This document shows positions 1-64,000 of a DNA stretch of 64,000 nt, one piece after another (the stretch's first letter is position 1; every line of letters starts with the position of its first letter). Origin of the DNA: Pseudomonas alcaliphila JAB1 (GTDB taxonomy: Bacteria > Pseudomonadota > Gammaproteobacteria > Pseudomonadales > Pseudomonadaceae); assembly GCF_001941865.1 (NCBI RefSeq), contig NZ_CP016162.1, forward strand, positions 3,657,501 to 3,721,500, given 5' to 3'. The translations under genes and the position numbers were made by a program. The notes below the pieces were generated by a model that ran no database searches, was not told the origin of the DNA, and saw only the letters and a list, made by a program, of their open reading frames with translations.

Positions 1-113
1 TCGACCGTCAGCCCTTGGAAAATCATCACTACCCCTTAAACTCTGCTCCCCAAAGACCGCCGGTGTGATGCCCACCGCGCGCTCGTCATCGATCCATACA
101 GGCCCTGCAGAAC

Positions 114-1286
114 ATGGCGTTCGACGCCCCCACCATGTTGACCCTCACCGTCGCCCTCGCCGTGGCCGCTGCGCTGTATCTGGCGGTGGAGTGGCGCAAC
201 GTAAGGGAGTCGCCCTTGCTGTTCTGGAGTGCGGGCTTCGCGACCATCGCCATCGGCTCGACCCTTGCCCTGCTGCGCGGCAGCGGCCTGATCCTGATCG
301 GTATCTGGTTCGCCAATGGCCTGCTGGTCACGGCCCACTGGTTGTTCCTGCTAGGCGTTGCACGCTTCACCGAGGCGCGCTTCTCGCGAGCCTGGTACCT
401 GATCTTCGTCGCCTGGCTGGCGATGCTGCTCCTGCCGGAGGGACCGCTGTGGTCCCGAGTCATGCTGTTCACCAACTCGATGCTGGTCGCCCTGGTCACC
501 CTCAAGGCCAGTGCCCTGCTGCGACCTCATGGCAGGTCATTGAGCGTGGGCGCCGTTCAGTTGCGCTATGTATTGCTGATGCATGGCCTGTTCTATGCGG
601 CCAAGGCAATGACCGCCGTGATTCCCGGCACGCTGATAGACCTGAGCGCCTTTCGTGGTTTGATCATCCAAGTGTCGCTGGTGGAAGGTGCCATGGCCCT
701 GATGCTGATTGCCCTGTCGATGACCGGCACCGTACGTTGGCGCCGCGAGAAACGCATCGAGCGCCTGGCCGCTCGCGATCCGCTGACCGCGCTGTACAAC
801 CGCCGCGCGCTGGAAGCGAGAGCCGGCAACCTGCTGAAGGAAACCTCGCCGGCTCGCCCTGGCGCGCTGCTGCTGATCGATATCGACAACTTCAAGCAGG
901 CCAACGATCTCCACGGCCACCTTGCGGGGGACCGCCTGCTGATCGCCCTCGGCGAGATGCTGCGCGCGCTGCTGCCGGAGCGCGCGCTCACCGCTCGCCT
1001 GGGCGGCGACGAGTTCGTCATCCTGATGGGCGATGCGTCGACTGAGCGCGTCGTGGCCCTGGGCGATACGCTGCGCCAACGCTTCAATCACATGGCATCG
1101 CAGGCTTTCACCACACCGCAGGCCGTCACCCTGAGTATCGGCGCCACGCTGTTCGACCGACCACCGGCCAGCCTGGCAGCACTGATCGAACAAGGCGACG
1201 CCGCGCTCTATCAGTCCAAGCGCGGCGGCCGCAACAGCACGCGGGTGGATGACCGCACAGGTGGCGAGTCGCGGCCGACCGGATAG
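114..1286 (+). CDS. Membrane-anchored diguanylate cyclase (GGDEF)
   Basis: This 390-residue protein should make cyclic di-GMP from two GTP at the inner membrane. Residues 1-205 form about six hydrophobic segments, which act as an integral-membrane sensor of unknown ligand. The GGDEF domain covers about 215-380: it opens with RDPLTALYNRR, carries DIDNFKQAND, and has a canonical GGDEF at 297-301. The upstream inhibitory RxxD position reads RALT, so product inhibition is probably absent. The chosen ATG gives the first membrane helix; an alternative at 135 cannot be excluded. No EAL domain is present. It is the first of four diguanylate cyclases in the first 28 kb. Confidence 0.88.
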   Translation: MAFDAPTMLTLTVALAVAAALYLAVEWRNVRESPLLFWSAGFATIAIGSTLALLRGSGLILIGIWFANGLLVTAHWLFLLGVARFTEARFSRAWYLIFVAWLAMLLLPEGPLWSRVMLFTNSMLVALVTLKASALLRPHGRSLSVGAVQLRYVLLMHGLFYAAKAMTAVIPGTLIDLSAFRGLIIQVSLVEGAMALMLIALSMTGTVRWRREKRIERLAARDPLTALYNRRALEARAGNLLKETSPARPGALLLIDIDNFKQANDLHGHLAGDRLLIALGEMLRALLPERALTARLGGDEFVILMGDASTERVVALGDTLRQRFNHMASQAFTTPQAVTLSIGATLFDRPPASLAALIEQGDAALYQSKRGGRNSTRVDDRTGGESRPTG

Positions 1287-1395
1287 CGGCAACAACACCC
1301 AGCAGCACCGAACTGTAAGCCGGAGACGGATCATGCGCGCAGCCTGCGGGTTACAATCCACGGCCCACGCATTCTCCAGCGGAACCCATATACCG

Positions 1396-2091
1396 ATGTT
1401 CACCCTTGCCCACCTCAGCAGCCCGCCGCCCGAGTCCCTGAAGAGCCAGGTGCAGCAGATGGTGGTTGACTACTTCGCCGATGTCAGCGCGGTACCGCTG
1501 CTGCCAAGCAATCCGCTGTATCAGCTGTACCAGTACGTGATCGGCTATGAGCTGCATCTGCACCTGCAGACCATGAACGGCGAGGCCGAAGGCCCCGTGC
1601 AGTTGCTACTGGCGCTGGACGATGAAGACCCGGCCCGCGTGCTGGGGTTTGCCCTGTATCTGCCGAGCCCGGACGATGCTGCCGCCTGCACCCTCGCCTA
1701 TCTGGCGGTAGATGCCGCACACCGCCGTAAGGGCATCGGCCGCGCACTGCTGCAGCGCGTGCTAGCGCATCGTCCGCACCTGGAGCTGGCCTGCGTGGCA
1801 GACAAGGTGCCGCAGTTCGAGGCCCTGGGCTTGCACGTGCTGGCCGCTCAAGGTGCGCTGGTGGTGATGAACAGTCGCGACTACCGTTCCAGCGGCATGG
1901 TCGCGGTCGCCGACCTGGCGCCGGTGTTTGCCTCCACCGAGGTCAGGCAGATTCACGCTTACCTGCTCAAGCAGCACGGCCAGCGCGCCATGCAACAGGC
2001 GGAAAAACAGCGTGACGCGCACCTCGACACGCTCGCCCTTCAGGCTCAGCAGTTGGTCGACGAGCGCCTGCCTTCACGCGCGCTGCATTGA
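1396..2091 (+). CDS. GNAT family N-acetyltransferase
   Basis: This 231-residue protein has a GNAT acetyl-CoA binding segment, LAVDAAHRRKGIGRALLQ (about residues 100-117), with the R/Q-x-x-G-x-G/A signature as RRKGIG. The domain starts after an N-terminal extension of about 50 residues and is followed by a charged helical tail. The substrate cannot be told. The reading frame stays open upstream, but the ATG at 1396 fits the start of the conserved region. It follows the diguanylate cyclase gene by about 110 bp and is probably independent of it. Confidence 0.75.
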   Translation: MFTLAHLSSPPPESLKSQVQQMVVDYFADVSAVPLLPSNPLYQLYQYVIGYELHLHLQTMNGEAEGPVQLLLALDDEDPARVLGFALYLPSPDDAAACTLAYLAVDAAHRRKGIGRALLQRVLAHRPHLELACVADKVPQFEALGLHVLAAQGALVVMNSRDYRSSGMVAVADLAPVFASTEVRQIHAYLLKQHGQRAMQQAEKQRDAHLDTLALQAQQLVDERLPSRALH

Positions 2092-2160
2092 CTGGATCAG
2101 CGATGCCCGCTCCTTCTTGAAAAGCTGCCGGGCTTCATCCTCGATCTTTTGCAGATCCAT
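2074..2160 (-). CDS. Possible 28-residue charged small protein
   Basis: A short frame encodes a 28-residue, amphipathic, strongly charged peptide beginning MDLQKIEDEARQLF. It has a purine-rich stretch (gagagctgaag) before the ATG and lies tail-to-tail with the acetyltransferase gene, overlapping its last 18 bases. No homologue is recognised and length alone gives weak support. It could equally be chance. Confidence 0.25.
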   Translation of the reverse strand: MDLQKIEDEARQLFKKERASLIQSMQRA

Positions 2161-2237
2161 GGCTTCAGCTCTCGCTTGTATACCGGCAAATCGTGGCACG
2201 GACGCTTAGCGGGGGCTGCGGCCCCTTAGAACAGTCG

Positions 2238-3137
2238 TCACACTGAACACAAACCACCTGGCACCGCCATGATCCACTCCCGCACCGCGAGAATGGTCGG
2301 GTCATTTATGCGGCTCTCCGGGTACACCAGAAAGAACGGCTTGCCTTCCAGTTCCGGGCCGAAGGGCTGCACCAGTCGTCCCTCTCTCAGCTCATCCTCG
2401 ATCAGTTGCCGGCTCATCAGCGCCACGCCCTGGGCGCCGACGGCTGCCGAGACGGCGTGGGTTTCGTCGGAGAACACCAACCCGGCACTGACATCCAGCC
2501 CCGGCACCTGAGCTTGTTTCTGCCAGACGGCCCAGTCCATCGGCGAAGAGATCGCTGCCTGGTTGCGGAAGTGGATCAGCGTATGCCTGGGCAAATCGGC
2601 GGCATCGTGCAGTTCCAGTAGCGGGCTGCAAGCGGGGACGAAGGTATTGTCGAAGAGTTTTTCCGCCACCAGGCCTGGCCAGCGGCCGTCGCCGTAGCGA
2701 ATGGCGATATCCGCTGTGACACCATCGAGCGCCACCGGCTCGTGCGAGGCGTGGATACGCAGGTCAATATTGGGGTGGGAATCGCGCAGCATGCATACCC
2801 AGGACAGCAGCCAGCGCACGGCCACTGCCGGCGTGGTGCTGAGGGTAATGGCCTGTCGGCTGGGCGTCGCGCTGAGGCGTTCGACCGCGGCGCCGATGCT
2901 GTCGAAGGCGCTTTCCAGCACCTGCTGCAGTTCACGTCCGGCCATGGTCAGTTCCAGCTGACGTGGCTTGCGCACGAACAGCGCGACACCGAGGGATTCT
3001 TCCAGCGCGCGAATCTGGTGACTGATCGCTGTGGCGGTAACGGAAAGCTCTTCCGCGGCCTGCTTGGCACTTTCGTGGCGTGCGGCCGCCTCGAAGGCGC
3101 GCAAGGCGGAAAGCGGAGGGAGTCGGCGCCGGCTCAT
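2238..3137 (-). CDS. LysR-family regulator, GcvA-like
   Basis: This 299-residue regulator starts RRRLPPLSALRAFEAAARH, the N-terminus typical of GcvA/AmpR-type LysR proteins. A winged helix-turn-helix covers about 5-65 (AAEELSVTATAISHQIRALE). A periplasmic-binding-like effector domain covers about 90-290. I chose the ATG at 3137 over the one at 3158 because a GAGGA lies a sensible distance upstream and the family N-terminus begins there. It is divergent from the azoreductase gene, the classic LysR arrangement, so it probably regulates that gene and itself. The effector is unknown. Confidence 0.85.
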   Translation of the reverse strand: MSRRRLPPLSALRAFEAAARHESAKQAAEELSVTATAISHQIRALEESLGVALFVRKPRQLELTMAGRELQQVLESAFDSIGAAVERLSATPSRQAITLSTTPAVAVRWLLSWVCMLRDSHPNIDLRIHASHEPVALDGVTADIAIRYGDGRWPGLVAEKLFDNTFVPACSPLLELHDAADLPRHTLIHFRNQAAISSPMDWAVWQKQAQVPGLDVSAGLVFSDETHAVSAAVGAQGVALMSRQLIEDELREGRLVQPFGPELEGKPFFLVYPESRINDPTILAVREWIMAVPGGLCSV

Positions 3138-3180
3138 ACCTGAATTTTCCTCATCCATTGCGAAAAATATTGATCGTTTG

Positions 3181-3198
3181 TCGCCCGATTGGGGGCGA
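3181..3198. promoter_or_regulatory. Inverted repeat in the LysR/azoreductase divergent region
   Basis: TCGCCC (3181-3186) and GGGCGA (3193-3198) form an inverted repeat with a 6-bp spacer, between the two divergent starts. Position and symmetry fit a LysR-type operator; binding is inferred. Confidence 0.35.
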
Positions 3199-3257
3199 AC
3201 TTAGCCTGAGTCTGCTGCTAATCACAGATGAATTCAAATTCAAGCAGGAGACTCATC

Positions 3258-3959
3258 ATGACCCATATTCTGCATCTCGACGCCAGCGCCCGCCCCGGCC
3301 TCGCCGGCAAGGATCAACACGGTTCGCACAGCCGCAATCTCAGCCATCGCTTCATCAGCCAGTGGCAGGCGCGCCGCCCGCAGGACGTCGTCACCTACCG
3401 CGACATCGGCCAGAATCCGCCCTCGATCATCAACCATGACTGGATCGCCTCATCCTTCACGCCCGAGCCGAAACGCGAAGCCTGGATGCACGACACCCTG
3501 GCCGAAAGCGATCGCCTGGTGGATGAACTGATCGCCGCCGACGTGCTGGTGATCGGCACGCCGCTGTACAACTTCGGCATGCCCGCCGCGCTCAAGGCGT
3601 GGATCGACCAGGTGGTACGCCCCGGCCGCACGGTGGACGTGGATGAAAGCAACCCGCTCGATCCCTATGTACCCAGGCTGGCCGACCGGCCGCGCCATGC
3701 GGTGATCCTCACGGCCCGCGGCGGCGTCGGTTTCGGTGTGGGCGGAGAGATGGCGCATATGAACCATCTGGAGCCGAACCTGATCACCGCACTCGGCTTC
3801 ATTGGCATCACCCGCGTGCACCAGATCGCCATCGAGGGCCAGGAAGTCGGCGGTGAACTGCTTGCCGAGTCAGTCAAACAGGCCTTGGGCAAGGTCGATG
3901 CGCTGGTGGCCGAGCTGCAGCGTTCATTGCAAGCCGAGCGCGTCGAAGAGCCGGCGTGA
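3258..3959 (+). CDS. azoR: FMN-dependent NADH-azoreductase
   Basis: This 233-residue cytosolic flavoprotein of the AzoR/flavodoxin-like fold should reduce quinones and azo dyes with NAD(P)H through FMN. The N-terminal FMN-phosphate loop is LHLDASARPG with S/R-N-L downstream. The flavin-contact segment GTPLYNFGMPAALKAWID is intact (about residues 98-115). The ATG at 3258 follows GCAGGAG; an upstream in-frame ATG lacks such a site. The divergent LysR gene is the likely regulator. Several AzoR paralogues are usual in Pseudomonas, so substrate preference is not predictable. Confidence 0.85.
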   Translation: MTHILHLDASARPGLAGKDQHGSHSRNLSHRFISQWQARRPQDVVTYRDIGQNPPSIINHDWIASSFTPEPKREAWMHDTLAESDRLVDELIAADVLVIGTPLYNFGMPAALKAWIDQVVRPGRTVDVDESNPLDPYVPRLADRPRHAVILTARGGVGFGVGGEMAHMNHLEPNLITALGFIGITRVHQIAIEGQEVGGELLAESVKQALGKVDALVAELQRSLQAERVEEPA

Positions 3960-3994
3960 GGCAATGGCCAGGCCGAGGATGACGCTGCCTCGCC

Positions 3995-4738
3995 TCAGCG
4001 TTTGGTGCAGGCGAACAGCGCGTTGCCGGAGCTGCCATCCCACGGCGCCAGGCGCTGATAGTCGTGCTCCAGCACCTGCACCTCGAAGTACGGCGCCAGC
4101 AGGCTCTGCAGCTCGGCGAAGTTCACCGCCACCATCGGGTGTTCGTCGTGCCAGACCTCGGTCTGCTCGGCGAGGGTGCGTTCGATGCGCAGGCGCAGCG
4201 CCTGTTGTTCGCCTTCACCGCGGTAGTACCAGCCGGAGCTGAAGCGGAACTGCCCTTCGGCATGCCCTGCGCTGTGGGAAACGAACGAGGCATTGTCGAT
4301 GCGCTGCTTGTCCACCGCGTTGAAGCAGAACACCCCACCCGGAGCCAGGGCACCGTGCACGCTGGCGATGCAGGCCTTGAGCCGTTCGACACTGGCGCTG
4401 TAGTGGATGGAGTAGAGAAAGCAGGTGATCAGGTCCAGCGGCTCGTCGACCTGAAAACCGCACATGTCCTGCTGGGCAAAGCGTGCCTCGGGGCAGCGCT
4501 GGGCGGCACGGTCGAGCATCGGCTGGTTGATGTCCAGGCCGCTGCTGACATAGCCGGCATCGAGAAAATGGCGCACATGCGGGCCGGTACCACAGGCCAG
4601 ATCGAGGTGGCGCTTGCCGCCGTTGCCGAACAGCTGTTGCAGGCGCCGCACGCAATGACTCTGCGCGGCGTAGTCGATGTCCGCACACATCAGATCGTAG
4701 TAACCCGACAGGTCGGTATAGAGGGCATTGCCGGACAT
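3995..4738 (-). CDS. Class I SAM-dependent methyltransferase
   Basis: This 247-residue protein has a clear SAM-binding motif I, HLDLACGTGPHVRHFL (about residues 45-60). It is followed by the acidic motif II (GLDINQPMLDRA) and motif III (ALAPGGVFCFNAVD). The fold is a standalone small-molecule type methyltransferase, substrate unknown. The ATG at 4738 is chosen because the conserved region (YDLMCADIDY) starts soon after; an upstream ATG at 4774 would add a basic, proline-rich tail. It converges on the azoreductase gene. Confidence 0.8.
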   Translation of the reverse strand: MSGNALYTDLSGYYDLMCADIDYAAQSHCVRRLQQLFGNGGKRHLDLACGTGPHVRHFLDAGYVSSGLDINQPMLDRAAQRCPEARFAQQDMCGFQVDEPLDLITCFLYSIHYSASVERLKACIASVHGALAPGGVFCFNAVDKQRIDNASFVSHSAGHAEGQFRFSSGWYYRGEGEQQALRLRIERTLAEQTEVWHDEHPMVAVNFAELQSLLAPYFEVQVLEHDYQRLAPWDGSSGNALFACTKR

Positions 4739-5022
4739 GATGACAGGGGCGCGAGGACGAAGGGCGCGCATCATAGCTCAGGCTGCAAATGGGCAGAATC
4801 ACTATCGCTGCCGTCGCTATGCCGGCGGTCTGGTCGAGCCCGACGCTCACCATGAGAGGGCCCAGCGACGCTCATGAAACAGCTGGAAGCCTTCTATCAC
4901 GGGGCTTTTGCCAGCTATCAGGCGCATCGATGTTCACCATCAAGCCAATGAAGTTCTCTGAAAAAATTCAGTGCGTAACATCTGCTCCATACCCAACCAC
5001 AACACCCCTGGAGCACCACATC

Positions 5023-5619
5023 ATGAAACGCCAACTCATCCTCAGCTTTGCTTTCTCCGTACTGGCAGCCAACGTATTTGCCGCTTCTTCCGCCCAACCT
5101 GTAGTCGCCGAAGGTGGCTCCGATCATCTGATCGAAAACCGCGTTGCCGAAGGTGGTTCCGACCGTCTGATCGAAAACCGCGTCGCCGAAGGTGGCTCTG
5201 ATCGTCTGATCGAAAACCGCGTTGCCGAAGGTGGTTCCGACCGTCTGATCGAAAACCGCGTCGCCGAAGGTGGCTCTGATCGTCTGATCGAGAACCGCGT
5301 CGCCGAAGGTGGCTCCGACCGTCTGATCGAGAACCGCGTCGCCGAAGGTGGCTCCGACCGTCTGATCGAGAACCGCGTTGCCGAAGGTGGCTCTGATCGC
5401 CTGATCGAGAACCGTGTTGCCGAAGGTGGCTCGGACCGTCTGATCGAGAACCGTGTTGCCGAAGGTGGCTCGGACCGTCTGATCGAGAACCGTGTTGCCG
5501 AAGGTGGCTCCGATCGTCTGATCGAGAACCGCGTTGCCGAAGGTGGCTCTGATCGTCTGATCGAAAACCGTGTTGCCGAAGGTGGCTCCGATCGCCTGAT
5601 CGAAAACCGCACCGCCTGA
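5023..5619 (+). CDS. Exported protein of thirteen 13-residue tandem repeats
   Basis: This 198-residue protein has a signal peptide (MKRQLILSFAFSVLAANVFA, likely cut after residue 20) and a short linker. Thirteen back-to-back units of consensus VAEGGSDRLIENR follow (residues 28-196), then two residues and a stop. Only one unit deviates in sequence (His for Arg in unit 1); all other differences between copies are synonymous. The mature product is periplasmic or secreted, has no cysteine and is highly charged. The function is unknown. It is monocistronic, ended by a strong terminator at 5679-5711. Confidence 0.8.
   Translation: MKRQLILSFAFSVLAANVFAASSAQPVVAEGGSDHLIENRVAEGGSDRLIENRVAEGGSDRLIENRVAEGGSDRLIENRVAEGGSDRLIENRVAEGGSDRLIENRVAEGGSDRLIENRVAEGGSDRLIENRVAEGGSDRLIENRVAEGGSDRLIENRVAEGGSDRLIENRVAEGGSDRLIENRVAEGGSDRLIENRTA
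5104..5610 (+). repeat. 39-bp coding tandem repeat, 13 copies
   Basis: Thirteen 39-bp units encode the repeat region. Units 2 and 4 are identical, as are 6 and 7, and 9 and 10, which shows recent local duplication. A decayed fragment of the unit, CTGATCGAGAAC at 5635-5646, lies beyond the stop codon. Confidence 0.95.
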
Positions 5620-5678
5620 CACCTTCCCTATGACCTGATCGAGAACGTCGTATGACTCGATGGCAAGCGCAGCCCCAC

Positions 5679-5711
5679 AAGGCCGGCCTGATAAGCCGGC
5701 CTTGGTTTTTT
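5679..5711 (+). terminator. Rho-independent terminator of the repeat-protein gene
   Basis: AAGGCCGGC (5679-5687) pairs perfectly with GCCGGCCTT (5695-5703) around a 7-nt loop, followed by GGTTTTTT. Confidence 0.9.
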
Positions 5712-5830
5712 CAGAGATAGAAAGCCCCGCGCACTGCGCGAATAAGCAGCCCCGTGTCGACCCCAGGCAATCGACCTCCCCGCCCCCGCTCTATGGTGAA
5801 CGCCCCTTTGATCACTCACCGGAGCGCCCC

Positions 5831-6178
5831 ATGGCCAACAAACCGATCACCGTTCTGCGCGATACCCAGCCGATGCCCGTCGTCGATGCCTGCAAGTGGG
5901 AGCGCATCGAAGGTGACCCGCACACCGTCAACCTCAATGCCTACACCTCCGAAGACGGCAGCAAGATCATGGGCACCTGGATCTGCACGCCCGGCAAATG
6001 GCGCGTGGAGTACGTGAAGTGGGAGTACTGCCACTTCCAGGAAGGCTACTGCATCATCACCCCGGACGGCATGGAGCCGATTCACCTCAAGGCTGGTGAC
6101 ATCTTCGTGGTCGAGCCCGGCATGAAAGGCACCTGGGAAGTGGTGGAAACGGTGCGCAAGTACTTCGTGTTCGCCTGA
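5831..6178 (+). CDS. Cupin domain protein (DUF861/Cupin_3 type)
   Basis: This 115-residue single-domain cupin has GTWICTPGKWRVEYVKWEYCHFQEGY, split here as two beta-strand motifs, then a second cupin motif LKAGDIFVVEPGMKGTWEVVE ending in RKYFVFA. This layout is the EutQ-like Cupin_3 family, of unknown substrate. The ATG follows a CCGGAGCG ribosome site. Upstream open sequence overlaps the terminator of the preceding gene and is not coding. Confidence 0.75.
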   Translation: MANKPITVLRDTQPMPVVDACKWERIEGDPHTVNLNAYTSEDGSKIMGTWICTPGKWRVEYVKWEYCHFQEGYCIITPDGMEPIHLKAGDIFVVEPGMKGTWEVVETVRKYFVFA

Positions 6179-6312
6179 CGCTGAGCTGACAGCGGCGCAC
6201 CGGCTTGAAAAGCGCAGGAACTTGGCCTATTCACAACGGTCAGTGCTGCGCCGCCGACCTGGCGGTTCCCTCATCACGGACGGCCCAAAAGGCCTTTCAG
6301 CAAGGAATCATC

Positions 6313-6789
6313 ATGAACCGACTCAAACTGTCGCTGCTCTCCCTCGCCTGCGCCCTGCCGCTGGTCGCCTGCGCCGCCACCCCGGAGGCGCTCAAGCCCT
6401 ACCCCGCCGCTGCCGACGGCTATAACCGCCATGTGATCGAGCTGCCGGCGCAAACCAACGAAGCCGAGCACAAGGTAGAGATCATCGCCGGCAAGACCCT
6501 GGAAGTGGATTGCAACCAGCAACGCCTGGGCGGTCAGTGGCAGGAAAAGACCGTGGAAGGCTGGGGCTACAGCTACTACGAGCTGGGCCAGGTCGGCCCG
6601 GCCATGAGCACGCTGATGGCCTGCCCGGACGGCAGCCGCAAGCAGGCCTTCGTGCGCGTTGGCGGTGAGCCGCAACTGGTGCGCTACAACAGCAAGCTGC
6701 CACTGGTGATCTACGCGCCGAAGGATGTCGAAGTGCGCTACCGCGTGTGGTCTGCAGCCGCCGAAACCAGCACCGCACCGCGTCAGTAA
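6313..6789 (+). CDS. eco: Ecotin, periplasmic serine-protease inhibitor
   Basis: This 158-residue protein matches ecotin along its length: [55 protein letters not shown] and VRYRVW. Ecotin is a dimer that blocks trypsin-fold proteases, including neutrophil elastase. The two cysteines of the reactive-loop disulfide are present. By alignment to the E. coli reactive loop STMMAC, the P1 residue is Leu in STLMAC. The signal peptide ends LPLVACAAT, and LVAC fits a lipobox, so the protein may be lipid-anchored rather than free in the periplasm. Confidence 0.92.
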
Positions 6790-6826
6790 CGCCGGCTGAC
6801 ACACTCTGAGCCAAGTGGGTGCGTGT

Positions 6827-7240
6827 TCAGTGCTCGCTGGGCTTCTTCTCGGCCTTGGCTACAACAGCCAAGGCCATCACCACTTCGCGTGCCACCTTGC
6901 GCTGCGCAGCAGGCAGAGCCAGAAAGGCCTCGATCACCTCACGTTCCTGATAGAATTTGGGATCTTCCCAACGGCCACGCTGCTCGCGTACCGCAGCACC
7001 GGCCTGTGCGCCAAAGCGCAGTACCTGCGGTTCGATACGCAGCCACTCGGCAAGCACCTGCAATTTGTCCTGCGACGGTATCGCCTCGCCACGCAACCAG
7101 CGGGAAACCGCCTGGAAGGTCACGGAACGGCCCCAGTAACGCGAATTGAACTCGCGCTCGAGCACGGCGGGGCGATCTGGATATCCAGCCGCAATCATGG
7201 CGTTACGCAGGCGCTGGGCGAATTCGGTTTTCTCGGTCAT
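6827..7240 (-). CDS. XRE-type helix-turn-helix regulator
   Basis: This 137-residue protein has an N-terminal lambda-repressor-like helix-turn-helix (FAQRLRNAMIAAGYPDRPAVLER through VTFQAVSRWLRG and IPSQDKLQVLAEWL, residues 7-67) and a short helical C-terminus without a peptidase. It is divergent from the BRO-N gene at 7359. Together the pair resembles a phage repressor/antirepressor module kept in the chromosome. Confidence 0.75.
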   Translation of the reverse strand: MTEKTEFAQRLRNAMIAAGYPDRPAVLEREFNSRYWGRSVTFQAVSRWLRGEAIPSQDKLQVLAEWLRIEPQVLRFGAQAGAAVREQRGRWEDPKFYQEREVIEAFLALPAAQRKVAREVVMALAVVAKAEKKPSEH

Positions 7241-7298
7241 GGACGCGGACGTTAAATTCCGCTTCCATGCTTGATTGAACAGTCAGTTGTATATTAAA

Positions 7299-7315
7299 TG
7301 AAAATCATGGTTTCA
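7299..7315. promoter_or_regulatory. Inverted repeat between XRE and BRO-N genes
   Basis: TGAAA (7299-7303) and TTTCA (7311-7315) form an inverted repeat next to an AT-rich TATATT in the shared promoter region. It is a candidate operator for the XRE protein. Confidence 0.3.
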
Positions 7316-7358
7316 TCGCATTCGACAGGCCATTGTTTCATGCACTAGGGAGGGCGCC

Positions 7359-7817
7359 ATGACCAGTCCGATCAATCCCGTCTTCGAAGACACCCGTCTC
7401 ACCGTGCAACGCGCCGCCGACGGCCGTTTCTGGTTCGTCGCGCAGACCGTTTGCCAGGCCCTGGAACTGGCCGACGAACAAGCCGCCCTGCTGCTTCACT
7501 GTCGACCGGAGGGCATTCTCTTCGGCAACGAGGAAACGCCTCAAGCCATGATCGACCTGGAGAACCTGCTACGCCTGAGCCTGAGCAGCACCAGCCCACG
7601 CGCTGAACGTCTACGCAGCTGGCTCTGCCAAGTCCTGCTGCCGCACCTGTTCAGCAGCTCCAGCCTGCCCAGCTATCGACAGCTGGGCACGGCAAACAAA
7701 CGCCTGCGCGTACTCAAGTGGCACGACGACTGGTGGATGTCGATGAATGACGTGATGCAGGTTTTCGGCACCCGGCCGGAGCTACTGGCGATGAGCGAGG
7801 ACCCGTGCTGCAGTTGA
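7359..7817 (+). CDS. BRO-N domain protein, phage antirepressor-like
   Basis: This 152-residue protein resembles the BRO-N domain: RFWFVAQTVCQALELAD, a DLENLLRLSLSS helix, then RAERLRSWLCQVLLPHL (about residues 20-95). The C-terminal 50 residues, rich in Trp and Met, match no family I know. BRO-N domains bind DNA and are common in phage antirepressors. No other phage genes are nearby, so this is a domesticated or residual module. The ATG follows GGGAGGGCGCC. Confidence 0.65.
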   Translation: MTSPINPVFEDTRLTVQRAADGRFWFVAQTVCQALELADEQAALLLHCRPEGILFGNEETPQAMIDLENLLRLSLSSTSPRAERLRSWLCQVLLPHLFSSSSLPSYRQLGTANKRLRVLKWHDDWWMSMNDVMQVFGTRPELLAMSEDPCCS

Positions 7818-7862
7818 GCACGACGCCGGGGCTCGCTCGCCAGACATGCTGACAGCGACCGG

Positions 7863-8513
7863 TCAGCGCATGCAGCACTGCTTGTATTTCTTGCCGCTGC
7901 CGCAGCTGCACGGGTCGTTGCGCCCGACCTTGGTCTCTTCGCGGCGAACCGGCAGCAGCGGGTCCAGGTTCTGCTGCCAGTACTCATAAAGCTCGACGGC
8001 GGCCGGTTCCAGCATCGCTGTGCTGGCTTCGTATTCGGCATCGGTCATGGCCTTGAGCGTCTCGCTGCCGCTTTCGTCGCCGTGCAGAGTGATCAGCGCC
8101 AGGGCCGCCTGCGCCGACTCGGGCAGCGCTTGCTCCAGCCAACCGGCAACCGCCGCACCGCGCAGATAGCCCGCACACCACTCGGAGACGATCAGCTTCT
8201 CGCCCTTGCCGTTGTTGTCGGCCAGGAAGATCGCCTCATAGTCATCTGGCTCCTCGCTGAGCATGTAGGCCGCCTCGCTCATCAGCTCGACGGCCAGCTT
8301 CATGAAACGCTCACCATCCTTGTCGCTCGGCCATTGCGGCGGCTGGTCGGCCCAGATTGCCGAATACCAGACAGCAGGCGCGACCTGGCGCGGGCTGGAG
8401 ACGATGGCGGCGAAATAACCGTCCAGCTCGCTGGCGGACAGGATCGAGTCATCGTTGCCGTACTTGAGCAGCCACTGATCGAGCTTCTCCAACCCTCTGT
8501 TGTCCATCGCCAC
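7863..8513 (-). CDS. UPF0149/YecA family protein with SEC-C zinc motif
   Basis: This 216-residue protein has an UPF0149 (YecA) helical domain ([18 protein letters not shown] near residues 22-40) and a C-terminal SEC-C motif, [18 protein letters not shown], which binds zinc through three Cys and Cys/His. The family is widespread in gammaproteobacteria; the role is not settled, and SEC-C domains often contact ribosomes or SecB. It is convergent with the BRO-N gene and divergent from rlhA. Confidence 0.85.
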
Positions 8514-8653
8514 GCCTCCGCCTGAAAAAGGCCGCTACTGTACCGCCATCGGTGCGTATTACCAGCCGTCCGGCATCTGACGAGTGCCCACAGGCCGTCA
8601 GCCCGGTACAATGCGCGCCTTGCCCGTGTGCCAGCCTGATAAAAGAAAACACC

Positions 8654-10663
8654 ATGTCCTTGCCCAAGAACCACCTGGAACTGCTCAGCCCTGCGCGTGA
8701 CGTCGAGATCGCTCGCGAGGCCATTCTGCATGGCGCCGACGCCGTCTATATCGGCGGCCCGAGCTTCGGCGCGCGGCACAATGCCTGCAACGAAGTGAGC
8801 GATATCGCCAGGCTGGTGGAGTTCGCCCGCCACTATCACGCACGGGTGTTCACCACGATCAACACCATCCTGCATGACGATGAGCTGGAGCCGGCGCGCG
8901 CGCTGATCCACCAGCTCTACGACGCGGGCGTGGATGCGCTGATCGTGCAGGACATGGGCGTGATGGAGCTGGATATTCCGCCCATCGAGCTGCATGCCAG
9001 CACCCAGACCGACATCCGCACCCTTGAGCGGGCCAAGTTTCTCGACCAGGCCGGCTTCTCCCAGCTGGTGCTGGCGCGCGAGCTGAACCTGCAGGAAATC
9101 CGCCAGATTGCCGATGCCACAGACGCGGCCATCGAGTTCTTCATCCACGGCGCGCTGTGCGTGGCCTTCTCAGGCCAGTGCAACATCTCCCATGCGCAGA
9201 CCGGGCGCAGCGCCAACCGCGGCGACTGCTCGCAGGCCTGCCGCCTGCCCTACACCCTCAAGGATGAACAAGGCGGCGTGATCGCCTACGAGAAACACCT
9301 GCTGTCGATGAAGGACAACAACCAGAGCGCCAACCTGCGCGCCCTGGTCGAGGCCGGCGTGCGCTCGTTCAAGATCGAGGGCCGCTACAAGGATGTGGCC
9401 TACGTGAAGAACATCACCGCCCACTACCGCCGCGAACTCGACGCCATCCTCGAAGACCGCCCGGACCTGGCCCGCGCCTCCAGTGGCCGCACCGCGCACT
9501 TCTTCGTGCCCGATCCGGACAAGACCTTCCACCGCGGCAGCACCGACTACTTCGTCACCGAGCGCAAGGTCGACATCGGTGCCTTCGACTCGCCGACCTT
9601 CACTGGCCTGCTGGTCGGCAGCGTGGAGAAGGTCAACAAGCGCGACCTGATCGCCGTCACCCATGAGCCGCTGTCCAACGGCGACGGCCTCAACGTGCTG
9701 GTCAAGCGCGAGGTCGTCGGCTTCCGCGCCAACATCGCCGAGTTGAAGGGTGAGTTCGAGGAAGACGGCGAGAAGCGCTACCGCTACCGCGTCGAGCCCA
9801 ACGAGATGCCCGAGGGCCTGTTCCGTCTGCGCCCGAATCATCCGCTCTCGCGCAACCTCGACCACAACTGGCAGCAGGCGCTGCAACGCACCAGCGCCGA
9901 ACGCCGTATCGGCGTGAGCTGGAAGGCCGAGCTGCGCGAGGACGCCCTCAAGCTCACCGCCACCAGTGAGGAAGGCATCAGCGTCGAGGTCGCCCTGCCC
10001 GGCCCGTTCGGTGTCGCCAACAAGCCGGAACAGGCGCTCGATGGCCTGCGCGACCTGCTGACCCAGCTCGGCACCACCATCTACCATGCCCAGAGCGTGA
10101 CGCTGGATGCCCCGCAGGCGTTCTTCGTGCCCAACTCGCAACTCAAGGCGCTGCGCCGCGATGCCATCGAGGCGCTGACCGCAGCGCGCGTGGCCGCCCA
10201 TCCGCGTGGTAGCCGCAAGGCCGAGACCGACCCGGCGCCGGTGTATCCGGAGTCGCACCTGTCGTTCCTGGCCAACGTCTACAACCAGAAGGCCCGCGAC
10301 TTCTATCACCGCCACGGCGTGCAACTGATCGACGCCGCCTACGAGGCCCACGAGGAAACCGGCGAAGTGCCGGTGATGATCACCAAACACTGCCTGCGCT
10401 TCTCCTTCAACCTGTGCCCGAAGCAGGCCAAGGGCGTGACCGGCGTGCGCACCAAGGTGGCGCCGATGCAGCTGGTGCATGGCGATGAGGTACTGACCCT
10501 GAAGTTCGACTGCAAGCCGTGCGAGATGCACGTGATCGGCAAGATGAAGGGCCATATCCTCGACTTGCCGCAGCCAGGCAGCGCCGCGACCCAGGTGGTC
10601 GGCCACATCAGCCCGGACGACCTGCTCAAGACCATTCGCCAGAAGCCCGGCTATAGCCACTGA
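8654..10663 (+). CDS. rlhA: 23S rRNA C2501 hydroxylase, U32 peptidase family
   Basis: At 669 residues this matches the length and build of RlhA (YdcP), the U32-family enzyme that hydroxylates C2501 of 23S rRNA in E. coli. It opens LELLSPARDVEIAREAILHGADAVYIGG. It carries the U32 signature SGQCNISHAQTGRSANRGD followed by CSQACRLPY (about residues 175-205), whose cysteines are needed for function. A further cysteine cluster lies near the C-terminus (CLRFSFNLCPKQ and DCKPCEM). The start is the ATG at 8654; the frame is open upstream but not conserved. Confidence 0.88.
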   Translation: MSLPKNHLELLSPARDVEIAREAILHGADAVYIGGPSFGARHNACNEVSDIARLVEFARHYHARVFTTINTILHDDELEPARALIHQLYDAGVDALIVQDMGVMELDIPPIELHASTQTDIRTLERAKFLDQAGFSQLVLARELNLQEIRQIADATDAAIEFFIHGALCVAFSGQCNISHAQTGRSANRGDCSQACRLPYTLKDEQGGVIAYEKHLLSMKDNNQSANLRALVEAGVRSFKIEGRYKDVAYVKNITAHYRRELDAILEDRPDLARASSGRTAHFFVPDPDKTFHRGSTDYFVTERKVDIGAFDSPTFTGLLVGSVEKVNKRDLIAVTHEPLSNGDGLNVLVKREVVGFRANIAELKGEFEEDGEKRYRYRVEPNEMPEGLFRLRPNHPLSRNLDHNWQQALQRTSAERRIGVSWKAELREDALKLTATSEEGISVEVALPGPFGVANKPEQALDGLRDLLTQLGTTIYHAQSVTLDAPQAFFVPNSQLKALRRDAIEALTAARVAAHPRGSRKAETDPAPVYPESHLSFLANVYNQKARDFYHRHGVQLIDAAYEAHEETGEVPVMITKHCLRFSFNLCPKQAKGVTGVRTKVAPMQLVHGDEVLTLKFDCKPCEMHVIGKMKGHILDLPQPGSAATQVVGHISPDDLLKTIRQKPGYSH

Positions 10664-10683
10664 GCCCAGCCTCGCCTGTTCCT

Positions 10684-10773
10684 GGTAGCCCGGATGCAAT
10701 CCGGGGGCATGCGCCTGTATGTCCCGGATTGCATCCGGGCTACCACCACAATCGCCAGCAAGCCGGCTCCTAC
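10684..10773. repeat. Palindromic repeat plus REP half-element
   Basis: GTAGCCCGGATGCAATCC and its reverse complement face each other (10684-10744), followed by a REP-type sequence, GCCAGCAAGCCGGCTCCTAC, to 10773. The same GTAGCCCGGATGCAATCC arm recurs at 57804. Confidence 0.85.
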
Positions 10774-10783
10774 GGATCGCGAA

Positions 10784-11092
10784 CTAGGCGCGCGCTGCAC
10801 TCGCCGGGCTGAGCATCTCGATCTCGCGAATCTCGAAATCACGACGCAGGTAGTCCATACGCTTGTCATGGAACTCGCGCATGTGCGGCAGCGCCGTGTG
10901 CTCGGCGAACGCCTCCGGCGACGCCCAGACCTCGTAGAAGATGAACAGGGTCGGGTCCTGGGCGTCACGCAGCATGTGATATTCGATGCAGCCGGGCTCG
11001 GCGCGGCTGGGTTCGACGTAAGCACGGAACAGTTGCTCGAAGGCCTCGGCCTGCTCGGGTCTGGTGTGGGCGTGAAGGATGAAGCCGTACAT
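10784..11092 (-). CDS. Antibiotic biosynthesis monooxygenase (ABM) domain protein
   Basis: This 102-residue single ABM domain protein begins GFILHAHTRPEQAEAFEQLF. It carries the EPGCIEYHMLRD and LFIFYEVWASPEAFAEHTALPHM segments typical of YgiN-like quinol monooxygenases. It is probably a dimeric ferredoxin-like fold acting on quinols or reactive small molecules. It is divergent from mdaB, itself a quinone reductase; in E. coli, mdaB and ygiN are adjacent, which supports a quinone redox pairing here. Confidence 0.8.
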   Translation of the reverse strand: MYGFILHAHTRPEQAEAFEQLFRAYVEPSRAEPGCIEYHMLRDAQDPTLFIFYEVWASPEAFAEHTALPHMREFHDKRMDYLRRDFEIREIEMLSPASAARA

Positions 11093-11245
11093 GGGTGCAA
11101 GCGCCTCGATGCGGGAAGATGCCTCACCTTAACGCAGCATTCGGCGAGCCTTTCATGATTTTCAGTCAACAATTATTTGACCACTTCGGGGTGTTTCGCA
11201 CGTGCAGGGCCCGATAACCTGCCGCCACATTTTTGGAGAACCCCC

Positions 11246-11833
11246 ATGAAAAAGATCCTCCTGCTCAACGGCGGCAAAGCGTTCGCCCACTCCCACGGCC
11301 AGTACAACAGCACCCTTCACGACGCGGCGGTGGCCTTCCTCGACCGCGCCGGCTTCGACGTCAAGACCACCTTCATCGACGGCGGCTACGACGTGGAAGA
11401 AGAAGTACAGAAATTCCTCTGGGCCGATGTGGTGATCTACCAGATGCCCGGCTGGTGGATGGGTGCGCCCTGGACGGTGAAGAAATATCTGGACGAGGTA
11501 TTCACCGCCGGCCACGGCAGCCTCTATGCCAGCGACGGCCGTACCCGCTCCGATGCGTCGCAGAAGTACGGCAGCGGCGGGCTGATCCAGGGCAAGCAGT
11601 ACATGCTGTCACTGACCTGGAACGCCCCGGTGCAGGCCTTCGAGGACCCGACCGACTTCTTCGAAGGCAAAGGCGTGGACGCAGTGTACTTCCCCTTCCA
11701 CAAGGCCAATGAATTCCTCGGCATGAGCGGCCTGCCCACCTTCATCTGCAACGACGTGATGAAGGTGCCGAACATCGAGCACGACGTGGCGCGCTACGAG
11801 CAGCACCTGGCCCAGGTGTTCGGCGTCAACTGA
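11246..11833 (+). CDS. mdaB: NAD(P)H quinone oxidoreductase MdaB
   Basis: This 195-residue flavodoxin-fold enzyme closely matches MdaB: ILLLNGGKAFAHSHGQYN at the FMN site, YQMPGWWMGAPWTVKKYLDEVF as the flavin-contact region, and SLTWNAP. It should reduce quinones by two electrons with NADPH using FAD and protect against oxidative stress. The ATG at 11246 follows TTTTGGAGAACCC. It is divergent from the ABM monooxygenase gene. Confidence 0.9.
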   Translation: MKKILLLNGGKAFAHSHGQYNSTLHDAAVAFLDRAGFDVKTTFIDGGYDVEEEVQKFLWADVVIYQMPGWWMGAPWTVKKYLDEVFTAGHGSLYASDGRTRSDASQKYGSGGLIQGKQYMLSLTWNAPVQAFEDPTDFFEGKGVDAVYFPFHKANEFLGMSGLPTFICNDVMKVPNIEHDVARYEQHLAQVFGVN

Positions 11834-11846
11834 AGCAGGTGCTCAC

Positions 11847-12704
11847 TCATTGCCCGCCGAACAACGCCGTCCAGTAGATGCCGGCGTCGCTCTGCGGGTC
11901 GTTGGCGTAGGCTGCACCTAGCTCGCTGAACTCCGGGTTCATGATGTTGGCGCAGTGCCCGGAGCTGGCCAGCCAGCCCTCGACCACCTTGGCGGTGGTA
12001 TCCAGCGCCGCGGCGATGTTCTCGCCGACCTTGGTACCGCTGTAACCCGCCAGTTCCGCGCGGTCACCCGGTGTCAGGCCGTCACGCCCCTGGTGGGCGA
12101 AGAAGTTGCCGTTGGCCATGGCCCGGCTATGGCTCTCGGCGGCGCTACCCAGTTCGGCATTCCATACCAGCGGCGCGGTGGCAGCAAAGCGCTGGTCACC
12201 GCATTGGCGTGCCTCGGCGCGGGCAGAGTTGATCAGCAAGAGCAGACTTTCCCCCTCGGTCTGCCAGGTTTGCAGGCGCCCACTGAGCAGCGGCCGTGCC
12301 AGCACGATGCGCCAGTCGCGATCCTGCTGGCTGACGCCGATGTCGATGAATTGCGGATCGAGCAGCACGCGGCAGAAACTCTCGCTCAATGCCTGCATGG
12401 CCGCCTGCGCATTGCGCGGGCCGGAGAGCGTGATGGCCTGTACGTTGACCAACGGGTAACCAGCCGCGCTCAGCGAATCCTGCAAATCCGCGGTGCCGTT
12501 GGCAGGCAGGATCAGGCGTGGATCGTTGGTCAACGGCGGCAGTGGCTCGGAGGCCTGAACGCCACAGCGCTGCACCTCGCTGCGATAGCTGTTGATCGTC
12601 TCGATCAGCGCAAGGTCCTCAGCAGCCTGGGCCGCGCCGCAAATGCCCATCAGCAGCAGCGCCAGCAGGCAGCGTTGCCACCCCCATTTGTCCATTGTTG
12701 TCAT
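11847..12704 (-). CDS. Exported CAP (SCP/PR1) domain protein
   Basis: This 285-residue protein has a signal peptide (hydrophobic core LLALLLMGICGAAQA) and a C-terminal CAP domain (about 155-285). The domain carries the marker motifs HSRAMANGNFFAH, GENIA and GHCANIMNPEFSELGAAY. The middle region is unassigned. CAP proteins in bacteria are extracytoplasmic; ligand and activity are unknown. The ATG at 12704 has GAGAGGGCGG before it, better than alternatives at 12719 or 12695. Confidence 0.85.
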   Translation of the reverse strand: MTTMDKWGWQRCLLALLLMGICGAAQAAEDLALIETINSYRSEVQRCGVQASEPLPPLTNDPRLILPANGTADLQDSLSAAGYPLVNVQAITLSGPRNAQAAMQALSESFCRVLLDPQFIDIGVSQQDRDWRIVLARPLLSGRLQTWQTEGESLLLLINSARAEARQCGDQRFAATAPLVWNAELGSAAESHSRAMANGNFFAHQGRDGLTPGDRAELAGYSGTKVGENIAAALDTTAKVVEGWLASSGHCANIMNPEFSELGAAYANDPQSDAGIYWTALFGGQ

Positions 12705-12889
12705 ACCGCCCTCTCCCAACTAAGGTCGTGATTCTGACGCAATTCCCGGCGCAGGGTCATGGCCGGTTTCCTGATCCCATCGAACACCCGCGTACATTGG
12801 CATCGCGGCCGAACGGCAGGGTTCCTGCATGACGCCATCTATCGTCATCACACAACTTATGCACTCGCCTCTCCCGCCTGAGAACCCTA

Positions 12890-13930
12890 ATGCCCGGTTA
12901 CTTCGCCAAGAACGAACAACATCGCCGCCTGGTCCTCAAAGCCTTGCTATGGATCACCTTGAGCGGCGGTTTGTTCTTCTCCGTGGTCAATCTGCTGCAC
13001 GACAACTGGTTGCTGGCCGGTCTGGAGATCGGCTACGCCGCTGTGTCGCTGTATCTGCTGACCATCGTCGACCGAACGCGCAACCTGCAGCTATTGACCG
13101 CGGTTTACCTGCTGCCGTTCTTCAGCATCATGATTGTGGCGCTGGCTCAGACCCACACCAGCTTCGCGGTGTTCGCCTGGATCCAGTCGATTCCGATCAT
13201 CTGCTACCTGCTGCTGGGGTTGCGTCTGGGTATGTACGGCTCGGTGCTGTTCGTCGGCATCGGCCTGTTCGTCTTCAGCCGGCGGTTTTCTTCCGATCAA
13301 TTGCTGCAAAACGTCGAGATCATCGCCAATCTAGGGCTGGCCAGTCTGGCGGTGATGATCTTTGCGCACATCTACGAACGCAGCCGCCTTCTCAACGAGC
13401 AGCGTCTGACCGACCAGGCAACCACCGATTCCCTGACCGGCTTGCCAAACCGGCTGAAGCTGGCCGAGGTATTCGAGCGCGAGCGTGCCCACGCGCAGCG
13501 CAATGGCACGCCGCTTTCGCTGGTATTCGTCGATATCGATCACTTCAAGCAGATCAACGACCGCTTCGGCCACGAGGTCGGCGACCGCGCCCTGGTTCAC
13601 TTCGCCACGGTGCTGGCGCAGCGTTTACGGGTCACTGATCTGTTCTGCCGCCTTGGCGGCGAGGAATTTGCCGTGCTGCTGCCAGGCAGCAAGGCGACGC
13701 AAGCGCGAGAAATCGCCGAGAGCCTGCGCGAACGCCTGGCCGCACAACCGCTGGCGGTGGATGAGACCACGCTACACATGACGCTGAGCGCCGGGGTGGC
13801 CTGCTTCGGGGTGGACGGGCAATCACTGGACGAGCTGATGCTGGCGGCGGACAGGCGCACCTACGCGGCCAAACGCGCCGGGCGTAACCGGGTGATTACC
13901 CGAGAGGACGTAGAGCCCGCTCTGGGCTGA
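12890..13930 (+). CDS. Membrane diguanylate cyclase (GGEEF)
   Basis: This 346-residue protein has five to six membrane helices in residues 15-160 with short loops, a 7TM-like sensor lacking a large periplasmic domain. The cyclase domain (175-345) has TDSLTGLPNR, DIDHFKQINDRFGH and GGEEF at 256-260. An intact inhibitory RVTD lies five residues before it. It should be an active, product-inhibited c-di-GMP synthase. It is transcribed away from the CAP gene. Confidence 0.88.
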   Translation: MPGYFAKNEQHRRLVLKALLWITLSGGLFFSVVNLLHDNWLLAGLEIGYAAVSLYLLTIVDRTRNLQLLTAVYLLPFFSIMIVALAQTHTSFAVFAWIQSIPIICYLLLGLRLGMYGSVLFVGIGLFVFSRRFSSDQLLQNVEIIANLGLASLAVMIFAHIYERSRLLNEQRLTDQATTDSLTGLPNRLKLAEVFERERAHAQRNGTPLSLVFVDIDHFKQINDRFGHEVGDRALVHFATVLAQRLRVTDLFCRLGGEEFAVLLPGSKATQAREIAESLRERLAAQPLAVDETTLHMTLSAGVACFGVDGQSLDELMLAADRRTYAAKRAGRNRVITREDVEPALG

Positions 13931-13941
13931 ACGAGGGCGGA

Positions 13942-14391
13942 TCAGACGTAGATGCTGACCCCGCCCTTTTCCTGCAACCACTGACGGTAGGTCTCCAGCG
14001 AGTCGGTCTGCTTGTCGCCGTTGTGGCCGGAGATGCGCACACTGCCATCCATGCCGGCGTCCACCATCTTCTGTACCTGCGCCAGCAGCGTGGCGGCATC
14101 GTCGCGATCGAGCTGCATCACATCCGGCAATTGGATCACCGAAGGCGTCGCGGGCTGACTGTCGCCACTGCCCTGCACCGTGTTGCCGGGCTGCGCCGCG
14201 CCGCCATGCATCGCACGCAGCAGCCCGCCCTCACTGCGCGCCACCACCTGCTTGGCGAAACGCCTCAGGTCGGCCAGCGGGTCCTGAGTGGCCTGGTCGC
14301 CTGCTTCGCCACTGGCTGTACTCGAGCGATTGTTGAGCTGACTGCCGTAGTAGCTGAGCATGGCAGGCGTGCTGTTATTGATACTGGTCAT
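13942..14391 (-). CDS. Hypothetical protein, low-complexity N-terminus
   Basis: This 149-residue protein has a Ser/Asn-rich N-terminus (SINNSTPAMLSYYGSQLNN) and a helical C-terminal half containing two short alpha-helical stretches around DRDDAATLLAQVQKMVD and TDSLETYRQWLQEKGG. It has no signal peptide or membrane segment and no family I recognise. The ATG at 14391 is preceded by GCGGAGGTCTC, a good ribosome site, and is preferred over 14424. Confidence 0.6.
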   Translation of the reverse strand: MTSINNSTPAMLSYYGSQLNNRSSTASGEAGDQATQDPLADLRRFAKQVVARSEGGLLRAMHGGAAQPGNTVQGSGDSQPATPSVIQLPDVMQLDRDDAATLLAQVQKMVDAGMDGSVRISGHNGDKQTDSLETYRQWLQEKGGVSIYV

Positions 14392-14526
14392 GAGACCTCC
14401 GCGAAATCCGTTCGCCTCATGCAAGGCAGATTCCGGGCCAGCCGCTGCAGGCTAGTCACCACGCGGGCTGCACACATATTCGCGGCAGCGACTTGCCACC
14501 GCGGGGCAAGGTTTTGCCTGTGCCGG

Positions 14527-14868
14527 TCACCCCAGCAGATCGACCATCATCGCATTGCTGTAGATCAGGCAGCCATCCTCGGCGCTGTAACCGACCAGAT
14601 GAAACTGGCCACGCCCCTCCTCGCCGCCAAGGTACACGCGCCATTTGCATTCGCTCAGCGGGCCGAAGCCGTCGGGCATGACCAGCTCCAGTGTCTGCAT
14701 GTCGACGTCGATCATCGTGTCTCTGAGCCCGCTGCGTTGCAGCTGCTCCTCGGCCTGCTCCAGGCGCAGGTGCTCGGCCTCGCTGACATAGAACTGCAGG
14801 GTCCCGATGGGAATGGATTTGCTGTCATTGTCGGCCTTGCGCCAACCGTCGATGCTCAGGGTGTTCAT
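14527..14868 (-). CDS. Hypothetical protein
   Basis: This 113-residue soluble protein has alternating polar/hydrophobic strands (IPIGTLQFYVSE, KWRVYLGGE, FHLVGYSAEDGCLIYSNAMM). I recognise no family. The start at 14868 follows GAGGAGG with correct spacing; the TTG two codons earlier lacks that. It lies on the same strand as, and about 135 bp upstream of, the preceding hypothetical gene. Confidence 0.6.
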   Translation of the reverse strand: MNTLSIDGWRKADNDSKSIPIGTLQFYVSEAEHLRLEQAEEQLQRSGLRDTMIDVDMQTLELVMPDGFGPLSECKWRVYLGGEEGRGQFHLVGYSAEDGCLIYSNAMMVDLLG

Positions 14869-15035
14869 CTGCAAGCCTCCTCAGTGAAACCCGAGTTCAG
14901 GGCACATGCCCACTTACAGAAGATGGGACACGCCAAACGCCGAGGCGACTCCTGACGAATGGACGAACGGCCGACCGTTTGCTTGTCGAGGCGATTGCGC
15001 TAGGCTCTGCACCTTCATTGATAGGAGGTACTCCC

Positions 15036-15317
15036 ATGGCCCGCGCCACTGCCCGCCACATCCTGGTTGCCAGCGAAGACAAGTGCAACGAACTGAAAGC
15101 CGCCATCGAAGGTGGGGCCGACTTCGCCCAACTGGCCAAAGACAATTCCTCCTGCCCGTCCGGCCGCAGCGGCGGCGACCTGGGCTCGTTCGGCCCCGGT
15201 CAGATGGTCAAGGAATTCGACACCGTCGTTTTCAGCGCGCCGGTCGGCGTGGTGCAGGGCCCGGTGAAGACCCAGTTCGGTTATCACCTGCTGGAAGTCA
15301 CCAGTCGTCAGGACTGA
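15036..15317 (+). CDS. Parvulin-type peptidyl-prolyl isomerase (PpiC-like)
   Basis: This 93-residue protein is a bare parvulin domain: RATARHILVASEDKC, IEGGADFAQLAKDNSSCPSG, GGDLGSFGPGQMVKEFD and KTQFGYHLLEV. It lacks a signal peptide, so it is cytosolic like E. coli PpiC and should catalyse cis-trans isomerisation before proline. The start follows ATAGGAGGTACTCCC, a very strong ribosome site. A terminator immediately follows it. Confidence 0.92.
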   Translation: MARATARHILVASEDKCNELKAAIEGGADFAQLAKDNSSCPSGRSGGDLGSFGPGQMVKEFDTVVFSAPVGVVQGPVKTQFGYHLLEVTSRQD

Positions 15318-15329
15318 TCGTTCACTACA

Positions 15330-15359
15330 GAAGGGCCGCCAGTGCGGCCCTTCTGTTTT
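15330..15359 (+). terminator. Rho-independent terminator after the parvulin gene
   Basis: GAAGGGCCGC (15330-15339) pairs with GCGGCCCTTC (15344-15353) around a 4-nt loop, followed by TGTTTTC. Confidence 0.85.
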
Positions 15360-15403
15360 CCCAAGCCTTTTCAGCACCCTGTAGTAGGGCTCTGGGTTTC
15401 ACC

Positions 15404-16921
15404 ATGAAACGTGGTATTCGGCTCGCGTCCATTCTCCTGGTATTCATTTGCCTGTCGCTGGCGCTGCTGACCGCCTGGCAGGTCTGGTTCTCGCGTGAAC
15501 GCGCACTGCAAGAGCTGAACGTGGCCAACCTCAACCTGGCCCAGGCGCTGGACAACTACACGGAAGGGGTCATTCGCCAGTCGGAACTGGTGCTGATCGA
15601 CTTGGCCGAGCGCATGCAACACAACGGCCCGGCCGTGCACGAACAAGAACGCCTGCAGGCATTGCTACAGCAGCAGAGTGAAGTGCTTGGGTTGGCCAAT
15701 GCCATCGTCATCTACGACGAGCACGGCAACCGCCTGCTGGCACCGCCCCTGCCGCCAGGACACAATCTCAACGCCGCCGATCGCGCATTCTTCATCCATC
15801 ACCGCAATGATCCCTCCACCGGCACTTTCATCGGCCCCACCATCAAGAGCCGTATTACGGGTGACTGGGTCTTCACCGTCAGCCGTCGCCTGAACGATGG
15901 TGAAGGTCGTTTCGCTGGCGTGGTAGCCGTGACGCTGGGCGTCGAGCACTTTCTGAGCTTCTTCGGCAGTCTGGATCTAGGCAAACACGGCTCGATGAGC
16001 CTCTCCACGGGCGACGCCAAACTGCTGTTTCGCCAACCATTCCGTGAGCAGGATGTCGGCCTGGACTGGTCCGACTCACCCATCCTGCAACAGCTGCGCG
16101 AACAACGCGAAGGCACCACCGTACAGACCTCACGCATCGATGGTGTCGAGCGTGTCTATGCCTTCCGCCGCAACGATCGCCTGCCGCTGATCACCATCGT
16201 CGCACTCGGCCGCGACGACGCCTTGGCAGCCTGGCGCCGCAACGCCGAGCTGTTCACCGCGCTGATCATGCTGTTGCTGGCTGCCGTGAGCATCATTGGC
16301 CAATACCTGATCGTCGATATCCGCCGTCGCTCGCGCGCCGAGGCGCAACTGCTCAACGCCCGCGAGGAACTCCTTGATGCCAACGCCCGGCTGGAGGTCC
16401 TCGCCTCACAGGATGGCCTGACCGACCTGGCCAACCGCCGCAGCTTCGACCAGACCCTGGAGATGGAAATTCGCCGCGCGCAGCGTCGTGGCTCCTCCCT
16501 GTCACTGCTGCTGTTCGATATCGATATGTTCAAGCGTTACAACGACCACTACGGTCATGTAGCCGGTGATGACTGTCTACGTGCCGTGGCAGAGGTGCTC
16601 AAGCAGTGCGTACGCCGGCCCGGCGATCTGGCCGCCCGTTATGGCGGTGAGGAACTGGCAGTGATCCTGCCGAACACCACACTTGAAGGGGCTGAAGCCG
16701 TCGCCCAAAGCTTCATGCAGAGCCTGGAACAGCGCGACCTGGAGCACCAGGCAAGTCCCTTCGCGAGGGTCACGGTGAGTGCCGGCGTGGCCAACCTGAC
16801 GGCGGATCAGCGGGACAGCACGAGGCAGGCACTGGCGCTTATCGAGGCGGCCGATCAAGCGCTTTATCGAGCCAAGAACAATGGTCGAAATCGGCTGGAA
16901 AGTGCTGGAGTGCATGCTTAA
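15404..16921 (+). CDS. Transmembrane sensor diguanylate cyclase (GGEEL)
   Basis: This 505-residue protein has one helix at 7-27, a periplasmic region of about 250 residues resembling a double CACHE sensor (IVIYDEHGNRLL, DRAFFIHHRNDP, GDWVFTVSRRL), and a second helix at 282-302. A coiled linker and the cyclase domain (about 335-500) follow. The signature reads GGEEL at 414-418, with an inhibitory RPGD five residues earlier. GGEEL deviates from the consensus only at the last position, which is tolerated in several active cyclases, so activity is likely. The periplasmic ligand is unknown. Confidence 0.88.
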   Translation: MKRGIRLASILLVFICLSLALLTAWQVWFSRERALQELNVANLNLAQALDNYTEGVIRQSELVLIDLAERMQHNGPAVHEQERLQALLQQQSEVLGLANAIVIYDEHGNRLLAPPLPPGHNLNAADRAFFIHHRNDPSTGTFIGPTIKSRITGDWVFTVSRRLNDGEGRFAGVVAVTLGVEHFLSFFGSLDLGKHGSMSLSTGDAKLLFRQPFREQDVGLDWSDSPILQQLREQREGTTVQTSRIDGVERVYAFRRNDRLPLITIVALGRDDALAAWRRNAELFTALIMLLLAAVSIIGQYLIVDIRRRSRAEAQLLNAREELLDANARLEVLASQDGLTDLANRRSFDQTLEMEIRRAQRRGSSLSLLLFDIDMFKRYNDHYGHVAGDDCLRAVAEVLKQCVRRPGDLAARYGGEELAVILPNTTLEGAEAVAQSFMQSLEQRDLEHQASPFARVTVSAGVANLTADQRDSTRQALALIEAADQALYRAKNNGRNRLESAGVHA

Positions 16922-16983
16922 CAGCAGAGGTGACAAGGCTCGTGAGCGGTTCAGCATCGCTTCGACGTCTCTGCCTCGGATGA

Positions 16984-17532
16984 ATGGCCACAATGAGCAA
17001 CAGCACCCAGCACCCGCTGCAACACCTCGCCCAAAACCTGCTTGGCAAGGCAATCCACGAGCTCGAGCCGGAAGAAAGCCATGTGCTCGAACAGATTCGC
17101 CAGCGCCGCCCCATCAGCCACGATGCCGCCGACGCCTCGGATGAGCAGTCGAGCTTCGGCGAGCGGCTGTCGGACAAGGTCGCCGCAGTCGGTGGTTCCT
17201 GGACCTTCATCATCTGTTTTTCGCTGACCATGCTCGGCTGGATGCTGCTCAACACCGACGTGCTGTCGCACTTCGGCATGGTCTTCGACCCCTACCCTTA
17301 CATCTTCCTCAACCTGATGCTGTCGACCGTGGCGGCCATCCAGGCGCCGATCATCATGATGAGCCAGAACCGCCAGGCGACGAAGGATCGCCTAGCCGCG
17401 AGCCTGGACTTCGAAGTGAACCTGCGCGCCGAGCTGGAAATCATGCGCCTGCACGAGAAGATCGACCAACGCATCCAGCAACGCCTGGATCAGATCCTCG
17501 AACGCCTGCCGGAGCAGCCTCCGCAAGCCTAA
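16984..17532 (+). CDS. DUF1003 inner-membrane protein
   Basis: This 182-residue protein has two membrane helices (GGSWTFIICFSLTMLGWMLL and YIFLNLMLSTVAAIQAPIIMM, about residues 75-132). The connecting FDPYPYIFLN and trailing MMSQNRQATKDRL are hallmarks of DUF1003. It ends in a charged helical tail. The function is unknown. Starts at 16984 and 16993 are both plausible. Confidence 0.8.
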   Translation: MATMSNSTQHPLQHLAQNLLGKAIHELEPEESHVLEQIRQRRPISHDAADASDEQSSFGERLSDKVAAVGGSWTFIICFSLTMLGWMLLNTDVLSHFGMVFDPYPYIFLNLMLSTVAAIQAPIIMMSQNRQATKDRLAASLDFEVNLRAELEIMRLHEKIDQRIQQRLDQILERLPEQPPQA

Positions 17533-17571
17533 TGTTGATTCCGTAAACACCGCCCTCAGCGCTATAAGTCC

Positions 17572-17646
17572 GTAGGAGCCGGCTTGCCGGCGATGCCTTG
17601 TGTAAGTAGGCTGCATACACCGGATCGCCAGCAAGCTGGCTCCTAC
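17572..17646. repeat. Inverted REP pair
   Basis: GTAGGAGCCGGCTTGCCGGCG at 17572 faces CGCCAGCAAGCTGGCTCCTAC ending 17646. The stretch between the DUF1003 gene and the EamA gene holds nothing else I can see. Confidence 0.85.
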
Positions 17647-17716
17647 ACACTCATCTTCTTCGCTTAACTCACTGGCATGCGACAGAATCTGTCGTGTCGT
17701 ACCCGCCACAAGCGTG

Positions 17717-18610
17717 TCAAACAGCCCCTGGAGCCCGTTGCCGCCAGCTATCGAGCAAGCGCCCGCCCCAGACGTTGATCAGCAGCCCGGCCATGACCAG
17801 CGCCGCACCGACCATCTGCAATCCGCCGAGACGTTCGCCCAGCAGCAGCGCCGAGGAGCTGATGCCCACCACCGGCACCAGCAGCGAGAACGGTGCCACC
17901 TGGCTGGCCGGGTAACGCGACAGCAGGCGGCTCCAGAGCCCGTAACCGAGAATGGTGGCGCCGAACGCCAGGTAGGCCAGCACCAGCAGCGAGTCCAGGC
18001 TCAAGGTACGCAGCGACTGGCTGATCAGCTCCGGCCCTTCCAGCCACAGCGACAGGGCGAGAAATGGCAGCGGCGGGATCAGGCTGCCCCAGACCACCAG
18101 ACCGACCAGATTGACCTTGCCCAGCTTGCGCGTGACCACGTTGCCCAGTGCCCACATCGAGGCAGCGGCGATGGTCAGGGCAAAGCCGGCCAGGGTCATC
18201 GCCTGCCCGCCCTGCAGACCGATCAATACCAGGCCGCTGGCCGCTATCAGCAAACCCAACAGGTTGCTGCCACGCAGCCGCTCACCGAGAAACAGCGCGG
18301 CGAAGAACAGGGTGAAGAATGCCTGCGACTGCAGCACCAGCGACGCCAGGCCAGCCGGCATGCCGACGTACATGGCATAGAAGAGAAAGGCGAACTGCCC
18401 CAGTGAAATGGTCATGCCATAGGCCAGCATCCAGCGCAGCGGCACCTGCGGCCGGCGCACGAAGAGGATCGCCGGAAAGGCCGCGAGCATGAAACGCAGA
18501 GCGCCCATCAGCATCGGCGGCATGCCGTGCAGGCCGACCTTGATCACCACGAAGTTCAGCCCCCAGACGACGATCACCAGCAGCGCCAGCAGCAGATCCT
18601 TGGGTGTCAT
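17717..18610 (-). CDS. EamA/DMT family exporter
   Basis: This 297-residue protein has ten predicted membrane helices arranged as two EamA repeats (WGLNFVVIKVGLHGMPPMLMG opening the first; ALGNVVTRKLG in the second). The drug/metabolite family members closest in pattern export amino acids or metabolites; the substrate here is unknown. The ATG at 18610 places the first helix directly after MTPKDL. Confidence 0.82.
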   Translation of the reverse strand: MTPKDLLLALLVIVVWGLNFVVIKVGLHGMPPMLMGALRFMLAAFPAILFVRRPQVPLRWMLAYGMTISLGQFAFLFYAMYVGMPAGLASLVLQSQAFFTLFFAALFLGERLRGSNLLGLLIAASGLVLIGLQGGQAMTLAGFALTIAAASMWALGNVVTRKLGKVNLVGLVVWGSLIPPLPFLALSLWLEGPELISQSLRTLSLDSLLVLAYLAFGATILGYGLWSRLLSRYPASQVAPFSLLVPVVGISSSALLLGERLGGLQMVGAALVMAGLLINVWGGRLLDSWRQRAPGAV

Positions 18611-18749
18611 GAGCACGAACCTCGGGTTGAGTGAGCCGGCATTAGAGCAGCCTCACCCCGCAGCAGACAGACACAGAGGCCGAGGAAAAAAGCCACACAG
18701 ACACTGACGGCTGCTAACCTGCGCGCTTTTGTAGCGTTACGCCAAACCC

Positions 18750-19484
18750 ATGACTCTGCCCGATTTCCTTCTGTTCGCCTTGCCGGCGGTGTTTCTCACC
18801 GGGCTGTCCAAGGGTGGCTTTGGCGGCGCCCTGGGCGGCATCGCCGTGCCGTTGCTGGCCCTGGCCACTTCGCCGAAACAGGCGGTGGCGGTCATGCTGC
18901 CGATTCTCTGTCTGGCCGATGTGGTGGGCCTGAAGGCCTACTGGGGCAAGTGGGATATGGCCAACCTCAAGGTCATGCTGCCGGGCGCGGTGATCGGCAT
19001 CGCCATCGGCTCGATGACCTTCGGTTTGTTCGACGAACGCGCCATCGGCCTGCTGATCGGCGCCATCGCCATCACCTTCGTCGGGCTCGGTCTGGTGCTT
19101 GGCAACCAGGCGCCACGCCCACTGCACAAGGGGCGCGGCACACTGCTGTCGAGCCTGGCCGGCTTCACCAGCTTCGTCGCCCACGCGGGCGGCCCGCCGG
19201 TGATGATGCACCTGCTGCCGCAGCAGCTGGACAAGGTGCGCTTCGTCGCCACCATCAACCTGTTCTTCCTGCTGACCAACGCCGCCAAGCTGTTCCCCTA
19301 CGCGGCGCTGGGCCAGTTCACCCAGGAGAATCTGCTGCTGAGCCTGATGCTCGCGCCCATCGTGCCACTGGGCGTTTGGAGCGGCCTGTGGCTGCAGTCA
19401 CGAGTCAACCACCTGTGGTTCTACCGTATCGCGCGGCTGGGCATTCTCATCGCGGGTGTGCAGCTGATCTGGCGTTACCTCTGA
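18750..19484 (+). CDS. TSUP family transporter (TauE/SafE-like)
   Basis: This 244-residue protein has about eight membrane helices. The TauE/SafE repeat motif GLSKGGFGGALGGIAVPLLAL lies near residue 18, and a second copy, FTSFVAHAGGPPVMMHLLP, near 145. Members move sulfite, sulfoacetate or organosulfur anions across the inner membrane. No sulfur genes are adjacent to narrow the substrate. It is convergent with the reductase gene at 19491. Confidence 0.82.
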   Translation: MTLPDFLLFALPAVFLTGLSKGGFGGALGGIAVPLLALATSPKQAVAVMLPILCLADVVGLKAYWGKWDMANLKVMLPGAVIGIAIGSMTFGLFDERAIGLLIGAIAITFVGLGLVLGNQAPRPLHKGRGTLLSSLAGFTSFVAHAGGPPVMMHLLPQQLDKVRFVATINLFFLLTNAAKLFPYAALGQFTQENLLLSLMLAPIVPLGVWSGLWLQSRVNHLWFYRIARLGILIAGVQLIWRYL

Positions 19485-19490
19485 CGCCTG

Positions 19491-20204
19491 CTAAGGCTGC
19501 AACCCCAGCAGCTCGCGCAACTCACGAGCAGTGGGCATGCGCGCCGACACGCCGCTGTTGAAATCGAAAGACTTGGCGCTGGCCAGCGGCCCGACTATCA
19601 CCGGGTCGAAGCCGGCATCGGTCACCAGACGCGCTGCCACCTGCAGCGCCGCCTCGTCATCCGCGGCCAGCGGGATGGCCAGTTTCTCGCCACTACGGTG
19701 GGCCTGGCTGCGCAGGTTGTGCGCGGAGATGGCGTTGAACGCGCGCACCAGGCGCACGCCCGGCAGAAACTGCTGCGAGGCCAACCCGGCGCCCATCTCG
19801 ACCGCCGCCTCGGCCATCGGACCATCGCGCCCCGGTCGTGGATTACCGGCGTCCAGCACCACCTTGCCGGCCAGCTCAGTGGCGTAGTCGCGGCCGACCT
19901 GCGGCGTCGCGCCATAGGGCACCGCCAACATGATCACCTCGCCAAAGGCCGCCGCCTCACGCGGGGTGCCGACGCGGGCACGCTCACCCAGCTCATCGGC
20001 CAGCGGCTGCAGACGTTCGGGATTGCGTGAGGAAATCATCACCTCGTGCCCGGCTTCGACCCACAGCCGCGCCAGAGGGCTGCCGATATTGCCGGTGCCG
20101 ATGATGCCGATACGCAAGGCTTCCGCCTGCACCAATGCCGGGGCGCCGCCCAGCAGCACGAACAGGCCAAGCGCGGCGGCGAAACGCTGAAATAAACGGG
20201 GCAT
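19491..20204 (-). CDS. F420/NADP-oxidoreductase-like protein with signal peptide
   Basis: This 237-residue protein starts with a Sec-type signal (hydrophobic core FAAALGLFVLLGGAPALVQA, residues 8-27). A Rossmann dinucleotide fold follows: LRIGIIGTGNIGSPLARLWVEAGH, then VMISSRNPERL and VIMLAVPYG. The fold is that of NADP-dependent F420 reductases and related dinucleotide reductases. Such enzymes are normally cytosolic; a signal peptide suggests export to the periplasm, perhaps by Tat or Sec after folding issues. Upstream in-frame starts lack a ribosome site. Confidence 0.75.
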   Translation of the reverse strand: MPRLFQRFAAALGLFVLLGGAPALVQAEALRIGIIGTGNIGSPLARLWVEAGHEVMISSRNPERLQPLADELGERARVGTPREAAAFGEVIMLAVPYGATPQVGRDYATELAGKVVLDAGNPRPGRDGPMAEAAVEMGAGLASQQFLPGVRLVRAFNAISAHNLRSQAHRSGEKLAIPLAADDEAALQVAARLVTDAGFDPVIVGPLASAKSFDFNSGVSARMPTARELRELLGLQP

Positions 20205-20407
20205 GCTGAGTTCCTCGAGCGAGTGACGACGAAGAGCAAGCATAGAAAAACCAGACACAATGACGACCAACGATTCGCATCAGGGTGTTGCCCGCCAGCT
20301 ATGCTTGAAAGGCGATACCGCATTGCAATCGGCTGCAGGAGCCGAGGAGGTGGCAGTGACCCGAACGCATCCCCCCAGTCAATGACCTACTTCCCGGAGA
20401 CACGACC

Positions 20408-20539
20408 ATGAGCAAAAGCATGGATTCACACAAAGAAGGCAAGAAGAAACCGCTGAAAACGGCGCACGAGAAACGCATGGCCAAGCGCGAGAAAAAGCAC
20501 GGCCAGACCCTGCTCGGCAGCCACTCACCGGACGCCTGA
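20408..20539 (+). CDS. Small lysine-rich protein (43 residues)
   Basis: This 43-residue basic protein, MSKSMDSHKEGKKKPLKTAH and onward, is rich in Lys, His and Arg, with the helical segment EKRMAKREKKHG. A CCCGGAGACACGACC ribosome site precedes the ATG with good spacing. Codon use fits its neighbours and the frame is short but well formed. I do not recognise a named family; nucleic-acid or ribosome association is only a guess from charge. Confidence 0.6.
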   Translation: MSKSMDSHKEGKKKPLKTAHEKRMAKREKKHGQTLLGSHSPDA

Positions 20540-20713
20540 GCTCCAACCTGCCGGCGCAGCCTCGCTGCGTCGGCCCTCCCCCGCCGCCAACACCCTCCAG
20601 GAAATTGCGCGTGCCGCCGGCGCCGCAAGACACTAGAATCCGCAGCCTAAGTGATCGTCCGGCCGCCCCTGCGCGCCGCGATACCCTCTCACCTATCGGC
20701 CAGGAGACCCCAG

Positions 20714-21415
20714 ATGGGCGCCCAGTGGAAAGCCAAACCCAAAGAAGCCGCCGCCAATGCCCGAGGCAAGATCTTCGGCAAGCTGGTGAAGGAAATCATG
20801 CTCGCCGCGCGTAACGGCGCCGACCCGGACATGAACCCCAAGCTGCGCCTGGCCGTGCACCAGGCGAAGAAGGCCTCGATGCCCAAGGACACCCTGGATC
20901 GCGCCATCAAGAAAGGCGCGGGGCTGTCCGGTGAAGTGGTCAACTACGAGCGTACCCAGTACGAGGGCTTCGCTCCGCATCAGGTGCCGGTGATCGTCGA
21001 GTGCCTGACCGACAACGTCAACCGCACCGTCGCCGAGATTCGCGTGCTGTTCCGCAAGGGCCAGCTCGGTGCCTCCGGCTCGGTCAGCTGGGACTTCGAC
21101 CATGTTGGCCTGATCGAAGCCACCACCGAAGAGGGCGCCGACCCGGAACTGGCCGCCATCGAAGCCGGCGCCCAGGACTTCGTGCCCGATGACGAGGGCT
21201 CGACCCTGTTCATCACCGATCCGACCGACCTCGACGCCGTGTGCAAGGCGCTGCCGGAACAGGGTTTCACCATCAACTCGGCCAAGCTCGGCTACCGCCC
21301 GAAAAACCCGGTAAGCAGCCTGACGCCGGAGCAGATGGAAGAGGTCGAAGCCTTCCTCGAGGCCATCGACGGCCACGACGACGTGCAAAACGTCTATGTC
21401 GGCCTCGCTGGCTGA
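20714..21415 (+). CDS. YebC/PmpR family regulator, YeeN-like paralogue
   Basis: This 233-residue protein has the YebC fold: [30 protein letters not shown] at the N-terminus (given in parts of its helix), [20 protein letters not shown], and [15 protein letters not shown] in domain II. The opening [17 protein letters not shown] resembles the shorter YeeN-type branch rather than the AGHSKW-type YebC. Members are transcription regulators or translation factors for proline-rich stalls. It is monocistronic with a CAGGAGACCCCAG site. Confidence 0.85.
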
Positions 21416-21468
21416 CGCTCACTGGGCGCCCTGAACCGGCGCCCACATCAGGCAAGGCTTCAGCCCCT

Positions 21469-21495
21469 GTAGGAGCCCCGCCCCGGGGCGAAGCT
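21469..21495. repeat. Short REP-type palindrome
   Basis: GTAGGAGCCCCGCCCCGGGG continues into CGAAGC and forms a GC-rich hairpin between the YebC and NUDIX genes. Confidence 0.6.
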
Positions 21496-21551
21496 TTGCA
21501 ACTTGCGTTGTCCGGGTTCGCCAGCGACGCAACCAGTACAGCGCTTGCCCC

Positions 21552-21959
21552 ATGCCAACCACCCTGCATATCGCTGCTGCCTGCCTGTTCGACGCACGAG
21601 GCCGCCTGCTGCTCGTGCGCAAGCGCAATACCCGATTCTTCATGCTGCCTGGCGGTAAACGTGAAGCGGACGAAGACGCGCTGTCGGCGCTCGAGCGTGA
21701 GCTGCTCGAAGAGCTCGAATTACAACTGGGCGCAGACGCCCTACAACCGCTCGGCCAGTTCCAGGCGCCCGCGGCCAACGAGGCCGATACCTGGATGCAG
21801 GCAGACATCTATCGCGCCGCCCTGCTCCATGCCGTGCAGCCGGCTGCCGAGCTGGAAGAGCTGCGCTGGCTCGACACCACTTTGCCCCTGCCCGATGACC
21901 TGGCACCGCTGCTGCGTGAACAGGTGCTGCCGGCTCTGCAATGCCTGCCGTCCCTGTAG
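21552..21959 (+). CDS. NUDIX hydrolase
   Basis: This 135-residue protein has a complete NUDIX box, GGKREADEDALSALERELLE followed by ELEL (residues 34-57), matching Gx5Ex7REUxEExGU except for the final Gly. The preceding strand RLLLVRKRNTRFFMLPGG is typical. Substrates are nucleoside diphosphates linked to another moiety; which one cannot be told. The ATG has no strong ribosome site but is the only good start. Confidence 0.82.
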   Translation: MPTTLHIAAACLFDARGRLLLVRKRNTRFFMLPGGKREADEDALSALERELLEELELQLGADALQPLGQFQAPAANEADTWMQADIYRAALLHAVQPAAELEELRWLDTTLPLPDDLAPLLREQVLPALQCLPSL

Positions 21960-22101
21960 GACCGTGGCCTGCGACATCAAGAACCGCTCCCGGCAGTTTC
22001 TTGATCCACGACAACGCGGGTGACAACGCCAGCGATTAGGCTGCGCCGATAAACAGAACCATTCGCCTTGCCTGCAAACCCCACAGGAAACGAGGTTTGC
22101 C

Positions 22102-22431
22102 ATGAGTATCACGTCCGCCCAGATCTGCCAGGCCGCCGACCAGTTGCAGGGCTTCGTCGGCTACAATGCCAAGACCGAGCAGTACCTGCTGCGTTTTTCC
22201 GAAGACAGCTTCGGCCTCGACGTACCGGCCGACACCATCACGCCCACTTGTGAATACGTCTGGCACGCCGACGACGGCGAGCTGATGCGCCTGGATCGCC
22301 AGCGCCTGGCCTGGCTACAGGAACAGCGCATCGATGACCGAGTGAATCTCAGCGAGCCACTGCGCGTCTATCTGCGCCGCAGCGACCTGCCGGAGATCCG
22401 TGCGGAGCGGCGACGCCTAATGCCGGCCTGA
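22102..22431 (+). CDS. Hypothetical protein
   Basis: This 109-residue soluble protein has alternating strands and helices (ICQAADQLQGFVGYN, YLLRFSEDSFGLDVP, LAWLQEQRIDD). It has no signal peptide or membrane segment. The start is preceded by CAGGAAACGAGG. I recognise no family. Confidence 0.6.
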   Translation: MSITSAQICQAADQLQGFVGYNAKTEQYLLRFSEDSFGLDVPADTITPTCEYVWHADDGELMRLDRQRLAWLQEQRIDDRVNLSEPLRVYLRRSDLPEIRAERRRLMPA

Positions 22432-22484
22432 GATTCAGCGTGTTTCGAGGCATTCGGTGCGCACCAACCCACCGGGACCACAAC

Positions 22485-22543
22485 GGCGGGGTACCCCCGC
22501 CCTACGACACGAGCGCTACCCCGTAGGGCGGGTGCAACCCGCC
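22485..22543. repeat. Inverted repeat pair
   Basis: GGCGGGGTACCCCCGCCC with TACG (22485-22506) faces CGTAGGGCGGGTGCAACCCG with CC (22522-22543). It sits between the hypothetical gene and the FHA gene. Confidence 0.7.
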
Positions 22544-22574
22544 ATGCCGGTTCTATCGGGCGACGCGCCCCGCC

Positions 22575-23483
22575 TCAGCCCAATAGCCGCATGGCGACAG
22601 CACCGAGGCCTACGCCGATCAGCAGCAGTACGATCCCACCCAGCCACAGCTTGCCCGCACTGGCCGCAGGTGGCGCGGCAAGGGGGGCAGGCTTGGCCTG
22701 AGCCGCACGCAGCGGATTGGCCGCCGCCGGCGCTGCCTTGGCGCTGGCACGCGCTGCTACCTGCGGCACAGGGGCGATCTGCGTGGCTCCACCGCCAGCC
22801 GCCTTGGCAGCCAATGCAGGCGGCAGGTCCGCCACACGCATGAACTGGGTGGCATCCTCGTCGGGCGCATCACTCACGTTCACCTTCGGCCCGATCACCA
22901 GCAGCGTCACCGTGCCCATCTTCAACTGATCGCCCGGTTGCAGTACGGCGGTCCTGACCTTCTGCTGGTTGACCAGTACGCCGTTGGCCGAGGCAAGATC
23001 CTTGACCTCCAACACGTCGTCCTTGAGAAAGAACTCGCAATGCCGGCGCGACAGTTCCAGATCGCTGAAGCACAACTCGCACTTGCTCGAACGGCCGAAG
23101 GTCATCGAGCCGTGGATATGAAACTTGCGCCCCTGGTGCTCGCCCTGGATCACCTGCAGAAACCAGCGTGGCGCGGCAGCCTCGGGTCTGGCCGCGCTTT
23201 TCGCCGGATTGACCAGCTGCAGCTCGACGGCGCCCAGGCGCAGGCGATCACCGTCGCGCAGCTGAAAGCGTGTACCGACGCGCTGGTCGTTGACCCAGGT
23301 GGCGCCTTGACCGGCATCGCTCAGGTAGTAGTAGCCGTGATCCTGGCGGATCTCGGCGTGGAAGCTGGCGATTCCGGCATCGCCAAGCACCAGCTGGTTG
23401 CGGCTGTCCTGGCCGATGGTCAGGCGTTCGTCGGTCAGCCAGACCGGCGCTTGGCGGTTATCCAGGAACTGCAGTCTGAGCAT
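22575..23483 (-). CDS. Double FHA-domain membrane protein
   Basis: This 302-residue protein has two forkhead-associated phosphothreonine-binding domains: residues 1-93 (degenerate; LTIGQDSRNQLVLGD, IASFHAEI) and 108-200 (canonical; MTFGRSSKCELCFSDLELSRRHCEF, SANGVLVNQQ). An Ala/Pro-rich linker with TQFMR and TQIAP Thr sites and a C-terminal membrane helix (280-300) complete it. It lies 15 bp after the kinase gene in the same operon, so it likely reads kinase phosphorylation at the inner membrane. Confidence 0.85.
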   Translation of the reverse strand: MLRLQFLDNRQAPVWLTDERLTIGQDSRNQLVLGDAGIASFHAEIRQDHGYYYLSDAGQGATWVNDQRVGTRFQLRDGDRLRLGAVELQLVNPAKSAARPEAAAPRWFLQVIQGEHQGRKFHIHGSMTFGRSSKCELCFSDLELSRRHCEFFLKDDVLEVKDLASANGVLVNQQKVRTAVLQPGDQLKMGTVTLLVIGPKVNVSDAPDEDATQFMRVADLPPALAAKAAGGGATQIAPVPQVAARASAKAAPAAANPLRAAQAKPAPLAAPPAASAGKLWLGGIVLLLIGVGLGAVAMRLLG

Positions 23484-23498
23484 CGTGGTCGCCTCGGG

Positions 23499-24983
23499 TC
23501 AGTCGAATAGATTGTTCAGCAAGCGCTTGATCGGGTTCTGCTGGGCCGGCGGCGCGCTGCGCGGCCGACTCGCCGCCTGGCTGCTGCGCACGCGCTGCTG
23601 GTGACCGTCGTAGAGCGCCAGCAGGCGTTCGTTGTCGGGTTCGGCCTCCAGCCCCTGCTTGATCTGCTCAAGCGCCAGGTTGTATTCGCGCCGTGCATAG
23701 GCCGCCTCGCTCTGTTCGATGAAACGCTGCGCCACCCGGTTGATGCCAGCCAGGGCCAGCAGGTTGTCCGGTTCCCAGCCAAGCACCTGGCGGAAGTAAT
23801 GCACCGCGCTGTCGTCCTCCGGCAGGATCAGCAAACCCTCACCGAGGCGTTGCTCGGCCAGGTCGAGATACTGCTGGATACGTGCCTGCAGCACGCGCTG
23901 CAGACCGTCGTTGGCCTGCTGGTTGTCCTCGTCCAGAGCCAGCGTCTGGCGAAAATAGTAGTCGGCGTTGTCTTGCGCCGGGGTCAGCAGGTGCCCCTCG
24001 CTCAAACGCGTTTCAGCCAGCGCGAGCAACCCGGCGATGCGCTGCTGCAGCTGCCAGTAGTAGCCACCTGCGCTACTCACGGCTAGCAACAGCAGGCCAA
24101 GCACGGCCCAGGGCAGCCAGCGCCGCCGGGAGGGCCGAGGCGGCAGGCTGACAGCCGGGCTCAGACGGGTCTGGTCCTGATCGGCGTCCTGCAGCTCATC
24201 GAGGCTGGCCAGCAGCACGTGGCAGTCGGCGAAGCGATCTTCCGGGTCCTTGGCCAGCATGCGGTCGAGTAACCACTGCAGCTCGCCCAGCGACTCCGGA
24301 AGCGGCGGCGCCTGTAGCTGCAATTGGTTCATCAGGGTCTGGGTGTAGTTGCCGCCGCGAAAGGGGTTATGCCCGCTGAGCATCTCCAGCAGGATCACGC
24401 CCAGGCTGTAGATGTCGCTGCGTGCGTCCAGCGCCTGACACTGCGCCTGCTCGGGGCTGCTGTAGGCCGGGCTGCCGACGGCGATGCCGGACTGGGTCAG
24501 TTCGCTGTCGAGCTGCAGCTCCTTGGCCACGCCAAAGTCGCTGAGCACGGCGGTGCCATCGTCGCGAAAGAGGATGTTGCCGGGCTTGATGTCGCGGTGC
24601 ACCAGGCCCTTGTCGTGTACCAGTGCCAGGGCGCTGGCGATCTGCCGGACGATGCGCAGCGCACGCGCCGGCTCCAGGCGCTGGCCCTTGTACTGGGCCA
24701 GATCACCGCCCGCCAGGTACTCCATGGCGAGAAAATGGCGGCCGTCGTCCAGTTGGTCGATACGGTAGATGGTGATGATCGAAGGATGCTGCAGGGAGGC
24801 GACTGTATGGCCTTCCTTGATGAAGCGCTGGGTGAAGGCTGCGTCCTCGCGGTGCAGCAACACCTTGAGCGCCACCTGGCGCTGCAGCGCCTGCTCGGTA
24901 GCCAGATAGACCTCGGCCATGCCGCCTTTGCCCAGGCGGTGATGAATGCTGTAACCGGGTACGCTGATGGAAGGCTGACTCAT
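23499..24983 (-). CDS. Ser/Thr protein kinase, Stk1-like
   Basis: This 494-residue Hanks-type kinase has its catalytic domain at 9-275: glycine loop GKGGMAEV (18-25), VALK Lys40, HRDIKPGN (129-136) and DFG (149-151), all intact. It is followed by a membrane helix near 320-340 and a periplasmic part with two tandem 'LAETRLSEGHLL'/'LAEQRLGEGLLI' repeat segments and TPR-like helices. It autophosphorylates and phosphorylates Ser/Thr targets. The PP2C gene lies upstream by 16 bp and the FHA gene downstream by 15 bp. Start ATG 24983 is chosen by domain position. Confidence 0.9.
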   Translation of the reverse strand: MSQPSISVPGYSIHHRLGKGGMAEVYLATEQALQRQVALKVLLHREDAAFTQRFIKEGHTVASLQHPSIITIYRIDQLDDGRHFLAMEYLAGGDLAQYKGQRLEPARALRIVRQIASALALVHDKGLVHRDIKPGNILFRDDGTAVLSDFGVAKELQLDSELTQSGIAVGSPAYSSPEQAQCQALDARSDIYSLGVILLEMLSGHNPFRGGNYTQTLMNQLQLQAPPLPESLGELQWLLDRMLAKDPEDRFADCHVLLASLDELQDADQDQTRLSPAVSLPPRPSRRRWLPWAVLGLLLLAVSSAGGYYWQLQQRIAGLLALAETRLSEGHLLTPAQDNADYYFRQTLALDEDNQQANDGLQRVLQARIQQYLDLAEQRLGEGLLILPEDDSAVHYFRQVLGWEPDNLLALAGINRVAQRFIEQSEAAYARREYNLALEQIKQGLEAEPDNERLLALYDGHQQRVRSSQAASRPRSAPPAQQNPIKRLLNNLFD

Positions 24984-24999
24984 GCGGCTCGACTGGCGC

Positions 25000-25788
25000 T
25001 CAGGGTTGAAGGGATTTGAACAGCTTGCGCAGCAGACCGGGGGTCGGCGCTTCGCGGGGTTCGGTCGTCGGGCCAAGGCCCAGGACGATGCAGCTGATAT
25101 TGTCTCTGCCGCCATGGCTATTTGCCAGCCCCACCAGTTGCTCGACCATCGCCTCCAGCGTGTCCGCTTCGGCGCAACAGCGCTGGATGGCAGCGTCGTC
25201 CAGCTCGGTGGTCAGCCCGTCGCTGCACAGCAGCAACAGTTCGTCCGGCGCCAGTCGGACCCGCAGCAGACCGACTTCAGGCGCCTGCCCGACCTGCCCC
25301 AGGCACTGCAGAATCACGTTGCGGCGCGGGTGCTCACGCGCCTCCTCGGCGCTCATCCGGCCAACGTCGACCATGGCCTGGACCCAGCTGTGGTCGTGAC
25401 TGAGCTGCTCGATATGTTCGCTGCCGATGCGATAGGCGCGGCTGTCGCCGACCCAGGCCAGCTCGAACTCATCCCCGTCCAGGCGCACGGCAACCAGGGT
25501 GCTGCCCATGCCAGCCTCGCCCGCAGCGGGCTGCGCCGCCGCTACGATTGCCAGATGGGCGGCCTGCACCGCTGCAGGCAGCTCCTCGCCCTGTTGCAGG
25601 GCGCCCACCAGTTCCTCCAGCGCCAGGGCACTGGCCACCTCGCCACGCGCGTGCCCGCCCATGCCATCGGCCAGCGCCCACAACCCCAGATCGGGACGGC
25701 AGGCCAGGGCATCCTCGTTATGCGTGCGTACCTGGCCGGCAACGCTCTGCGCAGCGAAGACCACGGATACAGGGGAAGGCTGAGACAC
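25000..25788 (-). CDS. PP2C-family Ser/Thr phosphatase, Stp1-like
   Basis: This 262-residue protein is a PPM/PP2C phosphatase. Metal-binding residues sit in RTHNEDALAC and WALADGMGGHARGEVAS, followed by ELAWVGDSRAYR, LLLCSDGLT and GGRDNISCIV. It removes phosphate from Ser/Thr in proteins, countering the adjacent kinase. It is first of three co-transcribed genes (phosphatase, kinase, FHA), a set known in Pseudomonas from type VI secretion loci. No secretion genes are present here. Confidence 0.9.
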   Translation of the reverse strand: MSQPSPVSVVFAAQSVAGQVRTHNEDALACRPDLGLWALADGMGGHARGEVASALALEELVGALQQGEELPAAVQAAHLAIVAAAQPAAGEAGMGSTLVAVRLDGDEFELAWVGDSRAYRIGSEHIEQLSHDHSWVQAMVDVGRMSAEEAREHPRRNVILQCLGQVGQAPEVGLLRVRLAPDELLLLCSDGLTTELDDAAIQRCCAEADTLEAMVEQLVGLANSHGGRDNISCIVLGLGPTTEPREAPTPGLLRKLFKSLQP

Positions 25789-25930
25789 GCGGCGAATCCT
25801 TGAGCAAAATGCGATTGCCCATGATGCGGCGGCGCGAACGGGCTGTCACCGCCCGCAAGGCCGTAAATGCGCAACCGTTAACCAAAATGCGATGGTTAAA
25901 TAAGCCGCCAGATCCTTCCCGCCTGCCCCC

Positions 25931-26341
25931 ATGATCACCACGCGCTTTCGCCATCTGCCCCTCCAGTTGCGACCGCTGGTCGACAAGTTCTACCGCGACC
26001 ACCGCTCGCCGATGCGCAGCCAGGCGGGGGATGAACTGTGGGTGGCGCAAAGCGCCAGCGAGATCGTCGCCGCCCTGAGCCTTCGCCCTGTAGAGGGCGG
26101 GCAGTGGCTGACCGGCCTGTTCGTCGCCCCCACGCTGCGGCGCCAAGGCCTGGCGGCAGCGCTGCTCAGCCACAGCCTGGCGCTGCATCCCGAGCCCGTC
26201 TGGCTGTTCTGTCATCCCGAGCTGCGCAGCTTCTATCAGCGCCTGGGCTTCGAGGACTGTCAAAGCCTGCCGACCGAGCTGGCCGTGCGACTGACCCGCT
26301 ATCAGCGCAACAAATCGCTTGTCTCGCTGCGCATCCACTGA
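25931..26341 (+). CDS. GNAT family N-acetyltransferase
   Basis: This 136-residue GNAT protein has the acetyl-CoA site LFVAPTLRRQGLAAALLSHSL (the RRQGLA segment) and the closing FYQRLGFEDC motif. The substrate is unknown. It lies divergent from the phosphatase gene with a 142-bp gap. Confidence 0.78.
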   Translation: MITTRFRHLPLQLRPLVDKFYRDHRSPMRSQAGDELWVAQSASEIVAALSLRPVEGGQWLTGLFVAPTLRRQGLAAALLSHSLALHPEPVWLFCHPELRSFYQRLGFEDCQSLPTELAVRLTRYQRNKSLVSLRIH

Positions 26342-26449
26342 GCAGCCTGTCGGTCTGGGCGAAAATACTGGCACTTTGCTCAGGAATGCCCCTTGCCATT
26401 AGCGGTCAAAGCTCTGCATGCTTGCGTCATAACAACGAAAAGTAATGCC

Positions 26450-27496
26450 ATGCCGACCCAGACCGCTCGCCTGCTCAAGCGCCTGCGCAATGACTTCCAA
26501 CTGTCGATCATCACCCTGATGGGGCTGTTCGGGGTTATCGGCATCTCGCCTTATGCCGTCTACCGTCTGCAGGAAGGCAATTACCTGGTCGGTATCGCCG
26601 ACACCGTCATCGTCTTTTCCACCCTGTTCGCCGTGCTCTATGCCTGGGTCACCCGCGACACGGTCAAGCCCGGTATCTACCTGGCGGCCGTGTTCTCTGT
26701 CGGCGCCACGCTGATCGCCATCAACCTGGGGGTCAACGGCCTGTTCTGGATCTATCCGCTGATCCTCTTCAACTTCTTCATGGTCACCCCCGGCAAAGCC
26801 CTGCTGGCCACTGCACTGGTGCTGGTCAGCCTGGTCAGCCACGCCCTGCTGGTACCCGGCAGCGTGTTCGAAAGCCACTACCAGATGGTGTCGTTCCTGG
26901 TCACCTGCATGATGGCCAGCGTGCTCAGCTTCATCTTCGCCTTCCGCACCCGCAACCAGCGCGACCAGCTGCAATCGCTGGCCATTCATGATCCGCTGAC
27001 CGGCGCGCGCAACCGCCGGGCGATGAACGAAGAATTGAAGATTGCCATGGCCAGCCATCGCCGCCACAGCGACAGTTACGGCTTGCTGGTGATGGATCTG
27101 GATCACTTCAAGCAGATCAACGACCGCTTCGGTCATCACGTCGGCGACCAGGTGCTGGTGGCCTTCGTCGAACTGATCAAACGCTGCTCACGCAAGGAAG
27201 ATCGCTTGTTCCGCTTTGGCGGCGAGGAGTTTCTCCTGCTGCTGCCCAACACCGACCAGACGGGCCTGCAGGCCGCGGCGCAGAATCTGCTCAGTTGGGT
27301 GGCGCAGGAGCTTAAAAGCCCAGGCGGCGCGGTGACCGTCTCCATCGGCGGCGCCATTCTGCATAGTGGCGAGCACTGGGAGAGCTGGCTGCAGCGCGCC
27401 GATGAGTGCCTGTATCGCGCCAAGAGCGAGGGGCGCAATCGCGCGGTTATCGCCGACGCTCCAAACGATCAGAGCAAGACTGCCACCAGCCACTGA
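26450..27496 (+). CDS. Membrane diguanylate cyclase (GGEEF)
   Basis: This 348-residue protein has about six membrane helices (residues 17-165) without a large periplasmic domain, then a cyclase domain with HDPLTGARNRRAM, DLDHFKQINDRFGHHVGD and GGEEF at 257-261. The inhibitory site RKED sits five residues earlier. It should be an active and product-inhibited cyclase. The ATG at 26450 is taken; an upstream in-frame start is not supported by a ribosome site. Confidence 0.88.
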   Translation: MPTQTARLLKRLRNDFQLSIITLMGLFGVIGISPYAVYRLQEGNYLVGIADTVIVFSTLFAVLYAWVTRDTVKPGIYLAAVFSVGATLIAINLGVNGLFWIYPLILFNFFMVTPGKALLATALVLVSLVSHALLVPGSVFESHYQMVSFLVTCMMASVLSFIFAFRTRNQRDQLQSLAIHDPLTGARNRRAMNEELKIAMASHRRHSDSYGLLVMDLDHFKQINDRFGHHVGDQVLVAFVELIKRCSRKEDRLFRFGGEEFLLLLPNTDQTGLQAAAQNLLSWVAQELKSPGGAVTVSIGGAILHSGEHWESWLQRADECLYRAKSEGRNRAVIADAPNDQSKTATSH

Positions 27497-27500
27497 GGCG

Positions 27501-27827
27501 TCAGCGGCTGCGCTGTTGTTGATAACTGCCACTGCCCGGCTGACGCTCGATGATCAGCCCGCCCGGGTATTCGGTGCTCTGGCGGATGCCCCCACGGCTT
27601 TCGCTGGAATAGCTGCCATAACTGTTTTCCTGACGCACGCTGCCCTGCGGCAGACGCTGCCCACCGTAGAGATTGTGCTGCTGATAACTGGACGAGCCCG
27701 AGACGCTGCCACTGGCACCGGGGCTGACGTAGCTCTTGGGAATGACGCGAATGGTCTGCGGCTGATCGGCGAACGCAGCGCTGACGAACGCCGTCGCCAG
27801 GATCAATACGAGGGAACGAATGAACAT
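27501..27827 (-). CDS. Small exported Ser/Gly/Gln-rich protein
   Basis: This 108-residue protein has a signal peptide (SLVLILATAFVSAAFA) and a low-complexity mature part rich in Ser, Gly, Tyr and Gln (GSVSGSSSYQQHNLYGGQ, ENSYGSYSSESRGG). It is probably periplasmic or surface-exposed. The function is unknown. The ATG at 27827 follows GGGAGTTGCTC. Confidence 0.65.
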   Translation of the reverse strand: MFIRSLVLILATAFVSAAFADQPQTIRVIPKSYVSPGASGSVSGSSSYQQHNLYGGQRLPQGSVRQENSYGSYSSESRGGIRQSTEYPGGLIIERQPGSGSYQQQRSR

Positions 27828-27934
27828 GAGCAACTCCCATCTGAGTCAGGGCCAGACGTCACGCGCCTGAGCCGAAAATCATCATCACACCGGCTTTGAC
27901 AGCAACGCGAGGGAATTTTCAGCGCTGATACGAC

Positions 27935-27960
27935 AAAGGGTCAGCCGAAGCTGACCCTTT
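27935..27960 (-). terminator. Hairpin downstream of tRNA-Thr
   Basis: AAAGGGTCAGC pairs with GCTGACCCTTT over eleven base pairs around a CGAA loop, on the 3' side of the tRNA. The following T tract is short (TTTGTCG). Confidence 0.75.
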
Positions 27961-27968
27961 GCTGGAAA

Positions 27969-28044
27969 TGGTGCCGGAGATAGGAATCGAACCTGCGACC
28001 TTCGCGTTACGAGTGCGCTGCTCTACCGACTGAGCTACACCGGC
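27969..28044 (-). tRNA. tRNA-Thr (anticodon CGU)
   Basis: The 76-nt gene encodes the CCA end. It has T-loop TTCGATT, D-arm GCTCAGTCGGTAGAGC, and the anticodon loop CTCGTAA, giving CGU, which reads ACG. Several stem positions do not pair as I fold them: U6-U67 in the acceptor, A31-C39 and G27-A43 in the anticodon stem, and C50-A64 in the T stem. It is the only tRNA in the window. Expression is likely, since a hairpin terminator follows. Confidence 0.85.
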
Positions 28045-28099
28045 GGGAAAACCTCGGCATTATGCGAGTTGCCACGCTCGCGCTCAAGTCGCTGCGACG

Positions 28100-28942
28100 T
28101 CAGTTGTCGAGCAGTTCGATGCGGTCGTCGTGGATGCGGATCAGGCCCTGCTTGTAGAGGCCACCGATGGCCTTCTTGAAGTTGCCCTTGCTGACCCGGA
28201 AATGCTCGGAGATCAGTTCCGGCGGGCTCTTGTCACCCAGTGCCAGCACACCGCCCTGCGCACGCAGTCGTTCGATGATCTGCTCGGCCAGGCCACTGGC
28301 GGCTTCGTGACCGATGGGCTGCAGGCTCAGGCTGATCTTGCCATCGGCACGCAGCTCCTTGATGTAGCCCTTCTCGCGCATGCCGCTGCGGATGAACTTG
28401 AACAGCTCGTTCTTGTGGATCAGGCCCCAGTGCTTGCCGTCGATGATGGCCTTGAAACCGAGGTCGGTACGTTCGACCACCAGCAGGTCGACTTCCTGGC
28501 CGACCTGGTAGTTGGCCGGCACCTTGTCCAGGTGGCGATCCAGGCGTGCGGTGGCGGTGAGGCGACGGGTGCGTTTATCCAGGTAGAGGTAGATCACACA
28601 GTAGTCGCCGATCTGCAGTGGGCGCTTCTCTTCGGAATGCGGCAGCAGCAGGTCCTTGGGCAGGCCCCAGTCGAAGAACAGGCCGACGCGGTTGATGTCC
28701 ACCACCTTGAGGCTGGCGAACTCACCGAGCTGGATCTTCGGTTTCAACGTGGTGGCGATCAGCTTGTCTTCGCTGTCGAGGTAGAGAAACACGTTGAGCC
28801 AGTCATCGACTTCGCTCGGCGTGTCCTTGGGGATGTAGCGCTTGGGCAGGAGGATTTCGCCGTCCGCACCACCGTCCAGGTACAGACCGAAGTCGGTGTG
28901 CTTGACCACCTGCAAAGAATTCATCCGCCCAATCAAGGCCAT
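28100..28942 (-). CDS. S1-domain RNA-binding protein, CvfB-like
   Basis: This 280-residue protein has tandem S1 OB-fold domains (about 1-65, 66-140, 145-215; note GQEVDLLVVERTDLGFKAI and GKHWGLIHKNELF) and a C-terminal winged helix (GNFKKAIGGLYKQGLIR). This layout is that of CvfB (YitL), an RNA-binding regulator of virulence gene expression in Gram-positives. Its bacterial target in Pseudomonas is unknown. Confidence 0.8.
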   Translation of the reverse strand: MALIGRMNSLQVVKHTDFGLYLDGGADGEILLPKRYIPKDTPSEVDDWLNVFLYLDSEDKLIATTLKPKIQLGEFASLKVVDINRVGLFFDWGLPKDLLLPHSEEKRPLQIGDYCVIYLYLDKRTRRLTATARLDRHLDKVPANYQVGQEVDLLVVERTDLGFKAIIDGKHWGLIHKNELFKFIRSGMREKGYIKELRADGKISLSLQPIGHEAASGLAEQIIERLRAQGGVLALGDKSPPELISEHFRVSKGNFKKAIGGLYKQGLIRIHDDRIELLDN

Positions 28943-29182
28943 CGCGTTTCACCTCACCAAAACAGCCGGCCATTCTACCCGAGTTAATCCGCGACCGGGC
29001 CGGCGTCGTAGCGAATCGACGGCCGGTCGAATGGTGGTGTAAGTGACTGGGAAACAAGCCATAAGTTGCCGCGAAAAGCTGGCCAGGCGCAGCCTTATGC
29101 TATTCACCAGAGCGATTAACCAAGCAGAAAGGAGCTGCTTGAGGCATAATGGCCGGCCGCCCTTCTGAAAGAGATCAAGGTC

Positions 29183-29374
29183 ATGGCCACCCTGCGCGTG
29201 AAGTCCTCCTCCAGCAAAGTCAGCAAACCCGCCCCAGCCGTGGAAACCCGCGAGTCCATCGAGGCGCAGATTGCAGCCTTCCTGCAGGGCGGCGGCGAGA
29301 TCCAGCAGATCGCCAAGGGCGTCAGCGGCCAGACTTACGGCGGCACTCGCCAGATCACCATCAGCAAGAAGTGA
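29183..29374 (+). CDS. Small protein with a SutA-like C-terminal motif
   Basis: This 63-residue protein has a Ser/Lys-rich start (MATLRVKSSSSKVSKPAPAV) and a helix with IEAQIAAFLQGGGEIQQIAKGV. The pattern FL-x-x-GG-x-(I/V)-Q-x-I resembles the C-terminal part of the RNA-polymerase-binding regulator SutA of P. aeruginosa; the acidic N-terminus of SutA is absent. The start follows a GAAAGAGATCAAGGTC context. The relationship is a suggestion from motif only. Confidence 0.55.
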   Translation: MATLRVKSSSSKVSKPAPAVETRESIEAQIAAFLQGGGEIQQIAKGVSGQTYGGTRQITISKK

Positions 29375-29413
29375 TCGCTTCGGGTGCGCATTGCGCACCC
29401 AGCCCCTCCCTCA

Positions 29414-30559
29414 TTATTCGCTCGCCAGCCCCAGGCGCAGCAACTGCCCTTTCGGCGCATCCGTCAGCACGTAGATATAGCCGTCCGGCCCCTGCCGTAC
29501 GTCGCGTACCCGTGCGTTGAGCGATTGCAGCAGACGTTCCTCATGCACGATCTTGTCGCCATCGAGCTGCAGGCGGATCAGTGCCTGGCCGGCAAGTGCG
29601 CCGATGAACAGGTTGTGCTGCCAGGCCGGGAAACGCTCGGCATCGTAGAAGGCCATGCCGCTGATGGCCGGTGATTTTTCCCAGACGTGATGCGGCGACT
29701 CGGTACCTTCCACGGTTTTGCCCTTGGCCTCGGGAATTGCCAGCATCGAATAGTTGACCCCGTGCGTCGCCAGCGGCCAGCCGTAGTTCTTGCCCGCTTC
29801 GGGAACGTTGATTTCGTCGCCGCCACGCGGGCCATGCTCATGGGTCCACAAGCGGCCACTCCAGGGGTTGAGCGCCGCACCCTGCTGGTTGCGATGGCCG
29901 TAGGACCAGATTTCCTCACGCGCGCCGTCGCGGCTGACGAAGGGGTTGTCCTCGGGGATGCGCCCGTCCGGGAAGATGCGCACCAGCTTGCCCTGCAGTT
30001 TGTCGAGGTCCTGCGCCGTGGGGCGATTGTTGTTGTCGCCCAGGGCGATGAACAGATGGCCATCGCGGTCGAACACCAGCCGCGAGCCAAAGTGCGTGCC
30101 ACTGGACAGCTTGGGTTGCTGGCGGAAGATCACCTCGAAGCCTTCCAACGCCGTGGCATCAGCCGACAGCTTGCCGCGCCCGACAGCCGTACCTGCCGCG
30201 CCGTCGCCCTCCTCGGCGTAGGACAGATAGACCAGGCGGTCCTCGGCGAAGTCAGGCGACAGCACCACGTCGAGCAAGCCGCCCTGGCCGACGGCGAAGA
30301 CCTTGGGCACGCCGCGCAGCGGCTGCGACACCTCGCCATCGGCACTTACCCGACGCAAGGCACCTGGCCGCTCGCTGACCAGATAACCCTGGCCATCCGG
30401 CAGAAAGGCGACGGCCCAGGGGTTGGCCAGACCTTCGGCGACGGTGTGAACGTTCAACGGCCCCAGCTCGGAACTCAGTTGGCGGTCTTCGGCGAAGCTG
30501 TACTGATAACCGAACAGGGCGAGCAGACCGAGGGCTGCGAGGGGTTTCAGGCGCGGCAT
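29414..30559 (-). CDS. PQQ-dependent sugar dehydrogenase (Asd/YliI type)
   Basis: This 381-residue periplasmic protein has a signal peptide (LAALGLLALFGYQYSFA) and a six-bladed propeller of the glucose/sorbosone dehydrogenase family. Motifs include LANPWAVAFLPDG, GQGGLLDVVLSPDF, GDNNNRPTAQDL, SYGHRNQQGAAL and HEHGPRGGDEINV. E. coli YliI (Asd) has the same family and oxidises aldose sugars with PQQ and calcium. The ATG at 30559 follows GGAGACGCCACG. Confidence 0.85.
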   Translation of the reverse strand: MPRLKPLAALGLLALFGYQYSFAEDRQLSSELGPLNVHTVAEGLANPWAVAFLPDGQGYLVSERPGALRRVSADGEVSQPLRGVPKVFAVGQGGLLDVVLSPDFAEDRLVYLSYAEEGDGAAGTAVGRGKLSADATALEGFEVIFRQQPKLSSGTHFGSRLVFDRDGHLFIALGDNNNRPTAQDLDKLQGKLVRIFPDGRIPEDNPFVSRDGAREEIWSYGHRNQQGAALNPWSGRLWTHEHGPRGGDEINVPEAGKNYGWPLATHGVNYSMLAIPEAKGKTVEGTESPHHVWEKSPAISGMAFYDAERFPAWQHNLFIGALAGQALIRLQLDGDKIVHEERLLQSLNARVRDVRQGPDGYIYVLTDAPKGQLLRLGLASE

Positions 30560-30642
30560 CGTGGCGTCTCCATGCGTCAGACAAGCGGCCATAGTGCAAC
30601 AGCCCCTGAGCCGTGGCAGCCCCGCAAAAGTTTCCTCAGGTT

Positions 30643-31368
30643 TCAGTCCGTCAGGTAGCGCTGCTCGATACGCTGGTAGTCGCCGCTCTCTCTGAGCATA
30701 CGAAGGCCCTCGTCGAAACGCCGACGCTGTTCGTCCCGGCGGAAGCCGACACGGTATGGCGTCTGCGGGAAAATATCGAACCAGGCCAGTGGCTGGGTCA
30801 CGTCGACCTGATCATCCACCTCGCGGTCCAGGTAGCGGATGATGCGCTTGTCGCCCACCACCACATCGGTGCGGCCGCTGTAGAGCAGGCGATTGCGATT
30901 GATCTGCAGCGCCTCCTCACGGTAACGCGGATTGTTCATGGCCATGCGCTCGAACTCCGGCCCCATCAGCAGTCGCGCACGCTGAAAGGCGCTGACCGCG
31001 TACTGGCCGAGGTCGGCGATCTGCTCGATCTGATAACCGCGCTTGGCCAGCGCCACCGCCACGTTCTGGTAATGGATGTAGACGTCCGAATAGAAGGCCT
31101 GCACGCCACTGCGCTCGTGAGTGGTGGTAATGGCGTCGATCTCGCCGCGGCGCAGCATCAGGTGCAAGCGCTCTATCGGCGCGTAATAGGCGGTCAATTC
31201 AAAACCGGCGTTGTGCGCAGCACGCTCCACCAATTCATATTCCAGGCCACGCGGCTCACCTTCGTAGACATAAGGCGGCTTGTGCGTGCCAAAGCCGACA
31301 TGCAGCAGCTCGGCCGCAACCGTCAGGCTCAGGCATGCCAGCATCACCCCCAGCCACCATCTGAGCAT
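30643..31368 (-). CDS. Periplasmic amino-acid-type substrate-binding protein
   Basis: This 241-residue protein has a short signal peptide (LGVMLACLSLTVA) and a type-3 extracellular solute-binding fold (FGTHKPPYVYEGEPRGLEYELVERAA; later RRGEIDAITTT). No permease or ATPase gene is adjacent, so it is an orphan binding protein, perhaps a sensor partner. The specific ligand is unknown. Confidence 0.7.
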   Translation of the reverse strand: MLRWWLGVMLACLSLTVAAELLHVGFGTHKPPYVYEGEPRGLEYELVERAAHNAGFELTAYYAPIERLHLMLRRGEIDAITTTHERSGVQAFYSDVYIHYQNVAVALAKRGYQIEQIADLGQYAVSAFQRARLLMGPEFERMAMNNPRYREEALQINRNRLLYSGRTDVVVGDKRIIRYLDREVDDQVDVTQPLAWFDIFPQTPYRVGFRRDEQRRRFDEGLRMLRESGDYQRIEQRYLTD

Positions 31369-31515
31369 CTTCTACCCCACTATCGGTCCCGCCAGAGCAT
31401 AAACGCCTGGCCGTCTTCATAACCAGAGTGGATGCCGGCCGATTCATTCCGCTTTGCCCTATCGCGGCTAGACTGGCTGCACGCATTTTGCGCCTGCCTT
31501 CAGGAGATCAAGACC

Positions 31516-32493
31516 ATGCTCAAAGCCGAATACCAACAACGCGGCCCGGTGCCGCAGGACGTGATCAGCGCGGTGCCACTGCAGCTGCCGGAACCCGCTG
31601 CCGGACAAGTGCGGGTCAAGGTACTGGCTGCACCGATCAACCCGTCCGACGTGCTGACCCTGACCGGCGCCTACGGCATGCTGCCGCCACTGCCGGCCGT
31701 GGGCGGCAACGAAGGCGTCGGCAAGGTCGAGGCGCTCGGTGAAGGCGTGAACAACTTCAAGGTCGGCCAGACCGTGCTGCTGCCGGTCGGCTGCGGTACC
31801 TGGGTCACGGCTCTGAATGCACCAGCGGAAAAACTCATCCCGCTGCCGGATGCCGACCCGCTGCAATTGGCCATGCTTACCGTCAACCCACCCACTGCCT
31901 CGCTGCTGCTCAGCGAATTCGTCGACCTCAAGCCGGGCGACTGGGTGATCCAGAACGCCGCCAACTCGGGCGTCGGCAGCTACCTGATTCAGTTGGCCAA
32001 GCTACGCGGTTTCAAGACCATCAACGTGGTACGCCGTGATTCGGCCATTGCCGGCGTCGAGGCCGAGGGCGGTGACCTGGTGCTGGTGGACGGCCCGGAT
32101 CTGGCCAAGCGTGTGCGCGCAGCGACTGGCGGCGCCGAAGTTCGCCTGGGTATCGATGCGGTCGGCGGCGTCAGCACCGACAACCTGGCCGCAGTGCTGG
32201 CCAACGGCGGCGTATTGGTGAACTACGGCATGATGAGCGGCCAGGCCTGCCAGGTCTCTCCCGCCTCCTTCGTGTTCCGTGACGTGACCCTGCGCGGTTT
32301 CTGGCTGGCCAAGTGGTTCCAGCAGGCCAGCCCGGCGCAGCAGATGAAGGTGTTCGGCGAACTGGTGCAACTGATCGCCAGCGGCAAGCTGAAGACCCGC
32401 GTCGCGGCGACCTATGACCTGGCACACATCAAGGACGCTGTCGCGGCGGCGGCCAGCGGCGAGCGCGACGGCAAGATTCTGCTGGTGCCCTGA
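31516..32493 (+). CDS. MDR-family NAD(P)H:quinone or 2-enoyl reductase
   Basis: This 325-residue medium-chain reductase lacks the catalytic zinc cysteines. It has APINPSDVLTLTG, GNEGVGKVEALGEGVNNFKVGQ, VNPPTASLLL and QNAANSGVGSYLIQLAK (the Rossmann site, about residues 150-170). Its closest pattern is the MECR/YhdH-like group, acting on quinones or 2-enoyl thioesters with NADPH. The start follows CAGGAGATCAAGACC. Confidence 0.78.
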   Translation: MLKAEYQQRGPVPQDVISAVPLQLPEPAAGQVRVKVLAAPINPSDVLTLTGAYGMLPPLPAVGGNEGVGKVEALGEGVNNFKVGQTVLLPVGCGTWVTALNAPAEKLIPLPDADPLQLAMLTVNPPTASLLLSEFVDLKPGDWVIQNAANSGVGSYLIQLAKLRGFKTINVVRRDSAIAGVEAEGGDLVLVDGPDLAKRVRAATGGAEVRLGIDAVGGVSTDNLAAVLANGGVLVNYGMMSGQACQVSPASFVFRDVTLRGFWLAKWFQQASPAQQMKVFGELVQLIASGKLKTRVAATYDLAHIKDAVAAAASGERDGKILLVP

Positions 32494-32777
32494 GACTGAC
32501 AGCGCACCCTGCCTCCAAAGTGCACCCGGCGCCCCCGTTCCCATGGGGCGCCCTCTCTCCTACCGCCCCCAGCAGCGCACTGCCTGCGGCGAGTACGCCC
32601 TGTGCAGGGCAGGCCACTGCCATTCGCCTGCTTTATCCGCAGCGTGAAACTGCTCAGCCAAAGCAGCTCATATCTGTAGGGAATAAGGCAAAGTACTTTT
32701 TCCCGCGCTAGAATCTATGGGCTTGGTCATTTTATGGCCAATGGCCAATACCCCACTGACTCGCCGGACTGTCACTG

Positions 32778-34949
32778 ATGAAAACTAAAAAAGACGCCGT
32801 AGCCCCCGCAAAGGAAGCCACCCTGGCCGATATCGCCGACAACCTGCTGGCGCCGCCCGCGCTGCCGGGGCACAGCGTTAGCGGCGAGCAGTATCTGTAT
32901 TTCACCGAACGCGATATCGAGCGCATCCTCGATAACCTCGATGGCCTGCGCAACATGGTGTTCCCGCTGGGCGAGCCGCTGGACGAAGGCGAGTCGAGCC
33001 GCATTCAGCAGTTTCCCTCTGTGTGCCTGATCGGCCTCGGCCGCTGCGGCTCGAACATCGCACTGGACGTCGCCTCCCTGGTCTACAACGCGCGCCAGTT
33101 CTATCTGGAAGAGTTTCACAGCGAAGCCACTGCCACCATCGAGCAGGCCTCACGCCCCAGTCGCTGGATTCGCAGCAATCTGTTGCGCGCGCCGCGCAAG
33201 AGCAGCAAGCCGGTATTCCTGATCGAGCCGCTGGTGATGCTCGGCGACCTGGACAAGGACATCGCCGGGCGCATCCGCTTCTCGCGCAAAGGCGAGATGA
33301 GCGGTTTTCTCGACGATTACAGCAAGATGAAGATCATGGACCTGTCCGAGGTGCATGCCGGCGGTGCCGGCAACGCGCCGATCCTCGGTCAGTACCTGGC
33401 CAAGATCATCCTCAACAAGGACACCCAGCGCTTCTCCAACGAAGACTGGAAGTTCATCCACAGCTACCTGATCGACTCCTGCGGGATCAAGGCCAACCAG
33501 TCGCGCCTGTACTTCTATATCTTCAGCGCCGGCGGCGGCACCGGCTCGGGCATGGCCTCGGAGTTCGGCCTGGCGCAGCAGTTCGCCTACATGAGCAAGA
33601 CCTTCGACAGCAAGACGCCGGACGATGGCGAGGCCGAACGCGAACGTGGTTTCGTCTTCGAACCGATCTTCACCAGCGGCATCTGCATCCTGCCGAACAT
33701 TTCCGACCAGCGCAGCGAGATGTCCGAAGCCCTGCACATCAACGCCGGCCGCCTGCTGTGCAAGTACCTGGCCGAGGAATGGGACTTCTCCTACAACTTC
33801 GACAACGAGCAGAACAGCGCCGAAAGCGTGATGCGCCGCATCCGCCCGTGGAACGCGATGATGCTGATCTCCAACGACATCATGCGTTACGCCGAGGAAA
33901 GCGGTGACGGCAGCATCCACAACATCGACGTGACCGCCATGGAGCGCCACGCCAACCAGTACATCTCGCAGCAGATCTTCAACATCCTCACCGCCCAGGC
34001 GGTGACCAGCGACTACGACCAGAACTACTTCCGCCGCGCCGGCATCGACATCGGCGAAACCATCCGCCTCGACGCCAACGACCTGTTCATGAGCCTGGCC
34101 GGCCCGGTGGCCGTGGCTTACGCCGAATCCGTGGTGCCCGAACAGCACACACAACTATCGGAAAAATTCCGTGTACTGGACAAGGAACAAAGCCCGCCAC
34201 GGCTGAACATCGACGACCTGTTCTTCCGCTCCATCGACCTGCCGCACTTCAACAAGGTCACCCAGGCCATCGAAGGCATCAGCCTGCTGCCGATCGAGTC
34301 CAAGCGCTATCGCCAGGCGCTGGAGCAGTACAAGTCCAGTGGCTACGACGCCACGGAGCTGAGCGACCTGCACTTCTTCAAGAACTGCTCCTCGGTGGTG
34401 TCCATCGTCTCGCTGCCCAAGGACTACAAGCTGTCCTACATGGACCTGAACCGGCTCAAGACCCACCTCAACAACCTCTTCCCCAACACCACGCTCAAGC
34501 GCTACGCACTGGTGATCGGTGCCTCGGCGAACCTCTCGCTGACCACCCTGATCGTCAAGAGCCCGTGCCTGTCGGACGACTTCCTGACCCTGATCGTCGC
34601 CTACATCAAGCGCTGCTTCGCCCGCGACCAGTACCGCTTCGACGACAGCCTGGACGACGCCATACTCGACTTCATCGTCGCCGAGCGCTTCGACGAGGCC
34701 AGGCTCGACGCCATGCTCAACGAGCACGAAGACCCGGCGAAGATCCTCGACACCAACTGGTATGCGATCAAACCGATGTACGAGAAGAAGTACCGCGAGC
34801 TGATCCACGACACGGAGAAATTCGTTTCGATCAATGACATCCGACTGACACGCGAAAGCGTCAAACAGGCGATCAAGTACCTGCGCGAAATCTATCGCCA
34901 CCGCATCGGCAAGACCCGGGTGATCTCGCTCAACGATTACGGCAAGTAG
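32778..34949 (+). CDS. FtsZ/tubulin-like GTPase, 723 residues
   Basis: This large soluble protein carries tubulin/FtsZ GTP-binding motifs: VCLIGLGRCGSN (about 82-93, the N-terminal glycine loop), HAGGAGNAP (about 193-201, T3-like), AGGGTGSGMASEFG (251-264, the GGGTGxG T4 signature), MMLISNDIM (T6-like, about 361-369) and LDANDLFMSLAGP (about 431-443, T7-like with two Asp). It is twice FtsZ's length and no cell-division gene is near. It fits the FtsZ-like families described outside FtsZ (Tubulin_2/FtsZl type), thought to act in membrane remodelling. The function here is unknown. Upstream a TAGAAT at 32709-32714 may be a -10 box. Confidence 0.8.
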   Translation: MKTKKDAVAPAKEATLADIADNLLAPPALPGHSVSGEQYLYFTERDIERILDNLDGLRNMVFPLGEPLDEGESSRIQQFPSVCLIGLGRCGSNIALDVASLVYNARQFYLEEFHSEATATIEQASRPSRWIRSNLLRAPRKSSKPVFLIEPLVMLGDLDKDIAGRIRFSRKGEMSGFLDDYSKMKIMDLSEVHAGGAGNAPILGQYLAKIILNKDTQRFSNEDWKFIHSYLIDSCGIKANQSRLYFYIFSAGGGTGSGMASEFGLAQQFAYMSKTFDSKTPDDGEAERERGFVFEPIFTSGICILPNISDQRSEMSEALHINAGRLLCKYLAEEWDFSYNFDNEQNSAESVMRRIRPWNAMMLISNDIMRYAEESGDGSIHNIDVTAMERHANQYISQQIFNILTAQAVTSDYDQNYFRRAGIDIGETIRLDANDLFMSLAGPVAVAYAESVVPEQHTQLSEKFRVLDKEQSPPRLNIDDLFFRSIDLPHFNKVTQAIEGISLLPIESKRYRQALEQYKSSGYDATELSDLHFFKNCSSVVSIVSLPKDYKLSYMDLNRLKTHLNNLFPNTTLKRYALVIGASANLSLTTLIVKSPCLSDDFLTLIVAYIKRCFARDQYRFDDSLDDAILDFIVAERFDEARLDAMLNEHEDPAKILDTNWYAIKPMYEKKYRELIHDTEKFVSINDIRLTRESVKQAIKYLREIYRHRIGKTRVISLNDYGK

Positions 34950-34990
34950 CCGCCCGCGTGGACGAGAACCCGGCGCAACGCCGGCAGGCA

Positions 34991-35014
34991 GGGCGGGCAT
35001 AAGCATGCCCGCCC
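34991..35014. terminator. Possible bidirectional hairpin between convergent genes
   Basis: GGGCGGGCAT (34991-35000) pairs with ATGCCCGCCC (35005-35014) around AAGC, between the convergent GTPase and isomerase genes. There is no T tract. Confidence 0.4.
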
Positions 35015-35027
35015 CTGCACGAATGCA

Positions 35028-35813
35028 TCAGGTGCACTGCTGCCACTGCGCCAACCAGCCCAGGCTGGCCTGCGTGCCCTCCTCGCCCGGCTTGTATTCG
35101 GCGCCCAGCCAGCCGCTGTAACCGCTGCCACGTAAAGCACCGAGCAGCGCGGGGAACGCCAGCTCGCCGGTACCTGGCGCGCCGCGCCCCGGCACGTCGG
35201 CGAACTGCACATGACCGATGCGCCCGGCCAGCAAGCGCATTCCTGCGGCCACGTCCAGCTCCTGACGCGCCATATGGTAGAGGTCGTACTGTGCGGCCAG
35301 ATTCGGGTGATCCACTGCGCGCAGCAGCGCATCGAGATGCTCCGGCGTATTGATCAGGAAACCCGGCATATCGATCGGGTTGATCGCCTCCACCAACACG
35401 CGGATGCCCAACGTCGCGAAGGTCTCGGCGCTCTTGCGCAGGTTGGCGGCCAGGCAATCCAGCGCCTGCTCGCGGCTCACGCCTTCGGCCAGGCGGCCGG
35501 GCAGCACATTGATGCAGGCCGGGCGCGCCATGGCGGCGTAGGTCAGCGCCTCCTGCAGGGCGGCGTCGAACTCGGCCTGACGCGCCGGCACGCTGGCCAG
35601 GCCGGGGCCGCCGGTCATCAGATCGCCTGCCGGCACGTTGATCAACACCAACGGCAGCGCGGTCAACTCCAGCACTTCTTTCAGGGCTACCGCTGGCAAC
35701 TCATAGGGGAACTGAATTTCCACGCCATCGAAACCCGCCGTCATCGCCGCCAGCACGCGCTCGCGCAGCGGCAACTCGGTGAACAGCATGGACAGGTTGG
35801 CCGCGATCTTCAT
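35028..35813 (-). CDS. hyi: Hydroxypyruvate isomerase family protein
   Basis: This 261-residue TIM-barrel enzyme belongs to the AP-endonuclease-2/xylose-isomerase-like superfamily: IQFPYELP, VLVEAINPIDMPGFLINTP, AAQYDLYHMARQELD and GAEYKPGE. It should interconvert hydroxypyruvate and tartronate semialdehyde, or a tetronate. Its ATG overlaps the upstream gene's stop (ATGA), and a GGGAG sits 8 nt before that ATG, so the start at 35813 is preferred over 35819. It is the partner of the following reductase. Confidence 0.82.
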   Translation of the reverse strand: MKIAANLSMLFTELPLRERVLAAMTAGFDGVEIQFPYELPAVALKEVLELTALPLVLINVPAGDLMTGGPGLASVPARQAEFDAALQEALTYAAMARPACINVLPGRLAEGVSREQALDCLAANLRKSAETFATLGIRVLVEAINPIDMPGFLINTPEHLDALLRAVDHPNLAAQYDLYHMARQELDVAAGMRLLAGRIGHVQFADVPGRGAPGTGELAFPALLGALRGSGYSGWLGAEYKPGEEGTQASLGWLAQWQQCT

Positions 35814-36700
35814 GGGCATTGCTCCCGCAGCATTTCCACCAGGGTGGCAGGGTCGCGCTCAAGAAAGCCCTGACTGCCGTGCAGACGCATCAGTTGCGCG
35901 GCCAGGCCGCTCATGGGCGTGGCGCTGCCCTGCTCACGGGATAGTTTGACCGCCGTATCGAGGTCCTTGAGCAGCGTGCGTACGTGCCACTTGATCGGCT
36001 CGAACTGGCTGGCGGCCATCTGCGGCGCGAGAATCTGCAGCGGCTTGGAGTCGGCGAAACCGCCGGCCAGCGCCGGGGCGATCAGGCTGGCGTCGACGCC
36101 GGAGCGCTCGGCCAGCGCCACCACTTCGGCGATCACCAGCGCGTTGCAGGCCACGATCATCTGGTTGCACACCTTGGTCACCTGCCCGGCGCCCACCTCG
36201 CCCATGCGCGTCAGGCGCTGGCCCAGATGCGCCAGCACCGGGCGTACGCGCTCCACGTCCTCTACCCGGCCGCCAGCCATGATCGCCAGCGTGCCGGCCT
36301 CGGCACCCGGCGTGCCGCCGGACACCGGCGCATCCACCCAGCGCATGCCAGTACGTGCCTCCAGCTCGGCGGCCATCTCACGAGTGGCCGCCGGCTCGAG
36401 GCTGGAAAAGTCCACCAGCAACTGCCCCGGCCGCGCGCCTTCGACGATCCCGCCCGGGCCGAACACCACCTCACGCACCACCTCGGTATTGGCCAGGCAG
36501 AGCATCACCACATTGGCATCGCGACACAGCTCGGCAGGGTTCTCCACGCGGTGTGCACCCTGCTCCAGCAGCGACGCGCATTTGTCCGGCGTGCGGTTCC
36601 ACAGGGTCAGCGGGTAGCCTGCGGCGAGCAGGCGGCGGGTCATCGGCAGGCCCATCAGACCAATCCCGGCGAAGGCCAGGGCGGGAAGCGTTGCGGTCAT
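35810..36700 (-). CDS. NAD-binding 3-hydroxyacid dehydrogenase (GarR/LtnD-like)
   Basis: This 296-residue beta-hydroxyacid dehydrogenase has FAGIGLMGLPMTRRLLAAGY at the NAD(P) site, DAPVSGGTPGAEAGTLAIMAGG as the substrate loop, GAGQVTKVCNQM with the catalytic Lys, and KDLDTAVKLSREQG. The family reduces tartronate semialdehyde or oxidises related C3/C4 hydroxyacids. It is the upstream gene of a two-gene operon with the isomerase, a pairing seen in glyoxylate and C4-sugar-acid pathways. Confidence 0.85.
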   Translation of the reverse strand: MTATLPALAFAGIGLMGLPMTRRLLAAGYPLTLWNRTPDKCASLLEQGAHRVENPAELCRDANVVMLCLANTEVVREVVFGPGGIVEGARPGQLLVDFSSLEPAATREMAAELEARTGMRWVDAPVSGGTPGAEAGTLAIMAGGRVEDVERVRPVLAHLGQRLTRMGEVGAGQVTKVCNQMIVACNALVIAEVVALAERSGVDASLIAPALAGGFADSKPLQILAPQMAASQFEPIKWHVRTLLKDLDTAVKLSREQGSATPMSGLAAQLMRLHGSQGFLERDPATLVEMLREQCP

Positions 36701-36835
36701 CGATCAACTCCAGGCAGTTCGTATCCAGCGCGCATCTTAACCCCGGAGTCAGTTGTGTGCTGCCGGGGCTGCATCGGCAGCGTCGGGCCACTATACTCCG
36801 CGCGCCTTCCCCGCTATTGAACCGGAGAATCCGAC

Positions 36836-37687
36836 ATGTTCAAGAACACCCTGGCGCTCGCCGCCGGCATCGCTCTGTCCGTATCCGCTGTATTCGCGCA
36901 AGCCGCCGACGTCCTCAAGGTCTCGGCCATCCCTGACGAAGCCCCCACCGAACTGCTGCGCAAGTTCAAGCCGCTGGGCGCCTACCTGGAGCAGGAACTG
37001 GGTATGAAGGTGGAGTTCGTGCCGGTGGCCGACTACGCCGCGGTGGTCGAGGCGCTGGCCGCCGACCGTATCGACATGGCCTGGCTCGGCGGTTTCACCT
37101 TCGTCCAGGCACGCCTGAAAACCGGCAACGCCGTGCCGCTGGTGCAGCGCGAGCAGGACGCCGAGTTCACCAGCAAATTCATCACCTCCGACCCGGCGGT
37201 GAAGTCCCTGCAGGATCTGAAAGGCAAGACCTTCGCCTTCGGCTCGGTGTCCTCCACCTCCGGCAGCCTGATGCCGCGCTACTTCATGCTGCAGGACGGC
37301 ATCAAGCCGGAAGACTTCTTCAGCCGCGTGGCCTATTCCGGCGCCCACGACGCCACCGCCGCCTGGGTGCAGGCCGGCAAGGCCGACGCCGGCGTGCTCA
37401 ACGCCTCGGTGTGGCAGAAGCTGGTGGACGCCGGCAAGGTCGACACCGACAAGGTCAAGGTCTTCGCCACCACCCCGACCTACTACGACTACAACTGGAC
37501 CGTGCGCGGCAACCTCGACGCCGACCTGCAGGCGAAGATCAAGGCCGCCTTCCTCGCCCTCGACCCGGCCAAGCCCGAGCAAAAGGCGATTCTCGATCTG
37601 CAGGCCGCCAGCCGCTTCATCGAAACCAAGCCCGAGAACTACGAAGGCATCGAAGAAGCCGCTCGCGCTGCCGGCCTGTTGAAGTGA
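36836..37687 (+). CDS. PhnD-family ABC substrate-binding protein
   Basis: This 283-residue periplasmic protein has a signal peptide ([18 protein letters not shown]) and a PhnD-type fold: [66 protein letters not shown] and [10 protein letters not shown]. Members bind phosphonate, phosphite or a similar oxyanion. I recall a related set labelled putative selenate transporters, which I cannot verify here. The ATG start is standard; the stop overlaps the ATPase start by 4 bases (GTGA). Confidence 0.82.
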
Positions 37688-38484
37688 GCATCGCCCTGCG
37701 TGGCGTGGGCCTGGCCCACGCCAACGGCAAGGTCGCGCTGGAAAATATCGATCTGCAGGTCAGCCCCGGCGAACGGGTGGCCATCATCGGCCCCTCCGGC
37801 GCCGGCAAGACCACCCTGCTGCGCCTGCTGGCCACCAGCCTGCAACCCACCCAGGGTGAGTTCGACCTGCTGCAGCACAACCCCTGGCGCCTGGCTGCCC
37901 GCCAGCGCCAACGCCTGCGCGCGCGTATCGGCCTGATCCACCAGGCACCGCCTTTGCCGCCGCGCCAGCGCGTGGTCACCGCCGTGCTGGCCGGCAAGCT
38001 TGGCCAGTGGTCAGTGGCCACGGGGCTGCTCAATCTGCTGTATCCACTGGACGCCGCCGGCGCTCAAGCCGCTCTGGCGCGTCTGGACATTGCCGACAAG
38101 CTCTACCAACGCTGCGACCAGCTCTCCGGCGGTCAATTGCAGCGCGTCGGCATCGCCCGCGTGCTGTACCAGGCGCCGGAACTGATCCTCGCCGACGAAC
38201 CGGTCTCGGCCATGGACCCGGTGCTGGCCGGCCACACCCTGGCCGTGCTCAACCGCGAGGCCGCCGAGCGCGGCATGACCCTGCTGGCCAGCCTGCACGC
38301 CGTCGACCTGGCGCTGGCGCACTTCCCACGGGTGATCGGTATTCGCGACGGGCGCATCGCCTTCGACTTGCCGACCGAGCAGGTGCAACCCGCCCAGTTG
38401 CAGGCGCTGTACGCCAACGAGCAGTTGCAGGCCACGCCCAGCTCCCCCGTGCCGCCGCAACCGACGCATATCCCGCGATGCTGA
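37684..38484 (+). CDS. ABC transporter ATPase, PhnC-like
   Basis: This 266-residue ATPase has Walker A GPSGAGKT (residues 36-43), the signature [15 protein letters not shown] and Walker [14 protein letters not shown]. It starts at a GTG whose overlapping GTGA couples translation to the preceding binding-protein gene. The C-terminal 20 residues, rich in Pro/Ser, are extra. It powers the two downstream permeases. Confidence 0.9.
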
Positions 38485-39305
38485 CCACCGCCCCACGCGA
38501 CCCCGCCGCCCTGCCACGCCTGCTGATCAGCGTCCTGGCGCTGCTGTTGTTGTGGCCGGGCCTGAGCCTGAGCGAGCTGGACCTGGCCGTGCTGGTCGAT
38601 GGCGATAACACCCGCGCCATGGGCAACTTCCTCGCCGGATTCTGGCCGCCCGCGCATGATGGCGAATTCCTCACCCTGCTCGGCCGCGCCACCCTGGAAA
38701 CCCTGGCCATCGCCACCGCCGGCATGAGCCTGGCGCTGCTGATCGCCATTCCCGCCGCGCTGCTGGCCAGCCGTGCGCTGTCGCTGTCAGCCGTGCATCG
38801 TGGTGGTCGCCCGGCCTGGTGGGCGAACCTGGCGCGCTGGCCGGTGCGCGGCCTGCTGATCTTCCTGCGCAGCGTGCCGGAGATCGTCTGGGCGCTGCTG
38901 TTCGTCCGCACCGTCGGCCTCGGCCCCACCGCCGGGGTACTGGCCATCGCCATCACCTACGCCGGCATGCTCGGCAAGGTGTATGCGGAAATCTTCGAGT
39001 CGGTCGACGCCCGCCCCACACGCGCATTATTGGGTGCCGGCAGTAGCCGCCTGAGCGCCTTCGCCTACGGCGTGCTGCCCAATGCCGCCGGGGAAATGCT
39101 CTCCTACACCGTGTACCGCTGGGAGTGCGCCATCCGCGCCTCAGTGGTGATGGGCTTCGTCGGCGCCGGTGGGCTGGGCCAGCAGATCGACCTATCGCTG
39201 CGCATGTTCGCCGGCGGTGAAGTGGCCAGCATGCTGCTCACCTTCCTCTTGCTGGTACTGCTGGCCGACCAGTTCAGTCGCCTGCTGCGCGCGAGGCTGA
39301 CATGA
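38478..39305 (+). CDS. ABC permease, PhnE-like (first)
   Basis: This 275-residue inner-membrane permease has about six helices and an EAA-type loop ([23 protein letters not shown], followed by [17 protein letters not shown]). The [22 protein letters not shown] segment is typical of PhnE. It overlaps the ATPase gene by 7 bases and the next permease by 4. Confidence 0.88.
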
Positions 39306-40063
39306 GAGCCGGCAACCTGATTCTGCTTACTGCCATTCTCGGTGCGGTGATCGCATCGTTCGTCTATCTGGGCATCGACCTTGGCGCCCTGGTCGCCGGC
39401 GACAGCCTGGCGCAGATGGGCCAGTACGCCAGCGGTTTCCTGCAACCGGACTTCTCGGCCACACACCTGCAGGCCATCGGCCGTGGCGCGCTGGAAACCC
39501 TGGCCATGTCCGCCATCGGCACTCTGCTCGCCGCCCTGCTCGGCCTGGCCCTGGCACTGCCGGCCGCCGGGCGCTTCGGCGGTGTCGCCCTGCACGCCAC
39601 ACGCCTGCTGCTCAATGCCCTGCGTGCCATTCCCGAACTGGTCTGGGCCGCGCTGATGGTGCTGGCCGCCGGCCTCGGCCCCAACGCCGGCACCCTCGCC
39701 CTGGCCCTGCACACCGCCGGCGTACTCGGCCGCCTGTTCGCCGAAGCGCTGGAAAACACCCCACGCGAGCCGGCCGACGCCATCCGCGAAAGCGGCGGCG
39801 GACGCATGCTCGCCTTCTGCTACGGCACCCTGCCCGGCGTCTGGCCGCAACTGGTGGCGTACACCCTGTACCGCTGGGAGAACAACATCCGCATGGCCAG
39901 CGTGCTCGGCTTCGTCGGTGCCGGCGGCCTGGGGCAGATGCTCTACGTGTCGCTCAGCCTGTTCCAGGAAGCGCAGGCGGCCACGGTGATCCTGGCCATG
40001 CTGGTGCTGGTGCTGGCGGTGGATGCTCTGAGTGGCTGGGCGCGGCAACGCTGGGTAAGTTGA
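39302..40063 (+). CDS. ABC permease, PhnE-like (second)
   Basis: This 253-residue permease is homologous to the first (ALRAIPELVWAALMVL, YRWENNIRMASVLGFVGAGG). It overlaps the preceding permease by an ATGA. The two different permeases form a heterodimeric channel with the PhnC-type ATPase. It ends the four-gene operon; a broken gene remnant follows. Confidence 0.88.
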   Translation: MRAGNLILLTAILGAVIASFVYLGIDLGALVAGDSLAQMGQYASGFLQPDFSATHLQAIGRGALETLAMSAIGTLLAALLGLALALPAAGRFGGVALHATRLLLNALRAIPELVWAALMVLAAGLGPNAGTLALALHTAGVLGRLFAEALENTPREPADAIRESGGGRMLAFCYGTLPGVWPQLVAYTLYRWENNIRMASVLGFVGAGGLGQMLYVSLSLFQEAQAATVILAMLVLVLAVDALSGWARQRWVS

Positions 40064-40420
40064 GCAGCCAACCCGTCATCAACGTCCATCACTTCGTGAA
40101 CTACGCCAACCTGCAATCGCAATTGCGCAAAAGCTCGCTGGTCATAGGCCTGACCGGCCCGATTGGCGTTGCCATCCTCAACGACCAGAAGCTACCGGTC
40201 GGCGAGGTACTGACCAACCGAATCGATAGCAGCGTCTTCGACAAAACTGCAGGGGGATGAGGAATACACCCGCGCCTTCTTCAGCACCGAAGAAAATCCC
40301 GCGAAATCGCCGGTCAACCTCATCTACATAGAAGCGGAAATGCTCGGTCAACGGGCTGCCAGCCGCTATCTGGTGCCACCGATAGAAAGTAAGCCCAACC
40401 TGTTCTGGTCGAGGCAATAG
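40060..40420 (+). pseudogene. Frameshifted gene remnant after the ABC operon
   Basis: A frame from a TTG overlapping the permease stop (40060) reads INVHHFVNYANLQSQLRKSS and continues to a stop at 40258. If one G is removed from the run of five at 40251-40257, reading continues as AGDEEYTRAFFSTEENPAKSPV to a stop at 40418-40420. A single-base indel in a G tract therefore splits one frame of about 120 residues. I recognise no family. It could be a pseudogene, a phase-variable gene or a sequencing error. Confidence 0.45.
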
Positions 40421-40849
40421 ACATGTGCATGACCAATCACCTAGCGCCGTATCGCATCGACGCCACAAAGTAAACGGCTGCCCAATAGACAAAGCGACGC
40501 GCTGCAGAAACCTGTCGGGAGAAGGGTTGCTGCTTCGTTATCCTGCCGGATACCCGTTTGAATGTCGCAAAACCAGCACTCACCGTGCTATGGTCTGCGC
40601 TCTTTCCTGCTCTGACTGTTCAACACCGACAGCATGATCGCCTCGAAAATCTCTGCCTGGCTGCCTACGCCGCCATAACGCATAGCCCCCTCCCTGAGTC
40701 AGCTCGGCTTACCGACTGATTCGTCTTGCTGCGCCTGTAGCAAATCTGCCGTTCCACACGGCGCCACGTGATACCTACAACTTGAACCTGACGCTTGCGG
40801 CACGCCGTCCTGGCATCGTGCTGTCGCGTCCATTGCCTTGGATTTACTG
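40421..40849. other. Non-coding gap before the SulP gene
   Basis: About 430 bases with no coding frame I can support. Only very short frames occur (for example a 14-residue one at 40634-40678). It presumably holds the SulP promoter. Confidence 0.5.
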
Positions 40850-42337
40850 ATGTTGCAGACAATCAAACAGAATTGGTTTTCGAACCTGAGAGGCGATGTG
40901 CTCGCCGGTCTCGTCGTAGCGCTTGCGCTGATTCCGGAGGCCATCGCCTTCTCCATCATCGCGGGTGTCGATCCCAAGGTCGGCCTGTATGCGTCGTTCT
41001 GTATCGCCGTTGTGATCGCTTTCGTTGGCGGTCGACCCGGCATGATTTCGGCGGCGACCGGTGCCATGGCTCTGCTGATGGTCACCTTGGTGAAAAACCA
41101 TGGCCTGGAGTACCTGCTGGCGGCCACGCTGCTGTGTGGCGTGCTGCAGATCATCGCTGGATATCTGAAGCTCGGCTCGCTGATGCGCTTCGTATCTCGC
41201 TCGGTGGTGACCGGTTTCGTCAATGCGCTGGCGATTCTGATCTTCATGGCACAGCTACCTGAACTGACCAATGTCACCTGGCACGTTTACGCCATGACGG
41301 CAGCCGGCCTCGGCATCATCTACCTGTTCCCCTATGTACCCAAGCTCGGCAAGGTGATTCCCTCACCGTTGGTGTGCATCCTGGTCTTGACCGCAGTTGC
41401 CAGCTATCTCGGGCTGGATATCCGCACCGTCGGCGACATGGGCCAACTGCCGGATACGCTCCCGATCTTCCTGTGGCCTGACGTGCCAGTGACCTTCGAG
41501 ACCCTGGTGATCATCTTCCCTTACTCGGCAGCACTGGCTGTGGTCGGTCTGCTGGAGTCGATGATGACCGCGACCATCGTCGATGACCTGACCGATACCA
41601 GCAGTGACAAGAACCGCGAGTGCAAAGGCCAAGGCGTGGCCAACATTGCTTCGGGCCTAATGGGCGGCATGGCCGGTTGCGCCATGATCGGACAGTCGGT
41701 GATCAACGTGAAATCCGGTGGCCGAACCCGCCTGTCCACCTTGATCGCGGGCGTCGTGCTGCTATTGATGGTGGTGTTCCTCAGCGACTGGGTCAGCCAG
41801 ATTCCCATGGCTGCGCTGGTGGCGGTGATGATCATGGTGTCCATCGGTACCTTCAGCTGGGACTCGCTGCGCAATCTGCGCAAATTCCCGCTTTCCACCA
41901 ACATCGTGATGGTGGCAACCGTGGTCGTGGTGGTCTTCACCCACAACCTCGCTTACGGGGTTCTGGTTGGGGTTCTGCTGGCTGCGATGTTCTTCGCCAA
42001 CAAAGTCGGCCATTACATGGCGATCAGCTCCGAGTTGAACGAGGCGGCCGATCACCGCACCTATAAGGTGATTGGCCAAGTGTTCTTCAGCTCGGCCGAC
42101 AAGTTCGTTGCGGCGTTCGATTTCAAGGAAGCGATTAGCAAGGTGACCATCGACCTGAGTCGCGCTCACTTCTGGGATATCACTGCCGTCGCTGCTCTGG
42201 ACAAGGTGGTGGTCAAGCTGCGCCGCGAAGGCACCGAGGTCGAGGTGCTGGGCCTCAATGAGGCCAGCGCCACTATCGTCGACCGTTTTGGTGTGCACGA
42301 CAAACCCGATGCCATCGACCAACTCATGGGCCACTGA
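40850..42337 (+). CDS. SulP family anion transporter
   Basis: This 495-residue protein has a SulP transport domain with about 12 helices ([73 protein letters not shown]) and a C-terminal STAS domain (about 385-490). Members carry sulfate, bicarbonate or other anions. It is followed after 14 bp by a tandem universal stress protein gene, a pairing that recurs in Pseudomonas. The start is ATG 40850; a TTG at 40838 is an alternative. Confidence 0.85.
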
Positions 42338-42351
42338 CAGGGAGAACAACG

Positions 42352-43203
42352 ATGACCTACGTTACCGCTTGCATTGACGGCTCCGCCTCCGCCCCTGCTG
42401 TTTGCGACTATGCGGCCTGGGCCAGCCAGCGCCTGGATGCGCCGCTCACCTTCCTGCATGTATTGGATCAACGCCAGTATCCGGTGTCCGCCGACTTGAG
42501 CGGCAACATCGGTTTGGGCAGTCGAGAGCATCTGCTGGATGAACTCGCCGCGTTGGACGAGCAACGCAACAAGCTGGCTCTGGAACAAGGCCTCGTCATG
42601 CTCGCTGCGGCGAAGGAACGAGCCATCGCCGATGGCGTGAGTTCGCCGGAAACCAAGCAGCGCCATGGCGATCTGCTGGAGAGCCTGCGCGAGCTTGAAA
42701 ACGATATCCGCCTGCTGGTGATCGGTCGCCAGGGCGAGTCCAGTGATGGGGCAGAACTGCACGTCGGCAGTCAGTTGGAAAGCGTCATTCGCATCATGCA
42801 CCGCCCTGTACTGGTGACGCCGACCCACTTCAAGCAGCCGGAAAACGCGATGCTGGCCTTCGATGGCGGCGCCACCACACGCAAGGGAGTAGAAATGCTG
42901 GCTGCCAGCCCACTGCTGAAAGGACTGCCTATCCACCTGGTGATGGTCGGAACCGAGACGACAGAGAATGCCGTGCAGATGGAGGCGGCCTGTTCAAAAC
43001 TGAGCTCGGCAGGCCACAAGGTGCATACAGCCATCCGCACGGGGGAAGTAGAGCCTGCACTGCATGCCTACCAAGAAGAGCACGGTATTGATCTGCTCGT
43101 GATGGGCGCCTACGGGCATTCCCGAATCCGGCAATTCCTGGTGGGGAGCACCACTGCCCACATGCTACGCACCACAACCACCGCACTGCTTCTGTTGCGC
43201 TAG
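42352..43203 (+). CDS. Tandem universal stress protein
   Basis: This 283-residue protein holds two UspA domains: residues 1-150 and 158-283 (MLAFDGGATTRKGVEMLA; IDLLVMGAYGHSRIRQFLVGSTTAHML). The second keeps the ATP-binding G-x2-G-x9-G(S/T) motif (GAYGHSRIRQFLVGST). The first resembles it less well. It is 14 bp after the SulP gene and is likely translated with it. The start ATG follows GGGAGAACAACG. Confidence 0.85.
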   Translation: MTYVTACIDGSASAPAVCDYAAWASQRLDAPLTFLHVLDQRQYPVSADLSGNIGLGSREHLLDELAALDEQRNKLALEQGLVMLAAAKERAIADGVSSPETKQRHGDLLESLRELENDIRLLVIGRQGESSDGAELHVGSQLESVIRIMHRPVLVTPTHFKQPENAMLAFDGGATTRKGVEMLAASPLLKGLPIHLVMVGTETTENAVQMEAACSKLSSAGHKVHTAIRTGEVEPALHAYQEEHGIDLLVMGAYGHSRIRQFLVGSTTAHMLRTTTTALLLLR

Positions 43204-43230
43204 GTCGGTGCGAGCCAATTATCCTCATCT

Positions 43231-43252
43231 GCTGCCTGTCTCGACAGGCAGC
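43231..43252 (+). terminator. Likely terminator of the SulP-USP operon
   Basis: GCTGCCTGT (43231-43239) pairs with ACAGGCAGC (43244-43252) around CTCG, 28 bp after the stop codon. The T tract is weak. Confidence 0.5.
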
Positions 43253-43377
43253 TATTGCCAATAACAAACCGTCTTGAATGACTCAACCAATCACCAACCC
43301 GAAACGGCTCTTTCGGCTATAAGCTGATGTACCCAGCCCTCAACCTGCCGTTCAGCATCGAGCAAGGACTCACCAAC

Positions 43378-44178
43378 ATGGACCGTTTACCCAGCATCCT
43401 CCCCGCTTTGGCGCTCTGCCTGTTGCCTCTCGCGCATGCCGATATGCGCCAGCCACAGCCCTGCGACGCTGCATTGCTGGATTCATTGGCCACCCAGTTG
43501 GGGCAGCGTGGGTGGACGCCCCCTGACGGGCGTGGTGACGGGCCATTGGTGGCGGCTGCCTGCAAGCCCTGGCCGGATGATGCGTCGCTGTCCGTGGTGA
43601 CCCTGGCTTACCGTGACGCCGAGGACACCACGCCAGCGGGCGAGCGCAATCTCAACTGGCTGGTGGCAAAGGTGGACGCGCAGAGCGGGCAATTGCGCGA
43701 GCGCTATGACGACTACCTTGGCGAAGATGCTGCGCTGGAAATCGATGCCGGTAGCCTGTGGTTGGATACCGCGCGTTATCACTTGGCGCCGGGCGTTCGC
43801 GCCTTCGGCGTGGTGGTGCGCAGTGTCGCGCGTGGGGCGAGCTGTCCAGATGCCGGCTTCAATGACCTGCTGACGCTGGTGGTGCCGCAAGGGCCTCGGC
43901 TAAGGCCGGTGTTTGCCACCTATCTGTATTCGTGGACGACGGTAAAGGGCGTGGCCTGCGCACTGGATGGTGATTTCGAGTCGGAGCAGGCCGACCTGAC
44001 GCTGGGCCTTGGGCCCAGGCATGCCCATGGCTACGCCGACCTGATGCTAACCGCTCATGTTCGTGCTGGCCGGCAGGAGCCCGTGCTACGCAAGGTCAGC
44101 ACCACCGTCCGCTACGACGGCAAGCACTACCCGTTCGATCAGTTCCCGACGTTCTGGATGAGAGAGCCGCAGCCGTAA
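43378..44178 (+). CDS. Exported hypothetical protein
   Basis: This 266-residue protein has a signal peptide (ILPALALCLLPLAHA) and a globular periplasmic body with several Cys (CDAALLD, CKPWPDD, CPDAGF, CALDGDF). It also has regular strands (LSVVTLAYRDAED, GVRAFGVVVRSV). It may carry disulfides. I recognise no family. The start is ATG 43378, preferred over 43327 because the signal peptide starts there. Confidence 0.65.
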   Translation: MDRLPSILPALALCLLPLAHADMRQPQPCDAALLDSLATQLGQRGWTPPDGRGDGPLVAAACKPWPDDASLSVVTLAYRDAEDTTPAGERNLNWLVAKVDAQSGQLRERYDDYLGEDAALEIDAGSLWLDTARYHLAPGVRAFGVVVRSVARGASCPDAGFNDLLTLVVPQGPRLRPVFATYLYSWTTVKGVACALDGDFESEQADLTLGLGPRHAHGYADLMLTAHVRAGRQEPVLRKVSTTVRYDGKHYPFDQFPTFWMREPQP

Positions 44179-44256
44179 CGACGAACAGGCAAGGACAAGC
44201 CAGCGCCCCACTGCCGTCTAGACTCCTGAGTCTCAACCCATGGTGGGAGACTCAGG

Positions 44257-44736
44257 ATGACCAGCAAGAACACCATCTGCCTCTGGTTCGACCGCGATGC
44301 GCTGGAGGCTGCGACCTTCTATGCCAAGACCTTTCCCGACAGCGCCGTGCTGGCGGTACACCATGCGCCCGGTGACTACCCCAGTGGCCAGCAGGGCGAT
44401 GTGCTGACGGTGGAGTTCAGCGTAATGGGCATTCCCTGCCTGGGCCTCAACGGCGGCCCGGCGTTCCAGCACAACGAGGCGTTCTCGTTCCAGGTCGCCA
44501 CCGACGATCAGGCCGAGACGGATCGCCTGTGGCACGCGATCATCGACCACGGCGGCCAGGCCAGTGAATGTGGCTGGTGCAAGGACAAATGGGGCATCTC
44601 CTGGCAGATCACCCCGCGCATCCTCAGCGCCGCCATCGCCAGCTCTGACCGCGCGGCGGCCAAACGTGCCTTCGAGGCGATGATGACCATGAGCAAGATC
44701 GACATCGCAAAGATCGAGGCGGCGCTGAAGGGCTGA
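44257..44736 (+). CDS. VOC/PhnB-like glyoxalase fold protein
   Basis: This 159-residue protein of the PhnB / 3-demethylubiquinone methyltransferase-like VOC fold has ICLWFDRDALEAATFYAKTFPDS, FSVMGIPCLGLNGGPAFQHNEAFSF and WCKDKWGISWQITP. Enzymatic activity is unproven for this family; the fold supports ring-metal chemistry. The start follows GGGAGACTCAGG. Confidence 0.82.
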   Translation: MTSKNTICLWFDRDALEAATFYAKTFPDSAVLAVHHAPGDYPSGQQGDVLTVEFSVMGIPCLGLNGGPAFQHNEAFSFQVATDDQAETDRLWHAIIDHGGQASECGWCKDKWGISWQITPRILSAAIASSDRAAAKRAFEAMMTMSKIDIAKIEAALKG

Positions 44737-44746
44737 CTGAGATGAA

Positions 44747-45232
44747 TCAGACGCGGGCGTTCTTCTTCTGCAGGATCAGCGACGCTTCGTTATAGGCGCT
44801 CTGGAAGGCGTCGCTGCCAATCCAGGTGATCGCGGCGTCTTCGTCTTCATTGTGGAAGATGCCGCGGTAGACGATCAGCAGGCCCATCATGAAATCGGTC
44901 GCGGCGTCTTCCGACTCCTCGGCGACCACCAGTTCCAGCACCGGGTATTGCAGGAACACCAGGCACAGGGCGAGCAAGCTGATGCCCTCGCCGGCTTTCA
45001 CGGCCTGGAACAGATCATCGAAGTGCGCGGGGTCGAAGCCATTCTCTTCGATGTCCTTGAAATCGAAGGTACTCAGGTCGATCTCGACGTCATCGAACGG
45101 CTCGTTGATCAACGGATTGGCGAGAATCGGGTGGATTACATTGGCCTGCGCCTTGGGCTTGCCCATGCGGTTCTGCTTGGCCTTGGTCTTGGCCCGTTGG
45201 GCGCGCTTCTTCTGTTTGTCTGGGGAGGCCAT
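44747..45232 (-). CDS. Conserved hypothetical protein
   Basis: This 161-residue protein has a strongly basic start (KQKKRAQRAKTKAKQN), an acidic middle (FDDVEIDLSTFDFKDIEENGFDP), then a hydrophobic helical part (ISLLALCLVFLQYPVLELVVAEE). The charge switch suggests RNA or ribosome binding but I recognise no family. It is convergent with the VOC gene. Confidence 0.6.
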   Translation of the reverse strand: MASPDKQKKRAQRAKTKAKQNRMGKPKAQANVIHPILANPLINEPFDDVEIDLSTFDFKDIEENGFDPAHFDDLFQAVKAGEGISLLALCLVFLQYPVLELVVAEESEDAATDFMMGLLIVYRGIFHNEDEDAAITWIGSDAFQSAYNEASLILQKKNARV

Positions 45233-45321
45233 GGGCGGGTTCCTTGGTCGCTGCAGCCATGTTGATGGCCTGGAATGATCAGGCGCTCATTGTATGCAGT
45301 CTCGCTCCTCGCTGTCGGAAA

Positions 45322-45354
45322 ATGCTCATGCTCATGCTCATGCTCATGCTCATG
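45322..45354. repeat. Hexanucleotide repeat (ATGCTC)5
   Basis: Five perfect ATGCTC copies (45322-45351) are followed by ATGGCT. They lie in a 240-bp gap without a supported gene between two minus-strand genes, upstream of the gene at 44747-45232. Confidence 0.9.
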
Positions 45355-45475
45355 GCTATACCTGTACGAGGCGAGACTGGTCGGCGGCTATCGCACTCTG
45401 GCCCTAATGGGCACGGCGGTTTCGCCGAGCAGCTGACAGTGGCCGAATGTCTGGCCACCGCTCAGGGCTGAGAGG

Positions 45476-46210
45476 TTAGCGATAGTTGCCATGAATGCGC
45501 TCTAGCTCACCCGTTTCACGCAGATGCTCAAGCGCCTTGGCCCAGTTGGCAACCAGCTCATCATCACTGTCGCCACTGAAAGCGATATACAGCGAGGAGC
45601 GGTACAGCTCGATGGGCACCCGCCTGAGAGAGCCCGGGGCGATACCCAGCTGGCGACTGTAATAGGCCACGCCGGTGTCGGTGTCGCCGATGATGACCTC
45701 GGTACGACCGGCCAACAGCATGCGGTAGAGCTGCTCACTCTCCGTTGCGCTCGTGTCGAGGTTGTCGAACCCCATCGAAGCCAACATCGTGGGCACCAGG
45801 CCGGCGTGCCGGGTGGTTATGCGCGGGGCATTCAGCAACTGCTCCAGCGTGTGGATCGGCTGCGCTGCAGCGGCCAACTGGTAGGGGTAGATGGACTCCT
45901 CGGCGATGGGCCCGACCCACTTGAATAAGGACTCGCGCTCTGACGTGCGAAACATCGAGTACATGATGGTTCTGGGCTGAGTCTGCAGGACACGAGAGGC
46001 ACGCATGCTGGGTCTCATCCTGATCTCGAAGTCGTCGCCGGTCAGCGCCATGATGGCCCGCACCACTTCCGTGGCCATGCCGGTGATGTGCTCGTTCTCC
46101 CGGTAGTTGTAGGGTGCCCACTCCTCGGTGACGAGCTGATACGTCTCGGCCTTGGCAAGCGCCCCCATCAGCAGGCAGAGCAGCGCGGCGATGAGTATCG
46201 AGTGCTTCAC
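45476..46210 (-). CDS. Periplasmic amino-acid-type substrate-binding protein
   Basis: This 244-residue protein starts at a GTG (46210): the signal peptide SILIAALLCLLMGALAKA begins right after it, whereas the longer ATG version would add an unlikely basic tail. The body is a type-3 solute-binding fold (TEEWAPYNYRENEHITGMATEVV, RPSMRASRVL, IGDTDTGVAYYSRQLG). It is an orphan without permease genes, like that at 30643. The ligand is unknown. It is divergent from the merR gene. Confidence 0.7.
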   Translation of the reverse strand: MKHSILIAALLCLLMGALAKAETYQLVTEEWAPYNYRENEHITGMATEVVRAIMALTGDDFEIRMRPSMRASRVLQTQPRTIMYSMFRTSERESLFKWVGPIAEESIYPYQLAAAAQPIHTLEQLLNAPRITTRHAGLVPTMLASMGFDNLDTSATESEQLYRMLLAGRTEVIIGDTDTGVAYYSRQLGIAPGSLRRVPIELYRSSLYIAFSGDSDDELVANWAKALEHLRETGELERIHGNYR

Positions 46211-46314
46211 GGGCTGTACCTGCTGGAGGGGATGCGATTCAAGAGCGGCTCTGATCAGGGTGGCTCGGCAAGCATAGACGCTATGCCAATGTTGCAGCCT
46301 CATGGCCAGAGCCG

Positions 46315-46332
46315 AAGGTTAAAGTTAACCTT
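46315..46332. promoter_or_regulatory. MerR operator upstream of merR
   Basis: AAGGTTAA-AG-TTAACCTT is a perfect palindrome (8-bp arms, 2-bp centre), 36 bp before the merR start and in the region shared with the divergent gene at 46210. It probably serves autoregulation. Confidence 0.7.
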
Positions 46333-46368
46333 GAGCTCACCACACTCCTGCCACGGTGATACACCCAG

Positions 46369-46806
46369 ATGAAGATCGGCGAACTGGCGCAACGCACAGG
46401 CCTTGCGGCCTCGCGCATTCGCTTCTACGAAAGTATCGGCCTGCTCAAGCTGGTGCAGCGCCAAGCCAACGGCTATCGCAGTTACCCGGAACAGGCTGTG
46501 CTGGTGCTCAACCTGATCACCACCGCACAGCAGGCCGGCTTCAGCCTGGACGAGTTGCGCGCCCTGCTGCCGCAGGATCTGGCGCAGTGGGAACACGGCA
46601 AGCTGCTCGATACCCTGCAGGCAAAAGTGAAGGACATCGAAGCGCTGGAGCAGCGCCTGGCACAGAGCAAGGCGCACCTGCTGGCACTGATCGACGAGAT
46701 CGAAAGCAAACCGGACGATATCGACTGCGCCAGCAACGCCAAGCGGGTGCTGTCGAAGATGAACCTGGGCGAGCCGAGCGAGACGCCCAAGCGCGCGAAG
46801 AAATAA
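46369..46806 (+). CDS. MerR-family regulator
   Basis: This 145-residue protein has the MerR winged helix (KIGELAQRTGLAASRIRFYESIGLL, NGYRSYPEQAVLVLNLITTAQQAGFSLDELRALL) and a dimerisation coiled coil. A short C-terminal effector tail contains DIDCASNAKRVL with one Cys. The lack of a Cys cluster argues against a metal sensor; SoxR-type sulfur clusters are absent too. It has a perfect palindrome in its own promoter and a matching 19-bp-spaced promoter in front of the oxidoreductase gene. Confidence 0.88.
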   Translation: MKIGELAQRTGLAASRIRFYESIGLLKLVQRQANGYRSYPEQAVLVLNLITTAQQAGFSLDELRALLPQDLAQWEHGKLLDTLQAKVKDIEALEQRLAQSKAHLLALIDEIESKPDDIDCASNAKRVLSKMNLGEPSETPKRAKK

Positions 46807-46825
46807 GCGAGTGCTCGCTATATCC

Positions 46826-46890
46826 GTAGGAGCCAGCTTGCTGGCGATCTGCTTGAAAGCACAAAGCATCGCCGGCAAGCCGGCTCCTAC
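46826..46890. repeat. Inverted REP pair
   Basis: GTAGGAGCCAGCTTGCTGGC faces GCCGGCAAGCCGGCTCCTAC, between merR and its likely target promoter. Confidence 0.85.
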
Positions 46891-46939
46891 GAAAAGCGTT
46901 GGCGGCGCGGCCACGCTTCGACGTCGCGTGCGAAACCCA

Positions 46940-46970
46940 TTGACATTAAAGTGAACTTTAAAGTTAAGGT
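46940..46970 (+). promoter_or_regulatory. MerR-type promoter of the oxidoreductase gene
   Basis: TTGACA (46940-46945) and TAAGGT (46965-46970) are separated by 19 bp, the overlong spacer typical of MerR-activated promoters. The imperfect dyad GTGAaCTTtA / TtAAGgTCAC straddles it, and the TTAAAGTTAA core is shared with the merR operator. Confidence 0.75.
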
Positions 46971-46998
46971 CACCTCTGGCTCAACCGAGGAAGCCCCC

Positions 46999-48234
46999 AT
47001 GACCCTGTTCGATCCCCTTGTCCTGCCCAACGGTTCGACCCTGCCCAACCGCATTGCCAAGGCGGCGATGGAAGAGAACATGGCGGATGCCGACCACGCA
47101 CCGTCCGAGCATCTGATGCGCCTCTATCAGGCCTGGGCCGAGGGCGGTGCCGGCCTGCTCATTTCCGGTAACGTGATGGTCGACAGCCGCGCCATGACCG
47201 GCCCCGGCGGCGTGGTGCTGGAAGACGACACGCACCTGGCCCGATTCGAACGCTGGGCACGTATCGGCCGCGGCAAAGGGGCGCAATTCTGGCTGCAGAT
47301 CAACCATCCAGGCCGGCAGATGCAGTCCAACCTGGGCCAGCCAACCTGGGCGCCTTCGGCCGTAGCGCTGGAGCTGGGCAACTTGTCCAAGCGTTTTGCC
47401 ACGCCGCAGGAAATGACCCCGGCGGTGATTCAGGACGTGATCGAGCGCTTCACCCGCACCGCGCAGTTGGGCGAGCAGGCCGGCTTCACGGGCGTGGAAA
47501 TCCACGCGGCGCACGGCTACCTGCTCAGCCAGTTCCTGTCGCCACTGACCAACCAGCGCAACGACCAATGGGGCGGCTCGCTGGAAAACCGCGCGCGCCT
47601 GCTGTTGGAGATCGTCAAGGCGGTGCGTGCCGTGGTGTCGCCGGGCTTCGCCGTGGCGGTCAAGCTCAACTCGGCAGACTTCCAGCGCGGCGGCTTCAGC
47701 GCCGAGGACGCGCAGCAGGTGGTACGCCTGCTCGACGGGCAGGGCGTGGATCTGGTCGAGTTGTCCGGTGGCAGCTACGAAGCGCCGGCCATGCAGGGCC
47801 AGGCCCGCGATGGCCGCACCCTGGCGCGCGAAGCCTACTTCCTTGAATTCGCCCGTGAGATTCGTGCGGTGGCGAGCATGCCAGTCATGGTCACCGGCGG
47901 TATCCGCCGTGCACCGGTTGCACAACAGGTGCTGGATAGCGGCATCGAGATGGTCGGCATCGGCACGGCCCTGGCCATCGACCCGAACCTGCCGCGCGAC
48001 TGGCAGCTCGGCCTCGGCAGCGCTCCCCAGCTGCCGCCGATCACCTGGAACAACAAGGTGCTGGCCTCGCTGGCGAACATGGCGGTGGTGAAGTACCAGC
48101 TGCACCAACTCAGCCAGGGCCGGGACTCCCAGCCCGGCGTATCACCCTTGTGGGCGCTAGTGACGCAGCAGGTGAAAGACCTCTTCCGTACTCGCCAATA
48201 TCGCCGTCGGATGGCGCGGCGACAGGCGCGGTGA
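46999..48234 (+). CDS. Old Yellow Enzyme family NADH:flavin oxidoreductase
   Basis: This 411-residue TIM-barrel flavoenzyme has the FMN/substrate motifs PNRIAKAAMEENMADADH, INHPGRQM, GFTGVEIHAAHGYLLSQFLS, NQRNDQWGGSLENR and PVMVTGGIR. It should reduce the C=C of alpha,beta-unsaturated carbonyls with NAD(P)H. It sits behind the MerR-type promoter, so it is probably induced by an electrophile sensed by the MerR protein. No iron-sulfur module is attached; the C-terminal 60 residues are unusual and basic. Confidence 0.88.
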   Translation: MTLFDPLVLPNGSTLPNRIAKAAMEENMADADHAPSEHLMRLYQAWAEGGAGLLISGNVMVDSRAMTGPGGVVLEDDTHLARFERWARIGRGKGAQFWLQINHPGRQMQSNLGQPTWAPSAVALELGNLSKRFATPQEMTPAVIQDVIERFTRTAQLGEQAGFTGVEIHAAHGYLLSQFLSPLTNQRNDQWGGSLENRARLLLEIVKAVRAVVSPGFAVAVKLNSADFQRGGFSAEDAQQVVRLLDGQGVDLVELSGGSYEAPAMQGQARDGRTLAREAYFLEFAREIRAVASMPVMVTGGIRRAPVAQQVLDSGIEMVGIGTALAIDPNLPRDWQLGLGSAPQLPPITWNNKVLASLANMAVVKYQLHQLSQGRDSQPGVSPLWALVTQQVKDLFRTRQYRRRMARRQAR

Positions 48235-48248
48235 CCACGCCCCACCAC

Positions 48249-49016
48249 TCAGAATTCCAGCACCTCGCCATCCTGCGGAATCAGTAGCTCGACTTGCGCG
48301 TGGCTAGCAGCCTCGGCCAACGCCAAGCGGCTGACCGGGCAGTGGCTGATCGCCTCGAGGTGATTGGCAACCACTGCCGCGCCACTCAACTGGGCGAACT
48401 CGATCACCTCGTCGATGCCCATGATGATGTCGCCGCCCAGGTCGAAACGCGCCCCGCCTGCCGGCACCACGCTGATGGCTGGACGGTGCTCGCGTACACA
48501 GGCGCGCACCTCGTCGGTGAGCAGGGTATCGCCGGCCAGATAAAGGCTCGGCTCGCCTGGTATTTCGATCAGAAAACCTACGCCGTGCTCCATCAGGCGC
48601 CCCACCAGTCCCCGGCCATGGGTGCAGCGGATGGTGCGGATAAGCCCACCGAGAAACGGGCCGGGAAATTCGTGTTCCGGCAATAGCGGCCGGACGTTCA
48701 GGCCGCGCTGCGCCAGGTAGTCCACATCATGTGGTGTACAGATCACCGGAATCTTGCGTTCGCGCAGCCACCGCACGCCGGCACGATCCAGGTGATCGAA
48801 ATGGCCTTTCTGGCAATGAGTGATCAGGCAGTGGGTGACCGATTCCAGCGCGGCGCGAGCACTGACTGGCAGCTCGACCAGTGGATTGCGCTGACGGGCA
48901 CCGAACAATCGCAGCGGTGGCAAGGCGCCTTGGCGGGCCAGCATGGGATCGACCAGAACGCGGTGCTGGCCGAACTCGATGATAATGGTGGCGTTGCGCA
49001 GCTGCTGAATCTTCAT
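48249..49016 (-). CDS. Metallo-beta-lactamase fold hydrolase, UlaG-like
   Basis: This 255-residue MBL-fold enzyme has a zinc-type motif THCQKGHFDH, a second His at FANHLEAISHC (near the C-terminus), and LYLAGDTLLTD. It resembles the UlaG/YqjP-like branch rather than glyoxalase II. The substrate is unknown. The ATG at 49016 is preferred to 49088. It is divergent from the GlxA-type regulator, which likely controls it. Confidence 0.78.
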   Translation of the reverse strand: MKIQQLRNATIIIEFGQHRVLVDPMLARQGALPPLRLFGARQRNPLVELPVSARAALESVTHCLITHCQKGHFDHLDRAGVRWLRERKIPVICTPHDVDYLAQRGLNVRPLLPEHEFPGPFLGGLIRTIRCTHGRGLVGRLMEHGVGFLIEIPGEPSLYLAGDTLLTDEVRACVREHRPAISVVPAGGARFDLGGDIIMGIDEVIEFAQLSGAAVVANHLEAISHCPVSRLALAEAASHAQVELLIPQDGEVLEF

Positions 49017-49115
49017 GAAAAGCCCTCGGGGTCTGAGGGCTCCATGCTGCCTATCCGGCGTCAGGACAATAATGGCAGTATTGGACATCTTCGATTCATT
49101 TCAGGCCACCCACTC

Positions 49116-50072
49116 ATGCGCATTGGTTTGCTGCTGTATCCCGATTGCATGCCGGCCGGGCTATTCGCCTTCGCCGATCTGCTGCACGCGGCCAATCGCC
49201 GAAGTGGACGACAACTGTTCGAGGTTCGCTATATCGCCCAGCGTGCCGGGCCAGTGGCATGCGCCCATGGGATGAGTCTGCAGGCGAGCGCCGCGCTCGA
49301 TCCGCGTGAGTTCGATGCCTTGCTGATTCCGGGCTTCTGGGCCGAGTCGGCGGAGCAGGCAGAGGCAGTGCTGGCTGACAATGTCGCGCTGATAAAAGCG
49401 CTGTCGTCCGTCGGTAAACGCGTGCAGCTATGGAGTTACTGCACCGGCGTTGGCCTGCTTGCGGCCAGCGGCCGCTTGAACGGCCAGGCGGCAACGGTGA
49501 CCTGGTGGCTGGCGGATGCGATGCGTGAAAGCTTCGTGCGGGTGCGCTGGCAGAGCGAGAGCAGTTGCGTGTTCGCCGTGGGCGTAGCCACTGCATCCGG
49601 GGTGAACGGCTACCTGCCCATCGCTCAGGGGGTGATCGAGCGACACCTCAGTGAACAGTCCTTCAGAGACATCAGTCAGTTGATGGTGCTGCCCCGTCCG
49701 GCCGTCCCGCACAGTGCGTTTCAGGGCGCCAGCCTGATGCAGCAGCCCGTGGGCCTATTACGCCGTCTGCATGCACTGATCGAGCAAACGCCTGCCGAGC
49801 AACTGACGGTGCAGGCGCTGGCCGACAAACTGGCGATGTCCGAACGCACCCTGGCGCGCAAGGTAAGCGCGCAAACCGGTGAGCCAGTGGCGAGCTACGC
49901 GCGGCGCATCAAGCTCTACCAACTCAGCGAACGCCTGGCCATGACCTCGTCGCCGCTAAGTACCTTGAGCGCTGAACTGGGTTTCAGCAGCCCGGCCAAC
50001 CTGCGGCGCATGTTCAAGGCGCTGACCGGGTTGACCCCTGCGCAATATCGCCAGCAGTACGGGCGTCAGTAA
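49116..50072 (+). CDS. GlxA-type AraC regulator (DJ-1/PfpI plus HTH)
   Basis: This 318-residue protein has an N-terminal DJ-1/PfpI-like amidotransferase-fold domain (residues 1-185; VQLWSYCTGVGLLAASG nucleophile-elbow-like) and a C-terminal AraC helix-turn-helix (LTVQALADKLAMSERTLARKV, ELGFSSPANLRRMFKALTGLTPAQYRQQY). It is divergent from the MBL hydrolase gene over 99 bp, its likely target. Confidence 0.85.
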   Translation: MRIGLLLYPDCMPAGLFAFADLLHAANRRSGRQLFEVRYIAQRAGPVACAHGMSLQASAALDPREFDALLIPGFWAESAEQAEAVLADNVALIKALSSVGKRVQLWSYCTGVGLLAASGRLNGQAATVTWWLADAMRESFVRVRWQSESSCVFAVGVATASGVNGYLPIAQGVIERHLSEQSFRDISQLMVLPRPAVPHSAFQGASLMQQPVGLLRRLHALIEQTPAEQLTVQALADKLAMSERTLARKVSAQTGEPVASYARRIKLYQLSERLAMTSSPLSTLSAELGFSSPANLRRMFKALTGLTPAQYRQQYGRQ

Positions 50073-50292
50073 TACACAGAGATTTGAAACGGGGTTTCCT
50101 GCCCAATTTTCATCGCTGAATATTTCAAGATGATTCAAAACGTCCCAGAGAGGAAACGACAAAACGAAAATCTCACCGTTCGTTGCATTAAAAGAACAGT
50201 CCTTTGCCAAATCCCCGGTTTAATAAGCTTGCTAACGAGGCGTATAAACGAACTGCGACATTTAGCCGCATTCGTATTACGAGGAGACAAGC

Positions 50293-50466
50293 ATGAACGT
50301 GATCGTGCATGAGCGTGACAACGAACATCTTTCCCGTGAAGCCCGTGCCATGGGGATGGTGGCCTGGGATGTGATTCAGAATGGAGAGCTGGTCGGTATC
50401 TTCCCGTCCCAGGACGAAGCCGATGCCTACCGCAAAGCACTGGAAGACGCGCAGCCGCAAGGATAA
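50293..50466 (+). CDS. Small conserved-type protein (57 residues)
   Basis: This 57-residue protein begins MNVIVHERDNEHLSREARAM; the remaining part GMVAWDVIQNGELVGIF and SQDEADAYRKALED looks folded (strand-turn-strand then helix). It has a strong GAGGAGACAAGC ribosome site before the ATG and a stop at 50464-50466. It is monocistronic, downstream of an AT-richer stretch. The function is unknown. Confidence 0.75.
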   Translation: MNVIVHERDNEHLSREARAMGMVAWDVIQNGELVGIFPSQDEADAYRKALEDAQPQG

Positions 50467-50517
50467 GCAGAGGCTGTTGCCGTTTCGATCGAAACGGCAA
50501 CAGCTTCAAGCAAGCGC

Positions 50518-50802
50518 TCAGCCCAACGCACCCTGCGCCCTCAACCGAGCCACCGACGCTACCCCGCCAACGGCCCGCAAGCCCCACCAAGCTCTCAACG
50601 GCCAATCACGTAAACGCCGCACCATCCGTTGCCAGAACCTCGAGCGTTCAGGTGCGTACCTCGGCAACTCGCGCGGCAGTAACAACTGCGATGCCAGATA
50701 GCCGACCTCCACTTCGTGCTGACCGTAACTCCAAGGCGAGTTGCACGCATCGTCCGCTTCAACATCAGGCCAGACGTAACGACTTTCGGATCGAATGTTC
50801 AT
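50518..50802 (-). CDS. Hypothetical protein downstream of the fused oxidoreductase
   Basis: This 94-residue basic protein (NIRSESRYVWPDVEADDA; then SRFWQRMVRRLRDWPLRAWWG) has a strongly positive C-terminus that could form an amphipathic membrane-binding helix. Its start lies 13 bp beyond the stop of the oxidoreductase gene, so they are probably co-transcribed. No family is recognised. Confidence 0.55.
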   Translation of the reverse strand: MNIRSESRYVWPDVEADDACNSPWSYGQHEVEVGYLASQLLLPRELPRYAPERSRFWQRMVRRLRDWPLRAWWGLRAVGGVASVARLRAQGALG

Positions 50803-50815
50803 CAGTTCGGCCCTC

Positions 50816-52861
50816 TTACAGATCAAGCACGAGGGGCTGCACACCATCCTCACCCTGTGCCGGCACCGCGCAGCAGATCAGCACGCCATTGCCTTCCGGT
50901 AACTCGGCTGGCGGGTTCGGGTAATGCACCTGGCCGCTGACCAGGCGCGTCTTGCAGGTGCCGCAGGAACCGCCACGGCAGCTGAATTCGGGCGTCAGGC
51001 CCCGGCTTTCTGCCAGCTCCAGTAGGCTGCCACCCTCCGGCAGCCAGCGCGCTTCCTTGGCCGAAGTGGTGAAGTACACCGGTACCGGCTCGGTTGCCGC
51101 TGGCGGCTGCACGAAGGCGTCGGTCTGACCGTCCGTGCGACGCTTCAGTGTCGAGGGGCCAAACGCCTCGGCGTGGATACGCGCGTCGGCGACATTCAGA
51201 TCGCGCAAGCCATCGTAGATCGCCTGGGTAAAGGCGGCCGGGCCGCACAGGTAGAAATCGTAATCATCGAACGACAACGCCGCCTTGATCTGCTCCAGCC
51301 CGATGCGCCCATGTTGCTCGTAGTCGCGCCCCAGCACGGCGTCCGTCTCGGGCGCGCTGAGGGCACGGTGAATCTTTAGCAAACCACCCGCGCGCTGCAC
51401 CAGCTCATGCAGCTCGGCCTGGAACGGTAGGTCAGCGAGCCTCCGTGCACCCTGGAAGAAATGGATGCGCCTGCCCTGCCCCAGCGCCACCTGCTCGCGC
51501 AGCATCGACAGCAACGGCGTGATGCCGACGCCGGCACCGATCAGCACCAGCGGGCGGTTGCTGTCACTATTAAGGGTGAAGCTCCCTAGCGGCGGACGTA
51601 CTTCCAGCACATCGCCCACCTGGATCTGCTCGTGCAGGTGGCGCGAGACCAGGCCCTGCGCCTTGACGCTGATACGCAGTTGGCCGTCGGACGGCGCGCT
51701 GGACAGGCTGTAGGTGCGCAGCAGGGTGTCGCCCGTGGCGGTGGTGATGCGAATCGGCAGGTGCTGACCGGCGGCGAAGCGCGGCGCAACGCCCTGCTCC
51801 GGCGCGAGCACGAACGAGCGAATATCGCTGCTCTCCTGCTGCAGGCTGAGCACGCGCCAGCGCTGCCACTGGTTGCGCTGCTCACGCTCGCGCAGACGCG
51901 CGTCGGTTTCGGCCCAGGTGCCGGTCATCAGGCTGGTCGGCGCATATTCCTCGAAGGCCCAACGCAATGAAGTCGCGGCCGGGCGCAGCACCACCTGCTC
52001 GACGTCGAGTGTCCATAGCCGTTCGGCCCCCTCGAAGACGTTTATCAGCGGACTGTCGAGGAGCATTTCGGCACGGCCGCCCAGTTGCAGCACGTCGCCC
52101 GTGGTGAAGTCGACGAACAGCAGGCCGGCGCGCGGATTGACGCTGAGATTGCCCAAGGTGTTGAAGAACAGGTTGCCGGCGTAGTCGGGGATGGTCAGGC
52201 GATTGCCCTCTACCCGCACGAAGCCGGCGCGCCCACCCCGGTGCGAGACGTCCACCGAGCGGCGGCCATCGGCATGCTCGACGTAACTGGCGACGAAGAA
52301 GGTGTCGGCGTTACGAATCATCTCGGCAGTGCGCGCATCCAGTTCGGTCGCGTCCAGGCGCTCGACGCCACGCCCAGGTACGCGGCGGTAATGGCGCAGC
52401 TGGATGTACTGCGGGCAGTTGCCGAAGGAATGCTCCACGGTGATGTCCAGACGCTGTGCCGACGCCTGATGAATATGCCCGTTGATGCGATTGCGCCGCC
52501 GCGAATGCAGCTCGATGCCAAGCAGGCCGATGGCCTCGCCGCGGCCAAGACCGGGGGTGGCCGGATCGAGCGGGTCGAGCGCCATGGCGGCGAGGTCGAA
52601 CGACAGGTGACGCGGATCGGGCGAGGTGACGAAACCTTCTTCGCCTTCGATCAAGGTGGCCCAAGGCTGGCCGCTGCCGTCCACCGCAGCGGCGATCATG
52701 AACGGTAGCGTCTGGTAGAACTCGCGATGCTGATCCGGCATGTAGTCGCGGATCACCTTCTGTCCGAGCACTTCCATGCGTTCGCCGACGCCGACTTTTT
52801 CCTGCAGTTGCTTTTCACCGGCATGCCAGGGCGAGTGCCGATGGCTGGGGAGCTGTTGCAT
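50816..52861 (-). CDS. PNPOx-FNR-ferredoxin fusion oxidoreductase
   Basis: This 681-residue protein fuses three parts: a pyridoxamine-oxidase-like flavin-binding split barrel (about 30-310; FMIAAAVDGSGQPWATLIEG, NLSVNPRAGLLFVDF), an FAD/NAD reductase (about 335-565; RTYSLSSAP for FAD, VLIGAGVGITPLLSML for NAD), and a C-terminal plant-type [2Fe-2S] ferredoxin (CRGGSCGTCKT, then CC 30 residues on). Electron flow from NAD(P)H via FAD to the cluster is expected; the acceptor is unknown. It follows the GST gene by 52 bp. Confidence 0.88.
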   Translation of the reverse strand: MQQLPSHRHSPWHAGEKQLQEKVGVGERMEVLGQKVIRDYMPDQHREFYQTLPFMIAAAVDGSGQPWATLIEGEEGFVTSPDPRHLSFDLAAMALDPLDPATPGLGRGEAIGLLGIELHSRRRNRINGHIHQASAQRLDITVEHSFGNCPQYIQLRHYRRVPGRGVERLDATELDARTAEMIRNADTFFVASYVEHADGRRSVDVSHRGGRAGFVRVEGNRLTIPDYAGNLFFNTLGNLSVNPRAGLLFVDFTTGDVLQLGGRAEMLLDSPLINVFEGAERLWTLDVEQVVLRPAATSLRWAFEEYAPTSLMTGTWAETDARLREREQRNQWQRWRVLSLQQESSDIRSFVLAPEQGVAPRFAAGQHLPIRITTATGDTLLRTYSLSSAPSDGQLRISVKAQGLVSRHLHEQIQVGDVLEVRPPLGSFTLNSDSNRPLVLIGAGVGITPLLSMLREQVALGQGRRIHFFQGARRLADLPFQAELHELVQRAGGLLKIHRALSAPETDAVLGRDYEQHGRIGLEQIKAALSFDDYDFYLCGPAAFTQAIYDGLRDLNVADARIHAEAFGPSTLKRRTDGQTDAFVQPPAATEPVPVYFTTSAKEARWLPEGGSLLELAESRGLTPEFSCRGGSCGTCKTRLVSGQVHYPNPPAELPEGNGVLICCAVPAQGEDGVQPLVLDL

Positions 52862-52913
52862 GTTCTGCCCTCCACGAAAGAAGCCGCCGGGTAAACCGGC
52901 AGCTAACGGTGAC

Positions 52914-53540
52914 TCAGGCTTGCAGACCGGCTGCGGTACGCGGCATCGGCACGAAACCCGGCAGCGCCTCGATGCGGGCCAGCCAGGCGCGGATGTTCGG
53001 ATAGGGTTCCAACGAGACGTTGCCCTCCGGCGCATGGGCAATGTAGGAGTAGTTGGCGACGTCAGCGATGCTCGGCTTGTCGCCGGTGAGGAATGGGGTT
53101 TCGCCCAGCTCGCCTTCCATCACGGTGAACAGCGCATGAGCACGGTTGATCACTTCTTCGGTGTTGAACGAGTAGCCGAATACGGTAACCAGGCGCGCGG
53201 CGGCAGGGCCGAACGCTACCAGGCCAGCGGCCACCGACAACCAGCGCTGCACACGGGCAGCAGCAGCGGGCTCCTGCGGTAGCCAGTCGTCATTGCCGTA
53301 GCGCTTGGCCAGGTAGACGAGGATGGCGTTGGAGTCGCTGATGATGGTGCCGCCGTCATCGATCGCCGGTACCTGGCCAAAGGGGTTGATAGCCAGGAAC
53401 TCCGGCGTCTTGTGCTCGCCCTTGGCCAGATCGACGAAGATCAGCTCGGTGGGTAATTGCAGCAGCGAGAGCATCAGCTCGGCGCGGTGAGCGTGGCCGG
53501 AACGAGGGAAGTTGTACAGCTTGATGGCGGGACGGGACAT
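52914..53540 (-). CDS. Glutathione S-transferase
   Basis: This 208-residue GST has an N-terminal thioredoxin fold ([52 protein letters not shown]) and an all-helical C-terminal domain ([20 protein letters not shown]). It should conjugate or use glutathione. It precedes the fused oxidoreductase in the same direction, and may be controlled by the two LysR genes upstream. Confidence 0.9.
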
Positions 53541-53687
53541 GGCGATGACTCCTTCGAGCGTGATTGGATAAGGTCATCGCGAGACGACTGGCCTTCGCGA
53601 CGATGGGGCCATGTTCGCCTCATCCAATTCGGAGAAGAATCACCACTCAAGGCAATCCACTATTTCATTTTCTGCAACTCAACCGGA

Positions 53688-54578
53688 TCACGCCCGAAAC
53701 GCCGGATGAGCACGCAGACGCGGTACGGCGAAGTCGAGGAAGCTGCGCACCCGCGCTGCAGCCCGGCGCCCTTCGCGGTAGTACAGCTGCACCGGCACGG
53801 GCGCTGCAGCGAAGTTTTCCAGCACCGCCTGCAACTGCCCACTCTGCAACTCCTGATAGGCCTCGTAGCTCAGGCAGCGGGTCAGGCCAAAACCGGCGAG
53901 CGCAGCGCGGATCGCGGCCTGCGGCGTGCTGCAGGTCAGCCGTGGCGCGAGCTTTACCGCGCCGTCCATAAAGCGCCATTCCCCCGCATGACCGGTCGAA
54001 GACCGGCCGATGGTGCGGTGCACGTGCAGAGCTTGCGGGCTTGCGGGCCAGCCCCAGCGCTGCAGATAGGCAGGCGCCGCACAGACCAGCGGTCGCGCCC
54101 ACCCCAACGGCACGGCGAAGCCGGACGAACTGGGCAGATGGCCGACCACCACGGCCAGGTCGATGCCCTCCTCCAGCAACCTGGGCGGCTCCTCGCGCGC
54201 CAAGGTAGCCAGGCTCACCTCGGGAAATGCCGCCAGGTAGTCGACTGCGATGGGGGTCAGCACCTGATGCGTCATCAATAGCGGCAGGGCTAGGGTCAGT
54301 TGTCCGACAGGGCTGGCATGCAGGCCGGTCACCGAGCGCTCGGCCTCCTCAACCCGCTGCAGAATGCGCTGGCAACTGTCGGCGAAAGCGGTACCCGCCG
54401 CGCTCAGGCTCACACCACGCGGCCCGCGCAGCAGCAAGGTGCTGTCCAGACGACTTTCCAGCGCAGCTACGGTACGCATCACCGTAGCCTGCGACAGCTG
54501 CAACTGCCGAGCAGCCGCGGCCAGGCTGCCCGCCTGGGCCACGACGAGAAACACCTGCATCTCGCGATGAGCGTTCAT
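53688..54578 (-). CDS. LysR-family regulator (second of a pair)
   Basis: This 296-residue protein has the helix-turn-helix MQVFLVVAQAGSLAAAARQLQLSQATVMRTVAALES and an effector domain (about 90-290). Its ATG overlaps the stop of the upstream LysR gene by 4 bases (ATGA), so the two are translationally coupled. It lies 147 bp upstream of the GST gene in the same direction. Confidence 0.88.
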   Translation of the reverse strand: MNAHREMQVFLVVAQAGSLAAAARQLQLSQATVMRTVAALESRLDSTLLLRGPRGVSLSAAGTAFADSCQRILQRVEEAERSVTGLHASPVGQLTLALPLLMTHQVLTPIAVDYLAAFPEVSLATLAREEPPRLLEEGIDLAVVVGHLPSSSGFAVPLGWARPLVCAAPAYLQRWGWPASPQALHVHRTIGRSSTGHAGEWRFMDGAVKLAPRLTCSTPQAAIRAALAGFGLTRCLSYEAYQELQSGQLQAVLENFAAAPVPVQLYYREGRRAAARVRSFLDFAVPRLRAHPAFRA

Positions 54579-55498
54579 GAAACAGGCGCTGCACCAGCTG
54601 CGCGCAGGGCTGGGTCGGCACGAAAACTGGCAACGCAGTGGTCGACGAAGGTGCGCACCTTGGCCGAAACCTGGCGACCGCCCTGGTGAATGATATGCAC
54701 CGGCAAGGCCGGCGGTTCGAACGCCTCGAGCACCAGCTCGATCTCGCCGCGCGCCACCGCGGCAGCCACCTGGTAGGACAGCACGCGGGTATAGCCCCAG
54801 CCCAGGCGCGCCACGCTGATCGCCGCCTGGTTGGAGCTGACGGTGAAGCGCGGTTGCGGCATGAAGCCGAACGGGCCGTCCGCGCCGACGAACTGCCAGT
54901 GCGACAGCAGGGTGCTGGCGCTGGACATGACGATGGGCGCAGCGCGCAACTCATTCGGGTGGCGCGGGCGCCCGACGCGGTCGAGAAAATCTGGCGAGGC
55001 GCACACCACCGGGCGAATCTGCCCGACCTGCAACGCCGAGTGATCGCCCTCGGGCAGCGAGCCGATGCGCACGGCCACGTCGATGCCCTCCTCCATCATG
55101 TTCACCACGCGGTCGACCAGCAGCGCATTGACCTCCACGTCCGGGTGGGTGTCGAGGTACTGGGCGATGCGCGGAATCAGGAACAGCTCGCCGAACATCA
55201 CCGGCGCCGTCACGGTGAGCCGTCCACGCGGGCGCACACTGCCACCGGCGGCCAGCTCCTCGGCCTCCTCCAGTTCCAGCAGGATGCGCCGACAGTCCTC
55301 GACATAACGCTGGCCAGCCTCGGTCAGGCGCAGGCTGCGCGTGCTGCGGGCCAGCAACAGCGTGCCGAGACGTGCCTCCAGCGCGGCGATGGCGCGAGTG
55401 ACGCTGGGCGGCGAAATGCCCAGCAGCTTGGCGCCCCCGGCGAAGCTCTCGGCCTCGGTCACCGCCAGCAACACCCTCATTTCCTGAAACCGATCCAT
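54575..55498 (-). CDS. LysR-family regulator (first of a pair)
   Basis: This 307-residue protein has the helix-turn-helix FQEMRVLLAVTEAESFAGGAKLLGISPPSVTRAIAALE and an effector domain. The pair is similar enough to look like a duplication. Its promoter region is interrupted 22 bp upstream of the start by a MITE-like element (55520-55685). The ATG at 55498 is chosen; an in-frame ATG at 55555 lies inside that element. Confidence 0.88.
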   Translation of the reverse strand: MDRFQEMRVLLAVTEAESFAGGAKLLGISPPSVTRAIAALEARLGTLLLARSTRSLRLTEAGQRYVEDCRRILLELEEAEELAAGGSVRPRGRLTVTAPVMFGELFLIPRIAQYLDTHPDVEVNALLVDRVVNMMEEGIDVAVRIGSLPEGDHSALQVGQIRPVVCASPDFLDRVGRPRHPNELRAAPIVMSSASTLLSHWQFVGADGPFGFMPQPRFTVSSNQAAISVARLGWGYTRVLSYQVAAAVARGEIELVLEAFEPPALPVHIIHQGGRQVSAKVRTFVDHCVASFRADPALRAAGAAPVS

Positions 55499-55511
55499 CG
55501 TCACCGCCTGG

Positions 55512-55693
55512 TTTTCTATGGCTATGTCTGCGTTAAGTGTTGGGCGTTGGTACAAAAGCCCGTAGGGTGGGCCGGGCGGCGCTCCGCTTCAGCCCACCAA
55601 CTGCGGTCAGCGTGGGCTAAAGCCCACCCTACAAGGCTCAGAGCCTTCCTAGAACCGCTTGGCAACAGCTAACGCAGACATAGCCTTTTCTAT
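55512..55693. mobile_element. MITE-like element with 8-bp target duplication
   Basis: GGCTATGTCTGCGTTA (55520-55535) and its exact reverse complement (55670-55685) bound a 166-bp non-coding element. It is flanked on both sides by TTTTCTAT (55512-55519 and 55686-55693). Inside, GTAGGGTGGGC (55562-55572) faces GCCCACCCTAC (55622-55632). Termini and duplication fit a transposed miniature element; it encodes nothing. Confidence 0.8.
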
Positions 55694-55735
55694 TGCATAG
55701 ACACAGAGTAACCCAAGCAGAAGCGGCGCCAGGAC

Positions 55736-56356
55736 TCAGCGCCGGCTCAATGCCAGACGCGCGGCGAACAGAACGAAGATCAGACCGGTGCTGCGATCCA
55801 TCCACTTGATCACTGCTTCGCGCCGCAACCAGTGACCGAGCGGCTGGGTAGCACCGATCAGCAACAGCGCCCAGACCAGGCTGAGTGCCACATGGATGCC
55901 CACCAGGCCGAACGTCCAGACAATCAGTGGCTGGCCCTGCGGGATGAACTGCGGCAGGAAGGACAGGTAGAAGATCCCCACCTTGGGGTTGAGCACGTTG
56001 CCCAGCAGACCGCGCAGAAACCAGTTGGCATCGGGTGTGCCGCTCGCCTGCGCGGGCGCCAGCGAGGTACGCGGGCGCAGCAGCATGTTCAGCCCGAGCC
56101 AGGCCAGATAGGCCGCACCGCAATACTTGAGCAGGTTGTAGCCGAATTCGGAAACCGCCAGCAGCGCGCCGAGGCCGAAGGCCACCGCCGCGCCCCAGAG
56201 CAGGCAGCCGGCATTGATGCCCAGCGCCGCGCGAAACGCCTGCTGCCGGCCCTCGACAGCCGCGGTACGCAACACCAGCGCCGTGTCGATCCCCGGCGTC
56301 AGGGTCAGCAGCGTGGCCGCCAGGGTGAAGGCGATCAGGTTTTCGGCAAAGGGCAT
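55736..56356 (-). CDS. LysE/RhtB family exporter
   Basis: This 206-residue protein has six helices with the LysE marker motif TLTPGIDTALVLRTAAVEGRQQAF near the first helix and NVLNPKVGIFYLSFLPQF later. Members export amino acids or homoserine lactones. The chosen ATG begins MPFAENLIAF, the usual family start. Confidence 0.85.
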   Translation of the reverse strand: MPFAENLIAFTLAATLLTLTPGIDTALVLRTAAVEGRQQAFRAALGINAGCLLWGAAVAFGLGALLAVSEFGYNLLKYCGAAYLAWLGLNMLLRPRTSLAPAQASGTPDANWFLRGLLGNVLNPKVGIFYLSFLPQFIPQGQPLIVWTFGLVGIHVALSLVWALLLIGATQPLGHWLRREAVIKWMDRSTGLIFVLFAARLALSRR

Positions 56357-56432
56357 TGGCAGGCGCTCCGTCCGCAGGGCAGAGCGCGAGTATAAACAGC
56401 GCATCACTGGCCGTCGTGTGGGCCAGCGTTGT

Positions 56433-56507
56433 CGTAGGGTGCGCCGTGCGCACCGCGGTTCGGTCATGCGGTGCGTGTTGCCGGTGGTGCGCGCGGCGCA
56501 CCCTACG
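56433..56507. repeat. 75-bp inverted repeat
   Basis: CGTAGGGTGCGCC (56433-56445) faces GGCGCACCCTACG (56495-56507). It separates the LysE and thiolase genes and is a Pseudomonas-type palindromic unit. Confidence 0.8.
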
Positions 56508-56511
56508 TCGT

Positions 56512-57699
56512 TTAGCCGCGATAGGCCTCGAACAACCCGGTGGCGCCCATGCCGCCACCGACGCACATGGTGACGATGCCGTAGCGCAGCTCGCGTCGCT
56601 GGAGCTCGCGCACCAGATGACCGACCTGGCGCGAGCCGGTCATGCCGAATGGATGGCCGATGGAAATGGAGCCGCCATTGACGTTGTACTTCTCGTTGTC
56701 GATCTCGAGCGTGTCGCGGCAGTACAGGCACTGCGAGGCGAAGGCTTCGTTGAGCTCCCACAGATCGATGTCGGCGACGCCCAGGCCCTTGGCCTTGAGC
56801 AGCTTGGGCACCGAGAACACCGGGCCGATGCCCATCTCGTCCGGCTCGCAACCGGCCACGGTAAAGCCGCGGAAATAGGCCTTGGGCTTGAGGCCCAGCT
56901 CCAGCGCTTTTTCCAGACTCATCACCAGGGTCATCGAGGCGCCGTCGGACAGTTGCGAAGCATTGCCGGCGGTGACGCTACCGGCCGGGTCGAACGCTGG
57001 TTGCAGCTTGGCCAGGGATTCGAGGGTAGTATCCGGGCGGTTGCAGTCGTCGGCCTCGACCACGCCGTCGAGAATCTTCTTCTCGCCGGTGGCCTTGTCT
57101 TCGACCTGATACTTCACCGTCATCGGCACGATTTCGTCGGCGAACAGGCCTTCGGCCTGGGCGCGCGCGGTGCGCTGCTGGCTCTGCAGGGCATAGGCGT
57201 CCTGGGCCTCGCGGCTGATGCCGTAGCGGTTGGCGACGATTTCGGCGGTCTTGCCCATGGGGTAGTAGATGCCGGGGTTGTCCTGCTGCAGCAGCGGGTT
57301 GAACAGGTTGTCCATGTTCATGCTTTTCAGGGTCATGGTGATGGACTCGACGCCGCCGGCGACGATGATGTCGCTGCAGCCGGACGCCACCTGGTTGGCG
57401 GCGATGGCGATGGCCTGCAGGCCCGAGGAGCAGAAGCGGTTGAGGGTCATGCCCGCCACCGGGTTACCCAGGCGTGAGAGCACGGCGACGTTGCGGCCGA
57501 TGTTCATGCCCTGCGCACCCTCGTTGGAGCCGGCACCGACGATGCAGTCATCGACCAGCTTCGGGTCGATGCCGTTGCGCACCAGCAACGCATCGACGCA
57601 ATGGGCGGCCATGTCGTCCGGCCGGGTCATATTGAACTTGCCGCGGAAGGACTTGGCCAGGCCGGTCCGGACGCTGTCGACGATCACCACTTCACGCAT
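56512..57699 (-). CDS. Acetyl-CoA C-acyltransferase (thiolase)
   Basis: This 395-residue thiolase has the nucleophile Cys90 in LNRFCSSGLQA, the GHPFGMTG histidine loop and the C-terminal MCVGGGMGATGLFE with the proton-transfer Cys. It catalyses the last step of beta-oxidation or acetoacetyl-CoA formation. There is no partner hydratase/dehydrogenase gene beside it, so it is not the FadBA operon enzyme. It has its own REP-rich flank. Confidence 0.92.
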   Translation of the reverse strand: MREVVIVDSVRTGLAKSFRGKFNMTRPDDMAAHCVDALLVRNGIDPKLVDDCIVGAGSNEGAQGMNIGRNVAVLSRLGNPVAGMTLNRFCSSGLQAIAIAANQVASGCSDIIVAGGVESITMTLKSMNMDNLFNPLLQQDNPGIYYPMGKTAEIVANRYGISREAQDAYALQSQQRTARAQAEGLFADEIVPMTVKYQVEDKATGEKKILDGVVEADDCNRPDTTLESLAKLQPAFDPAGSVTAGNASQLSDGASMTLVMSLEKALELGLKPKAYFRGFTVAGCEPDEMGIGPVFSVPKLLKAKGLGVADIDLWELNEAFASQCLYCRDTLEIDNEKYNVNGGSISIGHPFGMTGSRQVGHLVRELQRRELRYGIVTMCVGGGMGATGLFEAYRG

Positions 57700-57803
57700 G
57701 ACGCACCTCGTTGTTATTGGATGGCGAATGGCGTGAAGATAAATCCAGCCGATCCCTGGGTGCGAGCATCATTGATCTGGCGTATACGGGACGATGCCGG
57801 GGC

Positions 57804-57899
57804 GTAGCCCGGATGCAATCCGGGGCTTTGGGATCGACACAAAAGCATCGGGGCTGAAGCCGCTCCCACGCTATTCAACGCACCGTAGGAGCGGCTGGG
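57804..57899. repeat. Palindromic repeats between thiolase and pap
   Basis: GTAGCCCGGATGCAATCCGG (57804-57826 region, one arm of the unit at 10684) is followed by GCCGCTCCCACG facing CGTAGGAGCGGC (57859-57894). Confidence 0.7.
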
Positions 57900-57927
57900 C
57901 GGCATTCCGTTTCAGCCGCGAAAAATC

Positions 57928-59415
57928 TCAATCCCTTGCAAACGCCGCCTCGATGGCCTCGTTGATGGTGCGCAGCACCTTGACCCGGGCGAAGCGCTTG
58001 TCATTGGCCTCGATCAGCGTCCAGGGCGCAATCTCGGTGCTGGTACGGTCGACCATGTCGCCCACTGCGTCGCCGTAGTCGTCCCACTTGTCGCGGTTGC
58101 GCCAATCCTCTTCGGTGATCTTGAAGCGCTTGAACGGGATCTGCTCACGCTCCTTGAAGCGCTCCAGCTGCGTCTGCTGGTCGATGGCCAGCCAGAACTT
58201 CACCAGGATCACCCCGGCATTGGTCAGTTGCTCCTCGAAATCGTTGATCTCGCCGTAGGCACGCAGCCAATCGGCCTGGCTGCAGAAGCCCTCGACCCGC
58301 TCCACCAGCACACGGCCATACCAGCTGCGGTCGAAGATGGTGAACTTGCCGCGCGCCGGGATGTGTCGCCAGAAGCGCCACAGATAGGGCTGGGCACGTT
58401 CTTCCTCGGTCGGCGCCGCCACCGGCACGATGCGGTACTGGCGCGGGTCGAGGGCACCTGTCACACGGCGGATGGCACCGCCCTTGCCCGCGGCATCGTT
58501 GCCTTCGAATGCCGCGATCAGTGCGTGCTTGCGCATGCGCTTGTCGCGCATCAGGCCGGACAGGCGCGCCTGCTCGGTGGCCAGCTGCTCCTTGTAGTCG
58601 TCCTTGCTCAGTGCCTGGGTCATGTCCAGGCTGGCCAGCAAACCGCGATTGTCCAGACTGGAAACCAGCGGCGCAGCATGCGGTTGCAGCTGGGTACGCT
58701 GCGGACTGGCCAACGCCGCCTGCAAGCCTTCGAGCAGGATGCGCCCGACGGTGAGGCTGCGGTAATAGTGATCGACGCCCTCGACCACATACCAGGGCGC
58801 ATAGTCACGGCTGGTGCGGCGCAGCACGCGCTCGCCGTAGCGCACGAACTTGTCGTAGGTCTTCGATTGCTGCCAGTCCAGCGGGCTGATGCGCCAGCTG
58901 TGCAGCGGGTCGTCCTTGAGCGCCTCCAGTCGCGCCTTCATGTGCTGCTTGGACAGGTGAAACCAGAACTTGAAGATCAGCGCGCCTTCATCGCAGAGCA
59001 TGCGCTCCAGGCGCTCGGCACCGTCGATGGCCTGGTCCAGCACCGCGTCCTTGAACTTGCCGTGCACCCGCCCCTGCAACATCTGGCTGTACCAGTTGCC
59101 GAAGAACACGCCCATGCGTCCCTTGGGCGGCAGCTGGCGCCAGTAGCGCCAGGCCGGCGGTCGCGCCAGCTCTTCGTCGGTCTGTATATCGAAGGTGCTG
59201 ACCTGGATCAGCCGTGGGTCCATCCACTCGTTGAGCAGTTTCACCGTCTCGCCCTTGCCGGCGCCCTCAACGCCGTTGATCAGTACGATCACCGGAAAAC
59301 GCGCCTGCTGCTTGAGCTCGTACTGCGCTTCCAGCAGCGCCTCGCGCAGTGCCGGCTCTTCGGCCTCGAACGTGGCCTTGTCGATACTGCGGCCGATTTC
59401 GGCGGACTCGAACAT
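57928..59415 (-). CDS. pap: Polyphosphate:AMP phosphotransferase (double PPK2)
   Basis: This 495-residue protein has two PPK2 domains in tandem, each with its own P-loop: VIVLINGVEGAGKGETVKLL (about 42-61) and IAAFEGNDAAGKGGAIRRV (about 300-318). Both have downstream FDRSWYGR / FFGNWYSQ lid residues. This length and doubling define PAP, which phosphorylates AMP to ADP with polyphosphate. Standalone gene. Confidence 0.9.
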   Translation of the reverse strand: MFESAEIGRSIDKATFEAEEPALREALLEAQYELKQQARFPVIVLINGVEGAGKGETVKLLNEWMDPRLIQVSTFDIQTDEELARPPAWRYWRQLPPKGRMGVFFGNWYSQMLQGRVHGKFKDAVLDQAIDGAERLERMLCDEGALIFKFWFHLSKQHMKARLEALKDDPLHSWRISPLDWQQSKTYDKFVRYGERVLRRTSRDYAPWYVVEGVDHYYRSLTVGRILLEGLQAALASPQRTQLQPHAAPLVSSLDNRGLLASLDMTQALSKDDYKEQLATEQARLSGLMRDKRMRKHALIAAFEGNDAAGKGGAIRRVTGALDPRQYRIVPVAAPTEEERAQPYLWRFWRHIPARGKFTIFDRSWYGRVLVERVEGFCSQADWLRAYGEINDFEEQLTNAGVILVKFWLAIDQQTQLERFKEREQIPFKRFKITEEDWRNRDKWDDYGDAVGDMVDRTSTEIAPWTLIEANDKRFARVKVLRTINEAIEAAFARD

Positions 59416-59549
59416 AAAGCAACCTCCCTGGAATCATCCTCACAGCCTAACGGAACATCCAACGCTTTGCCCGCCGACACGCTGCCTTGTTCCAGCGCCG
59501 CGACACCTGTGCACGGTAGAATCGCCGCACGATCCAGCGGAACCCAGCC

Positions 59550-61511
59550 ATGTCAGACACCCATCACGCCCAGCTCGACTGGGACGAGCGCGGCCAACCT
59601 CTGTCGCGTAGCTACGGCGACATCTATTTCTCCCAGGAAAACGGCCTGGAAGAGACACGCTACGTCTTCCTCGCCAACAACGATCTGGCAGCGCGCTTCG
59701 CCGCTCTCGCCGACGGTGAATGCCTGAACATCGGCGAAACGGGTTTCGGCACCGGGCTGAACTTCCTCTGCGCCTGGCAGTTGTTCGAGCAACAGGCCCC
59801 TGCCGGCACGCGTCTGCACTTCGTCAGTGTCGAAAAATATCCGCTGCATCACGACGACCTGCAGCGCGCCCTGGCCCTGTGGCCGGAGCTGGCGCCGTTC
59901 AGCACAGAACTGCTGGCGCAGTACCGCGCCATTCACCCCGGGTTCCAGCGCCTGTTGTTGGCGGGTGGTCGGGTGGTGCTGACATTGTTGATCGGCGACG
60001 CGATGGAGCAATTGCCGCAGTTGGATGCGCGCATCGACGCCTGGTTTCTCGACGGTTTCAACCCGGCGAAGAACCCTGAAATGTGGACGCCCGAGCTGTT
60101 CGCCGAACTGGCGCGGCTGTCGGCCCCCGGCACAACCATCGGTACATTTTCCAGCGCCGGCCGGGTACGGCGCGCACTGAATGAAGCCGGCTTCAAGATG
60201 AAACGCGTGCCAGGCCTGGGCAAAAAATGGGAAGTGGCTAAAGGGCAGTTCATCGGTGAGCCGCAAACCGTCGGCAAGCCCTGGTTCGCCCGCCCCGCCC
60301 GCCCCACGCAGGAAAAACACGCGGTGGTGATCGGTGCAGGTCTGGCCGGCTGCGCCACTGCCGCCAGCCTGGCCGCGCGCGGCTGGCGAGTAAGCCTGCT
60401 GGAGCGCCACGCGGCGGTTGCCTGCGAGGCCTCGGGCAACCCGCAGGGCGTGCTCTACCTCAAGCTCTCGGCCCATGGCACAGCGCTGTCGCAGTTGATC
60501 GTCGCCGGCTTCGGTCATACTCGCCGGCTGCTCGAACGCCTGCAGCGCGGTGCCGGCTGGGACGCTTGCGGCGTGCTGCAGCTGGCCTTCGATGACAAGG
60601 AAGCCGCGCGCCAGGGCAAGCTGGCCGCCGCCTTCCCTGCCGATCTGCTGCACGCCGTTGGGCGCGAGCAGGCCGAAGTGCTGGCCGGTATCGGCCTGCC
60701 GGCTGGCGGTCTGTTCTACCCCGACGCCGGCTGGGTACACCCACCGGCGCTGTGCCGGCAACTGGTGCAACACCCATTGATCGAACTGCGCCCCTACCAG
60801 GAGGCGCTGAGTCTGAGCCGACAGGATGACCGCTGGCGCGTCGACGGGCCGAGCGGCACGCTGGTCGAAGCCCCGGTGCTGGTACTGGCCTGCGCCGCCG
60901 AAATCGGCCGCCTGTTGCCGGATGCGAACCTGCCGCTCAAGCGCATCCGTGGGCAGATCAGCCGTCTACCGGCCAACGCGCTCAGCAGTCAACTGCGCAC
61001 CGTGGTCTGCGCCGAAGGCTATGTCGCGCCGCCACGCGACGGTGAGCACACTCTGGGCGCCAGCTTCGACTTCCACAGCGACGACCTCACACCCAGCGTC
61101 GCCGAGCATGTCGGCAACCTGGAGCTGCTGCGGGAAATTTCCACGGATCTCGCCGAACGCCTGGACGCACAGACACTCGACCCGGCGACGCTGGAAGGCC
61201 GCGCCGCGTTCCGCTGCACCAGCCCGGACTACCTGCCGATAGTCGGGCCGCTGGCCGATGCCGAGGCTTTTGCCGAGACCTATGCAGTACTGGCCAAGGA
61301 TGCCCGCCAGGTACCGGACGCCCCCTGCCCCTGGCTGCACGGCCTGTACATCAACAGCGGCCACGGCTCGCGCGGGCTGATCACAGCCCCGCTGTCGGGC
61401 GAACTGATCGCCGCCTGGCTGGAGAACGAGCCCCTGCCGCTGCCACGTGAGGTGGCCGAGGCCTGCCACCCCAATCGCTTCATGCTGCGCAAGTTGATTC
61501 GCGGGAGTTGA
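59550..61511 (+). CDS. mnmC: Bifunctional tRNA mnm5s2U34 biosynthesis enzyme MnmC
   Basis: This 653-residue fusion has an N-terminal SAM-dependent methyltransferase (about 1-235; NIGETGFGTGLNFLCAW, WFLDGFNPAKNPEMW) and a C-terminal FAD oxidoreductase (about 250-640; AVVIGAGLAGCATAASLAARGW, HGSRGLITAPLSGELIAA). It turns cmnm5s2U34 into mnm5s2U34 in tRNAs for Lys, Glu and Gln. The length matches MnmC. Confidence 0.95.
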   Translation: MSDTHHAQLDWDERGQPLSRSYGDIYFSQENGLEETRYVFLANNDLAARFAALADGECLNIGETGFGTGLNFLCAWQLFEQQAPAGTRLHFVSVEKYPLHHDDLQRALALWPELAPFSTELLAQYRAIHPGFQRLLLAGGRVVLTLLIGDAMEQLPQLDARIDAWFLDGFNPAKNPEMWTPELFAELARLSAPGTTIGTFSSAGRVRRALNEAGFKMKRVPGLGKKWEVAKGQFIGEPQTVGKPWFARPARPTQEKHAVVIGAGLAGCATAASLAARGWRVSLLERHAAVACEASGNPQGVLYLKLSAHGTALSQLIVAGFGHTRRLLERLQRGAGWDACGVLQLAFDDKEAARQGKLAAAFPADLLHAVGREQAEVLAGIGLPAGGLFYPDAGWVHPPALCRQLVQHPLIELRPYQEALSLSRQDDRWRVDGPSGTLVEAPVLVLACAAEIGRLLPDANLPLKRIRGQISRLPANALSSQLRTVVCAEGYVAPPRDGEHTLGASFDFHSDDLTPSVAEHVGNLELLREISTDLAERLDAQTLDPATLEGRAAFRCTSPDYLPIVGPLADAEAFAETYAVLAKDARQVPDAPCPWLHGLYINSGHGSRGLITAPLSGELIAAWLENEPLPLPREVAEACHPNRFMLRKLIRGS

Positions 61512-61527
61512 TCACCCAGGCAGTGAT

Positions 61528-61915
61528 GTAGGGCGTACTCGGCTTTGGCTTCCTGCGTCGCTCTACCTCCTGCATCCATGCAGTCGTCGCGTAGCAGTAC
61601 GCCGTTTAAGTTTCAATGGAGCGTTTCGGTACCAGGCTCGGCATGAACCGGCGGACTGTTCGCTGGCGCTCCTGAGTCCGCCCTACACGCAGTTCCCTGG
61701 CGCTACGCGCGGCCGGCGTCCCGGTCCGCCCTACGCACTGATTCGCGGGATATGGGACGGTACCGGGCATCGATCCGTTAACGTAACGTAGGGCGTACTC
61801 GCGAAGCAGTACGCCGTTTTCAGGCTCGGCATGGACCGGCGGACTGTTCGCTGGCGCTACGAGCGGCCGGTGTCCCGGTCCGCCCTACACGCTGAGTCCG
61901 CCCTACGACGAGCAC
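61528..61915. repeat. Duplicated palindromic repeat block
   Basis: GTAGGGCGTACTCG starts at both 61528 and 61788, and CAGGCTCGGCATG (61633 and 61821) plus GGCGGACTGTTCGCTGGCGC recur in both copies. TCCCGGTCCGCCCTAC closes each. The first copy has an insertion relative to the second. No gene lies between mnmC and the EamA gene. Confidence 0.8.
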
Positions 61916-61933
61916 CCAGCATTTCGATCGCCC

Positions 61934-62827
61934 CTATGCCCTGGCCTCGGCAAGCACCGGCTTCGGCTTGCGAAACACGAGCACGTTGCCCAGCATTACC
62001 AGGCCCAGGCCGAGCAGCGCCGGGGTCGTCCATTGGTAGCCCTCGAGGAACACCGAGATGTTCAGCGCAACTACCGGGAACAGCACCGTGCAATAGGCCG
62101 CGCGCTCCGGGCCCATGCGCCCGACCAGGGTCAGATAGGCGGTAAAGCCGATCACCGAGCCGGGAATCGCCAGGTACAGCAACGAGCCGACGTAGAGCGT
62201 ATTCCACTCGAAGGCGAACGGTGTACCACTGACCAGGCAGATGCCCACCAGCATCAGCGCGCCATAGAGCATGCCCCAGGCGTTGGTGGTCAGCGGCTTG
62301 AGCCCGGCCTTCTGCTGCAGGCTGGAAAGCATGTTACCGGCGGAGAAGAACAGCGTACCGCACAGCGCCAGACCGATGCCCAGCAGGCTTTCGCGGCTGG
62401 TTTCGTGCCCAGCCAGCTCCGGCCAGAACAGTAAGCCCAGACCGACCAGCCCCAGCGCACCACCGAGCAGTACGTTGGCGGCGATGCGCTGTTTGAAGAA
62501 CAACCGCGCATTGATCGCGTTCCACAGGGTGGCGGTGGAGAAGATCACTGCGATCAGGCCGCTGGGTATCCATTGGCTGGCGGTGTAGAAGCACAGGAAG
62601 TTGAGGCAGAACAGGCACAACCCCTGCACCAGGCAGATGCCCTGCCCACGGCGATCCAGCGGTTGCAGGCGGCCGCTGAACCAGAGCATGGCGAACAGCA
62701 CCGCCGAGGCCAGCGCGAAGCGATAGGCGATGGAAGCGGCAACGGCCACCTCGCCCATCTGAAATTTGATGGCGATCCAGGTCGTGCCCCAGATCAGTAC
62801 GGTCAGCAGGTAAAGCGACAGGTTCAT
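61934..62827 (-). CDS. EamA/DMT family exporter
   Basis: This 297-residue protein has ten helices as two EamA repeats (VLIWGTTWIAIKFQMGEVAVAAS; SSLQQKAGLKPLTTNAWGM). Its substrate is unknown. The ATG at 62827 begins the first helix directly; the longer alternative at 62896 adds a polar tail without a ribosome site. Confidence 0.82.
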   Translation of the reverse strand: MNLSLYLLTVLIWGTTWIAIKFQMGEVAVAASIAYRFALASAVLFAMLWFSGRLQPLDRRGQGICLVQGLCLFCLNFLCFYTASQWIPSGLIAVIFSTATLWNAINARLFFKQRIAANVLLGGALGLVGLGLLFWPELAGHETSRESLLGIGLALCGTLFFSAGNMLSSLQQKAGLKPLTTNAWGMLYGALMLVGICLVSGTPFAFEWNTLYVGSLLYLAIPGSVIGFTAYLTLVGRMGPERAAYCTVLFPVVALNISVFLEGYQWTTPALLGLGLVMLGNVLVFRKPKPVLAEARA

Positions 62828-62976
62828 CGAGTATCTCCCAAGACTGAGCACAGTCTGGAAGCGATAGGCGCCGTGTGCTTGCACAAAGTTGCGCATTTAT
62901 CGCTGCGCCATCACTGCCTGCCATCGCGCTGCAGGCTTTATCATGCGGGCTTTATCCATCAGGTCATTCTCAACGC

Positions 62977-64000
62977 ATGCTTTCTGCTGTCGCGCGCTAC
63001 AAACAATTGCTGTCCAGCGCCCTCGCCCGCTACTTCCCTCACACCACCGCTTACCTGCGTGCCGAGCGCGAAGCCGCGCAGCCACGTAAACCTGCACGCA
63101 AGCAAAGCAAGAAAAAATCCACGGGCAACAAGAAAGCCAGCGGTCGCAAGACTGACAGCGGTAAACCCGGCCCAGCAGGGATCTACCCCGGCACCCGGCT
63201 GAAGGTCGAAGACGCTCAGGTACAGGCGATGCGCGAACGCGTGGCGCAGGCGGTGAACGCCAGGCTGATCGGCGCACCGTCGGACGAACAATGGGCGATG
63301 ATCCTCTGCCGTGCGCCGCTGGCACGTATCTTCGCCGGCGCCGGCTCGGGCAAGTCGAGCACGCTGGTACTGCGCGTGGTGTTCCTGCTCTGTCACCTGG
63401 AGGTCGACCCCAAGCGCCTGACGGTGATTTCCTTCACCAACGCCTCCTGCCACGAACTGCGCGAGCGCCTGCAACGTCTGCTCGACTTCTGGCACTACCC
63501 GCACGATGCACGCCAGTGCGTGCGCACCTTCCATGCGGCCATGGCCACGCTGGCCAAGGAACACCTGGGCAACCCGCGCTGGTTCGAGCAACTGGACGAA
63601 CCCGGCGACGAACCAGATAACCCGCTCACTGGCGGGCGCCTGCGCCCCGCACAGCAGCGCCTGCTCAAGCAGGCCTACCAGAATGCCTACGCAGAGGACG
63701 CACGCTTTCGCGTCCTGACTCACCGCCTGCTCAAATTGCCTGCCCCGGAGGAGCCACCAAAGGGCAAGGCCAAGGCGCCGCTGGATGCCTGCAAGCTGGC
63801 CGGTGAATTCACTGCACTGCCTCTGTTCGAGCTCCTGCACGGGCAGATCGACTTCGCCGAGAGCCTGGGCATTCGCCTCGACCGTCTAGAGGTGAAAGCC
63901 CTGGATTGCGCGCCCCGCGAACGCGACTTCATCGAAGCCATGCAGCGTTTTCACCAACACTTCAGCGCTCTGCTGCAAGGCCAAGGGTTGATCAGTTTCA
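62977..64000 (+). CDS. UvrD/Rep-type ATP-dependent helicase (5' part, cut by the window)
   Basis: The frame opens at ATG 62977 and runs past the last base with no stop. The N-terminal 90 residues are Lys/Ser-rich (PRKPARKQSKKKSTGNKKAS). Then come the UvrD motif I FAGAGSGKSSTLVLRVVFLL (residues 119-138) and motif Ia ISFTNASCHELRERLQRLL. The large 1A domain continues to the window end. It is a superfamily-1 helicase; which member cannot be decided from this part. Confidence 0.85.
   Translation, partial: MLSAVARYKQLLSSALARYFPHTTAYLRAEREAAQPRKPARKQSKKKSTGNKKASGRKTDSGKPGPAGIYPGTRLKVEDAQVQAMRERVAQAVNARLIGAPSDEQWAMILCRAPLARIFAGAGSGKSSTLVLRVVFLLCHLEVDPKRLTVISFTNASCHELRERLQRLLDFWHYPHDARQCVRTFHAAMATLAKEHLGNPRWFEQLDEPGDEPDNPLTGGRLRPAQQRLLKQAYQNAYAEDARFRVLTHRLLKLPAPEEPPKGKAKAPLDACKLAGEFTALPLFELLHGQIDFAESLGIRLDRLEVKALDCAPRERDFIEAMQRFHQHFSALLQGQGLISF

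Follow-up and report, generated by a model that had tools for sequence, protein, structure and literature searches.

What does the gene in the middle of this locus encode, and is its product new? The window, a 64,000-nucleotide stretch of the Pseudomonas alcaliphila JAB1 genome, holds a gene which a sequence-only reading had taken for a monocistronic FtsZ/tubulin-like GTPase with no cytoskeletal partner, and for the best candidate there for an undescribed system. That reading is right about the sequence and too strong in its claim of novelty. The product is a real, conserved, and uncharacterised protein that very probably belongs to the tubulin superfamily, and its family has already been named FtsZl2. 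What is new may be a partial genomic clue to function, namely linkage to genes for GGDEF proteins of cyclic di-GMP (c-di-GMP) metabolism. A cell-skeleton protein that is this common (found as a single copy in roughly two thirds, 98 of 149, of the genomes sampled from the window's genus) and that has no known role represents a real gap, and the linkage opens the way to a specific and cheap test of its role in pseudomonads. The features of the locus are collected in Table 1.

Table 1. Features of the FtsZl2-type gene, its product, and the adjoining genes (positions in the window).
Feature	Residues	Position	Strand	Basis
FtsZl2-type tubulin-like protein gene		32778..34949, stop included	+	ATG start, 723 aa
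T1-like glycine loop GLGRCGSN	86-93	33033..33056	+	motif match, alignment
T3-like loop GGAGNAPILG	195-204	33360..33389	+	pattern in 124/139 family members
T4 signature GGGTGSG	252-258	33531..33551	+	138/139 family members
T6-like ISND	364-367	33867..33878	+	138/139 family members
T7-like IRLDANDL	429-436	34062..34085	+	139/139 family members
C-terminal part	478-723	34209..34946	+	low-confidence model, by-eye comparison
Zinc-type alcohol/quinone oxidoreductase gene, upstream, co-directional		31432..32493, start uncertain	+	PF08240, PF00107
Hydroxypyruvate-isomerase-like TIM barrel gene, convergent (name is our reading)		35028..35819	-	PF01261
2-hydroxy-3-oxopropionate-reductase-like gene (GlxR type, name is our reading), convergent		35810..36700	-	PF03446, PF14833

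The loops T1, T3, T4, T6, and T7 carry the standard names of the tubulin superfamily. As the sequence-only reading had stated, GLGRCGSN, GGGTGSG, SND, and LDANDL are present in FtsZ order; the T3-like loop is an addition, and nine of its ten positions are invariant in a 139-sequence family alignment. In T1, G86 and G88-N93 are invariant in this alignment and position 87 is nearly so. D432 and D435 of T7 are invariant as well; this loop was matched by eye with the FtsZ loop INVDFADV. The equivalents of the five loops in the FtsZ of the same genome are GVGGGGGN, GAGANPEVG, GGGTGTG, IPNE, and INVDFADV. A joint ordered loop pattern, which we wrote to suit both FtsZ and the family, hits 122 of the 139 sequences of the family and, among FtsZ proteins, 17 of 23. 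It is absent from 27,800 shuffled sequences and from 5,087 further ORFs of the retrieved loci, a set cleared beforehand of 81 ORFs bearing GGGTGSG, so that T4 is no free test there.

The protein shares with FtsZ (PF00091 with FtsZ_C) its loop order and, probably, its GTPase logic. In contrast, the starts of T1 and T4 lie 166 residues apart here and 88 in FtsZ, the protein is about 1.8 times longer than the FtsZ of the same genome (723 versus 397 residues), and the FtsZ profile does not recognise it. It is not the division FtsZ, because the genome encodes a separate FtsZ of its own. All ten carriers checked for an FtsZ have one.

Judged by its sequence, the protein fits FtsZl2, a known family described in 2010 by Makarova and Koonin with PFL_1302 of P. 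fluorescens Pf-5 as its type (PMC2875224). That paper assigns to FtsZl2 the loops T1, T4, T6, and T7 together with H7, a distribution in Proteobacteria only, and a mixed alpha/beta C-terminal part of about 300 residues, without recognised relatives and with no coiled-coil domain. According to the same authors, PFL_1302 matches PF00091 in HHpred with an E-value of 0.0033, and FtsZl1 and FtsZl2 are both candidates for cytoskeletal functions (PMC2875224). The species in its Figure 1 include Pseudomonas, Marinomonas, and Chromobacterium, whose assignment to FtsZl2 is our reading. The protein described here agrees in having T1, T4, T6, and T7, a long C-terminal part without recognised relatives, and occurrence in Proteobacteria, with members in Pseudomonas and Marinomonas beside a canonical FtsZ in the same genome. 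A P. protegens FD6 protein (L077) is 79% identical to that of the window, and Pf-5 is now classed as P. protegens. Our analysis adds the T3 loop and a sampled distribution (98/149 genomes of the genus). It also differs in showing a recurrent GGDEF neighbour in two lineages, whereas the 2010 authors found no gene association, and hence no genomic clue for FtsZl2 (PMC2875224). As the family was published in that year, the system is not an undescribed one.

By the Tubulin_2/FtsZl type, which the sequence-only reading names, we understand FtsZl1, a family other than FtsZl2. Against PF13809 (Tubulin_2) the protein scores 15 bits, below the curated cut-off of 27, in a match over T3-T4 (residues 196-265). 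PF13809 is uncalled in genome G000, and no operon of the FtsZl1 type was noticed. The C-terminal part of FtsZl1 also differs from that of FtsZl2, according to the 2010 paper (PMC2875224). A later study of the superfamily left out Tubulin_2-type sequences (PMC9871819). Open-access term searches, with PFL_1302 as the sole locus tag, retrieved no experimental work on FtsZl2, and PFL_1302 is named in a single paper within this literature. Two further hits were set aside: “FtsZl2” in PMC7327170 is part of the mutant name FtsZL272E, and the tubulin genes in PMC7159879 belong to other conflict systems.

The dN/dS ratios of the gene against three relatives are about 0.08, 0.20, and 0.15, hence selection maintains the protein. 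In the window, the gene can indeed be called monocistronic, with a gap of 284 bp to the oxidoreductase gene upstream and convergent genes downstream. The term does not extend to close relatives, in which a c-di-GMP gene follows about 60 bp downstream. An Rfam search of positions 31000-37000 returned zero matches up to an E-value of 0.1, and hence no c-di-GMP riboswitch in this interval. Scans of the locus for promoters and terminators gave none better than chance. The convergent genes are separated by a perfect inverted repeat (34991-35014; arms of 10 bp, loop of 4 bases, no T run), a possible two-way terminator.

The clue to function comes from the comparison of 110 genome loci, 99 from the window's genus (window included) and 11 others. 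A GGDEF gene lies within 1.6 kb of the tubulin-like gene in 83 of them, on the same strand in 83 of 83; six loci with less than 1.6 kb of flank on one side, three with and three without a GGDEF gene on the visible side, are all counted. There are three partner types, each seen on both sides of the tubulin-like gene across different genomes, and their domains were confirmed with Pfam in five representatives. MHYT-GGDEF-EAL is encoded upstream in 75 loci (24 without an intervening GlxR-type gene and 51 with one on the opposite strand) and downstream in one. AmtB-PAS-GGDEF-EAL is found downstream in four loci and upstream in one, these being five of the seven carriers of genus g249. NMT1-GGDEF occurs once on each side. 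The remaining 27 loci, the window among them, have no GGDEF neighbour. Named loci repeat the Pseudomonas arrangements, with MHYT-GGDEF-EAL downstream in 12 of 80; in a partly different set of loci, 11 of 12 such neighbours follow after gaps of 58-71 bp. The picture for strand is the same in a broader collection of 189 loci with some redundancy: immediate GGDEF neighbours are co-directional in 59 of 59 cases, versus 26 of 116 for other immediate neighbours of at least 200 residues.

An NbdA-like MHYT protein (E-value under 1e-60) is present in 80 of the 98 carriers of the genus sample and in 29 of the 51 non-carriers (Fisher p 0.0018, uncorrected for kinship), and the two genes lie within 1.6 kb of each other in 76 of the 80 genomes that have both. 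On a tree of 157 carriers, from which exact repeats and loci with less than 1.7 kb of flank had been removed, the neighbour label changes at least 18 times (FastTree, a single method). RapA, an MFS transporter, GlxR, and DUF2288 (our names) also recur in the neighbourhood and were rejected as partners on account of varying strand or distance.

Other observations speak against a general linkage. Of the genus sample, 18 of 98 carriers are without the NbdA-like gene, and 29 of 51 non-carriers possess it. In an out-of-sample family, none of eight further carriers (one with 0.2 kb of upstream flank) has a GGDEF gene within 1.6 kb. This brings the overall count to 83 of 118 genome-examined loci, all 83 in Pseudomonas and a Marinomonas-like genus. 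No such neighbour was found in the two carriers of genus g237 (one flank short) or the single one in G564, and in G036, where the flank is short, a single GGDEF gene lies 3.7 kb away. In the window no GGDEF gene adjoins the tubulin-like gene, and the JAB1 genome is without an NbdA-like MHYT protein (best match E 2e-32). In three loci of close relatives (L001, L003, and L004), whose flanking DNA is 93-97% identical, 2.3 kb with an MHYT-GGDEF-EAL gene separate the stop of the tubulin-like gene from the next gene; the window junction (34949-35028) is without these 2.3 kb. The statement that the gene has no partner is thus accurate for the window and not for the many relatives with an adjacent GGDEF gene. 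Likewise, the comparison across Pseudomonas that had been proposed as a check reveals a GGDEF neighbourhood in many loci, the window being without it. Farther off, three same-strand GGDEF genes occur within 20 kb upstream in the window, at 12890-13930, 14906-16921 (true start later), and 26393-27496 (+), the last being the one to which Pfam was applied; the genome has 55 GGDEF matches in 5.34 Mb, from which about 0.2 would be expected per 20 kb.

The main rival to a c-di-GMP scaffold is inherited synteny in GGDEF-rich genomes. On this account, FtsZl2 is a filament GTPase whose role is unrelated to c-di-GMP, and its GGDEF neighbours reflect common descent and chance; we put this at somewhat less than even odds. 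Genomes in our background set of 20 carry 36-62 GGDEF matches each, the out-of-sample family gives 0/8, and many of the 83 GGDEF loci are syntenic copies, not independent events. With three partner types only, the linkage would arise by chance with a probability of about 0.004-0.016 at an assumed gene density and before strand is counted. Harder to reconcile with an unrelated role are the recurrence of the same partner type on either side of the gene, the existence of three such types, and the uniform strand (83/83). When both orders of each type are counted, the chance falls to 1.6e-5. Both estimates are rough, as they assume one gene per 1.05 kb and treat neighbour families as independent draws, some of which are spurious ORFs, with the MHYT- and AmtB-type GGDEF-EAL proteins merged.

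Our best overall explanation, to which we assign a probability of roughly 0.35, is that FtsZl2 is a GTP-dependent filament protein that possibly serves as a scaffold for membrane c-di-GMP sensors. From what is known of the superfamily, T1, T3, T4, and T6 would form the GTP pocket, and D432 and D435 in T7 of the next subunit would complete GTP hydrolysis, yielding a dynamic head-to-tail filament that depends on GTP. Formation of a polymer is probable. For Pseudomonas and the Marinomonas-like genus we suggest a filament that positions or clusters membrane-bound sensor enzymes of c-di-GMP turnover; candidate clients are MHYT-GGDEF-EAL, proteins joining an NMT1-type domain to GGDEF, and AmtB-PAS-GGDEF-EAL. 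This coupling is a lead and not a result, and physical or functional contact between the proteins is a tentative proposal on the less likely side. Two points favour the scaffold, the GGDEF linkage and the precedent of a diguanylate cyclase held by an FtsZ structure: in E. coli, YfiN (DgcN) is kept at the midcell Z ring through FtsZ and ZipA (PMC4992967). The analogy, which is our own, lies in the docking of a membrane enzyme of this kind on such a structure, and the difference is that the partner there is the division FtsZ. A bolder version, in which FtsZl2 would be a second, signalling-dedicated bacterial tubulin whose GTP-driven filament would dock the c-di-GMP sensor enzymes of the membrane and gate them, strikes us as unlikely. 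If true, GTP would link the cytoskeleton to the turnover of the second messenger.

Membership of the protein among the GTPases of the tubulin/FtsZ superfamily is highly likely, because its loop order matches that of FtsZ and Pfam gives weak matches. At an E-value limit of 10, PF00091 (Tubulin) and PF13809 are listed in 20 of 20 members tested, with best E-values among the 20 of 3.1e-5 and 0.0012, respectively. Every score inspected (eight proteins; the other members are represented by best E-values only) lies under its curated cut-off. For PF00091, the window protein reaches 13.9 bits and the best member 24.8, with a cut-off of 33. An HMM built from 23 FtsZ proteins scored at best 0.1 bits against the family and 4.0 bits against shuffled sequences, the reverse comparison of the family profile with FtsZ gave nothing above controls, and hhalign at several settings found no signal over shuffled or reversed controls. 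PADLOC, NCBIfam, and PDB sequence searches returned nothing of note. Structure prediction, which had been proposed as a check, produced two AlphaFold2 models, both of low confidence (mean pLDDT 33 and 51), and fold searches gave nothing firmer. The second appears to place strands and helices in tubulin-like order by our reading, and a low-confidence model predicts a helix at 385-410, a candidate for core helix H7. The original description as an FtsZ/tubulin-like GTPase retains its motif order and gains weak Pfam matches, while the sub-cut-off scores and the low-confidence models temper it. An FtsZ profile at shuffle level and models of low confidence leave some room for a nucleotide binder that has tubulin-like loops but forms no polymer, or even lacks the tubulin fold altogether. 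We regard this as improbable in view of the five ordered loops, the invariant acidic pair of T7, and the E-value of 3.1e-5 that one member attains with Pfam Tubulin.

The C-terminal alpha/beta part spans about residues 453-723 and is alpha/beta in the better portion of a low-confidence model. In such an AlphaFold2 model, a strand-helix-strand-strand unit at 539-593 precedes about 125 mostly helical residues, and by eye this unit seems to resemble the order of the FtsZ C-terminal domain. Pfam and PDB sequence searches gave no match of note in the C-terminal part. Residues 688-707 (34839-34898) are strongly amphipathic and basic, with a moment of 0.73 at 688-705; a helix here is a possible site of contact with a membrane or a partner. 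Such a helix could touch the membrane if the protein were a membrane-remodelling GTPase, as the 2010 authors proposed for the sister family FtsZl1 (PMC2875224). The neighbours, mostly read by eye, include no VWA, kinase, OmpA, or small-GTPase partners that we noticed, and we consider membrane remodelling quite improbable.

Three overlapping searches, each scoring some 8,000 candidates only, returned 639, 647, and 644 homologous protein clusters (the first at E<=1e-3). The named relatives, among the best 80-120 of longer lists, are gammaproteobacterial by name; Pseudomonas chengduensis and P. toyotomiensis, among the nearest, have proteins that are 99% identical. Carriers in wider samples number 13 of 244 for the order, 9 of 151 for one of its families, 1 of 3 for the order to which G036 belongs, 3 of 274 (one a false match) and 2 of 369 for two class samples, and 5 of 299 for the phylum; these samples partly overlap and were all drawn inside the phylum. 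Rheinheimera, Cellvibrio, Alishewanella, and Corallincola are also among the carriers. A weak match at class level (L083, E 9e-4) reads by its sequence as a ThiF/E1-like Rossmann protein. A TubZ/PhuZ-like protein for positioning DNA or phage, captured by the chromosome, is very improbable, as its superfamily resemblance is set against a single-copy, slowly evolving gene, searches of 72,556 plasmid and 50,697 phage records that came back empty, and a pattern-based IMG/VR scan of viral contigs that gave no confirmed match.

Towards five genomes outside the genus (loci L140-L142, L144, and L147), conservation of the tubulin-like protein exceeds that of FtsZ: 76 versus 68% for G036, 75 versus 71% for G564, and 70-71 versus 62-63% for three Marinomonas-like genomes. 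Compared within the genus or with G435, FtsZ is the better conserved of the two. The higher conservation towards those five genomes and the patchy distribution of the family suggest transfer of the gene between lineages or unusually slow change. Two copies, L247 (G349) and L248 (G341), are apparently damaged, one being split in two frames and one retaining the C-terminal half only, and both still adjoin an MHYT-GGDEF-EAL gene.
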